From Congeria kusceri (Eukaryota; Mollusca; Bivalvia; Myida; Dreissenidae), in contig CM051034.1 of NCBI GenBank assembly GCA_027627225.1, positions 41,149,048 through 41,213,047 of the forward strand: 64,000 nt of DNA. The letters run 5' to 3'. The notes below the pieces were generated by a model, which ran no database searches, was not told the DNA's origin, and saw nothing but the letters and a program-made list of their open reading frames with translations. Positions 1 through 64,000 of the stretch are shown piece by piece. The stretch's first letter is position 1; the number at the start of each line of letters is the position of its first letter. The position numbers and the translations under genes are program-made.

Positions 1-300
1 GTGTCTTGTTGCTTTTATGTCTTGTTGAATGTCGTGTGTCGTGTCGTGTGTCGCTGAGTTGTAGTGTGTCGCCCTAAGAACGCGACACACGACACTCAAC
101 GCGACACATGACAATGTACAATGACACTCGGCATTATGTCGCGCAAATGTCTCGGAATTGTCGACTATCGACTTAAATTACTTGATCACGACACTCGGAA
201 TTCAACACGACACACGACAATGACCAACGACACACGACAGTATATCGAGCAAATATCGCGGAACGGTCGCATGTCGAGGTAATTTAAGGTGTTACGGTAA
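1..300. repeat. Left arm of inverted simple satellite (CGACAC-rich)
   Basis: Short irregular repeats built on CGACAC/GTGTCG words. The segment 66-172 is a near-perfect inverted match to 1637-1744; both carry the unique word GTGTCGCCCTAAGAA. The two arms enclose about 1.46 kb that contains a reverse-transcriptase remnant. It could be a long terminal inverted repeat or an inverted satellite block. Confidence 0.75.
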
Positions 301-319
301 GTAACGACATTCCCTTTTT

Positions 320-1130
320 TTCTTCAAAATTCAACGATTGATCTTTATGCTGATGACTCCACTATACATATATCTGACTTTAACATTCAAAATATACAAC
401 GTTCATTGCAAAATGACTTGAAAATAATATATATACCTGGTGTGCCTTCAATATATGTCCATACATCCGAACAAAACGAAATGCATGGTATTATCAAATG
501 CTAATAAATCTGCTAATAATCTCACACTTAATATTAAAAGCATTGTTCTTGAACAAGTAAATGATTTCAATTCACTCGGAATAACTGTTGACAAGCATCT
601 CACTTGGCAATCGCATATAATAACCTCAGTCGTAAACTCAATTCTAAACTAGCCTTATTAAAACGAATTAACGGCTTTCTTAATTATGAAACAAAGAAAT
701 TATTTTACAACTCATAATATTAACATCTATGGACTATTGTTGTACATTATGGTGTTCCGCAACACGATCAAACTTAAAGAAATTAGTTTCTATACAGAAG
801 CGGGCTGCAAAAATAATAAGGAATAAACCATTTTCATCTCCGTCAATTCCTATATTCAATGAATTGGGTTGGTTGTCATTTGACAACATGTGTACTTTCC
901 TTTTTGGAACTATCGTATATAAATTTTTACACGGTTCAATGACTTCTTATTTCAATGACGTAATTATCTTGTCAAATAACAATTGCATTTAAAACCAACT
1001 ATGGAACACGAACTTTCGCTTATTGTGCAAGAAATGTGTGGAACTTGATTCCGATTAATATTAGACAAGCATATTCAATTAATACTTTCAAACGGAACTT
1101 AAAACGATACTTAATAACAAATCAATAATG
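320..1130 (+). pseudogene. Degenerate non-LTR retrotransposon reverse transcriptase fragment
   Basis: The YADD catalytic motif of the reverse-transcriptase palm is encoded at 346-357 (context TIDLYADDSTIHI). After a frameshift near 435-445 come the thumb-side signatures KTKCMVLSN and LGITVDKHLTWQSHI (440-650). After another frameshift and stops come LVSIQKRAAKIIRNKP and FNELGWLSFDN (729-990). This order is typical of the C-terminal half of Jockey/CR1-type LINE polymerases. Frameshifts and in-frame stops show it is dead. No endonuclease domain or 5' part is visible, so it is a 5'-truncated copy. The exact clade cannot be assigned by eye. Confidence 0.8.
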
Positions 1131-1209
1131 TTTTGTATTACTATATTTTTACAGTTTACATTTGCATTGTGATTGTCTGTTGTTTTGAAAGAATGTAACA
1201 ACTATGTAG

Positions 1210-1345
<136 letters not shown>

Positions 1346-1629
1346 TTGTTGTTTAATGGCTAATTCGTTTTAAGTATGCGTGATCTTGTTTTCAGTGTTC
1401 TGTTACCAAAATCCCGTTCTTATTTTGATTTAAAGTAATATGAAGTACATTTTAAAGCGATAAAAGTCACTACTAAGTGAAATGTATGCATATTTTTAAA
1501 AATATTTATTTGACGGTTATGTTGAGCTACTTTAATTATATAAATATATTTCGGTGATTAAGGTCGGAGTGCTTTCCATTATTTCCCTTGCTTTCCCTTG
1601 CTTCCGTTCTGCAGTTATACTGCAATTTA

Positions 1630-2020
1630 CCGGTACGTCGACAGTCGACAATTCCACGACATTCGCGCGATATAATGTCGATTGTCGTTGTTCATTGTTG
1701 TGTGTCGCGTTGAGTGTCGTGTGTCGCGTTCTTAGGGCGACACTCGACAACTCAACACGACACTCGACACGACACTCGGCAACTCAACACGACACTCGAC
1801 ACGACACTCGACAACTCAACGCGACACACGACAATGACCAACGACATTCGACAATCACCAACGACACTCAATTTTTACTGCAACATTTATTTTCAAAACC
1901 TAGAGCGACAATGAGTCATTCAACTGTTCAAATATCGTGTGTCGTTGTACATTGTCGTGTGTCGCGTTGCAATGTCGTGCGTCGTGTCGGGTGTCGCGTT
2001 GATTGTCGGGCGACAGTCGC
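1630..2020. repeat. Right arm of inverted simple satellite (CGACAC-rich)
   Basis: 1637-1744 is the inverse of 66-172. 1745-1850 continues with tandem CGACACTCGACAACTCAACA-type units (about 15-20 bp), followed by diverged GTCGTGTGTCGCG words to about 2010. Apparent open frames here are repeat artefacts. Confidence 0.75.
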
Positions 2021-2099
2021 ATTTCAATGTGGCACTAACCGGATTCCCTACATTCTGAATATTTTGACAACAAATTACTGCAATTTATAATTTTAAACT

Positions 2100-3780
2100 G
2101 TACTATGGAAAATCGAGAGCTTGCATCGTATGATCTATTTTGACTCAGAGGGCTAAAAACAAAGATGTGTATTTATAGATCTTTGGCTACGAAGCACTAA
2201 CAATCGGTGCGCTTAACTACTACGCTTCATCGGTAACTATTGAAAAAGAAGCCAAATTATAAAATTTAAAGGTGGGAAATTGAACTTCATTCAAACAAAT
2301 GTTTCCTTTTAGCAAAAATGCACTCATAATTCACATGCTTTTAGTTTCTTTTGTCGCCAACAGTCTTTCTACGCTGTCAACGTTTTGATTTAGACTTTTG
2401 GCGCAAGCCAACATGATTTAGTAGTTGTATTCAGAAATCGGTCTTGAGGGAACTACTTATTTACTTTGCAGGCTACGAGTCATTTAATCGATAAATTACT
2501 GCGATTCGATCGCTGAGCAGAGAAGCTTCCTGTTATGGATGCTACTTTGTATAAATAGATGACAAGAAATAGATCCGACTAAAACGCAAATAAACAATAA
2601 TAATCCAGTTAGTCCACATCTACAACTGAAATCATGTTATGTCTATTCACATAGGTATGATAGCGTATCTGTTTGTGCTGTTTACTGGTTAACTGCGTAC
2701 CTATTAGATCATATTGCGTAAGTTTAACAACAGTGTTTTGACTCAGTACGTATAGTGGAACAATCGTTAGCACTCGATTGACGATTGCTTTTGTTTTTGA
2801 TGTATGCATAAGAATTATGGAAAAGTATTGTACTTCTACAGAAAGAGTTTAATGTATTCTACTAACTTAACTTATATTTAATTAAATCGGTATTTACCGA
2901 GCATAGCGCTTGTGATAAAAAGCACTGAACATATTGATTCGACCTTATACGGTTCATCGACTTTTTTTACCCGTTGTAGAATGACTTGTATGCAAATTTA
3001 CCTCTGCTTGCTTTTTAAATAGTTTGCACAGATATATTTGCCTCCCACAAATTAAAAAAAAAAAAATTGTGAGAATGTCGAGGATAAATAGCAATGAATA
3101 TATATTGAATATACAAGTTGTAATTTGCAAAGACAGTGGCCTGGATCTCCATCTTCAATTACGTCAAATACCAGCTTATACCAATTTATTTAAGTAGAGT
3201 GTATAATTATGAGTTTCGATATTTGTTTTGTTTTAAATGATATAACAGACAGGTGACTTGTTTCAATAAATGTTCCTTATAATACAAATACTGTCATAAT
3301 TCGCTTGCTTTTAATTTGTTTTCTCGCCAACAGTCTTTCTGTCAGCGTTTTGATTCAAGTGGTTGCATGTATCGCGGTAACGTACGAAATCCATTACACT
3401 TTAAAGAGTACAATGGAGTTCCGCAAATAATCATTTGTAACCACTTAACATGTCTTTTAAAGGCGAAAATTAAAATTAGATACATATTATTTTGTAATCA
3501 TATCATTTTACATATCGTCCCTTGAACGCCAGGAGGGGCTATCAGCCTTCTTTGCACATATGCTGGTGACACCTTCTTGCTTTCCAGGGACGATATATTC
3601 TATAGTGCTAAAATGTATTGATCTTGTGTTTGTTTGGCATATTATATTGTGTGCGTTATGCACATATACGCTTTCTAATACTCATGTCAATGCAAATGGA
3701 TGTTTAGGATACAACTTGCTAGCTTACAATTGGCTGTTCGTCGGCTACACTGTCTAACAAATGGCCACAATTTTGTCAAG
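2100..3780. other. AT-rich intergenic DNA with one diverged direct repeat
   Basis: No gene recognised. About 95 bp at 2299-2398 recurs, diverged, at 3270-3358; both contain CGCCAACAGTCTTTCT followed by GTTTTGATT. The two copies lie roughly 970 bp apart in direct orientation. The rest is anonymous AT-rich sequence. Confidence 0.5.
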
Positions 3781-3784
3781 TGAA

Positions 3785-3885
3785 ATGATATTAGGAGATA
3801 ATTGTATTGTTCGCTGTCGTTATCGATAGCGTGGTGCCATGTTCTCTATATCTGTCAGCGACCAACTTTCATAAGGAACAATTAC
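3785..3885. promoter_or_regulatory. Candidate regulatory island A1 (paralogous to 13,690-13,790)
   Basis: The segment starts with GATAATTGTATTGTTCG and continues through TGTCG, GATAG, GCCATGT and TATCTGTCAGC to CAATTA. The same words occur in the same order and at nearly the same spacing 9.9 kb downstream. It has no coding frame and holds TAATTG homeodomain-type words. The regulatory role is inferred from constraint between the copies and the location upstream of a homeobox gene. Confidence 0.35.
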
Positions 3886-3899
3886 GACCCAATCTAAAC

Positions 3900-5250
3900 A
3901 CTGTGAGCGTTAAGCGGAGAATAAATCCGATTGTTCGGGACGTTATATTAAACACAACCCTTCCCTTACGCGTTTTGTAAAAGATAATTGGGAAATAAAA
4001 ATTCCGACTACAATGTAATGCTAATCAAACTATCGCGCTTTTAAACGGAAAACTTTATAGTTGGCAAGGTTAATCGTTCTTCAATGTGCGATGGGAAAAC
4101 CCGCTGTGAAGTATTGTCTTTTTTGTTTTCATTAAGTGATATGTTAAATAAACAATGATTGGACATTTTCTCGTCGGTGTTAGAGAATTACGCATATGAT
4201 GTGATATAATAACCATCATAATTATCAATATTACCATGATAAACATTTATCAGTTACAATGCATTAATATTTCCATGGAAGTGTTGGCAAACCCGTTTGT
4301 TTTAACTTGTATTACGTCAGTAAAGATGTGGTTTAGCTAAAATACCAGACATTAAAAGAAAAGCGAGACTACAATTCCTGTACACTGGGGAACTCCTTTG
4401 TTTGTCTATCACAAGATGTTCCTGGAAACGCTTGCACGTGTACAGCGCCCCAGACCCGGCTATCAGTTGGCAAGGGGGAGTGCCCAGTCGACATCACACA
4501 CAATTAAGCCCAATTTGAGCTCCTGAGTTTCTTTGAATCGTGATTAATTATGCAATAAAACACGATTGAAAGATAATCTTTCTCATAAGTTGTGCTTTAT
4601 TGTCATTGATAGCGCCATCGTGTGTGTATTTTGTCTTAGCTGTATGCAATATAATAAAATACTTACATGTTTATTCAAACGCAGTATTTTTATGTTTAAA
4701 GTTATAAAAACAACAAAATGATGTTATGTTACCAATTATTTTGTTGATTTTTCAACATCCAAAAGTCGAGTGGACAGTTTTGTCTGTACAGAAGTTGCGG
4801 ATTTTTATCAATTGTATCTGTGTTTTTTTTTAAATTACAATTGGTAAACAAAATGTGTCAGTCGCTCATTTGCTATCTGCCATGGAGGGGCAGTGCGATA
4901 TGTGGCTGTACACGATGCATCATACCTGCAAACAGGATTGTGTTTAAACAGTTGTCATCGAGAGTGTCGAAAGCCTTTGAAATGCCACTGTGTTGAAATC
5001 GAAACTCGTCCAAAATGATCGCAAGGAGGTTCGCATACATGTATGCTGCTATTATCCACAATTACTATGTAAGAATGACAACTATATCAATGTTGTGCTG
5101 GAACAACACATATTACTTCATGACAATGTCGATGGTTCAGTGTTAAACGGTTGTATTTGCTTAACATTTCTACATCAGATACAATAGTTTCCCGCTCAAC
5201 CCTTGAAGTTTATGTGATCCAATAAGAAATATACATATCTTAAAAAATTT
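3900..5250. other. Intergenic, no gene seen
   Basis: AT-rich, with a locally less AT-rich patch around 4370-4560 that includes GTGATTAATTATGC. No exon with credible splice sites or protein similarity was recognised. Confidence 0.4.
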
Positions 5251-5259
5251 CGACATTGT

Positions 5260-5720
5260 ACAGGTGTGTGTGTGGGGGGGGGGGGGGGGTGAACGTATTT
5301 TGCATTGCGTACTTTTTAAGTGAGACATTTGCATCGAGTAATCAATATGGCCGTCTAAATGCACATTTTAATGGACATTCGAAGATTCGTTCAGCTGATC
5401 AGTGGGTTTTAATTTTTTTTTTTCGAAATTTTATTTCAGCTTCATAGCTGCTAGCATAAAAAAAGTTATTGAAGTCATTATGAATCACGATCTGATCAAG
5501 ATGTTTGTTTACATTTCTGAAAACGGTTTATTTTCAGCATCTGACTTGTTTAAAAGACGCTATAAGAGATTGTTGTTTATAATTTCGTTATTTTCATATG
5601 GAAAATAACCATATTTAGACTCTGTTTTGCATTTAACCTACATCTGGGGTTTATACGGTCGAAAACAAACTGGTTTATGCACATTTTGGCACCCAGTACT
5701 AGGTTTTGTGCACATTGTAA
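5260..5720 (+). repeat. Left arm of long inverted repeat (partner 7,970-8,430)
   Basis: The arm contains AAGTGAGACATTTGCATCGA, then GACATTCGAAGATTCGTTC, GACGCTATAAGAG, and GTTTATGCACATTTTGGCAC near 5675. The same words appear in reverse complement and reverse order at 7,970-8,430. Arms are about 460 bp, visibly diverged, and separated by about 2.25 kb. A poly-G run (5274-5289) sits at the outer end. Confidence 0.75.
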
Positions 5721-7969
5721 TAGGAATAAACGTGAAAATAGTCTCGTAGTTTGATTCATATGGCAAACATAATATTTGTTCTGTTTTCATTTATATATCA
5801 ATTATCTGCATTTGCCAATGTTGCAAAAACAGTTTTATAAAATTTGTTCCGTAAAAAAGCACAATATATATTATATAATTCCCTTTCAGTTGTGTCATCT
5901 AAATTTGCAAACAAATAATTTTGTTCAAAGCTAAATTTATATTTTTGATAAGTCACACAGTAACGAATTATTTATTATTTATTTTCAGTTAGACATGCCA
6001 CGATTAAAAAAACCGTTCATTCACCTTACCAGGGCAGGCATTCGCTCTGCTGTTTACCATACACATTGTAAACAGGAAACCGCCATCTTGGATGTACCAT
6101 ACACATTGTAAACAGGAAACCGCCATCTTGGATGTACCATACACATTGTAAACAGGAAACCGCCATCTTGGATGTACCAAACACATTGTAAACAGGAAAC
6201 CGCCATCTTGGATGAAAAAGGTAGAGTTTTTCATATTTCTTTGATTTCGTGTTTCTTTGAAATTTCTGATATAGCGCAGAACATGCTCCACAGTTCCTGG
6301 ACACCTCGATGCACATAGTGTCTTAACAGCAGGGTTAAACTATTAAGGGGTATCAGCAGGGTAGTTTTTGTGACTATGGCCAGTGTTTCAAACTGTGTAT
6401 TTTAATAAATGCACTATTTAAATTGTTTATTATTTAAATCTAATATATGTTGCACATAGCAAAGATGTATCAAGTTTGCAAAATAGGTAGTTTACAGATA
6501 TCCACATAATAATTATTCATGAATGTACACAATGAAATGTCCGTCACTGAATTGGGAGAATGCACGTTTCCTTGGTGGTTGTTGTTATATCTACATATTC
6601 CCGCCTCCAGCCCAATACGTGGGTGGTTGGCCTTTGCCACGTAGCATTTATATTAACAAGTGAACACGGCTATTTTGCTAAATTGGATTGTTTAACGTTG
6701 GAACACAATGATCTTGATTGACTTTTAATTAAACGTATATGTGCATGTATGTTCAATTGATTTCTACTAATTTTACAAATTCTGTTTACAGTTGACTAAA
6801 CAGAAAGAAAGTCGGTTATGCGTCTGGAGAAATTTGCTGCGTTCGAGTTCACATGCACAAACATTTCACAGAGGTCAGAACCCTACTGAACGGGGGACAT
6901 AATGAGGACTATAAATATTTTCGGTGTATACATAGTGTATTAAGAATATGACACATAAACATCATCGTATTAGAAACGTTATTCGGTGTGATAAACATAT
7001 TTAGAAGTCTGTCTTTACATCGTCTTGTTATCATCAGAAGCGTTTATGAGTATCTGTTATTCATATTTAATGTCGAAAGTTAAATATACATACACAGAAC
7101 AATTGTTTGTATTTAAAATAATTGAATGGTATTAATACTATTATTTTTGTCATTTGATTAATATTTTGCATATTTTGTTGTTGTTGTTTTTTTGTTGTCT
7201 ATTTTTGATTGTATAAATGGAAAATTGTGCTATAATATAATGCTAAAACTAGTCGTTCCATATACATGTATTAGTCCCTGTTCAGATCTGTTCACTGTTC
7301 ATAAGCATTTTGCATGTTGTATCATCGTAATCCTAGGGGTAATACAATTTGTTTTGTTCTGTTTTGTTATTTAAACGTGATTATATCGATGTAAAATGAA
7401 AAAAACATGGAGATAGTGATTTGAAAACGTGCTTTACCTACACACACATATTTGATTTAATTAAAAATCGCATGTTAAATTAATACTTAATATTAAATAA
7501 TGAACATATACAATTTACTCTGCTGTTATATTGTGTATTTCCCAATTGTGTACAGTAAATATGCATAATAAAACAAAACAACTGAAATACGCGCTTTTAT
7601 TTTTACAACAAGTACAAAATTCATTTCATTCAATTCCCATTGTATGATGTAGCCAACATATGTTGCATTTTTTTCATGAATACGCAATGTCTTCTTCTGA
7701 GCTTCTTCCAGCATTGTCGATGCAGGTGTAGTTGTTTTTGGTTTGCCTGTCAATCCGTCTGGCGCATTGCGATTCCTGAAATGGATATGGTTCTTGTTAA
7801 CAGAATCCGTAAACATGTTCTACTGGTTTTGAGAACATATTTAGCTAAAATGTATTAGTAACGTTGAAAACGGTATATATGGTTACACTGAATATTATAC
7901 GGTCCTAACTTGTAAAACTATAAAAACAAATAATGAATATGGCTGTTTATTAATATTTAAACATATTAC
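5721..7969. other. Spacer of the long inverted repeat, no transposase seen
   Basis: AT-rich spacer without a recognisable transposase, reverse transcriptase or host gene. A 96-codon open frame at 7526-7816 (-) has no family I recognise. The only structured item is the 40-bp array at 6056-6214. Confidence 0.4.
6056..6214. repeat. 4 x 40-bp tandem repeat carrying YY1-like sites
   Basis: Four almost identical 40-bp units starting at 6056, 6096, 6136 and 6176. Each contains CCGCCATCTTGG, whose reverse complement CCAAGATGGCGG matches the vertebrate YY1 core (AAGATGGCGGC) closely. The array is compact, with at most one or two substitutions per unit. Confidence 0.9.
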
Positions 7970-8430
7970 TCTGTGCACAAATGGGCATAAACCTATTACT
8001 GGGTGTCAAAATGTGCATAAGCCAGTTTGTTTCTGGTCGTATAAGCCCAGATTTGGTGCAAATGCAAATCAATCTAAATATGGTTATTTTCCACACTAAA
8101 ACAGCAAAGATATATACAACAACCTCTTATAGCGTCTCTTAAACAACTCGGAAACTGAAAATTAACCGTTTTCAAATATGCAAACAAACATCATAGTACA
8201 GATTTCAATAACTTTTTTATTCTAGTAACTGCGAATCTGAAATAAGAAACCGAGTGTAATTTAATCACAGAACCACAATATAGGCACGTTTAAATTTTCG
8301 AAAATAATATGAAACCCACTAACCAGCTGAACGAATATTCGAATGTCCATTAAAAGTGCATATTGATTACTCGATGCAAATGTCTCACTTAAAAATTACG
8401 CGATACCATATACTTTCACCCCCCTGTTGT
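7970..8430 (-). repeat. Right arm of long inverted repeat (partner 5,260-5,720)
   Basis: Reverse-complement counterpart of the left arm. GTGTCAAAATGTGCATAAGC (near 8010), TCTTATAGCGTCTC and ATTACTCGATGCAAATGTCT mirror words in 5260-5720. It could be a long terminal inverted repeat or two opposite insertions of one repeat. Confidence 0.75.
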
Positions 8431-8548
8431 AGTTTGATATTTTTAAATAGTAAAATTTATTTTCAAATTCCCATTGCATAATGTTCAATAAGTGGAAAGA
8501 TCAAGTGGAAGTTGATCATCAATCAACATGTTTTGAAGACCTGTGCCG

Positions 8549-8690
8549 CTAAATGAAAGGAGATCCCGTCAGTTGTCGCCGTTTGTCGCGGTAATTGCCT
8601 GCAAAGAGCACGGCCCCTCACGTGTTTTCACGTCATTGAATTGTGATTAATACGTAAATGTTAATTACTGTCAGAAATCCGAGTCTTGTT
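8549..8690. promoter_or_regulatory. Candidate regulatory island B1 (paralogous to 15,200-15,335)
   Basis: Ordered words shared with 15,200-15,335: GGAGAT, GTCA, CGCCGTT, GGTAATTG, ACGTG, then GTAAATG, TAATTA and CAGAAAT with similar spacing. It is noncoding and has higher GC than its surroundings, with several homeodomain-type ATTA cores. Regulatory function is inferred. Confidence 0.35.
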
Positions 8691-8699
8691 TATTGGTCA

Positions 8700-11600
8700 T
8701 TTAAAGGCAGCGTGATAAATAATTATGAACCGTCGATACACCACGTGAAATATAGAGGCGAGACATGATAAACGGTTGTAGATACAATTAATATCAACAA
8801 TCTAAGAGCGATTTCTTTATGACAAATAATGCCAATGACATCTTTGTGGACAATTAGGCTGTCTAATCATCGGCAATCTTGGCTTCCGGCCGTGATTACA
8901 AATAAAACAGCTTAATAAATTCGAAAACTTTCGTGGCAAGTTCCAATGTATGGCGAATGGTCTGAGGCGCGGATTCGGGATTTTAAGTTAGAAAAAAAGT
9001 CAGTAACCTATCCATGTATAAATTATATATTTTGCAAACCAATGATAATTAAAGTGCACGATATTAATGCTAAGCGTTTGTAAGAGGTACTAGACATGTA
9101 TATATGTGTAATGGAATTTTTATGAATGATATTTGTGTTGTTAATACTAGCCCTCTCAATTTCATGTCGTAAGATTTACTCTTTTTTTCAAATCGAATAA
9201 ACCTTTTAAACGACCAAACATTCCCATCGTCATGTGATTCATGTTGAAGAAGCTCCTGGAACTCATTTATCTCCACAGCAGCCAAGAACGCGCTAAAATG
9301 GAGATAACTATATCGCGCACGATTCATAAATCGCTTCCATCAAAAGCTAACACGTGATAATTTGCTATCCGACAGAGCTATCTATTTTCAAAGTGGGCGT
9401 GTCTTTTGGAGAAATCAGACAATTAAGGAAAACTTGGATCTCAATAGATTCGCTTCTAGAGTGATTTATAGAGAAATAAAGCAGATTTAAAAGGTATGCG
9501 TTTTCGTTAGCTATCAATGCTTTCATCGGTTCGAGACATGCTGTAGCTATCAAGTCATTGCCCGGCTTCCGGTCTGGAGACAATGGCTTCCGTTTTGTAT
9601 TAAGAAACAAATACATCGACTTGCTGAAGATGTTGTTTTTCTCTTACTATTGCACTAAACAAAGAAGTAGTTTTGTGTTAAAACATTAAAACGAGAACAG
9701 CCTTTAACCATGGCTTTTGTTCCAGTATGTCGCATATTTCTCTTCTTACATGTTTCCCAAATAAATGAAAAGCAAAACGTACTTTAAGATAGTTAATAAT
9801 GCATCTAATATACTATATATGATTTTTAGTATGTACATACATTGAGCTAATGTGATCACGAGACCGATCAAAATCCACTCGCCTCACGTGAATTTGTGTT
9901 TTTTTTAAGATTGCTCTCAGCTTCGACTCCCAACGAATAAATGCATAGGGGGGGGGGGGGGACTTAAAAAATGCTTGTGCATGTACATGGTATAAATAAT
10001 AAAACAATGCAAACACTTAAACATTGTCAACAAACACAGATGCTCTCCTTACCGGGAAATAAAACACGTCAATCAAGATTAGGGATTGACATCGTCCTCT
10101 CTGTACTGAGACTACAACAAAACTTGTTTTGTGTGTTGTTTTTTTTGTTCTTTCGTGATCTCCAAGTTTTCCTTCGTTGCCTCAATTTCAAAAGGTACCT
10201 CCCGCTCTGAAAACAGATATCCCTGTCTCGTGGCCAATTATCACGTGTTAATATTAGATATACAAGATTTACGGCAAGGCCAATCTGTGGGCGATATACT
10301 TATCTTCTTGCGAGTCTACCTGGCCTTTGAAAAAGATATACCGATGTCGATTTCTGTTTTTAATAACCGCAAAAAAAAATTTGTTCAAGAACCGAGAACC
10401 TATGGAATGGAATTTTCTGCGGGCCAATGTGCGGACACATGGTGGTGAATTAAATACTGAAATATTAATATATTTGTATAAAAAGATATTATGCATCACT
10501 TATTATACTGAAACACACGTTCTTTTTTAGTCTGCATGGTATGGTCACTTGACATAAATAAAGGGCCTCGTGCTGATGAAAAGAGTTCTCTCCTGCTGTC
10601 ACAGCTGGAGTTACACTTTGTTTATAATTGGGTACACGCGAAGCAATACTCAACAATTTACTGATTTTAATTGAATTAGCTGTATGCAAATGTATGGATA
10701 CTTGTTATTAAATAAAATATTATACGGTACTTTCTAACAAAAGACAACAAGTTTCTTTTCAGTGTTCTTGGTTTGGTGACCTAAAAAACGATTCTCAACA
10801 ATGTGAGGTCGACCATGTGCAGTTGTTGTTTGTGTCTTTCAACAGGTAGATCTAAGTTTTCTGCAAAAACAAAAGTTGGGCAAAAATCATGATTGTTAAT
10901 TTATTTTAGATAAAATATTGTGTGCGAATATTATTTTAGATAAAATATTGTGTGTGAATAAATGATAAATAATTGTGGACACTGGAGAAGCCATAAGATA
11001 CACATAAGATATAAAATATAAGATAACCAAACCAATGAAAGAAAGAAATGTACATGTAGCCATGTTTATTATATTCTTTGAGTGTCTTTCTTTTTTGTAC
11101 ACAGTTCTGGTATATATAGATAACGAAGATAATTTCGTTATTTAATGTTTATTTTGAAAAGTTATATTTTGCATAATGATACAGTATATTTCCTCACTTA
11201 AATGATTTTTTCTTTGCATACAATACATCAGTTTAACAAAAGTATGCTATTATTGTGAACAGCCATGGTGGGATTGCGTTAAATTCTCATTTAAACGACC
11301 TATTTAACAGCTATTTCATTTCATTCGAGCCACTTGTCCAATGATGTACGCACACATGTTTCTATACAGAAGCCATCCACATATATCACATATCCTGCCA
11401 GACATCTTCAATATGATCGATATTGGCCTTTAATTACGATCTACGTCATGTCTCTAGTCTGAAATGCTGCTTAACACGTATAGCAAACAGTGATGAAGTG
11501 CCAATTGTGAAGAAATTCTGAATTCCACCTGAAATGTGTCACTTTAATTGACAAATTTACGGAACAAAATAACCATGCCTTAAATGTTTTCCGTAAATTT

Positions 11601-11870
11601 GACAATTTAACACACGCATATTTATATGTTTGATTAGCATGTCATGAAGATGTTTCGAATTGTTCAAAGTGTTCCTTAAAATTACACTAGTCGTTTGTTA
11701 CTTTGCATTGTATGATTATTTTTTATTTTAACAAGACAGTTAATAATCCTTGGCAATTTTGGATTTTTATTGTCGTATTAGCTAAAACAACACTGTTTAA
11801 ATACATAGTACACAATACACTATATATTGTACACAAAAAGTATGTTCTTTGAAATAAAACCTACTTCAAA
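8700..11870. other. Intergenic, no gene seen; one dispersed-repeat fragment
   Basis: About 8990-9090 resembles a dispersed repeat also found at 41.94-42.09 and 50.31-50.46 kb (shared TGTATAAATTATATA). A poly-G tract lies near 9949-9961. Open frames of 65-105 codons here show no recognisable family or splice context. Confidence 0.4.
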
Positions 11871-11875
11871 TAGTT

Positions 11876-13046
11876 AAACATTCACTCTCATAGTAGTGTG
11901 AAATTTACACTGGCCAAGTAGAGATAGTTAAACATTCACTCTGATACTAGTGTGAAATGTACACTGGCCAAATAGTCAAAGAATCACTCTGATAGTAGTG
12001 TGAAATGTACACTGGCCAAGTAGAGATAGTTCAACATTCACTCTGATAGTAGTGTGAAATGTACACTGGCCAAATAGTTAAACATTCACTCTGATAGTAG
12101 TGTGAAATGTACATTGGCCAAGTAGAGATAGTTAAACATTCACTCTGATAGTAGTGTGAAATGTACACTGGCCAAATAGTTAAACATTCACTCTGATAGT
12201 AGTGCGAAATGTACACTGGCCAAGTAGAGATAGTTAAACATTCACTCTGATAGTAGTGTGAAATGTACACTGGCCAAATAGTTAAACATTCACACTGATA
12301 GTAGTGCGAAATGTACACTGGCCAAGTAGAGATAGTTAAACATTCACTCTGATAGTAGTGTGAAATGTACACTGGCCAAATAGTTAAACATTCACTCTGA
12401 TAGTAGTGTGAGATGTACACTGGCCAAGTAGAGATAGTTAAACATTCACTCTGATAGTAGTGTGAAATGTACACTGGCCAAATAGTTAAACATTCACTCT
12501 GATAGTAGTGTGAAATGTACACTGGCCAAATAGTTAAACATTCACTCTGATAGTAGTGCGAAATGTACACTGGCCAAGTAGAGATAGTTAAACATTCACT
12601 CTGATAGTAGTGTGAAATGTACACTGGCCAAATAGTTAAACATTCACACTGATAGTAGTGTGAGATGTACACTGGCCAAATAGTTAAACATTCACTCTGA
12701 TAGTAGTGTGAGATGTACACTGGCCAAGCAGAGATAGTTAAACATTCACTCTGATAGTAGTGTGAAATGTACACTGGCCAAATAGTTAAACATTCACTCT
12801 GATAGTAGTGCGAAATGTACACTGGCCAAGTAGAGATAGTTAAACATTCACTCTGATAGTAGTGTGAAATGTACACTGGCCAAATAGTTAAACATTCACT
12901 CTGATAGTAGTGTGAGATGTACATTGGCCAAGTAGAGATAGTTAAACATTCACTCTGATAGTAGTGTGAGATGTACACTGGCCAAGCAGAGATAGTTAAA
13001 CATTCACTCTGATAGTAGTGTGAAATGTACACTGGCCAAGCAGAGA
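11876..13046. repeat. Satellite array, 23 copies alternating 54-bp and 48-bp units
   Basis: Twenty-three units, each containing GTACACTGGCCAA. Long units (54 bp) insert GTAGAG/GCAGAG after GGCCAA; short units (48 bp) do not. For most of the array the two types alternate strictly, making a 102-bp higher-order repeat. Near the right end consecutive long units occur. Because 48, 54 and 102 are all multiples of three, a 371-codon frame stays open on the minus strand; it is a by-product of unit length. Confidence 0.95.
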
Positions 13047-13689
13047 ATTGGGATGGCAATGACAACACTGCACACTTTTTCCGTGTTGTCGTCTTAGTCA
13101 ACATTAAAGTTTTAATTAAACTTAGACTGAAACGTTGTACTAACACAGGTTACCAATGTTAACATTTAATATCAAATATTAAGTACTATGACATTTTAGA
13201 ACAAGAACATATACTCGTGTCAAAGTAATTGAATTTCAAAAAAACTAAAAAAAAGCTGGTTATTTTCGAAACGCAAAAGCACAAACCTCCGCGGGCCCAT
13301 AAAATATGTTGTATTTCATAACATCATCTACACAAATGTATAGAGCAACAGAAAAAATATACAACATTTTACGTTATTGTAGTAGAAACGGTATTAAAAT
13401 GTTAATTAGTAATAAAAAAAACAACTTCTAGTTGTATCAGCTGCAACGCCAAAATCAAATAAGACTGAGTGTATGTAATTAATTGGCACGCAAAGAAGTA
13501 ATGTAATAAACGCAATTACGTGTTCTTGTTTGCACCCATGAATAAAACACTATGCAACTGCTAAATGATGGCATTTGTTCTGCGTTCTTATAATGTCTTT
13601 GTCGGCTCACAATTACAATTTGGAAGCAATAATTATTCCAGAAAACAATTCCTTCTCGATCGGTCGACCACTATGCGATTGTCAGCTGA

Positions 13690-13790
13690 TACGGGGCGAT
13701 AATTGTATTGTTCGGTGTCGATCCTGATAGGCAAGGCCATGTGGTCCGTATCTGTCAGCTCGAATGTTTCATCGGGATCAATTAACTTCC
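13690..13790. promoter_or_regulatory. Candidate regulatory island A2 (paralogous to 3,785-3,885)
   Basis: Contains GATAATTGTATTGTTCG identical to A1 over 17 bp, followed by TGTCG, GATAG, GCCATGT, TATCTGTCAGC and TCAATTAA in A1 order. By eye, identity is roughly 65-70 percent across about 95 bp. Noncoding. Confidence 0.35.
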
Positions 13791-13800
13791 GATAAAAGCC

Positions 13801-14060
13801 ATTGCTGGTGTTGCAATGAAAACAATCCCGATCTATTAAGAATTGTCATATCACAGTTTACTACAAAGTACCGAAATCCTCAAGAAAGGGATACCAATTT
13901 AGTGTGCAATTTAGTGTGAATGTCTTCGAAATTTAGTTTTTAGTTTAGAAGCCTGGACTGGTGTTGCAATGAAAACAATTTCGATCAGTTAAGAACTGCC
14001 ATCTCGCAGTTTATCATAAAGTCCAGAAATCGTTAAAGAAAGGGATAACGATTTAGCGTA
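13801..14060. repeat. Diverged direct duplication, two ~105-bp copies
   Basis: Copies at about 13806-13905 and 13956-14060 share TGGTGTTGCAATGAAAACAA, then CAGTTTA and AAGAAAGGGATA. They are about 150 bp apart and lie directly after island A2. No coding frame is seen. Confidence 0.7.
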
Positions 14061-15194
14061 TGATTGAAATGTAATACAGCGGTTTCTTAACGATCACGTA
14101 TTGGCCCGATAACAATGGCTAATTGTACAGTTCAGTATATAAGTGCATTTATTTCAGTTTTGAAACCATTACGTGCGTATGCAAGAGCAATCTACTAACG
14201 TATAGGCACGCCAACGTGTACATGGCTTAGTATAAAGATACACAGAGTCTCTTTTGAGAATGTTATAGCATTTTCTTGAAGATGCGTAATTATATTTTAA
14301 ACTGTTAGCTAACTTAAACCAGTCCTGCAAGGCGTTTGTTTTATACAAACGACGGCGTATGTTTCTTTGTATCTCTTCCAGCAGCTTTTGGTCGCGTTCG
14401 TGTTACAAGATGGCTATCTAATTGATGCTAATGAAACGTACTCGTTCACGATAACAAAAACACAGATCCTGCTACCTCTTATTGCCACGGAACAATACAA
14501 GTATATCCAAACACCAGTGACACTGTGAGAAATGAAGAGAAATGCAGCCATTTGTCAGCAAGAGGCAATTACTGCAGGGGAGGGGTGGCTATTGTTTGGG
14601 AGTGTATGGCAATCAATTATCTGCGATATATTATAAGTACAAAAACTAATTAAATTCCGGTCACGTAGTTCATCAATACCGACCGTCTTTAAAACTAATT
14701 TGTAAAGTACTCGTTCAATTCAGGTATGAATTCCGTTTGATTTGATGTCTGCTTCATATTGATCAGTATCATACTTAAATTAAGCGCTGTTCATATACAT
14801 ATAACAATTGCCTTACCAACCTTTAATTCCTTTAAAATGTAAGTAAACAATTTAGCCAAATTTATTGTTTTCGAAAATTCATAGAACTTACTTACGTCAT
14901 AGATCTACATGAAGTACGAAGAGCCGCACTGATTCCGATCATGGCATTATTAAGGAAATCAGAAATAGAATATCGGATTTTAATAACCTAAGAACCCGAC
15001 ATTCAGTTAAAGATTTTCTGTTCTTTAACAAATCAACCGAATTAGGTTCAGAAAAATTTTAATGGAACATGTTTTATTATCCAATTTTAGTTTATGTAAT
15101 GTTCTGTAAAAAACGGAATAATTCTAAAAGGTTCAATTAGTGAAAGCAACTTGTCTCCAGTCCTCGGCAATTCCCATGATGCCATGTTATATTG

Positions 15195-15340
15195 CCGCGA
15201 GAGGAGATGGTGTCACGATTAGATGCGCCGTTGCTGTGGTAATTGGCTCCAACACAGTTTGTTACGTGCTTAAATACCATTTTAAGATGAGTTACATGTA
15301 AATGGTAATTAATAGCAGAAATTATAGCCCAGCGCTATAT
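15195..15340. promoter_or_regulatory. Candidate regulatory island B2 (paralogous to 8,549-8,690)
   Basis: Contains GGAGAT, GTCA, GCGCCGTTG, TGGTAATTGGCTCCAA, ACGTG, GTAAATGGTAATTA and CAGAAAT in the same order as B1. It is noncoding. Together with A2 it repeats the A-then-B order seen at 3.8 and 8.6 kb. Confidence 0.35.
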
Positions 15341-15485
15341 TGTCTAGATTTCAATACACGATAAAACGGGGAACACATTCTGTCGATGCCTGGAGTTGAA
15401 AGCTCTGAACGCACTCGTGCTTGGCTTCGATCGGCGCAAATAGGACGTTAGCTGTTTTTTTTACATTTTCTGTTGTATAAGCCCT

Positions 15486-15650
15486 TTAAAGGAACTTATT
15501 CACATATTTTCGTGTGTTTTGTTTAAATATTATAAAACTTAAGTTCAAAAACTAAAGCATCTGGGCTCACAAATCTAAAGAGTTTGCTAAGAAAAGCATA
15601 ACAAATAAATTCACATTAACCACGACATCCGGATCAAAAGTCTTTATGCT
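15486..15650 (-). mobile_element. Fragment of the TTAA/tRNA element family
   Basis: Begins TTTAAAGGAACTTATTCACA, like the 3' terminal repeat of the 497-bp family. It ends near CCGGATCAAAAGTC, a piece of the tRNA-like module also present at 26,851-26,864. Internally diverged and truncated. Confidence 0.5.
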
Positions 15651-15856
15651 ATTCCACTAGGCAAAGTCTTTTTGCTATACCACTAGGCAATAGGGGATTG
15701 CGTTTGAAAACGTGAATGCTTAACACTGTGGTTTAAAAATACCGACGAAAAGCGACCGCTTTATAGCTTATGTCATTTCAATTAATGTTTTTTTTTTTCA
15801 TAAATGTCCAGTTATTTCGGTAAATTTTTGGGTCAGGAGTGTTTGGGTCATTTTTG

Positions 15857-15907
15857 CTGTCTGTCTGTCTGTCCGTCCGTCCGTCCGTCCGTCTGTCTGT
15901 CTGTCTC
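15857..15907. repeat. (CTGT)n/(CCGT)n microsatellite
   Basis: CTGT and CCGT tetranucleotides within a T-rich repeat-like context. Derived open frames are not genes. Confidence 0.9.
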
Positions 15908-15909
15908 AT

Positions 15910-16985
15910 TTAAATTAGTGATACGCCAATTGCGAGACCAAAATCTTTGCTCCTTGTTATTTGTTTCGTTATTGTTGCTCCGTTTCCGTTAAATGCTATT
16001 GATTGTATGTTCTATTTAGCTTAACTATACAACACTCACACGTTACCGGGTTAGCTGTAGTTGAGGCTACCTCCGTGTGGGTATTCAGTGTCATACCTAA
16101 GAAGAACGCCGATGTCAAGTCGACAAGAACACCAGACTGTAAAGGCGAGCAGTGGCGATGTAACGGGCAACTGACTATGTAACGAACTAAGACCTTACGT
16201 TAAAAGAGCCTTATGACTAAAAGAACTTTAATTTTGCTTGCATTACAGAACAAACTTTTATTTCATGTACTGTGCTATATACATGTAATTATAAGATGTA
16301 TTACATTGCCATGAAGTGACCAGTCGCATCGTATTCTACATAACATACATATTAAAGTTTGCATTGTAGAAAATTATAAAATATCTTCACAAATGATCCT
16401 GTATTTGGCTTCAATAAGTTTCAATATCTAAATCAGTCAGATATGTTTGGAGACAATTTACCCTGATTGCTTAAATTACAAACAACTCACGAATCCCGTT
16501 TATCTTCAGAGATAACTCATGATTCAACAACCCGTGTTCATGCATTGGCAATAAAAGTGTTGCATTTGAACGCATGAAACATTCAATCTGCGTTTTTGTC
16601 AGATATATCCGTGCTAATACGTCATTCCCAGAAAAGCCCCTTTTACGACGAGCATAACATCTAGAACTATAGTTTGTTTTCATTGAGATAATGGAAAATA
16701 AATGAGACGCGAATTAAGCATTTTATTTCGTGCCATTTAATATTACAACCCATTGCTAATGTGCGAAAACTGTCGGAGGCTCCTAATTATTCTGAAATTT
16801 TATTTAAAAGCCATCTTTGATCACTGTCCACGAAGTCTATATCATGATCGAGCGATGCTATTAACGTATAGGGGACCTCGACACACCGACCACCCTGTCC
16901 TGTCCCTGTTGGTTCAGTACCTGTTTAGTCTGCGAAATGCGAACACACAAGGAACACAACCTTTGTTTGACGATTGCAACCAGGA
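15910..16985. other. Intergenic, no gene seen
   Basis: No protein family recognised on either strand. A 70-codon frame at 16471-16683 (-) lacks any recognisable feature. Confidence 0.4.
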
Positions 16986-16988
16986 TTT

Positions 16989-17190
16989 GGTGTGTCGTGG
17001 AAAACCCAGGCTTAATACATGTGCGTAAATTGTCGTCCCGGATTAGCCTGTGCAGTCCGTCTACAGTGGATTTATGTTTAGAAGATACTTTCTTGAAACA
17101 GAAAATACCATAAAAGCGGAAAGTGTCGTCTCGGATTCCTGGACGCCACTTTACGCACATGCATTAAGCCTGGGTTTTCCACGACACGCC
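16989..17190. mobile_element. Foldback MITE, copy a
   Basis: Left end GGTGTGTCGTGGAAAACCC and right end GGGTTTTCCACGACACGCC are inverted repeats. The subterminal TTAATACATGTGCGTAAA also mirrors the right side. Internal AAAATACCATAAAAGCGGAA is shared with copies at 30,131, 34,830 and 37,387. No coding capacity. Confidence 0.85.
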
Positions 17191-17339
17191 TAATTTATTG
17201 GTATACACATCGCGTATGCGCTTTGTCTTTTTGGAGTTATGTTAGTGAGCAAGCGGTGAAAAAATTGCTTTTGGTAAGGTAATTCGCTTGCTTCTCCAGA
17301 TTACAGTCTGGTTTCTGCGAAAGCCTATTGGTGCCAGTT

Positions 17340-17533
17340 TGTCTTACGTATTGTGAGTAATGTCTTATGTGTAATGTCTTGCGTGTTGTGAGTAATGTCT
17401 TATGTGTAATGTCTTGCGTGTTGTGAGTAATGTCTTATGTGTAATGTCTTGCGTGTTGTGAGTAATGTCTTATGTGTAATGTCTTACGTATTGTGAGTAA
17501 TGTCGTATGTATAACGTCTTGCGTGTTGTGAGT
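17340..17533. repeat. TGTCTTATGTGTAA satellite, left block
   Basis: Units of about 35 bp made of GTGAGTAATGTCTTATGTG and TAATGTCTTGCGTGTT. The array is interrupted at about 17,533 by a 0.7-kb insertion and resumes at about 18,233. Confidence 0.9.
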
Positions 17534-18231
17534 AACGCGGTGTATATGGTCACCGTATACTGATGTAATACAACTACGTTACTTTTATAATGAATGGATG
17601 GGCACCGCATACTTATGGAAAAAAAAAACATAGTACAGTGCAAGAAAATGTTAATTTCTCCGGGTTTTCATCATTATATGACAATAATTTTAGTTCTACG
17701 GAACACAGTGGATATCGCTACTATATATTTTTATAACATATTTATCTGAAATTCGTCCCTCGTCATAGACGAAGTGAAAAAGTGTCCATGTCTTTTACTC
17801 ATGAAGTGAATTTTCAGATATATATTCAGATTTCTCTTCCAGTTTGGCAATAATTCGTGTAATAGAAGCTCATTTAAGTTACTGTGATCTTATCACTGTG
17901 TTTTTGGTAAAAACAATACGTTTGGAACTACATGTATAAACATTATATTGAAACTTAAGGTTTAAATGCGAATTATGCATATCATTCAATACAGGTACTT
18001 GTTTTTGACCGAGATCTTCACCATGCTAGCACTATTTTACTAAAATTGAACGTTCATATGTGGCTTAAATAATATTTTGTTCCGTACAACTTGTGGTTTT
18101 ATCATAGAGTATATGGATTGTTAAATATTTGAATTTAAATACACATACATCGTGCCTGTTTAACGACTTTTTCCACGAAGTATACTGTGCATTCCAATTT
18201 TATTTCAGCAGTATGCGGTGACCATATGCAC
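17534..18231. mobile_element. ~0.7-kb TIR element inserted in a satellite
   Basis: Left end CGGTGTATATGGTCACCGTA and right end ATGCGGTGACCATATGCACC are inverted repeats of about 28 bp. The satellite word GTGAGTAA flanks both sides, as expected for a target-site duplication of 7-8 bp. The interior is AT-rich with no transposase frame, so the element is non-autonomous. Superfamily not assigned. Confidence 0.7.
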
Positions 18232-18665
18232 CGTGAGTAATGTCTTATGTGTAATGTCTTGCGTGTTGTGATAATGTCTTATGTGTAATGTCTTACGTAT
18301 TGTGAGTAATGTCTTATGTATAACGTCTTGCGTGTTGTGAGTAATGTCTTATGTGTAATGTCTTACGTATTGTGAGTAATGTCTTATGTGTAATGTCTTA
18401 CGTATTGTGAGTAATGTCTTTTGTGTAATGTCTTACGTATTGTGAGTAATGTCTTTTGTGTAATGTCTTGCGTGTTGTGAGTAATGTCTTATGTATAACG
18501 TCTTGCGTGTTGTGAGTAATGTCTTATGTGTAATGTCTTACGTATTGTGAGTAATGTCTTTTGTGTAATGTCTTACGTATTGTGAGTAATGTCTTATGTG
18601 TAATGTCTTACGTATTGTGAGTTATGTCTTATGTATAACGTCTTTCGTGAGTAATGTCTTATACA
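18232..18665. repeat. TGTCTTATGTGTAA satellite, right block
   Basis: Continuation of the left block with about a dozen units. Variants include TCTTTTGTG and TATAACGTC. It ends in diverged sequence near 18,660. Confidence 0.9.
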
Positions 18666-18914
18666 TATATGTAGTTTATGACGTCATGTGAGTGTATTTC
18701 GTAGTTAATGTGGTTCTGTGAGTGTATTTCTTATATTATGAAGTCTGGGGTTTTCCAATTTTGTTTGGATTGTTCACCGTTTTAACAGTACTTCAGTCAT
18801 ATGAAGTAGGCAAGCTCAGCCGATCTTAGTGCTTTACCAAAGTGCACATACTTATGCCAGTAACTGACAACTGCCCGACTTGATTCAGAGGTAGGGGGAG
18901 AATGCCGTAGAAAT

Positions 18915-19255
18915 AATTTCATAACCCTGGTTCTTGCGCGCGACACGCTGTCTCACCGTGCTTATCACTTAAACAAGTTATTTGAAATTCCTTCCATGTT
19001 CAACAAAATGATGCTCCGGACAGGGTCGATCGCTTGAATTCTTATATTTAACATTTGACCTTTAAGTGTGACCTGACCTTGGACCTAGGGACCTGGTTCT
19101 TGCACGCAACACACCGTCTCACCATGTTTAACACGTGTGCCTAGTTATTTGAAATTCCTTCCATGCTGGACAAAATTATGCTCCAAACAGGGTATATGGC
19201 TTAAATTCTTATATTTGACCTTTAAGTGTGACCTTGACATGAGACAAAACACCTC
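18915..19255. repeat. Two tandem ~170-bp units of a dispersed repeat
   Basis: Both units contain CTGGTTCTTGCRCGC, GTCTCACC, TTATTTGAAATTCCTTCCAT and TTTGACCTTTAAGTGTGACC. I associate this phrase set with a repeat common in bivalve genomes (memory, not searched). No coding frame. Confidence 0.75.
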
Positions 19256-19324
19256 CTAAGACATAATACATGAACAACACCATTGCTAAAATCGCAGTCA
19301 TGCTTGTCCTTAATGACATATAGA

Positions 19325-19705
19325 ACGATTATAAGTTGCTGAGTTCAATTTTGTCGTTCTTCGTCAAATAATACATTAAATGATGTACAATAACATATAT
19401 AACATAGAACCTAAAACACAAGACAAAAACCTAAGAGATAATACATAACACCTAACGCATGATACATAACTCAAAAAAGGTTAGATAAAATGGCATTATT
19501 AGGCTTCCATAATTATACGTAAGTTGCTAAGTTCAATTACGTCGTTCTTTGTCAAATAATACATTAAATGGTGTACAACAATACATATAGCATAGCACCT
19601 AAGACACAATACAAAACAGACATAACACATAACACCTAAGGCATAATACATAACTCTAAACACATAAGACAAAATGGCCCTATTAGGTTTCCGTAGGTTT
19701 CTGAC
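19325..19705. repeat. Tandem duplication, period ~188 bp
   Basis: The word AAGTTGCT followed by TTCAATT and TCAAATAATACATTAAATG starts at 19333 and again at 19521. Both copies end around ATTAGG(C/T)TTCC. Moderately diverged. Confidence 0.8.
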
Positions 19706-19979
19706 ACGGGATGAACGGGATTAACGAACCCCATTTCATAAACATTTTTGTAAAAATATTAAAACAATGAAAATGTGTTTGGTAACATTCAAAACGGAGT
19801 GTTCGAGACATTTGTATTTGTAAACCTGTTATTGCATACAAACGCCCATGTAATTTACAAGATTTATTAGTGCTTTCTAAATTGAACTATTTTGCTGGTA
19901 CCAATTGTCAAGTTTTCAAAATGTTGTAGACCCCGTTGTTCCCACTGTTGTTATATCACTGAATCTGATGAATTCTCTA

Positions 19980-20318
19980 GCAGTACTTTGTGCAAAGAGT
20001 ATCAAGTTAAACATAATTGATCGTGTTCATCTGCAGATGTCATTTACCTTATTACATGTAAAAAAATGTAAATCACAGTATGTTGGACAAACTCATCAAA
20101 AATGTAGTGTTAGAAACTGAATGAATAGCCATAAGTTTGGTATCAAGCATTATCCAGACACACTTACTTCTGTATCGAAAAATTTCAATTCTAATGGTCA
20201 TTCTATTGATGACTTTGCATTTATGCCGATTGATAAAGTTAATAACAATTGGCGGCGACTTTTAAAAGAAACTGAGTGGATGTATATAAACTTAGTACCA
20301 TCATGCCTAATGGAGTAA
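19980..20318 (+). pseudogene. Penelope-like retroelement GIY-YIG endonuclease remnant
   Basis: The sequence encodes VIYLITC (20034-20056). After a one-base frameshift in an A-run it continues CKSQYVGQT, the GIY-YIG-like core (YLI...YVG). A stop then interrupts the expected R-x-R-M-N-x-H stretch. It resumes as MNSHKFGIKHYPDT...NGHSIDDFAFMPIDKV and ends in KETEWMYINLVPSCL, which contains the conserved E-x-x-x-I of these domains. This is the C-terminal domain arrangement of Penelope-like elements. No reverse-transcriptase part is visible upstream, and the frameshift and stop show it is inactive. Confidence 0.7.
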
Positions 20319-20490
20319 ACACCAAATTACTTAACTAATAGTTGTATTGTCTCAGGTGTACGTATGACATATATATAGTTCATACTTGTATTTATTAACA
20401 CCTTGCTCAATTTGCATTTCACATGTATGGTGTATCTTTTGTGAATCCTATATAGTGTAATAAGTACGCCAACTTATGTTTCATATATAA

Positions 20491-20506
20491 TGACGTCATG
20501 ACGTCA
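20491..20506. promoter_or_regulatory. Two abutting perfect CRE/ATF palindromes
   Basis: TGACGTCA at 20491-20498 and again at 20499-20506, immediately adjacent. This is the full CREB/ATF consensus. Two further full sites lie at 20760 and 20783. Function is inferred from motif only. Confidence 0.6.
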
Positions 20507-20525
20507 TTTTAACGTCTTTGTCATA

Positions 20526-20674
20526 TAGAGAATACTAGGTTAGTGTTGAATGTAGAGAAGTTTATCTTGCGATGCTTAGAACACCGGAAGCGCGAGCCTT
20601 GGCGAGCGCTTCTGATGTTCGAGCCGAGCAAGATAAATTTCTATATATTCAACACTAATCCTAGTATTCTATTT
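20526..20674. mobile_element. ~150-bp palindromic foldback element
   Basis: The left arm (20526-20570) reads GAATACTAGGTTAGTGTTGA...TTTATCTTGC. The right arm (20628-20674) is its reverse complement with few mismatches. The inner segment is itself palindromic around GGAAGCGC...GCGCTTC. No coding potential; it would fold into one long hairpin. Confidence 0.8.
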
Positions 20675-20759
20675 ATCCCATCATTTCCGTCATTTTCTAC
20701 CTTTCTTTTGAAAATATACTAAAGGAAAAAAAACACTAAATTACACCAAAAACATAAAA

Positions 20760-20790
20760 TGACGTCACGATAAACAACAAAATGACGTCA
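20760..20790. promoter_or_regulatory. Two further perfect CRE/ATF palindromes
   Basis: TGACGTCA at 20760-20767 and 20783-20790, 15 bp apart, between a foldback element and the hammerhead-like motif. Confidence 0.6.
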
Positions 20791-20895
20791 TTATACTGCG
20801 CGTGTTTCCTGTATTTAACAGTGTGGAGTACAGCTTAGTTTATCCCACGGTGTGTTATTTCGTCAATATCACTGTGAAGATGGGATAAAACATGT

Positions 20896-20925
20896 TACCT
20901 GAAAAGGCTTTTCAGCCGAAACGTT
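20896..20925 (+). ncRNA. Degraded hammerhead-ribozyme-like motif
   Basis: CCTGA is followed by a small stem AAGGCTTTTCAGCC and then GAAACG. This resembles the CUGAUGA / stem II / GAAAC core of hammerhead ribozymes found in Penelope-like element termini, but the UGAUGA box is shortened to UGAAA. It lies 0.6 kb downstream of the GIY-YIG remnant. Probably inactive. Confidence 0.35.
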
Positions 20926-21344
20926 ATGATTAAATAAATTCGCTATGTTTGAAGTTTGACTTCTTTATGAAATATATTTGGTAACATTACACATTCACTA
21001 TAATTCCATACATTTTCCAAACATATTTTTGTTTATCACAGAAGTCAGTCAAACAGACAAAATGCGGACATCAACAGTAATCAGATTTGCTTTTGTTTTA
21101 ATGATGATACAATAATGACAGTCTAAAGATGACAATGATTGTAATATATGTCTTGCTGATAATAAATATTATATATGCTGTTGGTTGCAGTGACGATTAC
21201 AACGCTCATAGTGATGCTGAAGATATTGATGTCAAAAAATTCATAATAGGGGTAGTGTTGGTGGTTTGTGTAGTATTTAAGATGTGTGTACTTTCTATGA
21301 TGTGGATGCTGCTGCTGCTCATGCAGTGGATGCAAAAGATGTAG

Positions 21345-21540
21345 ACAATAATGATGACAATGAAGGTGAAATTAATAATGGCAGTGATTATGACAGTGAT
21401 GACGACGACGCCGATGACAACGATGCTAATGACGACGATTATCATCATCGTCATCATTACCACTAAAATAATAATCATCATCATCAAATACAAAAACATC
21501 ATCATCATCATCATCACCGTCACCATCACCATCATCATTT
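21345..21540. repeat. (GAT)n/(CAT)n microsatellite
   Basis: Imperfect GATGAC/ATCATC trinucleotides. They generate Asp-rich, Ile/Met-rich and His-rich frames on both strands, none of which is a gene. Confidence 0.9.
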
Positions 21541-21599
21541 ATATATTTAAGAGAAAAAATGCATCTGAGGACAAGAGTTTACAGGGCCCACCTCATGGT

Positions 21600-24500
21600 T
21601 GTCTGCCATTCGAGAGCTGACTGTACTTTCAGCGCTGACAATTCGCCGCGATGATGTTAAAGAGATAATCGGAAATCTATGGCGTGCTCAAAACACGAGA
21701 AACGTTTTGTGGAGATCTTATAAGCGGCTATTACAGATCATTTCTCTCTAAATTGCTCCCTCAAATGACGTGTATTGTAATTTCAGGCCTCCATCTATTG
21801 ACGGCTTAATAAAGCGGTCTTAGTAGTCATTAGTAGAGAAAGTAATGCGCTTTATGTGGATAAATATCTGTTGCAGTCGAGAACAAACGATCTCGATTTC
21901 AAACAGCAATTATCGTGGCACCGAATAGCAGGTTTTATCATCTCTGTTTTTTATAGAATAAACTACAAAATTGGCAGCGAAATCGTGGAATTATGAGCAA
22001 AATAAAAGACGTTTAGAAGAAGTACAAAAGTGGACCTAGCAATAAAATTAAGTGAACAGGAATCGGAGCTGTGTTCGTAAAGTGCGGGTCCTTTTATGTT
22101 AAATGTCAACGTCCAAAGATGAATATAAACTATCTTAATCAATTTCATTAAATGATAGTAAATTTTGTTTTTTAATGTGTGTATTTTCAGATTATATTTG
22201 TTGTTGTGCTAATTAAGTTGTCAAGTACGCTCCGAACAAGACTGGTTTTAGTGTGTATATTTTCAGTCACTATGAATACTGGCACCAACGTTTCTTTTTT
22301 TAAGCACGTATATAAGTATCTACCTTGTGATTAGCCCGTATGTCCTCCAACTACTATTTCCTGGTGACGTTGCCTCCTGTTGACAAACACCGATAGCGCA
22401 TGTCTTTTCTAACAGTTTGGTGTAAACCAAAGGAATTAGTTAGTTACATGTACACATATACCAATATAAGTATGTTTACATGTAAATAACGTATTCCAAT
22501 TGTTTATATGACAATATATGTTTACCTATAAGTGTCATAAACATAATTATGATGTCTGCTCTAACAAAGATGCCTTCTGACGGGAATGCGTAGGTGTCAA
22601 TGATGCCACGGAGGACATTATTTTCAATGGTTGCATTTCTCATTTGGTGCTTTTCATAAAGCAGTGCACAAAAATTGTCCAATTGCACTTTGAAAATTTT
22701 CCACCATAACTGTGATCAGAGGTATGCAAATTGAATCCCTATGATAGTAAACTAACCAAAGTGCGCATAAAAATAAAAAGGGTTGACCATTCTAGCTCTG
22801 TTATTGAAAGACGGCGTAGCTCACCCAGGTAACTTAATTAGGTAGAAAGGTCTGAGAGCAAAAAGGACGTCATTTCATGCATGCGTTGTAAAACTATATA
22901 ATATGACGTTATATTTTGTTATTAGTGTTAACTTTTACTTAAAATAAAAACAAAACATGTGGTCACATTAAAAAATTGGTCAATGTTAAATAACTAATCA
23001 TATGTTATGAAATGATAACATATATTAAAAAAACACCATGTAATAACATGCCAAGGAGAAGAATGATCTAATCCTGTTCAAACTTGTATACAGTTTATTA
23101 ATTGTGTATGAACTTATTGTTTGTTTATGATTATACACGTTTGTAATAAAAATGTTTACACCAACAGTTTCTAAACATATTTGTCAGTGTTTCGTAGGCT
23201 CTTCAATACTTACAACGGGAGACAACAGCATGTAAGGAGTTATCTTATTTTGATATTTATATAATGCTCTATATACCCCCGATATTTGAGAAGAAATGCA
23301 TAGGTAGTAAGGTTCTGATTTTGAGTAACTTTCATTTTTATCAGATATACCGTTATAAATCTTCCAAAATCCTGCCAAGAGGTATTCAAAACATTATATT
23401 GAATAGCCGGTCATTGCTTAAATTACTCGACGGTATAATGCATAGGTTAATATGAAAAGCGACGTATGTAATACTAGGAAACAATACAATATAGATCTAT
23501 AGCAAAATGGTATTAGCAGAAAATACGAGTACAGATATAGAATAAAACATATGTTATTGTACTATAAGAATTATTTCTTTCTTTGAGAAAGTTATATCCG
23601 TTCCCAGAGAGGCATGCACTAACCAAAGACCATGACCAGTGTACTAGAGGGCCATGCCTTCCTTTTTTGAGGAACCGAAATGCATAAGACAAGATAAATG
23701 GCAGTAAAATGGCAATAGTCGCTCGTTTCTGTCGAAGAATTTAAGAGAAAATGAATAATCTGTTGGCATGATACAGACGCTGATAAGGCTTGACGAGAAT
23801 TGGGAATCTGTTATTAGCGATGAAACGCACTCAGCGGCGGTAAAATAGGGAGTGGAACATCTCACTACGTTAGTACCAGTATTTCTAGGTTTCATTAATA
23901 GCCTCGGCTAGGATAAATGAATCTCCATTAATACGAACATTTTAAGAGTCGTACTTACGTGCAAATCAAAAAAAACATCTGTATTAAAATTTTAAGAGAT
24001 ATACATATGTGCGAATTTTAAATAAAACGTTCTATATGAAATTGAACAATACAAAGTTGCAAAAGGGTAATTACAGAGGAAATGTTCTACATGTACTGGT
24101 AACATTGAGGTACAAATAGAATTTTAATTCAAAAGATGTACGCCTTCATGAAATTAACGTATTTGTTCTAATGCGTTTGGTCAAAACTGGTGCCAGACAA
24201 ATCATTAACACTGCATATTTTAATAAAGGCTGTGTATAAATTTTGACAGCATCTAATTACATGGTTATTTGAAAGATTTAATTTCCATTAAGAATAATCA
24301 ATCTTTTTTCTATTTCTTTTTAATAAAACTAATAGTGTTATTATCACACCATTGCCGTAATCTCTATTGTAATGATATATTTGTTTTCTGCTGAATATGT
24401 TTACCACTAATGAAAACAACATTTGAAGCTGCTATTTTGTTAACGTACTAGTGGTCGAATAGCGATTCCTAAATGTTCACCTATCCAGACTTTAAACAAT

Positions 24501-25490
24501 GCTTCCCGGTAATTGTTGATACTCGTAATTAGCATATCACGTGACCACCAGTGGCACGCGAAGGTCTGCCTCGTTATAGCATTTATCTGAGCAATTAGTG
24601 GCAATAATTAATTTGCCAAGTTAATTGGGAGCAATTTAAGGCGATCATTAGATGATATATCTGACACTTTACGAATCTCTGAAGGCGGGCACTGGAAGCG
24701 AGGCAGCTGAGAGGTCGTCTTGGGAATTATTAAACATTCAAATGCAGTCTTAGCCTCTTAGGTAACCGTTATGGGCAAATAAACGCCGTTTGGGTTGTAT
24801 ATTTAGTAAATGAGAGTTTTAAATAATGGAGGCCATTTGGACGTTCATTGCCCCGTTTACGTATGACTATATTAACCCCGCGGAACAAACAAAATTACTT
24901 GCTTCATACAATATTTCGTGCACTGTTGTTTTGACAAAAAAGGGACACAATCTCATAAAGGTACATTGCTGCGTTTTGTGTCCTGTTGTGCGTGAAGTAA
25001 TATTTTCCACACAAAAACTAACTTAAATATAGTGTTAGTTTGGGAATCAGTTGAACTTTTTTTAATTTTAAGGGACCGAAATAAGACAGAAAAAAACTAT
25101 TATAATCAAGTAAGCGTAAATAAAACAACCGAGTTTACCGATATCCTTTGGTTGAATCACTGAATCGAAGTATTCATCGTTATGGTAGCATGGGTTAATA
25201 AAAGAAAGACACAAACCAATTTCCAATGAGACCAGACTATTAAACTCTTATGTAAATGGCGAAATACACCAAGCGATTTTGCTATTTTGCAATGGAACCT
25301 ATACAGATTTGATTAACTGGTTTTCTCACCTATACACGACCCAGGAAGTGAACAGTAGGAAAAGATCGTGGTTGAATAACAGGGTGCTGCACCCGGCTGT
25401 CTCTCTGGGCAAGTCAACACAGCCATGTTCAATGTCGTTTGAAATGTAATATATCTTCGCAAATATTCAATGAAGATACAATGTTGGAAA
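21600..25490. other. Intergenic, no gene seen; possible regulatory island near 24.5 kb
   Basis: No host gene or mobile element recognised. The stretch 24,480-24,690 stands out by its TAATTA/CAATTA word density (GGTAATTG, GTAATTAG, GCAATTAG, ATAATTAATTTG, GTTAATTGG) and higher GC than its flanks, a pattern seen in developmental enhancers. This is a visual impression. Confidence 0.3.
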
Positions 25491-25491
25491 A

Positions 25492-26522
25492 ACAAGAGCT
25501 GTCAGAGGACAGCGCGCTCGACTATTTGAAGTATTTCAGTTGGTACATATTTTGGATGGTGGAATCGGCATAAATTTGTTAAAATACAAAACTTTTAAGT
25601 GAAGCCTTGTATAGTTTATACATTTTTGGAACAAAAACTTTAACCACAAAATCTATGTAAAAAGTATGCATAACTCTGTCAAAATACAAAACAGAGTTAT
25701 GGGTAATGTAACGCCTGATACTAGAGTTGATGACAAAGGTTATTTCCAAGTTTCAAGTGAATAACTTATGTAGTTTTGAAGTTACCAAACTTTTGAATTT
25801 AAACTTTAACCAGAAAATCTATGTGAAAAAGGGGCATAACTCTGTCAAAATACAAAACATAGTTATGGGTAATGTTGCCCCTGATACTAGAGTTGATGAC
25901 AAAGGTTAGTTCCAAGTTTCAGGTGAATAACTTATGTAGTTTAGAAGTTACCAAACTTTTGAATGTAAACTTTAAACAGAAAATCTAAGTGAAAAGGGGC
26001 ATAACTATGTCAGAATACAAAGTAGAGTTATAGGTAATGTTGCTCCTGATACTAGAGTTGATGACAAAGGGTTTTTCCAAGTTTCAAGTGAAAAGCTTAT
26101 GTAGTATTGAAGTTACAAAACTTTTGAATTTAAACTTTAACCAGAAAATCTATGTGAAAAGGGGGTATAACTCTGTCAAAATACAAAAAGAGTTATGGGG
26201 AATGTTGCCCCTGATACTGGAGCTGATGACAAAGGTTAGTTCCAAGTTTCAAGTGAATAACGTATGTAGTTTTGAAGTTACAAAACTTTTGAATATAAAC
26301 TTTAACTAAAAAATCTACTTGAAAAAGGGGCATAATTCTGTCAAAATACAAAACAGAGTTACGGGGAATGTTGCCCCTGATATGGAGTTGATGAAGTGAA
26401 TAACTTATGTAGTTTTGAAGTAACAAGACTTTTGAATAAAAACGTTAAAAATTCAGACGCGGACGCCGACGCCGGGGGTAGTAGGATATGGCTCATCTAT
26501 TCTTCGAATAGTCGAGCTAATA
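25492..26522. mobile_element. Pearl-like element with five ~166-bp internal repeats
   Basis: The ends carry the inverted word GCTCGACTATTYGAAG (25517-25532 and about 26502-26517). The interior is about five direct units of roughly 166 bp, each with GGGTAATGTTGCCCCTGATA, CAAGTTTCAAGTGAATAAC and CATAACTCTGTCAAAATACA. The 3' end has a GACGCCGACGCC tract. This resembles bivalve 'pearl'/Helitron-associated non-autonomous elements, which have tandem ~160-bp cores. No protein-coding capacity. Confidence 0.65.
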
Positions 26523-26875
26523 ATTAGAAACACAATTATTAGGGACCTGGATTATCAAAATTATTCAAATATTTTAGAACTGGTCTGGTATCACATCCCT
26601 GCTTCCCCTCAGCAGTATCCTGTACCTTTTCTGATCTTAGGTCTGTCCCTAATCACTATATCTCATACCTGGTTTAAAGGGACGTGTTCACATATTTTCG
26701 TAATTTTAAAGTATGCCATAAAATGTTTTCATTTGACAGATTTAAGCATCGCAACAAAAGAGCTCAGGTATAATAGTTCACAAAAAGAATTTTAAAAAAA
26801 AAGAAAAGAAAAAAGAACGTTGCTCCCAGCTAGGTTCGAACCTCAGACCTCCGGATCAAAAGTCTAACGCTTTAA

Positions 26876-27373
26876 AGGGACCTGTTCACAGATTGACGAA
26901 TTGAAAATATTTCAACTTTTTGTCACCGATTCCAAAAATAAAATAACAGTGTATACAAGGGAACAAAATAACACTACGGACCTAGAAATATACTGTAAAA
27001 AAAACCGTTTCGTTTATGAGTAATCATCAGTTGAAATAGACAAAATTATAAAGCGTTTGTAACGCTAAACGATGAAATAATTTGGAGTGTTTCTGTTGTT
27101 TTCGTTGAAACTGTTGACATCATGTGGGACACATACATAAAGTAAAAAATTCAAAGTGAAATATAGAAATCGAAATGGCCGAGTGGATAAAGCTCGCCTT
27201 TTAATCCGGAGGTCCCGGGTTCGAACACCGGTGAGACCAATTTTTTCTTATCTTTTTTTTAAATAGTTTTCTTGTTATTATACTTGAGCTTTTTAGTTCC
27301 GATACTGAAATTTGTCAAGTTAAGACATTTAATGGTATACTTTAAAAAATGCGAAAATCTGCGAACAATTCCC
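26876..27373 (+). mobile_element. Inner 498-bp TTAA/tRNA element (intact)
   Basis: Begins AGGGACCTGTTCACAGATTG and ends CTGCGAACAATTCCC. It is bounded by TTAA at 26872-26875 and 27374-27377, a 4-bp target-site duplication. The interior has a 290-bp head, a tRNA-like module (27169-27240) followed by a T-run, and a 130-bp tail. It has no long open frame and must be mobilised in trans. Confidence 0.85.
27169..27246 (+). tRNA. tRNA-like Pol III module inside the TTAA element
   Basis: Box A TGGCCGAGTGG (27176-27186) and box B GGTTCGAACACC (27218-27229) have tRNA spacing. GGTCCCGGGTTCGAACACCG gives a plausible T-arm, and TTTTTT at 27241-27246 is a Pol III terminator. The class II-like GGCCGAGTGG start is reminiscent of tRNA-Ser/Leu. 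The anticodon region is AT-rich and cannot be assigned safely. It is a mobile-element promoter, not a host tRNA gene. Confidence 0.65.
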
Positions 27374-27699
27374 TTAACCACTCAGCCATTTTGATTTCTA
27401 TACTTAAATCACCATTTTTTACTTTATACAAGTGATTCAGGTGTTGTCGACGATTTTTACGAAAACAACATAAACATTCCAAATTATTCCATCGTTCAGC
27501 GTTACAAACGCTTTATAATTTCAACTGAAGTATACTCATGAACGAAATGGAATTTACAATATATTTCTATGTCCATAGTGTTATTTTCCTCATTTTTATA
27601 CACTATTCTTATATTTTTGGAATCAGTGATAAACAGTTGGAAAATTGTCAATTCGTCAATCTGTGTACAGGTCCCTTTAAACATAATACTCAATATGTT

Positions 27700-28610
27700 T
27701 TGTCTGAGATTGCATAAAATACAAATAGTAGATAGCAGAGTCGGTTGCGTTTGTACCCTAATAACGGAATCCCTCGTGTGCGTCAACACTGACGTACGAG
27801 TGCGACTATAATGACGGTATCATCATCTCCATCCTCACGATCTCTGATCGCCGACTCACGTATTGATGACTCGGTGACAGAAGACGGAGAGGGCGTCGTA
27901 ATTCGAGAAATCGTCCGAATCCCGCCCTGTTGGGTCCCACTGATAGAAAATTAATTATCTCGTAAAATCCCGCCGACCTCTGATAAACCGACACGACCTC
28001 CTGTGGGGAGAATGTGCCTACACTCAGACATTTCGGTCATTTCTGATGGAACCTGTGATTTATTGTGATAAGGTTTCTTTTGAAAATTTAATATTCGCTG
28101 GTTTTTTACGAGTTGTAATGACTGCTTCGACATCATGGCATTTGCATGGTGCAAAACGACTCGTTAGATACTCGCGTGAAAAGTTGCTGGCAAAACGTAA
28201 ATACATTGTTTATAGACCTACACATTTAAACACATAGCACGATAACGAAAAGCTTGGTCTAATTAGAGACTTGGCGCGACTTAAGACCAGTCCCCTGTCG
28301 TCCAATATTGATACAGCGACCCACTGTCCATATGGTGACCACGGTGACGTACGAATCCATGATAAAGTAACCTATGTAGACAATGTCCCACATCATTGTC
28401 AACATGCTAGAAATCAAAGTTAGTGACTGTTCGATCAAGCATTAACATTGAAAACTTTACCATTTGTTACATGGCGGTTAAAGACCTTTATAGGTTTTGC
28501 CACGAACTTGTTAAACTCCTGCCCAGCTATTGTTAACGGAACAATTTACATTTATCGAACGTCACAGACACATTACAAGCTTCACCGTGTGCTCTTTTCT
28601 GTAAAATAGG
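27700..28610. other. Intergenic, no gene seen; GC-richer patch
   Basis: 27,800-28,030 is richer in GC and holds AAATTAATTATCTCG; it may be regulatory. No exon is recognised. Confidence 0.3.
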
Positions 28611-28613
28611 TTA

Positions 28614-28992
28614 GGCCAGAGTTGTTTTATTTCTTGGTTCTCGGACATTTTTGGAAAAGTGTCCGGTTGGAGTAGGGAAAAAAAATAAAAATAAAAAACA
28701 ACAACACAGATTTGAGTTCATTAATGACTAGAATTTCACAAATGGAAATGGGCAGTGATATTAAAATCTTGATACATTTTTATTACTTACAAAATTACAC
28801 AACATCAACTTATCACTTCATGATAACCATGACATTAATTTTTTTTGGCATTCCGTGTAACAGGTTGAAACTCTTTCACAAGGTCATTTGTACGATATCG
28901 GTTACATTCTAATTTATTATTATTTTTTTTTGCTTTTTTGGAAAAAATCGAGTCGGCGGATCAGAGAACCAAGAAATAAAAAAAATCTCGCC
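28614..28992. mobile_element. PIF/Harbinger-type MITE, copy 1 (379 bp)
   Basis: Termini GGCCAGAGTTGTTTTATTTC and (reverse complement of the right end) GGCGAGATTTTTTTTATTTC continue into TTGGTTCTC. TTA flanks both ends (28611-28613 and 28993-28995). A TTA target-site duplication with GGC-type ends is characteristic of PIF/Harbinger (Tourist) MITEs. A second full copy is at 38,588-38,968. No coding frame. Confidence 0.85.
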
Positions 28993-28999
28993 TTAATAG

Positions 29000-30130
29000 T
29001 TAAGCACCTGATTTCCAAGTGCAATGCATGGTTACAACATATTAATTTGCGTATGATAGACATTTGTGCAAACGTCTATATTATGAATAGAGCAGCAAAA
29101 CAAGACGGGTCAAAATGTCTACACTAACGAAATTGGAATGGGACACTGTCTATGCGTTATTTCGTCCCTTTCCCATGAGGTCAGACGAGATTTCAGCAAC
29201 AGGAATGAGAAACGCTTCAGCAACAGGAATGAGAAACGCTTAGTCAACCGTTTGTCTGCAATAGACAATTACGCAGACGTACCATAGACAATTAAGATAA
29301 AGGTAAACAACAATGCATCATTAAAGCCAGCTAATCGCGACGCATTATCTCAACATGAAATAAATCTAACGGAAAATTGAGGATCATAATTGGCAATAGA
29401 AAACTTGACAAACCCTATTAAATTACAAAATTCCATTATCTAAATGCCATTTAAAAGGAATTAAGACGCTGCCACATTAAACACACGTGCGCACGTGCTA
29501 GAATCTTAGCCTGTCGAATGTCTCATTCTAAATCACGCGTGAAATCGAGATAATACGCGAGATAAGACGATGTTTTAGACTTTCTGTTTAGCGCGAAATC
29601 GATGTAATGATAATAAAATCAGGCGATTTATTCGGCTTAAAAAGGTGTGCTTTTATGCGTGATGACTACAGACCACCGCCGGTTGCGCGTCTCTCCATGT
29701 TAAACTGTTACTCGAACTTCAAACTAACTGCTATCTATATTTCCTGCTGGTGGTCTGGTAAAACTTCTTATTTTGTTCTTAGAGCGTTCAGGGTGTGTGT
29801 TTTTCAATCCGTTGACGCGCACGTCAGTGGACAGCTTACACTGTTCTTTGCCGCCAAACGCTTTATAACTCTAAAAGTTTCAACTGATAATTACTCATTA
29901 ACGACACGTTATTAACAATATATATCTATGTCATATTATTTATTTTCTGTATATACAATGCTAACGCCCTCGTGGTTTAATTCCTATTTCTTAAATAATA
30001 TATGCAAATGATACTACAATACTTGCGTAATTTTAGTTCAAATCATACACATTCTCTGTGAATTGCTGTTCTTACCTTCTTAACTACTTCAAATTCTAAT
30101 TCCGGCAATTAATTTGACAGAAAATAAATG
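29000..30130. other. Intergenic; fragment of TTAA/tRNA element at 29,820-29,935 (-)
   Basis: AACGCTTTATAA and TTTCAACTGATAATTACTCA match the head of the 497-bp family in reverse orientation. A 24-bp direct duplication (CTTCAGCAACAGGAATGAGA) lies at about 29,193-29,240. No host gene is recognised. Confidence 0.45.
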
Positions 30131-30326
30131 AGGCGTGTCGTGGGAAAATCGCGCTTGATGCATATGCTTAAAGTGTCGTCAGGTATCAGCCTGTGCAGTC
30201 TCCGCACAGGCTAATCCAGGACGACACTTACAGTGAAATTATGTTGAAACCGAAAATACCATAAAAGCGGAAAGTGTCGTCCCGGATTAGCATATGCATT
30301 TAGCCCGTGTTTCCCACGACACGCCT
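30131..30326. mobile_element. Foldback MITE, copy b
   Basis: Ends AGGCGTGTCGTGGGAAAA and TTCCCACGACACGCCT. TAAATG immediately precedes the left end and follows the right end, a candidate 6-bp target-site duplication. The internal hairpin GCCTGTGCAGTC...CGCACAGGCTAATCC is characteristic of the family. Confidence 0.85.
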
Positions 30327-30357
30327 TAAATGTGCGTTTGTTTCGAATAGATGATTC

Positions 30358-30750
30358 CAGGGTGGCCACTGAAATTCCGTAATAAACTTCCCTGACGTTT
30401 CCCTGATTTTCCCTGACCGGAATTTAATTTTCCATGATATTTATTGTCAAATTACTGGTAAAATTAGTGCAAAGTGGTGAAAGCATACATAAAAATAATA
30501 ACACTATTTTCCATTTTTAGCCAGTTGTTAACTTCTTATTCTAAACAAGTATGATAATTGTATTGGTTTATTGTTTAAATATTTATTGAATTCTATGTTT
30601 CACTACCTCATTTTGGATTTGTTCTAACACTTTTGCTCAAATTCCCTGAATTTTCCCTGATTTTTGCAAAATTTTAAAATTCCCTGATTTTTCCCTGCAG
30701 GGAATTTTTTCACACTTTTCCCCCGTTTTCCAGAGTCGGTGGCCACCCTG
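30358..30750. mobile_element. hAT-like MITE (393 bp)
   Basis: Terminal repeats CAGGGTGGCCACT and GGTGGCCACCCTG. Subterminal CCCTGA-rich tracts (TTCCCTGATTTTCCCTGACC) repeat on both sides. GATTC occurs directly outside both ends (30353-30357, 30751-30755), shorter than the 8 bp usual for hAT. CAGGG ends and CCCTGA tracts suggest hAT. No transposase. Confidence 0.7.
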
Positions 30751-31226
30751 GATTCAGCGCCCCCCAGCAGGCTATTCACGCATCTGTTGTCATATTGTTT
30801 TGATAGTCTTTATAACCGCAACAAAAACACTTATTACCAATAAATATCACCGAGCAGCATTAATTCCCCATCTACCTACCCCGGATCTGCATGCCCGCGA
30901 TGCCTCGCATAGCTGTGAGTGGTGTTTTGAATCAGCCTTGTCAATCTGCAGAAACATAAGTAACACCACGGTAACACCACGTGTGATTTACGGGGGAATA
31001 AAACTGTTCCAAGGACTGTCGCCCTCTGAACAAAATATGCTCAAGATTGTGTACAGTGTTTTTTCTTGGTCTTTTTTGGACATTTAAATGGTTACTAACA
31101 CACGTGAAGGGTGGGTTGTAAATGAAAATGTTCTGTAGTCGGTAGAAGGTAACTTCCGCGTGTCTGCGGGGGTGACAAAATCAGTTGTCCATATTGCGCA
31201 GCCTATCCCAGAGCATGTCCGGACAA

Positions 31227-31534
31227 GTGAACACTTGCCTGAATTTACTGTACAGACAACTGACCAACAGCTTTTGTGTGAACTGGCCAACAGCATTTGT
31301 GTGAACACTTGCCTGAATTTACTGTACAGACAACTGACCAACAGCTTTTGTGTGAACTGTCCAACAGCATTTGTGTGAACACTTACCTGAATTTACTGTA
31401 CAGACAACTGACCAGCAGCATTTGTGTGAACACTTGCCTGAATTTACTGTACAGACAACTGACCAACAGCATTTGTGTGAACACTTGCCTGAATTTTCTG
31501 TACAGACAACTGACCAACAGCATTTGTCGAAAAC
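31227..31534. repeat. ~51-bp tandem repeat, 5-6 units
   Basis: Units contain AACACTTGCCTGAATTTACT, GTACAGACAACTGACCAACA and GCATTTGTGTG. Two units carry an extra 21-bp insert. The 51-bp period is 17 codons, so open frames persist on both strands without being genes. Confidence 0.9.
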
Positions 31535-31559
31535 AGACAAGTAAGGCAATGTAACATTT

Positions 31560-34500
31560 CTACTCCCTGGTCTAGTACTAGATATCTAGGTGTGTTGACA
31601 TATTTTCTTTAGTATTTCCATAAACCATATTTAACTCAGGCCTTTGCCGAATACAAACATTATGACATTGGACAAATACACAACATCAGCAAGAACAACA
31701 TCAACCCAGAAATAGCTTATAATTAGCTACTATGAAGTACAGTATTATGCAGATTCAAGCTGAAGTAGCACCCAATGATCATTGGGATTCTTCCACATAT
31801 CTTCCAAACTCAAAACTTTCTCTCCTCTTCCGCCTCCACTTGCAACAGCTACAAGTTAGTCATTGAGTACACTTTTCTTAACAAGAGTTTACGAGCGTAT
31901 TATTATCAAATACATAAATTATAAGCACATCGTGACCTTGATAATAATGTGCAATTACAGAATATACGAAGAGAGCTAAGTGAAGAGCATATCACATTAA
32001 ATGAATCGGTTATTTAACTACCGTTTAATTAGTAATAACAGTAATACAGCTAGAACATATTTCTTTCAAGGATTTTCTGTATTGCCTAAAATTAGCACAT
32101 AATGTGTTCCGTTACATATGAAGTTGAACATTCAAGATGTTGGTGGCAGATTTGGTACGTTAAGATTTGCTCGACATTTATTGCGGTTTAAGGGGTAATT
32201 GATTTCACGTTATGGAATTCATAAGTCGCAAAATATGTAACGTTCCTCTCAATAGGTGTCGGAAGTGACATGATAGTAAATTGCATCTGACAACAGCCGG
32301 CGAACAATACCGAGCGGTACAGGCAGTTAGTGGGCTGGAAGCCGCAAAATAAATTGGTTACACATTTCGGATTTTGGAATTCTGATGGTTCATAACATGC
32401 GTTCATTTCCCTTGTTGGAAATTGGTATTAACGAAGGACTCTCGATTAAATTTTCTGTCATAACACTACGGGATTTATAGCTTATCAGACTTTTAAAAGC
32501 GGCGGTTATTAGCAATGATTTTCAATATTCATCCCTGAACAAACAAATATCCCGGTTTGATCTACGAAAGGTTTTGGTATAATCTGCGAATATAGCCGTT
32601 TATGAAAATTATTGACCCTTTGTATCAAGATTGTTACATTTTTGGACAAGTCAGAGATAAATTGATGGCATCTTAAGCAAGTTAAATGACAATTTGTATC
32701 GCGAATTAATTCTTAAGCGGCCCTTTAGGATCAATTAAGTCTCGAGACATCCACGGACGCTCCGAACAAAGAAATCTCGGGGTGCCGGTATCATATTTTA
32801 CACGATGATTTACACGCGGGAGGCGGCAAGATCGCACTTTTGTATCTTTGCGGACGATAACGATGAAAAGTTCAATCTCCAGTTGGAACCTACTTCAAAA
32901 CCTGTTTGTCAGTATGCAATTATGATTTACTATCTAATTGATGATTCTTGATTATAAATAATCATACGAACGAAACAACTTGGAACCAATATTCGACCAA
33001 GAAACAACGCCTATTTTGCTATACTTGTTTGTCATCCTTCTTTTTCTTTCCTATATGGCCGCTTAATTGCATGACACGAGGTGGGTGATATTTATATACA
33101 TGTAATTATTTGTAATGTGTAATGTGCATGTATTGTACATGTATTCATTGAAATGTGCATGTATTGTACAGGTATTAATTGAAATGTGCATGTATTGTAC
33201 AGGTATTCATTGAAATGCGCATGTATTGTACAGGTATTCATTGAAATGCGACAAAAAGGAAACATTATTTGAAAACCACGAGTACCGACCGGTATGACTG
33301 TTCCTTTACCTATGTCCATTCAATAAACAAGTTAATGAATCCAGATATTATACAAATAACAGAATATATTTGATTTATATAATTAAAATGAAATTTAATC
33401 ATTGTTATAAGTTGTTTCATTGCCGGGGAATAGCTACGCTAAATGCACATTGTTTAATCAAGCGGTACCATGGGTACGAGGTGCAGATATGAGCGAGGAC
33501 ACGACTGTACTCTCGAGACTTATGCTATTCGTGGACACATTTATTAAGTAACTTCTGTCAACGCTGTAAGCAGCAAATAACAGTCATTACCCCACATTTC
33601 AACTCGTCTTTGGATATAATTGTAATCTTAGATGCCCATCTGTTCTGTGGCAACACACCCACGGAATAGTGTGAGTCATTGCGATCTGCTATAGAAACAA
33701 CTCAACATTTTCAAGTCCGTTCTGCCGTATGTTCGCTGGATAAAAATTCTTGTATGTCATTTTTTAATGTCGTATTTAAACATAGAACATTCTATGTGCA
33801 TAAGCAAATGTCAGTAATTTCGTATTTTCGGGAAATGATGTTTTATCAATCAGTAACCATTACGCATTTATATTTAAGTAAATTAATTGCCGATTATACA
33901 TGTACATCGAAATGACAAAGTAGAAAAAGGTACAATCGTTGTGCACTTCGTAAGAGCAAACCATTCCCGCTGAAAATTACGAAAAAACATTGCATACTGG
34001 AGGAAATTACAAAAATCTCCTATGCTTATACTAACTGTAGTAAATATTTCTATGAAATGATACAAGTAAACGGATAAAATTAAGATAAATTTAACTATCC
34101 AAACGAAGCCCACCGTCCTGCGGTGTTATCGCAAGCATAGAATGTCCTTGAGAGCCAAACTAACATTACAACCGCTAATCGAACATTTAACACATAGCTC
34201 GAAATCCAAGGACATGCCTATCGCAACTATCTGCTCTAGTCTGAGATTGGCCAATTGCTCGCATTATTGCCCTGATCCCTCCTAATGCCACGGCACTGTC
34301 AGAGAGCAATATTTCGGGTCATCTCGCCGCGAGAATTGATAATCGAGTTATCCCCTAGCACCTTGTCGGCGATAACCGGTTTAATTACCAACGTTAAAGT
34401 CAAATTACTATCCATTAAATGTGTTTAGATTAACGCCACAATACCAGGGATGTTCAATACACATTGGCTCACTTAATATGAAGAATATATGAATACATAT

Positions 34501-34829
34501 ATTGTTGTAGGTATTTTTATTCTGGGTCTGAAAATAATGTAATAGGAAGAAAAGTGTCATTTCTGGAAACCAATCTTAGTTGGCGTTTAAGGCACTTTGA
34601 CAATCAAATGTTGTTTCATTCGTAATCGTTTCCATAATTTGCCTTTGATATTGTGTCAGCCCTCCTTACAGAACAATCGAAGTACAGGGCAAATATATAT
34701 GGTAATCTACAAGACGAATATCAAGAACATACTGTAGGTCGTATGATTTATTACATGACCCGTATTCTCTATCGGCATTGAAAGGATTTTTAGGGTGCCA
34801 ATATGCTCATCTGCAACGATTAACCACGC
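31560..34829. other. Intergenic, no gene seen; one 31-bp array
   Basis: 33121-33244 is four 31-bp units containing GCATGTATTGTACAGGTATT. The rest has no recognisable gene. Patches at 32.69-32.83 and 34.19-34.42 kb are less AT-rich with ATTA words and might be regulatory. Confidence 0.4.
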
Positions 34830-35031
34830 TGATCAATGTCGGAGGCGTTCGCACAGACTAATCCAGGACGGCACTTTCCGCTCTTATGGTATTTTCTGTG
34901 TCAATCAAGTCTCTTCTAAAGATCAATCCACTGTTGGCGGAAAGTGTCGTCCTGGATTAGCCTGTGCGGACTGCACAGGCTAATCCGGGACGACACTACG
35001 CGCATGTATTAAGCCCGGTTTACCCACGACA
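34830..35031. mobile_element. Foldback MITE, copy c (left end degraded)
   Basis: Shares GACGACACT...GCATGTATTAAGCCCGGTTT and CCCACGACATGC with the other copies, plus the GGCTAATCC hairpin and TATGGTATTTTCTGT. The central block is in opposite orientation to copies a and d. The left terminal repeat is eroded. Confidence 0.75.
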
Positions 35032-36350
35032 TGCATCATATGAACATTTTCTACAACTTTTATGATGCATAATGTTCAACGTTTGATCATGTGTTGCATT
35101 ATATTGGCGGTGTGTATTTGCTTTTACAATGGTCAGTATTATTAATGCCAAAAGTTCTCCAAGAACCTTCCAGTGTCAACAAGAACATTATTTATTGAAG
35201 CCTTATTAAGTACAGTTTGATAATTATGAACCTTTTGTGGTCAAACAGGATCCTCATGCCTGACAAATATGGGTGACTGACAGGTCAAGATTTTCAGACA
35301 ATCTAGTTACAAGAATTAATTGATCGGCCGCATTTCCAGTAGCTCGCTATCAGATAAACACCATCAATCTCATTGCATTAATTGGTGTCGCTGGACACAG
35401 AATTGAGCGACGAATTCTACTCATCTGCAGATTCCGCCGATGAAGTCATGTTTCGCGAATATCAAGAGCAATAGCGCTTTATTAAAAGCTGATATGAATA
35501 TACGTATATCGTATTTATCGTCGTGGAATTATTGTTCTCTCCAGCTATGAGTTGGTAATAGCCATGCCTCTTGGCGGGTAACCTATCAGCTGATATTGCG
35601 GGGGCGTGGTCTCGCGCGCGTGGCTGTCTGACTGACGGGGGGCGGTAGGCAAAAACATAGCAGAGCTATCAATGCTGGCCTGGTATTTCTGGCTCATTTG
35701 TAAGGTAATTGATTTATAGAAATACAAGTGAGTGTCTTAAAATCTCGATAGGCCTGACTATCGCTCAATCAATACGGATAGAAGGGCAATAATTTGATAG
35801 TGGGAACAGTTTAGCATTAAGATCCCCAACGCTTGATTCAATGCCACGCATGGCACTTCTAGAGTCACTCGCTCGCAGCAAATTTGCGACGCATGATTCG
35901 GGAGCAATAGAGAGATAATTACTGAGACTATTTTCCTACCGACTTTACTGGAATTTGAAGTTCTGGAGTACGGATTGATTAGTATATTATTGCGATTATT
36001 GAAGACATGTGTCTAATTAGTGGCTCGTGTTACATTGCTGCGCCGACACGCATTTAAGACGAATACATGAGACCTTTAATTGAATTATTTGAGCACAAGC
36101 ATCGTGGATATAACTGCTCATCTTACATATATACATACGTTTTATTATAGCTCCATTTTAAACACACATTATATGAAATATATATGCGGAAACGATAGTG
36201 TTGGATGGTATGGATTTGATACATATTGATGCAAACGAACAATTACAACATGGAGGCAATTGGAACAACAGAGAAAACTATAATGAACACTACAATCCGC
36301 AGAAAAGTTAATTTTGCATAATCTGATTTTCGGTGACACAGTATTTCTGG
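35032..36350 (+). promoter_or_regulatory. Presumed 5' flank of the NK7-like gene
   Basis: No gene. Several patches rich in TAATTA, ATTA and TAATTG words (35,300-35,420, 35,850-36,080), with GC above the surrounding desert. The start codon chosen for the homeobox gene is at 36,351 and an in-frame TGA lies at 36,324. A possible splice acceptor (GTGACACAG) precedes 36,341, so an upstream non-coding exon is possible. Confidence 0.35.
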
Positions 36351-36831
36351 ATGCAGTTCCTGGGGTTAAACGCCCAGACGTTCCACGGCGAGGTCGGCAT
36401 GGATGGACTGCTGCCGTACGCCCGGGGCTTCTTCTACCATCTGCCTATCACGACGGCGCACTTCAACACCTGGCACCCCCACATCTACACCAAGCCGACG
36501 AAAAACCCGACGCCGTTCTTGATCTCCAACATCCTAGACCTCGAGAACGACCGCAATGCCGACGAGCAGGATAACAAGATGACGGCGACTCCCAGGTCGA
36601 GGCATCACACTTCCGGTACCGACGGAATCCTGTTCACGAATGACTTCCTGAGTACCAGCCGCCTTTTCGCGTCGACCGCCGGCGGAAGTCGATATTCAGG
36701 CCTGGTGGTGCCGACAGCCCCCGTCGGCGATCGTCATGCCGACAGGGAGAAAGACAGCCTCCGAGATCAGCGCAACACGGCCTCCCCGTGCGCAACATAC
36801 CTGCGAGACCACGTGGAATCGCCTGACGATG
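36351..36831 (+). CDS. NK7: NK7-like exon 1 (start, TN/EH1-like motif)
   Basis: Starts [16 protein letters not shown] and encodes the [11 protein letters not shown] motif. Ends in GATG before the donor gtacgg (phase 1). GC-rich relative to its flanks. The in-frame stop at 36,324 supports this ATG if the exon is not preceded by spliced coding sequence. Confidence 0.8.
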
Positions 36832-39800
36832 GTACGGTTACTTCATATCTTAAAGTTGCTTAATTTTAATATTTATTGAAACGTAGTAACAGTCCGCATG
36901 TTTGTTTGAAATTATTGTAACGGTACCTATCTGCAAGTCGTTTATTAGGACATAGTTACGATGTTTCTAAGGAAATGTCGTTGGTACTAATGTATTATAA
37001 TAAATGTCATGGTATCTTTGTCTAATGTAAATTCATAGTTGCACTTTATTCATACATTTATGTTGGTTTTATATTATTTAGTAATAGTTTCTCAAATCAA
37101 AATTGAGTCGAATTAATCTCTGTAATGAACAATTAACTGCTGTTTTAGTAGACGAGATGAATGCAGATTGTTCCACAAAGTTATACCTAGATCTGTATTC
37201 CAAAAGCATCTTAAGTTTATCTTAAAACATGTTCAATTAAAAAGTTCCTATTTTTGTAATATAATTATTTTTAAAATATATTTAAATTTGTGAATCCCTC
37301 TAAAGTCAGGTGAGCAACAGTTTATAATAAGTTGATAATTAATACACAATTTGCACAATGCTTTTTAAATATTAAATACATATTGACGCGCGTCGTGAGA
37401 AAACCGGTCTTAATGCATGTGCGTAAAAGTGTCGTCCCGGATCAGCCTGTGCAGTCCGCACAGGCTGATCCAGGACGGCACTTTCCGCCTACAGTGGATT
37501 TATGTTTAGAAGAGACTTCCTTGAAACAGAAAATACCATAAAAGCGGAAAGTGCCGTCCCGGATTATCCTGTGCGGACTGCACAGGCTAATCTGGGACGA
37601 CACTTTACGCACATGCATTAAGTCCGGTTTGCCAAAGACGCGCCTCAATTTTGAAGGTTGAGGATAAGATTTTACTTAAGACGTTTCTGGAATATAGCCC
37701 CCGGATCAATTATTTCACGAAAATTTGGCCAACATATTTTTAAAATGGTATTTACTAAAGAAGCTTTGAAACAACACGAACACTGTAGTGTAACAGATTC
37801 CTTTGTATATTCAAATAAAACACTGTAGTGTAACAGATTCCTTTGTAGATTCAAATAAAACACTGTAGTGTAACAGATTCCTTTGTAGATTCAAATAAAA
37901 CACTGTAGTGTAACAGATTCCTTTGTAGATTCAAATAAAACACTGTAGTGTAACAGATTCCTTTGTAGATTAAAATAAAACACTGTAGTGTAACAGATTC
38001 CTTTGTAGATTCAAATAAAACACTGTAGTGTAACAGATTCCTTTGTAGATTCAAATAAAACACTGTAGTGTAACAGATTCCTTTGTGGATTCAAATAAAA
38101 CACTGTAGTGTAACAGATTCCTTTGTAGATTCAACTAAAAATAATACGCTGAAATTCCATTCCAACGTTATTTCTGATGTCTGGTAATTAATTACTATTT
38201 TAAAAGTATGTATTGCACATGGACTTCAACACAATTATAAATAAATGTGAAGTTAATGAATATACATTTATTGATTTAAAAACATACTATTATTGTGTTT
38301 GGTGAGTACGTAAAATACTATAGATTGACACTAAAGGGACCTGTTCACAGATTGGCAAATTGACAAATGTCAAAAGTTTTGTCATGGATCACAAAAATAA
38401 AAAAATACACTACATATAAACAAGCAAAGTAACACTTCTGACAAAGAATTATATAGCAAATATAGTGTCGTTTATAGATCATCACAACTGAAATGGATAA
38501 AATTATAAAGCGTTTGTAACGCTGTTTATCGATATTTTGGACAACACGTGTATCACATAAATAGCGATAAAAATACACTACTTGTTAGGCCAGAGTTGTT
38601 TTATTTCTTGGTTCTCGGACATTTTTGTAAGTGTCCGGCTGGAGGAAGGAAAAAGAATAAAAATAAAAAACAACAACACAGAATTGAGTAAATTAATGAC
38701 TAGAATTTCACAGATGGAAATGGACATTGATATTAAAATCTTAATGCATAATTACTTATAAAAATCATATAACACAACACTTACTTAATCACTACATGAT
38801 AACCATGACATTAATATTTTTTTGCATTCCGTGTAACAGGTTGAAACCCTTTCACAAGGTCATTTGTATGATACCGGTTACATTCTACAAATTTTTGAAT
38901 TTTTTTTTGGCTTTTTGGAAAAAATCGGGACGGCGGATCCGAGAACCAAGAAATAAAAAACTATCGCCTTAGTAAGTCAGAATGGCCGTATGGTGAACAG
39001 GTCAGACTTGCGATCCCGACGATAGTAGGTTGGATGTCCGATGAAGGAAAAAAATTAATTTACTTGTTTTCCTTATTTAATATTGTTATTTGTTAGATGC
39101 TTACGTTTTTGCAGTTGAGATATTTAATGGCATTTTTTTTAAAGTTAAATACGTGAACAAGTTCCTTTAAGAAATACATGTTATAGTAAATGTGCATGTC
39201 ATATATTTTAATATATATGAAGATTTAAAACAAATCTGTACGTTCATTTATTAACTTTAGGTGGAACAATATAATACTTAATTATACTTTTTTGTTATAT
39301 TATAACATATTACATTACGATATTAAAGACGCGGAGGAAATACTAGATTATTTATTATTTTTATTATGCTTATTTCATTTGCAATATAGTAATACCAAAT
39401 ATTCAACTTGTATTTTATAATAGAGTATTATACTTTTTTCACAATACCATAACCATTTTCTGCCTGTTTATGAAATAAAAATCAAAAGCATTATAATTAC
39501 AAAAAAAAAACTTTATTGTCATTGTATCCAAAATAAAAGACGTCATAATTCCAAATATTAGATTTTATTTAAATATTTTCAAAAAAAAGAGTAGATCTAT
39601 ATAAAATTTTCTACCATCCCTGGAAGATAGAAATAAGTGGTATGTGTCTATGGTAAATTTCCAGTCAAAATGAATGTTCATAAATATTTTTATATAAAGC
39701 TACTTCATGTATTAAATTATTGTGTACGACAAACGAAAAGGAATTACTAAAACTTACTAAATAATTTTCAGTAAATGTTTATAATGTCCATCACATAACA

Positions 39801-40939
39801 ATTTGTAAGGTTTGTTAATTTTAGAAATACCGAATTTGTATTAAATAGAGTTATTAATAACAAATATTCTGAGTAAAACAGTAATCCAAAAAGGCGGTGT
39901 TGCATACACTGCTTTGTCAATCATTTTACGGAATTTAATGAATAGGTCGTTAGTGTTTGAACCAACTATCGGATATATTAACTATAAAGTATATAATAAG
40001 CTATCAATTAATATTTAATAAAAAAAATTCTGAGTGCCAGTCTTTAAGTTATGTGACTTGCCTTCGTGAAAATACCAGATTGAAAAGGGGTTCTTAATAA
40101 GGAATAAATTATATGTACGAGAACAATGTCCAATGTGTACTAAAAAGAACAGGCGCTTATTTACTCGTACATTGAAGTTGTATGTTTAAATGCGCAAAAA
40201 GATCTCTGACCATCTGCTCAAATGCTTAACGACCAGTTATAACCTAATGACATGTGAATGGTATTAGTTCAAGTAAACGAAAATAGTATATGAAAATTGT
40301 GATAAATAATGACGAATTATTCACAACATTGTAAATCGTTACAGGTTTAATCCCCCCTCTCAAAAAAGTGGCCGATTTTCAACAGTCGTTAGCTTAAATG
40401 ACCGTTAATTTGTTTCAGCAACTAGACCCTGTAATATATTGATGTTCATCTAAATTTCCAGATTCTGAGAAAAACGGACGGAATTCCGAAAAACACAAAC
40501 TGTCGTCTGATTCCAATGACGAATTTAGCGACAACGGTCTCGTTTGCCAGAAGAAGAAAAAGGCGCGAACGACTTTCACCGGACGACAAATCTTCGAGCT
40601 CGAGAAGCAGTTCGAGCAGAAGAAATATTTGTCGTCTGCGGAACGAGCGGAAATGGCGTCACTATTGAACGTGACAGAAACGCAGGTAAAACGAACATAC
40701 GGTAAATTAATGTGAACAGTGGAAGTAGTACACAATTTAATATAATTAAAACTAACAAAACATTTATATCATCCATAAGTTATAAATATATTTTATACAA
40801 AGGCAAAAATAATTATTCAAAGTTGCATAAGCTTAACAATTAAAACCTGTTCATCATATAAATATATAATATGTATGTTGCGCATTTGATATTATAATAA
40901 GTCCAAACTATACGCAATATAGCATTTATATCTTTGACA

Positions 40940-40979
<40 letters not shown>

Positions 40980-43900
40980 TGTAACCTAATTGAAAACGCC
41001 CCTCTGGCTGCACCTAATTGCCTCCACCCCGTCTGTGTTTGTTACGTTATCAATTAACGCCGTATCAAGTTTCCGCGCGGTGTCCAATGGTCCATCCGGT
41101 ACGGCGAGATCATTAGCTCACAATGGGTATTCCAGGAACACAAATACGTAGGCTCATTAGTAATTAACAATTACCTGCGTGCACTATGGCTATGTTTGAC
41201 CCTTGGAATCCTTTCTTGAGCGACCCTTTACCCCGTTCAACAGTTATAGATGATGAAATATTAAAGGGGCAGTTTCACAGTTTATGGCCTTGAGAAATAA
41301 TTTTCTTAAACTGACTTTCCCTGTTCTATAATTTATTTGTTGTTCATATTTCAATGTTTGAAAAGCACATTGCATGTGCGCTGGTAAACTTTTGATGACT
41401 GAATATATGTGGGTGTTTTTTTTTTAATTGCTACCTGGTAGACATACCCTAGTAATTGTTTACATAAAATGCATGATAAATATTAAAATAATCGTGTTTT
41501 GCAACGTAAACAGCATAACAGATAAAAAATTTCAATAGATTCTACAAATTCATGTTTGAAAATTCAATTTTTAAAGAAACGTTTTTTCCCAACCCCAAAC
41601 TGTGAGACTGTCCCTTTAACCAGCAGTGTATGACAACCCCAAACTGTGAGACTGTCCCTTTAACCAGCAGTGTATGACACCTACAAACTGTGAGACTGTC
41701 CCTTTAACCAGCAGTGTATGACAACCCCAAACTGTGAGACTGTTCCTTTAACCAGCAGTGTGTGACAACTACAAACTGGAGACAAATTAACAAACAATTG
41801 CACAAGGTTTAACCACTGTCATCAAAAAAGAGGAATCTGTTTTATCCCCCCCCCGGAAACTTACTACAGTGAATAGAAAATATTTGAAGCCACAATAATT
41901 GTATTCATTATTCAATGCCAGGCGCGGTAACAGGATTTGTAGGGGTCGAATAATTCAATACTTACCAAACTATACGTGTATAAATTATATACTTTACATA
42001 TCCATGACTATGAAATTACGCGACATTATTGTTTAGCTGTTTGAATTGATACTAGACGTGTACTAGGCTTCTGTGCAACATAACAAAATAACAGAGCTGA
42101 TAAACTTATACAATGTATTTTTCTTCATTAAAAGGCAATGTCTAAGTAATTCTTTAAGTTAGTTTGACAGCTAAAAAAATCGATTCTGAGACAATTTGAC
42201 GAGGGGGGGGGGGCGGACACCGCTTCCACACCCCTCCAAAACCGCACCTCTTTAATGCCGCACCTCTCTAAATCCGCACCTCTCAAAATCCGCACCTCTC
42301 TAAATCCGCCTATTACTACATATAATGTGATAACGCAGTGAGATGCAAAGAAACATGTAACCAAGGCAGTGAGAATCTATAACGTCCTCCAAATATAACG
42401 ATATAAATACTTACGCTGTTCATATAACATTTAAAATATTCAACAATATCACCTAGCAAAGTTAATTGTTATTTTGAAATTAATATGCATATGTATATAA
42501 TTATAGTTTTATGTGGATGGGTGCAAACTACAAACTACGTACTTATAAAACGTATGTAACTTGTTTTCCTTAAACAACATTTTATCTATAAGAATAAGAC
42601 AAGTATGAGAAATAAAACGATATTAACTTGATGCAATCATTGTTAACTACCTACTGTTTAAATTTGATAAAATTAACAAAACAACAACAATTTCTATGAA
42701 AGGATACCTAATAACAATAGCAACAAGCATTCAAAATACGCGTCTCAATCGCAATTTCTTGCGTCTAAGTACGCAAAAGTGCTTTGTGAAATAAATACGA
42801 TGTCACCTTCCACCACCGCCCGCGGAAGAAAAATAATAAGTGGTTAGTAAGAGTGTAAAATCTCTGGGTGAAATCTGAACGGGGGTCCGTCGTGGGAGCT
42901 ATTTGCGAACAATAAACATTATCGTCCCCCCCCAGTTACGGTAAGAGTCCTCTAGGGGAAAATTGCTGATACAATCAAGGGTATTTAATTGGATACTGTG
43001 CCTAATTCCTTGCAATTATGACAGGCTATGAACGGATATATTACACATTATGTCGAATCAACAGCGAACCAAGTTGCACCCAGTGGACCGTTTTACACGG
43101 TAGGAATAAAGGAATTAAGGTTGATAGGCGATCGGGAATCGTCCGGAAACATAACGGCATTGGAATTATGGCACTAACGAAGTTTGATTGCACGGATGTA
43201 TTATATTTGCTCTACTTTTCTCAATCTGAAATTTATAAACCGGCATTTGAATTTACCGGTTTATAAATTTAAGATAGGGAAAAGTAAAGTTCATTATTTC
43301 CCAAAGTACGGTGTGATCGTAATATGATATCCTTCGCAGAAGCCATGTGAGCTTCTACTGCACACGAGAAAACTACATGTTGCTTCTTGACACATGAACT
43401 ATATGTTTCCATTTCCCACCCTTACTTAAACACAAATGCTTAAAGATGTAGCTCATACACCATTTTACTTTGTACATGAAGTAAGACGGAAATTGTTTTT
43501 TTATTTAAAATGCTCTTATTTAACATATTTCTTACTGTTTATTTCAGGTGAAGATATGGTTTCAGAACCGGCGGACCAAGTGGAAGAAACACGAGAACAT
43601 CACCGCGAGCGACCTGCCGGAAGTGCGTCTGCAGGCAGAGAGGAACCCGGATGTCGCAAAGGCCATTCAAAACGCGGCGAAACTAAAGAAAGCCAAGGAA
43701 AGACTTGAACAAGCGGCCTCTAGCCGGGACGCTTCTAGAAAAGATTCTAGTCGCCATAGCAGCCATGGCAGCAAGGACGACAGCTGCAGTAGCCGCGAAG
43801 CGGACACGTGTGACCAGGTGAATCAGCCCCTCGACTTCACTATGGGGAAACTGAACGATCCGAAACACGATATATCGGAAAGTGAGGCGAACGAATCTGA

Positions 43901-44168
43901 CGAACTCGGAGCTGAGCATCAAACGGAGTATACCGAGATGGATGGTGACGAAGAACCGGTTTCGATTGAGAGTGTTGGAGGACGTAAAAAATATGATTTA
44001 AGCGATGGCTGTTCAGGAGAGGGTGTTAAACAGATTGACGATGCCTCCATAGATAGTTCTGAAAGTGGTGACGCGGACATTGAAACTGACAATGGTGTAG
44101 AGAAGGACTTGGATCGCTCCGTGCGGGTGTTACGGTGCCCAGTATACAAAGTGGAACACTGTCCTTGA
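36351..44168 (+). CDS. NK7: NK7-class homeobox transcription factor (3 exons, 441 aa)
   Basis: Predicted nuclear DNA-binding regulator. Exons 36351-36831, 40462-40685 and 43548-44168 join in frame (phases 1 and 0) with GT/AG junctions to give 441 residues. The homeodomain spans about residues 192-251, with invariant W239, F240, N242 and R244 and Q at position 50 (Q241). An intron falls between homeodomain positions 44 and 45. Helix 1 and 2 signatures [16 protein letters not shown] and [20 protein letters not shown] match insect NK7.1 as I remember it, better than NK6 or Bar. An N-terminal [11 protein letters not shown] (54-64) resembles the TN/EH1 Groucho-binding motif of NK-like factors. The C-terminus is acidic and Ser-rich. 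Upstream lies a ~36-kb gene desert, the likely cis-regulatory landscape. The NK7 assignment is by eye; a homeobox gene is certain. Confidence 0.85.
37387..37645. mobile_element. Foldback MITE, copy d (most complete)
   Basis: Ends GACGCGCGTCGTGAGAAAAC and the inverse GGTTTGCCAAAGACGCGCC. Long subterminal inverted repeats include CTTAATGCATGTGCGTAAA and a hairpin CAGCCTGTGCAGTCCGCACA. The internal AAAATACCATAAAAGCGGAA is shared with copies a and b. No coding capacity. Confidence 0.9.
37781..38140. repeat. 9 x 40-bp tandem array in NK7-like intron 1
   Basis: Nine units start every 40 bp from 37781 to 38101. Each reads CACTGTAGTGTAACAGATTC followed by CTTTGTAGATTCAAATAAAA with 0-2 substitutions. 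CACTGTAGTG is a near palindrome. Confidence 0.95.
38335..39166 (+). mobile_element. TTAA/tRNA element interrupted by a Harbinger MITE
   Basis: Starts AGGGACCTGTTCACAGATTG, ends ACGTGAACAAGTTCCT, with TTAA on the right (39167-39170) and CTAA on the left (38331-38334). After subtracting the inserted 381-bp MITE and its 3-bp duplication, about 448 bp remain. A worn tRNA-like module (AATGGCCGTATGGTGAACAG) follows the MITE at about 38,980. Confidence 0.8.
38588..38968. mobile_element. PIF/Harbinger-type MITE, copy 2 (381 bp)
   Basis: Near-identical in layout to copy 1: GGCCAGAGTTGTTTTATTTC at the left, GAAATAAAAAACTATCGCC at the right, and TTA on both sides (38585-38587, 38969-38971). Nested inside a TTAA/tRNA element, so it is the younger insertion. 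Confidence 0.85.
40462..40685 (+). CDS. NK7: NK7-like exon 2 (homeodomain helices 1-2)
   Basis: Acceptor tttccag, donor gtaaaacg after NVTETQ. Encodes an acidic/basic linker, KKKKARTTF and homeodomain residues 1-44. 224 bp, phase 1 in and phase 0 out. Confidence 0.92.
41261..41619. mobile_element. TTAA-target MITE (359 bp including terminal TTAA)
   Basis: Ends TTAAAGGGGCAGTTTCACAG and CTGTGAGACTGTCCCTTTAA are inverted repeats of about 23 bp including TTAA at both sides. The AGGG(A/G)C start after TTAA resembles the 497-bp tRNA-bearing family, but no tRNA module is present. No open frame. Confidence 0.8.
41588..41778. repeat. 4 x ~46-bp satellite derived from the MITE end
   Basis: Four units, each with AAACTGTGAGACTGTCCCTT (one has TTCCTT) then TAACCAGCAGTGTATGACA. 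The first half of every unit is the right terminal repeat of the adjacent MITE; the second half is its flank. Confidence 0.85.
41937..42085. repeat. Dispersed repeat copy (partner 50,310-50,465)
   Basis: Shares ACGTGTATAAATTATATACT, GACTATGAAATTACGCGACA and TAGCTGTT with 50,310-50,465 in the same order. A weaker fragment lies near 8,990-9,090. Confidence 0.6.
42236..42312. repeat. CCGCACCTCT short tandem array
   Basis: Four to five units of about 18 bp, CCGCACCTCTCTAAAT-like, just after a poly-G/GGGCGGACACCGC patch. Confidence 0.85.
43213..43286 (+). ncRNA. Intronic 31-bp-arm hairpin (pre-miRNA-like shape)
   Basis: Arms 43213-43243 and 43256-43286 with a 12-nt loop. The inner 15 bp (AAATTTATAAACCGG) pair perfectly, and the outer 16 have about five mismatches. 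It lies in the sense strand of NK7-like intron 2. It could be a miRNA precursor, a small foldback MITE or chance AT-rich palindromy. No seed family recognised. Confidence 0.35.
43548..44168 (+). CDS. NK7: NK7-like exon 3 (helix 3 and C-terminus)
   Basis: Acceptor tttcag, first residues [17 protein letters not shown] (recognition helix), then an alanine/lysine-rich helix-like stretch, a Ser/Asp/Glu-rich tail, and a TGA stop at 44166-44168. 206 residues. Confidence 0.95.
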   Translation: MKIWFQNRRTKWKKHENITASDLPEVRLQAERNPDVAKAIQNAAKLKKAKERLEQAASSRDASRKDSSRHSSHGSKDDSCSSREADTCDQVNQPLDFTMGKLNDPKHDISESEANESDELGAEHQTEYTEMDGDEEPVSIESVGGRKKYDLSDGCSGEGVKQIDDASIDSSESGDADIETDNGVEKDLDRSVRVLRCPVYKVEHCP

Positions 44169-44522
44169 TAGACTGATGGACCTCTGTTTAATTTATTCTA
44201 TTGGTACACATCGGAAAGTTAATTTATAAATTTTATAAGTGTTATGCTATTGCTTCGAAGAAGATATGTGTATTCACGAAGGTATAGCAACTGTACTAAA
44301 GCGGCAAATCTCACACACAAAAGTGATCAAGAAAAGACAGCTTAGAAATGAAATATATAGGTCCTTATCTACATCATTACATATCTACATGTATATGTTT
44401 GTATTTTTATTGTTCCGCGGCGCAAAGTGACCATAGGTCTGCCTGACTATTAAACGCGTTCATGGAGTTATGCCGGAGCAAGGATATACCGGTCCATGTA
44501 TAAAGCAGAAAAAAGCGCTTGA

Positions 44523-45016
44523 AAGGACCAACCGGTATTCGCAGATTGGCGATTTGACGAATTTCAATTTTTTCAGCACAGATTCCAAAAATAAATGATA
44601 TTTTATAAAAAAGAATCGAAATAGCACTACTGACATAGATATATATTGTACTTGACGTTTCGTTAATGGGTAATAATCAGTTGAAACGGATAAAATTCTA
44701 TATTGTAAAGCGTTTGTAACGCGAAACGATTGAGAAATTTGGAGTATTTCTGTTGTGTTCGTTGAAATTGTTGAAAGCACGTGTATCACTTACATAAAGT
44801 AAAATTACACGAACATGTACATGTGTATGCATATAAATCAGAATGGACGAGTGGTTGCGCGTCGGACTTTTGAGTTAGAGGTCGTATGTTCAAACCCTGC
44901 TCGATTGTTTTTTCTTTCTTTATTTTCTTGTTATAATTATTTAGCTATTCCGTTCAGATCCTTTAATTTTTCAAGTTAAGACGTTTAATGGCATATTTCA
45001 AAAATACCAAAAGCTT
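44523..45016 (+). mobile_element. TTAA/tRNA element, worn full-length copy (~494 bp)
   Basis: Head words CGCAGATTGGCGATTTGACG and AAAGCGTTTGTAACGCGAAA match the family. The tRNA-like module has box A TGGACGAGTGG (44844-44854) and box B TGTTCAAACCC (44887-44897), followed by a T-run. The tail ends near AAAGCTTTTAA. Termini are mutated (TTGAAAGGACC). Confidence 0.75.
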
Positions 45017-45019
45017 TTA

Positions 45020-46089
45020 ACAATTACGAATGAGTGTATAATAATAATCATATATAATTAGAACTATGATGATTGAGGATATAAAGTAAACCATATACAA
45101 ATATATAACTTATTTATTTCTTCAAAAACATTGGTATCGTGCAATAAAACTTTGCAAATCGGAAACATACTTCCAAAGGTAAATCCGCTTTTTTTTAATG
45201 TTTGTGCACATTGTGTACACAACTAAGGCGAATTGTTGGGGGCGCATGTATTAAAGTTAGATTTATGTATTATTTTGACTTTATATACACACTAATACTT
45301 TTTAAAAGTCTATTCCGGGTAATTATTATAATACATTTATTTCGTAAATGTATTATAACTTTGAAGGGACAGGTATCTTTAACTATGTGTGCGTTTATTT
45401 GTTCTCGTTTCGTTCCTTTTTTTGTTATTAGAAACATAATAATTTAAAAGCGCCCTCATGTAATGGACAGTTTAACAGTTGGAGACTACTAAAAACGATT
45501 GAAGATTGCCGGAACAAGCTATAGAATGCACAAAAGCTTGGCATTTTTTCAGTGTTTATTTTAATGACATGAATCTTATGTTATTATTACTTGTAACGAG
45601 AAACAAATAAAGTGTTAACATGATTATATTGTTCGCATTTGGTTTATTTTTTCATTTATTATGGAAGCAACATCAACAATAGGTGTAATACTACTAGTAC
45701 ACGACAATAAGATGCAAGCTGTATGTGCGAGTGATACTTATACATATAAACATAATGTGTTTAAAGGAGGACAAATGTATATGGAATAATTCTTGCAGAT
45801 GTCTCCCTTTATATATGATCAATGCAAATACTGATTGCGCACAAATAACATTTATGCAATCAGTATTTTTACAACGAATCAATGTTTGGCAATTTCTATA
45901 TATTGTGTACGATACAATGTATAAATACGAGAACATATATATAGTTACCTTTAATTGAAGTGGAGTTTACCTAAATAATATATGTTTTAATTAGTCCAAA
46001 GTCCGTTAAAAGTCTACATTCGCAGTAATAGTAAGCGAGTACAATAATAACAGGGAGTGAGATGCATGTCGCCGTAACACACCGACACG
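45020..46089. other. Intergenic between the NK7-like and receptor genes
   Basis: No gene. TTTATT words at about 45,643 and 45,654 would be AATAAA on the minus strand, possible poly(A) signals for the minus-strand receptor. A 13-bp perfect stem (AAATACTGATTGC, 45826-45838 with 45856-45868) has a 17-nt loop. Confidence 0.4.
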
Positions 46090-47298
46090 TCAATTAGGGA
46101 CCTGTGTCCCAACCGTCGACGCGATAACAATAGCCATAGTAAAGACCAACATGAACAGCATGAAGAAGTAAAATCCCACAAAGTCAATCGCCTCCGTGAT
46201 GTTTTGCCACGTGATCTCCTCCTCTTCCGCCGACTGGCGCCTGTCGGGGCTCTTACCCACGCAGCAGGCGCACCGGACCCTCCGAACGAGGCGCGTGAAG
46301 CGGATGAGGAAGTGCGAGGGCGCGTGGCCTTCTGAGCGGTGGTGTATGCGCAGCTGGAAGATGGTCACCGCGACCAGCAGTGTGCTCACCATCGTCATGA
46401 TGAAGATGTACATGCTGAACAAGGAGGTCTTGTCGGAATTCTCAGGTATCTCGTCGCCGATGATTGTCAGAAAAACGGCGAACGACAAAAATGCCGTCAC
46501 CGCGTATCCAGTCTTCTCGCCGGAGTCCACCGGAAGTACAAAAAGGAACGCGTTGAGAGCTCCTAGCAAGATAACCGGAACAAGGATGTTGACCAGGTAA
46601 TGTAACGGCTTCCGTTCCATCTCTATTGAGAACAGAATACCAGAGTTATTACCAGAAATAAATTCCGTTACTGCAGTTCTAAGAACGTCCCACTCGGAAT
46701 TCGTTTCGAACTGCGTCGTGTCAAACCCAACGGTACCGCGTGAGACGGTCACCTTATCCAGCGTGTTGCTCCAGATCAGAAACTTCAGCTCGCACGACGT
46801 CTTGTCGAACGGGAAGAACCGGACGTTCACCTCACACCCGCTATCAAACACCTGATACGGTTTCCAGAGCACCGAACCGTTCCGGTCCACGCGCACATAC
46901 AGGAAGGAGTCCCCGAGGCCCGTCATGGTATCAAAGCCGTTCTGCAGCGCCAAGTCCGGCACCCAAACGTTACCCTGCGGTACGTAGACGTGATCGATAT
47001 CCGTGTTGGTCCAAGAATCGGCAATCACTTCGTCCTTCCACTTGACGTCGATGTAGGCGGTGGTCGTCAGTTTCTGCTCGCGGTTATCAAAGGAGTTGAT
47101 CCCTATCAGGAACAGGTCCATAGTTACCACGACTGCGTTGCTCTGGTTCATGATCGGCCGGATGTAGGTGGTGTAGTTGACCGGCAGGATCGCTGTCAGG
47201 TGGCCCCGCATGTCCTCTGCCGTGACTGCACACGTTATTATAGAACACTGCAGACACAGGACCACGGTTATACACAAAAATGCATTAAAAACATTCAT
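46090..47298 (-). CDS. Cys-loop ligand-gated cation channel subunit, intronless (402 aa)
   Basis: Predicted plasma-membrane pentameric channel subunit of the nicotinic acetylcholine receptor superfamily. Seen: signal peptide (1-25), extracellular domain with WVPDLALQNG (loop A region), Cys-loop C155-C169 with the canonical 13-residue spacing and FPFD, M1 (232-255), GEK before M2 (260-262), M2 (264-281), M3 (293-313), a short Arg/Cys-rich loop, and M4 (371-394). GEK with no PAR insertion argues for cation selectivity. There is no vicinal Cys pair in loop C, so it is a non-alpha-type or divergent subunit whose ligand may not be acetylcholine. The length is short for the family because the M3-M4 loop is small. 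It has no intron, whereas its head-to-head neighbour has one. The start ATG at 47,296-47,298 gives the signal peptide. Confidence 0.92.
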   Translation of the reverse strand: MNVFNAFLCITVVLCLQCSIITCAVTAEDMRGHLTAILPVNYTTYIRPIMNQSNAVVVTMDLFLIGINSFDNREQKLTTTAYIDVKWKDEVIADSWTNTDIDHVYVPQGNVWVPDLALQNGFDTMTGLGDSFLYVRVDRNGSVLWKPYQVFDSGCEVNVRFFPFDKTSCELKFLIWSNTLDKVTVSRGTVGFDTTQFETNSEWDVLRTAVTEFISGNNSGILFSIEMERKPLHYLVNILVPVILLGALNAFLFVLPVDSGEKTGYAVTAFLSFAVFLTIIGDEIPENSDKTSLFSMYIFIMTMVSTLLVAVTIFQLRIHHRSEGHAPSHFLIRFTRLVRRVRCACCVGKSPDRRQSAEEEEITWQNITEAIDFVGFYFFMLFMLVFTMAIVIASTVGTQVPN

Positions 47299-47776
47299 TT
47301 TGCTCCACAGTTAATAACAAGAACTATACCAATGTAACATTTAGTACACTCTGACAATCGACTAAGATTTAAATGCTACGTAATTGATTTGCCCTTTCTT
47401 ACACGTTTCAAATCAAACTCCAGTGTGCACAACGGTGTCAATTACTAGGCATTATTGTGTCTATTGTTTAATGCCATAATACTCACGCTCAAGACAAAAC
47501 TCGAGACTGTAGGTGTTAAAATCGTTCAACAGTAGACCACAATATGAAATTCGATTGTTGTATGGTTTACTTTCTAATGTCGTATCTATTATGTCGGTTA
47601 AATGGCGCGTTTACTGCAAATGTCTAACAAACTGACACACCAAGTTCTCGCAATTGTAACAATTTATAACGTTTTGTAATTATTCCAAATATTCGTGCGG
47701 TTTAATATTTGTGAAAATTTTCGTTATCCGTTATTATAAACGTACTAAATGTAAATTGGTTCACGGACTACGTTAA
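47299..47776. promoter_or_regulatory. Shared bidirectional promoter region of two receptor genes
   Basis: 478 bp separate the two start codons. A TTATAAACG box lies about 45 bp before the plus-strand ATG. ATAAAT-type words on the minus strand lie near 47,660. Both genes' 5' UTRs must fit here unless they have upstream exons. Co-regulation is inferred from geometry. Confidence 0.5.
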
Positions 47777-48776
47777 ATGAACGAAGAAATGCAGGTCCGG
47801 TTGTCCATCCATATTGCCCTGGTGCTTCTTACCCTGTTGTATCTCACCATGCGGGCACAGGCGGGAGTCAGTGCAAACGATATGAAAGAGCATCTGACTA
47901 ATACGTTCAGGAACTGTGACAACCGCGTGCGCCCCCTGCTGGCCGATCAATTCGCCGCTGTTGACGTCGAAGTTGACTTTCATCTTCTTGGCATCGACTT
48001 CGTCAGCGCAGAGTCAAAGCTCGAGACTACAGCGTTCCTTGAAATCTCGTGGACGGACGAGATTCTTGCCGACCAGTGGAACGTGACCGATGTACCGGAA
48101 ATCATGATTCCTCAGTCCGATATCTGGTTACCGGACATGGCACTACAAAATGGATTCAAGACTTTGACGGGACTTGGTAATTCGTTTTACAACGTGAGAG
48201 TGAAACAGAACGGCACAGTCACCTGGAGGCCGTACCACGTGTTTGAGAGCGCGTGCAGCATTGACGTCACATATTTCCCTTTCGACCAGACAACTTGCGA
48301 CCTTAAATTTATCGTTTGGAGCAATCCGAAATCGTTACTGAGAGCCCATATTAAAACGGGAATGATAATGGACGGGTTTACCGAAAACAGCGAATGGGAA
48401 ATCATTGGCACTGCCTCGGTCGACGTAGAAACGGATACGTCGACAGGGGTAACGTTCTCAGTCCACATGAAACGGAAGCCACTGTTCTACCTGATGAACA
48501 TCCTGATTCCCGTCATCATGCTGGCGGCTCTCAACCCCTTCGTGTTCGCGCTACCGGCCTCCTCGGGCGAGAAGACGGGCTTCGCTGTGACGGCGTTTCT
48601 AGCGTTCGCGGTCTTCCTGACGGTGATCAGCTCCGAGCTGCCGTCGACGTCAGACACGATCTCGACGTTCTCGGCGTACCTGTTCCTGATCACGTTCCTG
48701 AGCGCCCTAATTTCCATGATCACTATCACAGAACTGCGCCTCTTTGCGCGACAGGCAGACGTCCCAGTCCCGCCAG
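47777..48776 (+). CDS. Plus-strand receptor exon 1 (signal peptide to M3)
   Basis: 333 codons plus one base. Reading past the donor gives an unrelated tail and a stop at 48,875-48,877, so the splice to 49,435 is needed to supply M4. Confidence 0.9.
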
Positions 48777-49046
48777 GTACACAGGCGTTTCGTTTCACTT
48801 TTTTTATATATTTTTTACCCATTTTATGTGAACATGTACTAATTAAAAACCTTTGCGCAAATGAATGGTTCAACTGAAAACTACCGTGCCGTATGAATTA
48901 TATATTACATTCCAAATCTGACACTATCATAACAGCGTTAATTTTTAAATGCCCATACTTAATCGTTCTTTGTTTAATAATACTGCTTTATCCATGTTAG
49001 GCATATACATATTAACCAGCGGATACACTGCGATAGCCGAGTTAAG

Positions 49047-49091
<45 letters not shown>

Positions 49092-49216
49092 CGATTATTA
49101 TTATTATTATTATTATTATTGGTAGTAGTAGTAGTAGTTGTAGTAGTAGTAGTAGTAGTAGTAGTAGAAGTAGTAGTAGTAGTAGCTGATGTTGTTGTTG
49201 TAGCACCAGCAGCAGC

Positions 49217-49263
<47 letters not shown>

Positions 49264-49315
49264 CTGATGTTGTTGTTGTAGCACCAGCAGCAGCAGTAGT
49301 AGTAGTAGTAGTAGC

Positions 49316-49348
<33 letters not shown>

Positions 49349-49670
49349 CGTCGTCGTAGTAGTAGTAGAAGAAGTTGTTGTTGTTGTTGTAGCAGCAGCG
49401 ACATTCAATATCAATATGTATAAATTATTTCCAGGGATCACCAAGTTCACGAAGACTATCCGGGGTATGAAGCTACGCACGTGCTGCAGCAAATATGGCG
49501 GCTACATCCGGGGTCTAATCGTTGAAGAGATAAAACGCCGCCAGGATTGTGACGTCACGTGGTCTGATGTGGTTGACGCAATTGACTTCGTTCTGTTTTG
49601 GGTCTTCGTTTTTCTCATCACAGCCATTACCACGTGTTGCTACGTTATCGCCGTGAAAGCGGCGTTATGA
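47777..49670 (+). CDS. Cys-loop ligand-gated cation channel subunit, two exons (411 aa)
   Basis: Paralogue of the minus-strand neighbour. Exons 47777-48776 and 49435-49670 join at phase 1 (donor gtacac, acceptor tttccag) to give 411 residues. Seen: signal peptide (about 12-31), WLPDMALQNGF, Cys-loop C160-C174, M1 (about 236-259), GEK (264-266), M2 ending SSELPSTSD, M3 (about 297-317) and M4 in exon 2. As in the neighbour, loop C has no adjacent cysteines and the pore lacks the anion-channel PAR signature, so a cation channel with uncertain ligand is expected. The intron sits in the M3-M4 loop and is loaded with trinucleotide repeat. Met5 is an alternative start. Confidence 0.92.
48777..49434 (+). 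other. Intron with long trinucleotide microsatellite (49,045-49,400)
   Basis: 658-bp intron. (GAT)n is followed by (TTA)n, then (GTA)n interrupted twice by a unit containing CTGATGTTGTTGTTGTAGCA and CCAGCAGCAGCA. The duplicated block gives period structure inside the microsatellite. On the plus strand this frame stays open from 49,119 into exon 2, encoding poly-valine. Confidence 0.9.
49435..49670 (+). CDS. Plus-strand receptor exon 2 (M3-M4 loop end, M4)
   Basis: Encodes ITKFTKTIRGMKLRTCC, the amphipathic stretch before M4, DVVDAIDFVLFWVFVFLIT (M4) and a TGA stop at 49668-49670. Aligns with RFTRLVRRVRCACC...EAIDFVGFYFFM of the intronless neighbour, which locates the missing intron. Confidence 0.92.
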
Positions 49671-49679
49671 GCTAAGGGG

Positions 49680-51220
49680 AGCAACTACTGCATAAAGATA
49701 AACAAATACTTTTCCACAGTTGTTTCCCTTTTATATTAAAGCCATAACGGTCTCTATTAAGTACACAAAAGCAAACAAAAGTTCAGCAAACAGAAGATCA
49801 CAATAACACACATTTGTTCTGTTGATTTTATATACACTTTAGACAGTTAGTTAATTAACTATAAAATACAGTAATGATTTTGTGTATTATTATTATTTTA
49901 TGAATTTCGTGTATACTCGTATATTAATAACTTTCTAACTTCCGTCATCGTCTAATTGTTCAATGTACTAAACATATTGCGTAACATTTTGTAATTTAAT
50001 TTGACAAAATAGCAAAGTTTATATGTCTGTATGCAAATAAATGCTGTTGATGTTGTTGTTTATATACCGAAATATTATGTTACATATAAAATAAAATGTG
50101 TTATAGATCTACGTGCGTGGCTTGTGTGAAAATACATAATTTTTATCATGTCAGTATTAATATTAGCATATAACGTTTGAAAAGGCGTATTAACTTTCCA
50201 ATTATATTTAGAATAAAATAGTTTACATACTTGCTGCGTTGTTATTTTTTTATTTTCATTTAATCACTACGAAACCGTCGTAAAGATCAGGTTTACCAAT
50301 CTTTTGTCGTTAGTGCATTTACCGCACACAGGCGGTACGAATATTTGGAATAATTACCTTCAAACCGATACGTGTATAAATTACATACTTGCAAAACAAT
50401 GACAGTTAAGTTGCGCGATATCATCGTTCGGCTGTTCAAAAGGATCAATAAAGGTGCATGGTGCAGGCCATAGGCGGCTTTAGAGGGGGTGGGGATGAAT
50501 CGGCGGACGCCGCCTCTAAAATTGTCCAAGATTCGATTTTGTAAACCTTAACAAGCACTTAAACATGTGCATTTCATAACACATGACGCGCTCCTCAATC
50601 AATTTATTGCAGTTATCAAGCCCGTTTTGTGGTATTTTCATTAAAGTGTTCCATTTTGTCTGTTATGTATTGTTTCAATATACGTATCCCAACATGTAAG
50701 AAACTAACTGTAGTTTGTTGGCGGTAACTCAATATTTCCGCCCCCTCTAACTCGAAATCCTGTATCCGCGCCTGCAGGCCGTGAAAAGCCGAACCAGTCT
50801 GTTGGCATTTTCTTATAATTTGTTAAATCCAGGCGTTTTTGTGCTTCTCCTTAAGTTTGTTAAACAGTGTATTCATTTGTCATAGACATGTTGCAAACAT
50901 ATAATGGAGTTTCAAAAGATATTAAACATTTCAGAGCTGATGTGCTGCAGTGGGGGGGGGGGGGGGATCGGGGGCAAAAAAAGAGTAGCAGCAGCAGCAG
51001 CAGCAGCTGCTGCTGCTGCTGCTAATAGGACAGATCGATCACTCAACCTATTCGTGCGCATACGACACATGTCATGTTTACACATCTTGTTTTTGAAAAT
51101 TTTCTGACATTATCGTTTGTGTTGCGGGGGTTAACCGGACAAATACATGTAATGTTTAGTTGTAAACGCGTCATATTGCGTCAGATTGCTACACTTGATC
51201 AAGTTTGTTTACATGTTTAA
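49680..51220. other. Intergenic; dispersed repeat and CAG/CTG palindrome
   Basis: AATAAA at about 50,090 could end the plus-strand receptor mRNA. 50,310-50,465 is a copy of the 41.94-kb dispersed repeat. 50,952-50,966 is poly-G, and 50,988-51,022 is (AGC)n(TGC)n, a perfect short palindrome. No gene is recognised. Confidence 0.5.
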
Positions 51221-51224
51221 TGAG

Positions 51225-51425
51225 GCGACAGCATTAACCAATGGGTATTACGTGACACCGGATATTGGTCCATTATTGAGCCAAAATAGAGCAGATTCAC
51301 TACACGGGCAGTAACTTTTATGCCGATTTCAATTAATGTGTTGATAATATGCTACAAACAGGTGCTTATGTAGACTGCCAATAAAATTTTGAAGACATTC
51401 GTGTACTTCATGTGAAACATGTTGT
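51225..51425 (+). repeat. Left arm of 2.8-kb inverted-repeat structure
   Basis: Contains GGTATTACGTGACA, CCATTATTGAGCCAAAATAG, TTATGCCGATTTCAA and TAGACTGCCAA. All recur in reverse complement at 53,840-54,035. Confidence 0.65.
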
Positions 51426-53839
51426 AGATGAACAGTGCATACATTCCTTTTAAAAAGAAATGCTCGCGGAAAAATTGCCGGTCCTCGCTCATTTCAGTCA
51501 TTTATTGAAGATTTATTAAAAGGATCACATGTCCCAAGTTCCAGTCATTTTGAATTATAAATGGCTGTGGTATGGACTCCAATAGTTTTGTGCCAGGTGT
51601 GCGGGGGTATGATTTATTCAGTGGCTCGTGTACGGGGGTATTGCAGGCTACTGTACTGAGTATTGTTTGCTAATATACTGAGAGCGAGTCAGCCGGTGTA
51701 TGGGGTGTGTCTTGTTCGGTTGTTATCACCTAACTTTGATAGAGTTAACGTTTGTTGTACGAGTACGTAATTTGTCGTGCAAATTACTAAATATTGTAGT
51801 CTATATGGCCAACTGTGTCATTGTTGCATATCTTAAGTTAATTTGTGTGTTGTTTTAAATGTTTGCATAAAATGATAAATGCTAAGACGTAAACTATTTT
51901 CATGTATAATCAGCCAAACTCCTCACAGTGATCTTCCTCCGTAGGGGGATAAATCACTGCCGGATAAATTATCACGTGACCATATAAGCTTTTAAAATTG
52001 TAACTACTTTATATTACCATAAAGCGAAAATTACCGTTTTTATGAATTTCAACGGTTAGTAATTTCAGACAATTGATGGTAAAAGGAAAAGAGATGGAGA
52101 TGTTTTAGGTTTAAACACAACAAATACTGGAAAATACGATATTTTCTTCAAACTGCATTATACTTTTACTTTCTCTTGTTTAAAAGCACAAGTAATATAA
52201 TTTTAAAGTTTTTAGCAAAATGACAAAATTCTACTGTTTCAAACACTTATATTTTAATTGAATACATGTAAAAAATAAGTATAAAATTAAAATATATTGA
52301 GTATTGAAAATCTATTATATACTAAAGTATCTTAAGTATACTAAAATTTCTAAGGTCGCCAACTAATTGTAATTTACTAAACTCAAATACAAAATCGAAT
52401 ATAGAGTTAAAACAACTCTTGGTCAATCTGTTAATCTGTGCATAAATCCCATACTTTTTATTATTGTAATATTTTTCATAGTTTAAATATCCTTATAATT
52501 ATAATATGTTTGTTGTTGTTGTTTTTTTTGTTTTTGTTTTAAACATATTTTATTTTCATATTGAAGTACAAGTACAAATGACATTTATACATACATAAAT
52601 TATTTATCGATACATTCATATGAAAAAAGGGTAGGACCTAAAGTTCTAACAACATTATATGTGGTCTTTCCCTGTGTGATTTAATTACGTGTTTCGGGCG
52701 ATGTATGTAATTTTGAACGAGTCACAAGTACGCTCAAATATGAAAATAAACATATATGAATAGGAAATAAAAAGAAAAGCAATCTAATAAAATGTACGAG
52801 AAATTAATAATCATGAAAGGCAAACTAAATTGGGGGAAAAAAAAAACAAAACAAACAAACAAACAAACAAAACAAAACGAGTCCTGTCCAGCATATAACA
52901 AGTCAAGCTTTAACTACTGCAAGATTATGAAAAACGCTTTTTTTTGTTTACTTATTTTATGACAAATCACCCTTTTTCTTAAACCAGTATTTTATATTCG
53001 TTGACAAGTGTTCTCTAAGAACACTTTGTGAAACTAATTAAGATAAAATCTAAGAAAATAAATATATTTGCTAAAGTTAAGAACACTCTTAGACATTTTT
53101 TTAATACATATTAGAATTTTCTAAGATTTGTTAATTAAATAATTAAAGAAAAAAGTAAGAACTTCTCACATTTTCAGAAAATTATAATTAAATCTTAGAA
53201 AATGTATGAAAGCTAGTGAAAGATTTGTCTTAGAAAGATTCAAAATACCACCCCCGAATGTCATTTCTTCATTTGAATGATTTCAATTAGATGGCTGATA
53301 ACGTCTTTGAACTTTTCTGAAGATTTTGCACAGTAGAAGCAGGCAGGCATACATGTTGGTTTATCAGAAAACGAAAAGTACACATTGTATTTCTAACGCA
53401 CGATATAAACCCATATTAATTGAATTTACTATAACTGTTGTATAGTGTATTGTATGTACCGATCTAGGTTTGGATAATTAATATTGTATTTAATGAAAGT
53501 TAAATCTGTATGCTAGAAATCATCCAAGATGGTCATGTTTCTTTGCGGAATACCCAGTACACTAAATATTGATAAAATGAGATACTCCATACACAAACAT
53601 GCAATACTCCGTACTCGAGTTGGCATTTTTTAAGACTTAGAACGTACCTAAAACAAAAGTAGTTGAAAATTGCAGGAAATCTTCTTTATAATATTCTTAA
53701 CCAATCGCTGGAATCACATGTTTCGAAACAGGTTTAAAATCCTCAATAATTGAAAGAAACAAACGAGCAACTTTATATTTTTTCAGCGAGCAATTCATGT
53801 TTAGTAACTGATTATTTACTGTTTATTTATTATATAGGT
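51426..53839. other. AT-rich interior of the inverted-repeat structure
   Basis: No transposase or host gene. 52,840-52,880 is a CAAAA/CAAAC microsatellite. The rest is AT-rich with no recognisable feature. Confidence 0.4.
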
Positions 53840-54035
53840 CAAAGTAATATATGAGGGTCTTTGCAATTTAGTTGGCAGTCTAGGTCAGCATATACATGTC
53901 TTAAATTATAAACAGAATACTTGAAATCAGCGTTTTACTTACCGTTGTTGGAGCTGTTTTCTTTGACATGTAGCTATTTTGGCTCGATAATGGGCCAATA
54001 TTATGTATTACGTCATACCCAGTGTTAACGACGGA
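53840..54035 (-). repeat. Right arm of 2.8-kb inverted-repeat structure
   Basis: Mirror of 51,225-51,425: TTGGCAGTCTA, TTGAAATCAGCG, TATTTTGGCTCGATAATGGG, ATTACGTCATACCC. The arms are diverged (roughly 70 percent by eye), so the structure is old. Confidence 0.65.
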
Positions 54036-54493
54036 TAGGAACTTAGCAGTAGCAGTGAGCAGTAGGAAAAGTCCGTATTCGCGTTTTGCGTGTGTTTGAG
54101 AACACTATAATGGACTTATCCATGCAACTTGGCACTTGTAAGGGATCACGTGGCCGCACCGTTTGGAACATTTCTCGACATTAACAATTCATAGGCGAGC
54201 TCAAGCGCACCTATGTTTACGTATTGCTGTTCTGTGTACGACAAATAGCGTTGCCGTCAACGTCGTGTTCATGTCAATTACGTCTCCAGTGAGCCCACCT
54301 CGTGCAGCCAGCCTCGGCCCCATGGACCCTATAAATAGTACTATATAATGAATGATTCACGTTGAATATATATGAATATTTTTTTTAATCTCAATTAATA
54401 AAAGAATAGAGTGCAAATACTCAACTTTATCATTAACTTATCTAATCATTTCAATTTGGAGTATTCATTTAACTAAAAGAAAAAAGAAGGCCA

Positions 54494-54590
54494 ACTGATA
54501 CTCGGATGGGATTTGAACCCACAAAATATGTTTCCACGGCGTGAAATCTAAAATTTCGGTGTTCTAACCAACTGAGCTATCTCGCCCCGA
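54494..54590 (-). pseudogene. tRNA-like pseudogene / SINE head
   Basis: On the minus strand: GGGGCGAGATAGCTCAGTTG (box A) followed about 55 bases later by GGGTTCAAATCCC (box B), then a pyrimidine-rich tail. The acceptor halves do not pair (GGGGCGA against ATCCGAG), the spacing is stretched, and the candidate anticodon loop TTTTAGA does not give a sense anticodon. Best read as a SINE or dead tRNA, not a functional gene. Confidence 0.55.
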
Positions 54591-54599
54591 TGTATGGAA

Positions 54600-56853
54600 A
54601 CGTGATTAAACTAAGGTGCGAATTCGGCAACAATAAAGCGTTTCGCACACTGTCGTTCCGTCATTGCTCATTTCGCTCCGACACGTTTCGTCCTTGATCA
54701 TTTTCTCCGGGACGTGTCGTCACATTTGTATATGAATATGACATTCTAAAATTTCGTTTTAAATGCCTGGTAACAACAATTTCTATGCAGAAAATAATTA
54801 TTTTTTCGGTGTTTGTTATTAACAACGTGACAATTGTCACAAAAAATGCATGATGCTGTGATTAAATTTAATATTTAAACATGGAATATAAAGACAAAAC
54901 AGGGATTCATGTTAAGATATCATGAAGAAAAAACATCACTTAAAGTCCTATCAACTCAAAACATATACAGATTGATTGATTTCAAGAAATCGATTCGAAC
55001 TCGCTATACCCGTTCCGTAATTGTGAATACAATGTGTACTTAATGTTTTGTTGGTCTAGCCTCAAACATACATAATTCGTTATTTTTTAAATTGATGTGT
55101 TTAATGAACAAATCTTAAGAAATATTGCATTATTGATCTAGATATATATCTAATGTAGAAAAGAGATAAATAAAAAAGTAAATATAACCACGGAAAAATT
55201 TAACGCTATCTATGTTGTTTTTCAATCTCTTGCACACCAACTACATACTATTCACCTCTGTAGTTGGCTCGGAAAGTAGTCCCAACTCATGTGGCTTGAG
55301 TTACATGATCAAAACATCCAAACGCAACGAACAAGACCATCCACGTTTTCCATTTTGTTAACACCTGATTCCATCTGGGTAAATAGTTCCATTAATAGGA
55401 ATCATAATAATTATTTTTTCCTCATTTCTGATACTTTAAAAACCATTTATTCTTTAATTGTATGCTTGTGGTCCTAAAAATCAATATTTGTTTCTTCCGT
55501 TTTGACAAGATTCTTGTCATTGAGACCATTGCCGAGGTGTAATGTGAGAGCAACGAACGACATCTCTGCTAGAAGATTGGTTATTTTCGTCTACGTGTTG
55601 ACCATTTTAATTTACACCATGTGATCTGACTATGATCACGTGGAGCTTTGCGCTGGCAGAGATTTTGATGAGCTCTGCTCGGAACCAGTCGAATCGCTGG
55701 GTGGAGGTTGCATTAACGCCCGAGAGTGGTTCCGTGCTCCCGGTACTTGGAGAAGTGGATAAATACAGTCAATACATGCAATATTTCTGCTGATAAACTA
55801 AATGTTAAATACCCTTCTATAACTATGTACAACGCCACCTTTGAAATGACATGGGAGCTAAATGCCTTTGATCGTATGGAACAATTTACCACTGGCATTA
55901 CAAATATATACTACTGGTTAATATATATATTTTTTAATTTATTATTTGTTTTGTATATGGAAAGGTGCAACCGACATAGTTTTGGTATAAATAATTTGTG
56001 TTTATTGCTTTTTGCCGATGCTTTGTTATTGTTAAATTAATGAGACAAATACATGTATTATTTTTATTATTATTATTATTACTATAACAACAGTCACTAA
56101 CTTGTATTGTCGTTATAAAAAAACGGACCTTAAATCATAACACTGAGCGTAGGGAAGTTGGCAGTGTATATTTTACTATGTAAGCGGAAAACTAGTATAC
56201 CGGTACGCTTACACGTATACATATTGCAGAATGGACATTCGCTGGTTAAGATTCTGTGTTATAACATATAAATACAACGAGTCACAATGACAACATGTCT
56301 GTTGTCGACTTAGACAGTGGTAGGGCCTATTGCAGTTCAATAATAAAGTTTAAGTACCGTATTCTGTATTCTAACATGATACTCGCTAAATGTTCTATAT
56401 CGTTGTTAAACTACCCGATAAACAACGCAAAAAGTTGTCTCGATTCTGAGCGGAGCATAGTAAAATGTAGTTCTCATTACAGTTGCAAAAATATTTGTCA
56501 AATCATGTTAGAATCGAAATAAGTTTCGCATTATCGTTGTTTATCAGCCAATAAACAGCTCTTTGTCGTTCTAATGCGTGGCTATTAATCCGCTCAGGCT
56601 AACGCCTTTGATGGTTTAATTACAACGCATCAGAACTCCAAATCGTTGTTGATAAACAATGATAAATCGAAAATTATTTCTTAAATAAACGTTAATTTAA
56701 AAAAAATAATTAAACATTTAAATTAACCGGCGTAATCTCTCAATATATAGCATATACAATCTAACTGTACGCGATGGATTGGGACTTTGTGGACACAAAG
56801 ACTCTTTGATGAACCTGCCTGTGACGCTGGTATTCGAATAATATCTTAATGAA
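54600..56853. other. Intergenic, no gene seen
   Basis: AT-rich. A 104-codon frame at 55,726-56,040 (+) has no recognisable domain or splice context. Confidence 0.4.
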
Positions 56854-57217
56854 TTTTATCAGTTTAATGGTCATGTTTCATTGAATAAAGTTACATCACA
56901 TTTCTCAATAAGAATGCATGAATTAATTTCGGCACCATCGGAAGTTACAAATATGCTTGCCGTATACAGCTGTTGTTATGTCGTTTCTTCAGGCGGTCCA
57001 CATTCTGAAAACGCGCTTTTACCGTCTTAGTACTTAATGTAAGACTAAGAAAGCAAAGCGAAGGTATTTGTACTTTATTTCAAAAACAATTCTCCATATG
57101 CTCAAGAAGTTCAGGGTGTTGGTTGCTAGTGAAAGCTTCGTTGCACGTGGGACACCTCAAAACGCTAAATTTGTCCTCTGACGTCATATTGCTGACGCTA
57201 GGTAACGTCACCGCCAC
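56854..57217 (-). pseudogene. Downstream tandem copy of the TNIP-like terminal coding segment
   Basis: 364-bp copy nearly identical to 57218-57581. It contains a second version of the last 45 codons with the CCHC zinc finger (57080-57217), its stop and 3' UTR. It lies after the functional stop. No acceptor AG precedes it, so it should be untranslated sequence unless used by alternative processing. Confidence 0.85.
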
Positions 57218-57581
57218 TTTTATCAGATTAATGGTCATGTTTCATTGAATAAAGTTACATCACATTTCTCAATAAGAATGCATGAATTAATTTCGGCACC
57301 ATCGGAAGTTACAAATATGCTTCCCGTATACAGCTGTTGTTATGTCGTTTCTTCAGGCGGTCCACATTCTGAAAACGCGCTTTTACCGTCTTAGTACTTA
57401 ATGTAAGACTAAGAAAGCAAAGCGAAGGTATTTGTACTTTATTTCAAAAACAATTCTCCATATGCTCAAGAAGTTCAGGGTGTTGGTTGCTAGTGAAAGC
57501 TTCGTTGCACGTGGGACACCTCAAAACGCTAAATTTGTCCTCTGACGTCATATTGCTGACGCTAGGTAACGTCACCGCCAC
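57218..57581 (-). repeat. Upstream tandem copy (in-gene) of the 364-bp duplication
   Basis: Exactly abuts the other copy with a constant offset of 364 bp at every word checked. Only a few single-base differences are visible (for example GCTTCCCG against GCTTGCCG). It spans the last 46 codons including the stop, plus about 226 bp of 3' flank. Confidence 0.9.
57438..57443 (-). terminator. Poly(A) signal abutting the stop codon
   Basis: AATAAA on the minus strand directly follows the TGA at 57444-57446. The duplicated copy has the same signal 364 bp downstream. Whether this very early signal is used is unknown. Confidence 0.4.
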
Positions 57582-57920
57582 AACGCGAGTCTGGTCGGCG
57601 CTGTTTAACTTTGACGACGCCGGCGAGTCCAAGTTCCCAGAGTCCGTCTCCTCCTTGGAGTGTGAAGAGATCGACAGCGCGTTCAGGGACATAAAATGAT
57701 CGTCGTCATGAGGATTAGGCACAGTTGAGCTATCAACTACGTCATAACTATTGGCAACAGTTTCGGCGTCGCAATCAGTCTCGTTTCTGTCGATATGTTC
57801 TAGAACAATGTCCCGCTTGTCCCCACGAGGGGTGTCCACCACGTTGTAGCGGTCCAGGTGCTGGTTGGACGGCACTACAGGCGACCCTCGGGCTGTGGTG
57901 GCTCCACGCGCCGCTAGACC
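57444..57920 (-). CDS. TNIP: TNIP-like terminal exon (CCHC zinc finger)
   Basis: Acceptor cgttgcag at 57,921. Encodes a low-complexity acidic/Ser linker, then FSVLRCPTCNEAF and HPELLEHMENCF, a C-x2-C-x14-H-x3-C finger, and TGA. 158 residues. Confidence 0.88.
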   Translation of the reverse strand, partial: GLAARGATTARGSPVVPSNQHLDRYNVVDTPRGDKRDIVLEHIDRNETDCDAETVANSYDVVDSSTVPNPHDDDHFMSLNALSISSHSKEETDSGNLDSPASSKLNSADQTRVVAVTLPSVSNMTSEDKFSVLRCPTCNEAFTSNQHPELLEHMENCF

Positions 57921-60900
57921 CTGCAACGGAAATCGTTTTTATGTTATAACAAATTATTTCCTAAATCGAACATTTTATATTCATAATGATAGCCAATACG
58001 GACACCATATTCGTTATTTATACTGTGTAGTTTTTCGACAAAACTGTATATTCTAAAAATAAGACAAGAATCAAGTCACTAAATGCCAACAACACGAACA
58101 AAATCTTAAGTATTCTTAAATCAAACGCCGTGAAAATCCAGGAGTGACGGCCTTACCTCAGAGCTGTACGCTGATTGGAGGATATGCTGGTGGTAGGCGG
58201 GGTCAGTGTACTCCGTACCGGCGTTCCATCGGGAGGCGGAGTTGTAGGTTTCCAGCGTCCTTTTAAGAGAGGCGTTCTGTAAAACAATATGGCGTAAAAT
58301 GAGTCAAATAAGTTTATACCTTCATATGCAACAAGTTGCTGGCCTATAATAAACAAAAAGTTAGGCTAAAACTGGACAAAAGTAAAGTAAATTTCCCCTG
58401 TCAGAGCGGCGAGTTCAAGCTTCCTTGTATTACACAATGACTGTTTTCATCTGTATATCCATGTGCGGTGATCAGGCCATCGTTCAATCCATAATTAAAT
58501 TGGTGACGAATGTTCTTAGTTGAAGGGTTTCTTTCTTCACTTTCCGTAGTTAATTGTGAAATCTTCGTATCAACTGAGTGGTCTAATAATTTCCTTCTTA
58601 AATTGCAAAATACTCTTAATCACTCGATATTACAAAATGCCAATCAAATATAAGTAGAAGTTAACTCAACCCATAACATTTTCCTTTGTGATACACCGTT
58701 TAATTATTTTCCCCTTGAGTGGCAGACCCGAGTTTATTGTTGTTGTTGTTTATTTTTTTCAAACATAGGTTATGTACACGTTTTTGAAGTACCAATTTAA
58801 CACGCTGCTGTTGTTAAGCATTGAATCATGCGGTTGACAGTGCAAATATTTCATCTTACATCAATATCCGCTTATAACAGACCTGGGAGCATATTCCAGA
58901 AACAACTTAAGCAGAAAAACATATTTTACTTCAATTATTATAATGTTATCCATGTATTTTTAAAGTTATAGCGGTAGAAAATTGTGTGAAACCCTTTCCA
59001 GTAAAGTAAACACGAATAAAGACCTGGAGTAAAACACGATGATTTTAAAGTATAAGATTTAACTTGATATGTTTCTGGAATTCGGCCCCTAATAAGCATA
59101 ACCTACTCCAGGCAGCCGTACCTCTTTCTTGAGATGTTCAATTTCGTTCTCCAGACGGCCCAGTTTGTTCTGCGCCCTCTCGCGGTCGCGCCGTTCCGAC
59201 TCGAAGTCTTCCGTACATATCTGGATCTGAGCCTTCAGAGCGTTGATTGTTTCACTTTCACTCTCGTTTCGCTTTCGGTTACCGGAAGCGGAAAGTTTCC
59301 GGAGTTCGGCTTTCAGGGCTGCGATCTGACCTTGGGCATTTTCCATCTCACGCTTAAACTGAAAATACGAGAACATTCCGCGTGAGAATATTCATGGTGC
59401 AGCGGAAACAGTCCATAATTTATCCCCTGCTCGAATATGGAGCACCGAATTGCAGTGTTCATATAGGGAAACATAAGTAAATTTAAATGCTGAAGATTAT
59501 AATGAGGACTGATACGCAGCTAAAAGAACAGCTGTGCAATAGTGGAAGAAAGCAACCAGTTCTGCAATACAACACATGATGAAAACGCACAGAGTCGATG
59601 TTAATACCACAATGCGCGGACAATAATTGCGGCGATACAACAATATGAATTGCATAACGCTGAAGTCGACCTATTAGAAATTGCATTGTCTCATTTCAAC
59701 GCACTTAAGAATTTCTCATGCAGAAAAGGAACCAATGCGTTATCACCATAATAGGATTATCTCTAGTTAGATTCTATATCATTCTAATGGGACACTGTTT
59801 GTACTCAGGGTATTTGTCAGCGAAGAAATACTCACTAATTCCTTATCTCCGGTCAGTCGCGTCCGCTGGATTTTTATTTCATCGATCTCGCCATTCAGAC
59901 GCTTGTTTTCGTCCAACATCCGGTTGAACTCGGCCTCCACAGACGCTTGGCCTTGACTGCTCTTGACCTTCTGGAGGCTTGCATGCATCTGCTCGAGGTC
60001 CTTGCGGAGCTTGGTCACGTATTCCTCGCGCTGCGTGTGGTGCTCCTGCCAGCGCCGGTTCATTTCAATCACCTAGCAACAGAACACACACATTTACATC
60101 TTCGTGCTCTAAAACGTTGCCCATTTAAGTTTGGACAGCTTTCAACTTAACAAAAAAAGTGAAAAAAAAGATCAATTTTGTTATGTTGCATATATTATAA
60201 CATGGACCTTTAATTGGCAAATCGACACTTTTCAAAAAAGAAAATTGTATTATGTGTAAAGAAGCGACATAACACTACTGATACTGGAATATATTCTAAA
60301 TAATGTATCGTTTTTTAACAAACAATAATTGAAATAGAGTAAGACATGGATAAAATTATAAAGTGTTTGTCAAAAATACGAATACCTAAAGCTAAATAAG
60401 TACATATAAATATTTACTGTTATTTATTATTAGAACTAACAGCTTTACTCTTTCAAAGTAGTTTATTTAAGTTCGATTGTGGTGAAAGTCAATGGCTTTT
60501 TGGATAACTATGGAGTCCGTTCCCTGGGTAGAACCAGCACTTCGTGACTTTTGAGAAAGATCATTCGCACGCTACCCAATCGGTGATCGCGCTCTTTCTA
60601 TGCTATTATATGAACTTGCATGCAAGTAACACTTGTGCATACACTGCACAATATTGATCACATGCGTCGTAAATTACCTCTTTAACTTCCTTTTTCAACT
60701 TGTTGTTTTCAGCTAGAACTGCTGCGTTTGTTGAGTCTTCGTTTGCCTGGTGAAAAAAAGGATGTGATATTTATTCATATATCACAGACAAAGCTTGCCA
60801 AAATATTTTTGCACATTTTATAACCTCCTAAATTTAATGCGCGTGATAGTGCGACATAACGAGTTAAGTAGCACAAATGGCGTGAAAGGAACCAAATAAG

Positions 60901-62861
60901 TACTGTTAAAAATATGTGCATATGAGGGTTACGTCCTATTTTCACAGTTCAATGGTTCACTTATATGTATGGGGTTGTGATCTTTATTAAGGACTTCTGC
61001 TCAATACATCCAACGTCAGGAAAAAAGGTCCGTTTTATTTTTGTTCGAGTTTGTTTTAAGAATGCCAAGAAACATAGGTCTACGTATTGATTCGCATAAA
61101 ACGAGTTATGCCAAACATTCATACCATATTTACTTTTAGAATTAATATCACGACACCCAATTTACTCCGTGTGCAGCTGACATTTCATGTCACCTTGAAA
61201 ATGTCGACTTGTGCTTTTCATTTTACTTTATTTTAAAATAACCTCATAACGAGACTGGTCTTTTTTTTTTAATGATTTATCATTAACATGAACTTTGTTT
61301 GGACTTATGACATATAGCTGACAAAGTTTTCTGTTTGTTAACATTTGGTTCACTACTTGGAATTCACTCGCCTTAAACGTACTATGTCAACGAACAAATT
61401 GATTTCCTATTGCATTATGAATGATAGTATATGATAGAAATGAACTATACTAGAATGTACATTAAATAAATAATAAATAATATAATACGCAATGATATAT
61501 TTGATAAAAAAAAAAACAAATAAGCGGTAAAGTTTGTAAAAATTGAAGGCGTACTCTATTTTCCCTTTATATATACCCTATTTTAACCGTTATTATATGC
61601 CAGTATTAATTTGTTAATTTAAGATTTTTTAAAGAAATTTCCCCCTTGCGGCCATTTTCGATGACATGGTCCCTTTAAAAAACGATGTATTGAAATTTCA
61701 ACCTGGACGAAAATTCGAGAGTGTGATGTAAACACTGTATACACTCAACTCGCTTTCTCTTGCGAGTACTATACCTGACACATTTTACTAAATACCGTGT
61801 TTCCCGGTGAATAACGTCCAAAGTGCAATAAACCATACTACGAGCATTGACAGGGGGCGTGAACGAAAACTACATTCATTTTCTTATAAAATACCGTCAA
61901 TCACAAATGAAAACGCTTGTGATTCATTAGAAATTGATATCTTAAGTTAAGTAATACAGGACTTGAACAGTATAACCACTTCTGACGACCATAGCGTAAC
62001 GTTCTTTCTAACCAATAATTGTAAAGGTCGAATGCCACGCACACGGAAACGTCTACTTAACTGTTTACCATTTATTTTCAATACAACAGCCAATCGGGAG
62101 TTTTACAGATTTTTATATAGAACGAGGAAGTTAGAGAGGGGCGATCAGAAAATTTACATAAAGCAAACCGCTGGTTACGCTGATAAATCTGATAAATAGG
62201 AAGAGAATTTCTTAAAATCGCGCTCACGATAAATCGACGTCGACCCGTAGCAATTCAATATGTCTATCTAATATATACTCATGCTCAGGCCAGGTAATGA
62301 TATGTGTTGACTGCTAGGGAAATACCCGAGGCAGTCGTGGATAGTATATTGATAATGCATTTGAAGGTCGAACCAAGTCAGCGTACATATCAACTAAACT
62401 TTTTAAAATACAAGCCCGTGCATTATTATTTAACTTTACAAAACGCGTTTTTATCATAATTCTACAAGTGCAAAAAACTGTCGATGAGACAACAAGAAGT
62501 ATAAACGTTTTAGCACAATGTCACATGTTTTTCGTACATTTTGTGGCGCCAAATGTCCATTTTCAATGGCGCTAGAAAATTATGTTAAAGGGCCCAGATA
62601 CATTTCGAAAATGGATGAAAAGTAAATACATGAATGTTCTCCGAAATGCAAAAGTTATTTTGCTGATGGTGGCAGAAGTTTAGGTATAACAGTCCACGTA
62701 CAATTTGTACATCATACTTTAAACTCGTAGCAAGTTTACCAATCTCATTAAAATCAAATCCTAATGTTCGGTCCACAAATTGTCACTAGTATCAAACAGG
62801 GGGTGGTTTTAATCATATTGCAAGTTAAAAAGTTATAGCAAAAAATCTTCATAAAGATTAA

Positions 62862-62902
<41 letters not shown>

Positions 62903-62911
62903 GACAGAAAT

Positions 62912-62966
<55 letters not shown>

Positions 62967-64000
62967 CATAGATAGATACATAGATACATATATAATTTAT
63001 TTCCTATAATACATGAAGATAATAGCCTTCTGTGAGACTAATTGTCGCTTGTATCATAGCGTCAAAGTTAAAATTTGCGTAGAGGTGATTTTACTCCGGC
63101 TGCAAGTTAACAAGTTTTAACAAACATTTCTACACAAAGCATACCTTCTGAGACGCAGTCTGGACGATTTTCTCCGCCTCTTTAGACTGCTCCTCCAGCC
63201 GCATGGCCAGCGTCCGGCATTGCTCGGCCACACTGACCAGCTGCTGTTGCAAGTCTCGTCGCTGTTCCGCCAATCTCGTCACGAGGTTTTGGCGAGAGGA
63301 CAGCTCGTTTTGCACAGTGGCTAGCTCCTCGCGAAGCGTGTTGATTGTTTTACATCTTGCATCGTCAGAAGATTCGAGAATGTGCTGTAATTCAGCCACC
63401 GTGGTTTGGAGATCGGCATTTTCCTGCAAATATTTGAAGTAAACAGGTGTAGAGATCACGACCTGGTAACAAAGTAATGAATTTTCATGGCATCCACAAC
63501 ACCAATTATTTTTACTTTTCAAATATTTATTATTATTATCAAGTAAAACGCACCTCATATAAAAGTTTTTAAAAGACGGCATTTGAACGCCAATGATCGG
63601 TGCGCTCCAAATTAGTTTTGATATACGTAAGACCGGAAAGTCAAGCGATTTGCAGCAGAAATTGTCTTCACGAATACTGATGTTTGTATATTTACCTGCT
63701 GAAGTCGTGCAAACTCCTCAGGATCACCTGATTTGGATCGAATGAGATTCCGTAATCTTGTGTTTTCGCGAGTCAAATTGTCTAATAACCTTCGTGAATG
63801 TCCTGGCACATAAGTCTCGCTTTCGTTCAACACAACGTCTGTTGATAAGCCATGCTGTTCTAAACGACTTTGCAAATTTTTAATAATAGATTCTAGCTGC
63901 CCGTTTTTCTTTTTTAAACCAACACATTCCTGTTTGGATTCTTGTAAAAGTTTCGAGACAGTTTCCGCGCCTTCTTTTTTAGCTTTAAAGAACTGTAACT
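57444..64000 (-). CDS. TNIP: TNIP/ABIN-like UBAN coiled-coil protein, 3' part (7 exons, 5' end outside)
   Basis: Cytoplasmic coiled-coil adaptor that in known TNIP/ABIN proteins binds linear/K63 ubiquitin chains and dampens NF-kB signalling with A20. Exons on the minus strand: 63696-64000 (open at the edge), 63145-63423, 60678-60746, 59836-60072, 59122-59358, 58157-58276 and 57444-57920. All visible junctions are phase 0, giving at least 573 residues. Seen in order: long Leu/Glu/Lys coiled coils; VIEMNRRWQEHHTQREEY, resembling the ABIN homology segment of TNIP1; QIQICTEDFESERRDRERAQ, the UBAN motif with DF-x2-ER-x-DRER as in TNIPs; and a C-terminal CCHC finger (CPTC...HMENC) like the NOA finger of NEMO, optineurin and ABIN2. 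NEMO or optineurin homology is the alternative, but the UBAN wording favours TNIP. Confidence 0.82.
58157..58276 (-). CDS. TNIP: TNIP-like exon, 40 codons
   Basis: Acceptor ttttacag, donor gtaag. Encodes NASLKRTLETYNS and DPAYHQHILQSAYSSE. Phase 0 on both sides, joining the UBAN exon to the terminal exon. Confidence 0.85.
59122..59358 (-). CDS. TNIP: TNIP-like UBAN exon, 79 codons
   Basis: Acceptor tattttcag, donor gtacgg. Encodes FKREMENAQGQIAALKAEL and the ubiquitin-binding UBAN core ALKAQIQICTEDFESERRD. Phase 0/0. Confidence 0.9.
59836..60072 (-). CDS. TNIP: TNIP-like coiled-coil exon, 79 codons (ABIN homology-like)
   Basis: Acceptor gttgctag, donor gtgagt. Encodes VIEMNRRWQEHHTQREEY and EFNRMLDENKRLNGEIDEIK. 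Phase 0/0 and the same length as the UBAN exon. Confidence 0.88.
60200..60375 (+). mobile_element. Fragment of TTAA/tRNA element in a TNIP-like intron
   Basis: GGACCTTTAATTGGCAAATC, then CATAACACTACTGATA and GGATAAAATTATAAAGTGTT match the head of the 497-bp family. The fragment lacks the tRNA module. Confidence 0.6.
60678..60746 (-). CDS. TNIP: TNIP-like small coiled-coil exon, 23 codons
   Basis: Acceptor ttcaccag, donor gtaatt. Encodes ANEDSTNAAVLAENNKLKKE followed by VKE. Phase 0/0. Confidence 0.8.
60747..63144 (-). other. TNIP-like 2.4-kb intron
   Basis: AT-rich with no recognised exon. A (GACA)n microsatellite at 62,863-62,966 is embedded in a dispersed repeat (CTTCATAAAG / CAAGTTAAAAAGTTATAGCA) that recurs in diverged form at 63,040-63,140. 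Confidence 0.7.
63145..63423 (-). CDS. TNIP: TNIP-like coiled-coil exon, 93 codons
   Basis: Acceptor tatttgcag, donor gtatgc. Encodes ENADLQTTVAELQHILESSD through EAEKIVQTASQK; heptad-like Leu/Glu pattern. Phase 0/0. Confidence 0.88.
63696..64000 (-). CDS. TNIP: TNIP-like coiled-coil exon, truncated by window edge
   Basis: Donor gtaaat after EEFARLQQ. The frame is open from the window edge through SKLLQESKQECVGLKKKNGQ and SGDPEEFARLQQ. No acceptor or start codon context is seen, so the exon continues beyond 64,000. Confidence 0.88.

What the first reader, a model, noticed from the sequence alone, without database searches (positions are those of the whole stretch)
26678..27676. A mobile element nested exactly inside the tRNA-like module of an inverted copy of itself
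Seen: a 498-bp element (26876-27373) flanked by TTAA on both sides. Removing it with one TTAA joins 26678-26875 and 27378-27676 into a 497-bp minus-strand element that is itself flanked by TTAA and has a continuous tRNA-like domain (box A on one side, box B on the other). The length match and restored module make the order of events clear. The target TTAA lay between box A and box B, so the insertion disrupted the older copy's Pol III promoter.
Basis: seen in the sequence. Interest (0 to 1): 0.75.

Follow-up and report, generated by a model that had tools for sequence, protein, structure and literature searches.

The report
Mobile DNA element inside its relative
In what looks like a bivalve genome, a short DNA transposon jumped into an older, oppositely oriented copy of its own family and split that copy's tRNA-like segment; the event is real and its order is clear, but such nesting is ordinary for an abundant element.

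Summary
A 498-bp plus-strand element (26876-27373) lies between two TTAA copies inside a 497-bp minus-strand element of the same family, itself flanked by TTAA. Removing the insert with one TTAA gives a collinear copy, 78-82% identical to the insert, and restores the only box A-box B pair found. The termini (TTAA; AGGGAC...GTCCCT) carry the published Kolobok/T2-MITE signature, so the best reading is cut-and-paste insertion of a nonautonomous, Kolobok-type element into an older copy. The family has about seven copies or fragments here; the host is probably a bivalve near Dreissena. Nesting as such is ordinary: the older copy has five TTAA sites, one in the tRNA-like module, and 0.09-0.15 self-nests per 64 kb are expected. 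That the insertion broke a working Pol III promoter is only a sequence-level inference: no tRNA was recognised, the module is no better conserved than the rest, and of five aligned copies only the rejoined older one has both boxes. The more interesting point is that a TIR-type DNA element carries a tRNA-like module at all. The window's genome could not be searched; that tool did not complete.

The parts
26678..26875 (-). Older copy, 3' part (box B side), including the left TTAA of the duplication at 26872-26875
26876..27373 (+). Younger inserted copy, 498 bp; right end one T short of CCCT
27374..27377 (.). Right TTAA of the target site duplication
27378..27676 (-). Older copy, 5' part (box A side)
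26674..26677 (.). TTAA flanking the older copy, left
27677..27680 (.). TTAA flanking the older copy, right
27378..27388 (-). Older copy, box A (TGGCTGAGTGG), directly beside the insertion
   Evidence: position read
26833..26841 (-). Older copy, box B (GTTCGAACC)
   Evidence: position read
27169..27239 (+). tRNA-like module of the younger copy; box A at 27176-27186, box B-like at 27218-27228 with one mismatch; first T6 run after it at 27241
   Evidence: positions read
27050..27065 (+). Most conserved 16-mer of the family (AAAGCGTTTGTAACGC), holding an inverted repeat; same block in the older copy at 27499-27514 (-)
   Evidence: positions read
44524..45028 (+). Family copy C, 71-72% identical to the nested pair
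38335..39166 (+). Family copy D, split by an unrelated 360-bp inverted-repeat element at 38599-38958
15490..15868 (-). Family copy F, 5' part missing
29816..29962 (-). Family fragment E
60204..60370 (+). Family fragment G

Best explanation
A roughly 500-bp nonautonomous DNA transposon (a MITE) of the Kolobok/T2 type, carrying an internal tRNA-like module, was moved by a transposase supplied elsewhere. It inserted, in the opposite orientation, into a TTAA just 3' of box A in an older copy of the same subfamily, and duplicated the TTAA. Shown: anatomy, duplication, collinearity, terminal signature, module position. Inferred: a Kolobok transposase as the mover, and loss of whatever Pol III activity the older copy still had. 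The target was probably just one available TTAA, not a homing site.
For: Target duplication and collinear halves. Excision control: 2 of 6152 TTAA-pair excisions make a box pair, this one among them. [quoted passage not shown] TTAA, or one base off it, also flanks copy D (left CTAA, right TTAA) and the preserved end of F (TTAA). The two nested copies are the closest pair of the five aligned: 81.6% against 72.3% at most. Self-nesting is expected at 0.09-0.15 per 64 kb if seven copies land on random TTAA, and 1 of 5 TTAA in the older copy lies in the module.
Against: No transposase gene was found, though only 8 of the 23 listed ORFs of 110 aa or more were scanned. The inner right end is one base short. 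Copy-specific changes do not show the insert as clearly younger: 31 in the inner copy against 37 in the outer, of 471 columns. Copy C keeps no intact TTAA at either end.
Confidence: 0.88

Rival explanations
1. The element homes to its own tRNA-like module or to tRNA genes, using the TTAA in the D-loop (GTGGTTAAAGC in the older copy) as a preferred target.
For: The insertion lies at that TTAA in the older copy, and the inner copy has ATAA there.
Against: 1 of 5 TTAA in the older copy is hit by chance. One event only. The 12-base flanks of copy D and of the preserved end of F look not tRNA-like by eye, which is a weak test.
Confidence: 0.05
2. The mover is a piggyBac transposase, which also uses TTAA.
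For: TTAA duplication.
Against: Termini are 5'-AG...CT-3' (purine-purine...pyrimidine-pyrimidine), which PMC9587614 (passages) gives as the distinction of Kolobok from piggyBac.
Confidence: 0.06
3. The family is a SINE (retrotransposed by a LINE), and TTAA is only its preferred endonuclease site.
For: tRNA-like module with box A and box B in the rejoined older copy.
Against: The module starts near position 294 of 498, not at the 5' end; the ends are inverted repeats; a T6 run comes directly after the module in inner, outer and C, so a Pol III transcript would be expected to end there.
Confidence: 0.03
4. Not a nested insertion but an inversion or assembly artefact joining two copies.
For: Window sequence only; no reads available.
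Against: An exact 4-bp duplication with both elements full length, and no N in the window.
Confidence: 0.03

Closest known systems
T2-MITEs of Xenopus (Kolobok superfamily), PMC6004289 (passages read)
   Same: TTAA target, terminal AGGRR motif, nonautonomous and presumed to be moved by Kolobok transposases, long-lived
   Different: The word tRNA does not occur in that paper's main text (term count 0)
MER6 MITE with a captured V-SINE piece, PMC6887750 (passages read)
   Same: TIR element carrying SINE-derived sequence
   Different: Tc1/Mariner with TA duplication; the paper says the captured SINE lost its head module, whereas here the tRNA-like part is what is present
Helenus TRIMs with tRNA-derived LTR sequence, PMC10886601 (passages read)
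   Same: Captured box A-box B sequence that is not a functional tRNA, in a non-SINE mobile element; molluscan families exist
   Different: LTR retrotransposons, for which a Pol III transcript can be the template; a cut-and-paste element needs none

Membership tests
Kolobok / T2-MITE | TTAA target site duplication | tested here: met
   Both nested copies; D has one intact and one mutated TTAA; C has none intact
Kolobok / T2-MITE | 5'-RR...YY-3' termini, AGGRR motif | tested here: met
   AGGGA at both ends of the outer copy and the left end of the inner; inner right end lacks one base; definition
Kolobok / T2-MITE | Shares ends with an autonomous element encoding Kolobok transposase | not testable with these tools
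   The genome search was unanswered in 13 of 13 tries
[quoted passage not shown]
   Module at about 294-364 of 498
SINE | Target duplications of varying length (recalled) | tested here: not met
   TTAA in both nested copies; 4 bases with one mutated in D; not readable in C, and one end only in F
SINE | 3' tail shared with a LINE | not tested
   No repeat library at hand
Functional tRNA gene | Recognised by ARAGORN or an Rfam tRNA model | tested here: not met
   None by ARAGORN for inner copy, rejoined outer copy or window; no tRNA-family match by Rfam in 26600-27760 (E up to 5), the whole window (E up to 1), 27150-27260 or 44820-44930 (E up to 10). The rejoined outer copy was not given to Rfam
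piggyBac MITE | Termini other than 5'-RR...YY-3' (contrast drawn in PMC9587614; CCY-type ends recalled) | tested here: not met
   Ends begin AGGGAC

The most novel reading that the evidence does not exclude
A Kolobok-type DNA transposon family has captured a tRNA-derived Pol III promoter and uses its binding factors (TFIIIC), not the RNA, for example to keep chromatin open for excision. The module would then be a transposition aid in an element with no RNA intermediate.
Probability: 0.08. Interest if true: 0.65.

Novelty: new member of a known kind. Interest (0 to 1): 0.25.

Why it matters
The nest fixes the order of two insertions within one family and marks the family's true ends, which helps annotation. 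The broader question it raises is why tRNA-like promoters end up in cut-and-paste elements. Captured Pol III modules have a clear use in SINEs and a proposed one in the Helenus elements, but not here.

Tried and rejected
Searching the window's own genome for more copies and empty sites: the genome search, the same request, unanswered 13 of 13 times. An earlier count said 9 times but lists 10; the count here is the right one. Exact-pattern scans for the family's ends or conserved block: 0 matches in viral contigs and genome contigs. Those collections hold viruses and prokaryotes, so this says little about an animal element.

tRNA gene and Rfam tests of the module were negative. The idea that the module is under special selection was not borne out on present data: mean pairwise identity 0.62 in the module against 0.65 elsewhere; 61% of same-length stretches are as conserved or more (4 copies: inner, outer, C, D; F and fragments E and G left out; gap positions counted as differing). 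Of 5 copies scanned for the boxes, 2 have box A by consensus (inner, outer), 2 have box B (outer, C), 1 has both (rejoined outer), and 2 have neither (D, F). The idea that a SINE insertion brought in the module: looking for exact direct repeats of 7-14 bases between the 70 bases before the module and the sequence after it, one of 8 bases was found in inner, none in outer or C; diverged repeats were not looked for. Homing to the module: not needed, see rivals. The fold of the module is not unusual (z -0.3, -1.7, -1.2 for inner, outer, C).

Literature: ten searches; among the rows listed (up to 20 per search, most lists cut) I saw no Kolobok MITE with a tRNA-like module. Repbase and Dfam were not available, so this is not a claim of absence. 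Six papers were opened by term search, passages only.

Full report
Observation. The insert (26876-27373, +) and the rejoined outer copy (26678-26875 + 27378-27676, -) are 498 and 497 bp and align from end to end: 77.8% over 510 positions by BLASTN, E 3e-115, and 81.6% over 485 letter-letter columns by MAFFT. The one correction is that the insert's right end lacks one T compared with the outer copy and copy D.

Independent control. The window as it stands has no box A-box B pair by the consensus used (TRGYNNARNGG, 28-50 bases, GWTCRANNC; recalled motifs). After excision it has exactly one on the strand searched, in the older copy; 200 simulated windows (same dinucleotide frequencies, both strands) average 0.02, maximum 1. 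Among 6152 excisions between TTAA pairs 200-1000 bp apart, 2 create such a pair across the joint: this one, and 15486/16021, whose first TTAA flanks copy F and which was not examined further.

The family. Profile search finds 9 hits, which make seven copies or fragments: the nested pair, C 44524-45028, D 38335-39166 (split by another 360-bp element, 38599-38958), F 15490-15868, and fragments E 29816-29962 and G 60204-60370. Together they make 2665 bp, 4.2% of the window. C, D and F all have tRNA-like sequence in the aligned position, though decayed: by consensus C has only box B, and D and F have neither box. The module thus looks like a property of the family, not of these two copies.

What it is. 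Ends AGGGAC...GTCCCT and a TTAA duplication match the T2-MITE description (TTAA and terminal AGGRR; PMC6004289, passages) and the Kolobok termini that separate it from piggyBac (PMC9587614, passages). PMC10294476 (passages) reports Kolobok among the molluscs it analysed almost exclusively in bivalves.

How it works. Most likely a transposase supplied in trans cut out a copy and pasted it into a TTAA 3' of the older copy's box A. The insertion and duplication are shown; the enzyme is inferred. The older copy has 5 TTAA sites, one in the module, and with 7 copies landing on random TTAA 0.09-0.15 self-nests per 64 kb are expected. The nest is no sign of targeting. The module does not score as a tRNA where tested, and a single-sequence fold of inner, outer and C is not unusually stable. 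In those three copies a T4 run lies inside the module and a T6 run follows directly after it, so any Pol III transcript would be short. The module is not better conserved than the rest. Whether the older copy's promoter was alive when it was hit cannot be told. The inner copy has one mismatch in box B, while the rejoined older copy has both boxes by consensus.

Dating. Of 471 three-way columns, inner has 31 private changes, outer 37 and C 81. Inner and outer look like one subfamily; the order of insertion rests on the nesting, not on divergence.

A consequence. Because the copies are inverted, an RNA across 26678-27676 is predicted to fold into a long hairpin between 26876-27190 and 27374-27676 (+ strand): -377.7 kcal/mol against a mean of -187.2 for 30 simulated sequences, z -18; for the - strand -384.5 against -199.1, z -15.6. 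Whether it is transcribed is unknown.

Verdict. Real and correctly reconstructed, but ordinary in kind. The family with its tRNA-like module deserves more interest than the nest. Its novelty could not be tested, since repeat libraries and the host genome were out of reach.

Noticed in passing
38599-38958: A 360-bp element with inverted repeats (TTTTATTTCTTGGTTCTCGG) splits family copy D about 25 bp upstream of its tRNA-like module; no clear target duplication seen by eye.
   Followed up: partly
15490-15868 (-): Copy F appears to carry a duplicated 5' half of the tRNA-like module (TTGCCTAGTGG twice), and its 5' part gives way to a GGACGGACAGACAG repeat.
   Followed up: no
27050-27065, 27499-27514, 38507-38522: The 16-mer AAAGCGTTTGTAACGC, with an inverted repeat, is the most conserved 16-mer of the family (identical in inner, outer, C and D), unlike the tRNA-like module. 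Role unknown.
   Followed up: partly
41600-41770: Four tandem copies, 44 bp apart, of a unit like CTGTCCCTTTAACCAGCAGTGTATGACAAC with small differences; the unit resembles a repeated right end of another TTAA-type element beginning near 41261 (TTAAAGGGGC).
   Followed up: no
46090-47307 (-) and 47777-48874 (+): Two divergent neighbouring ORFs of neurotransmitter-gated ion channel type (Pfam PF02931, PF02932), the first closest to a Dreissena protein.
   Followed up: partly
26000-26470: Diverged direct repeats of roughly 170 bp just left of the nest, seen by eye.
   Followed up: no
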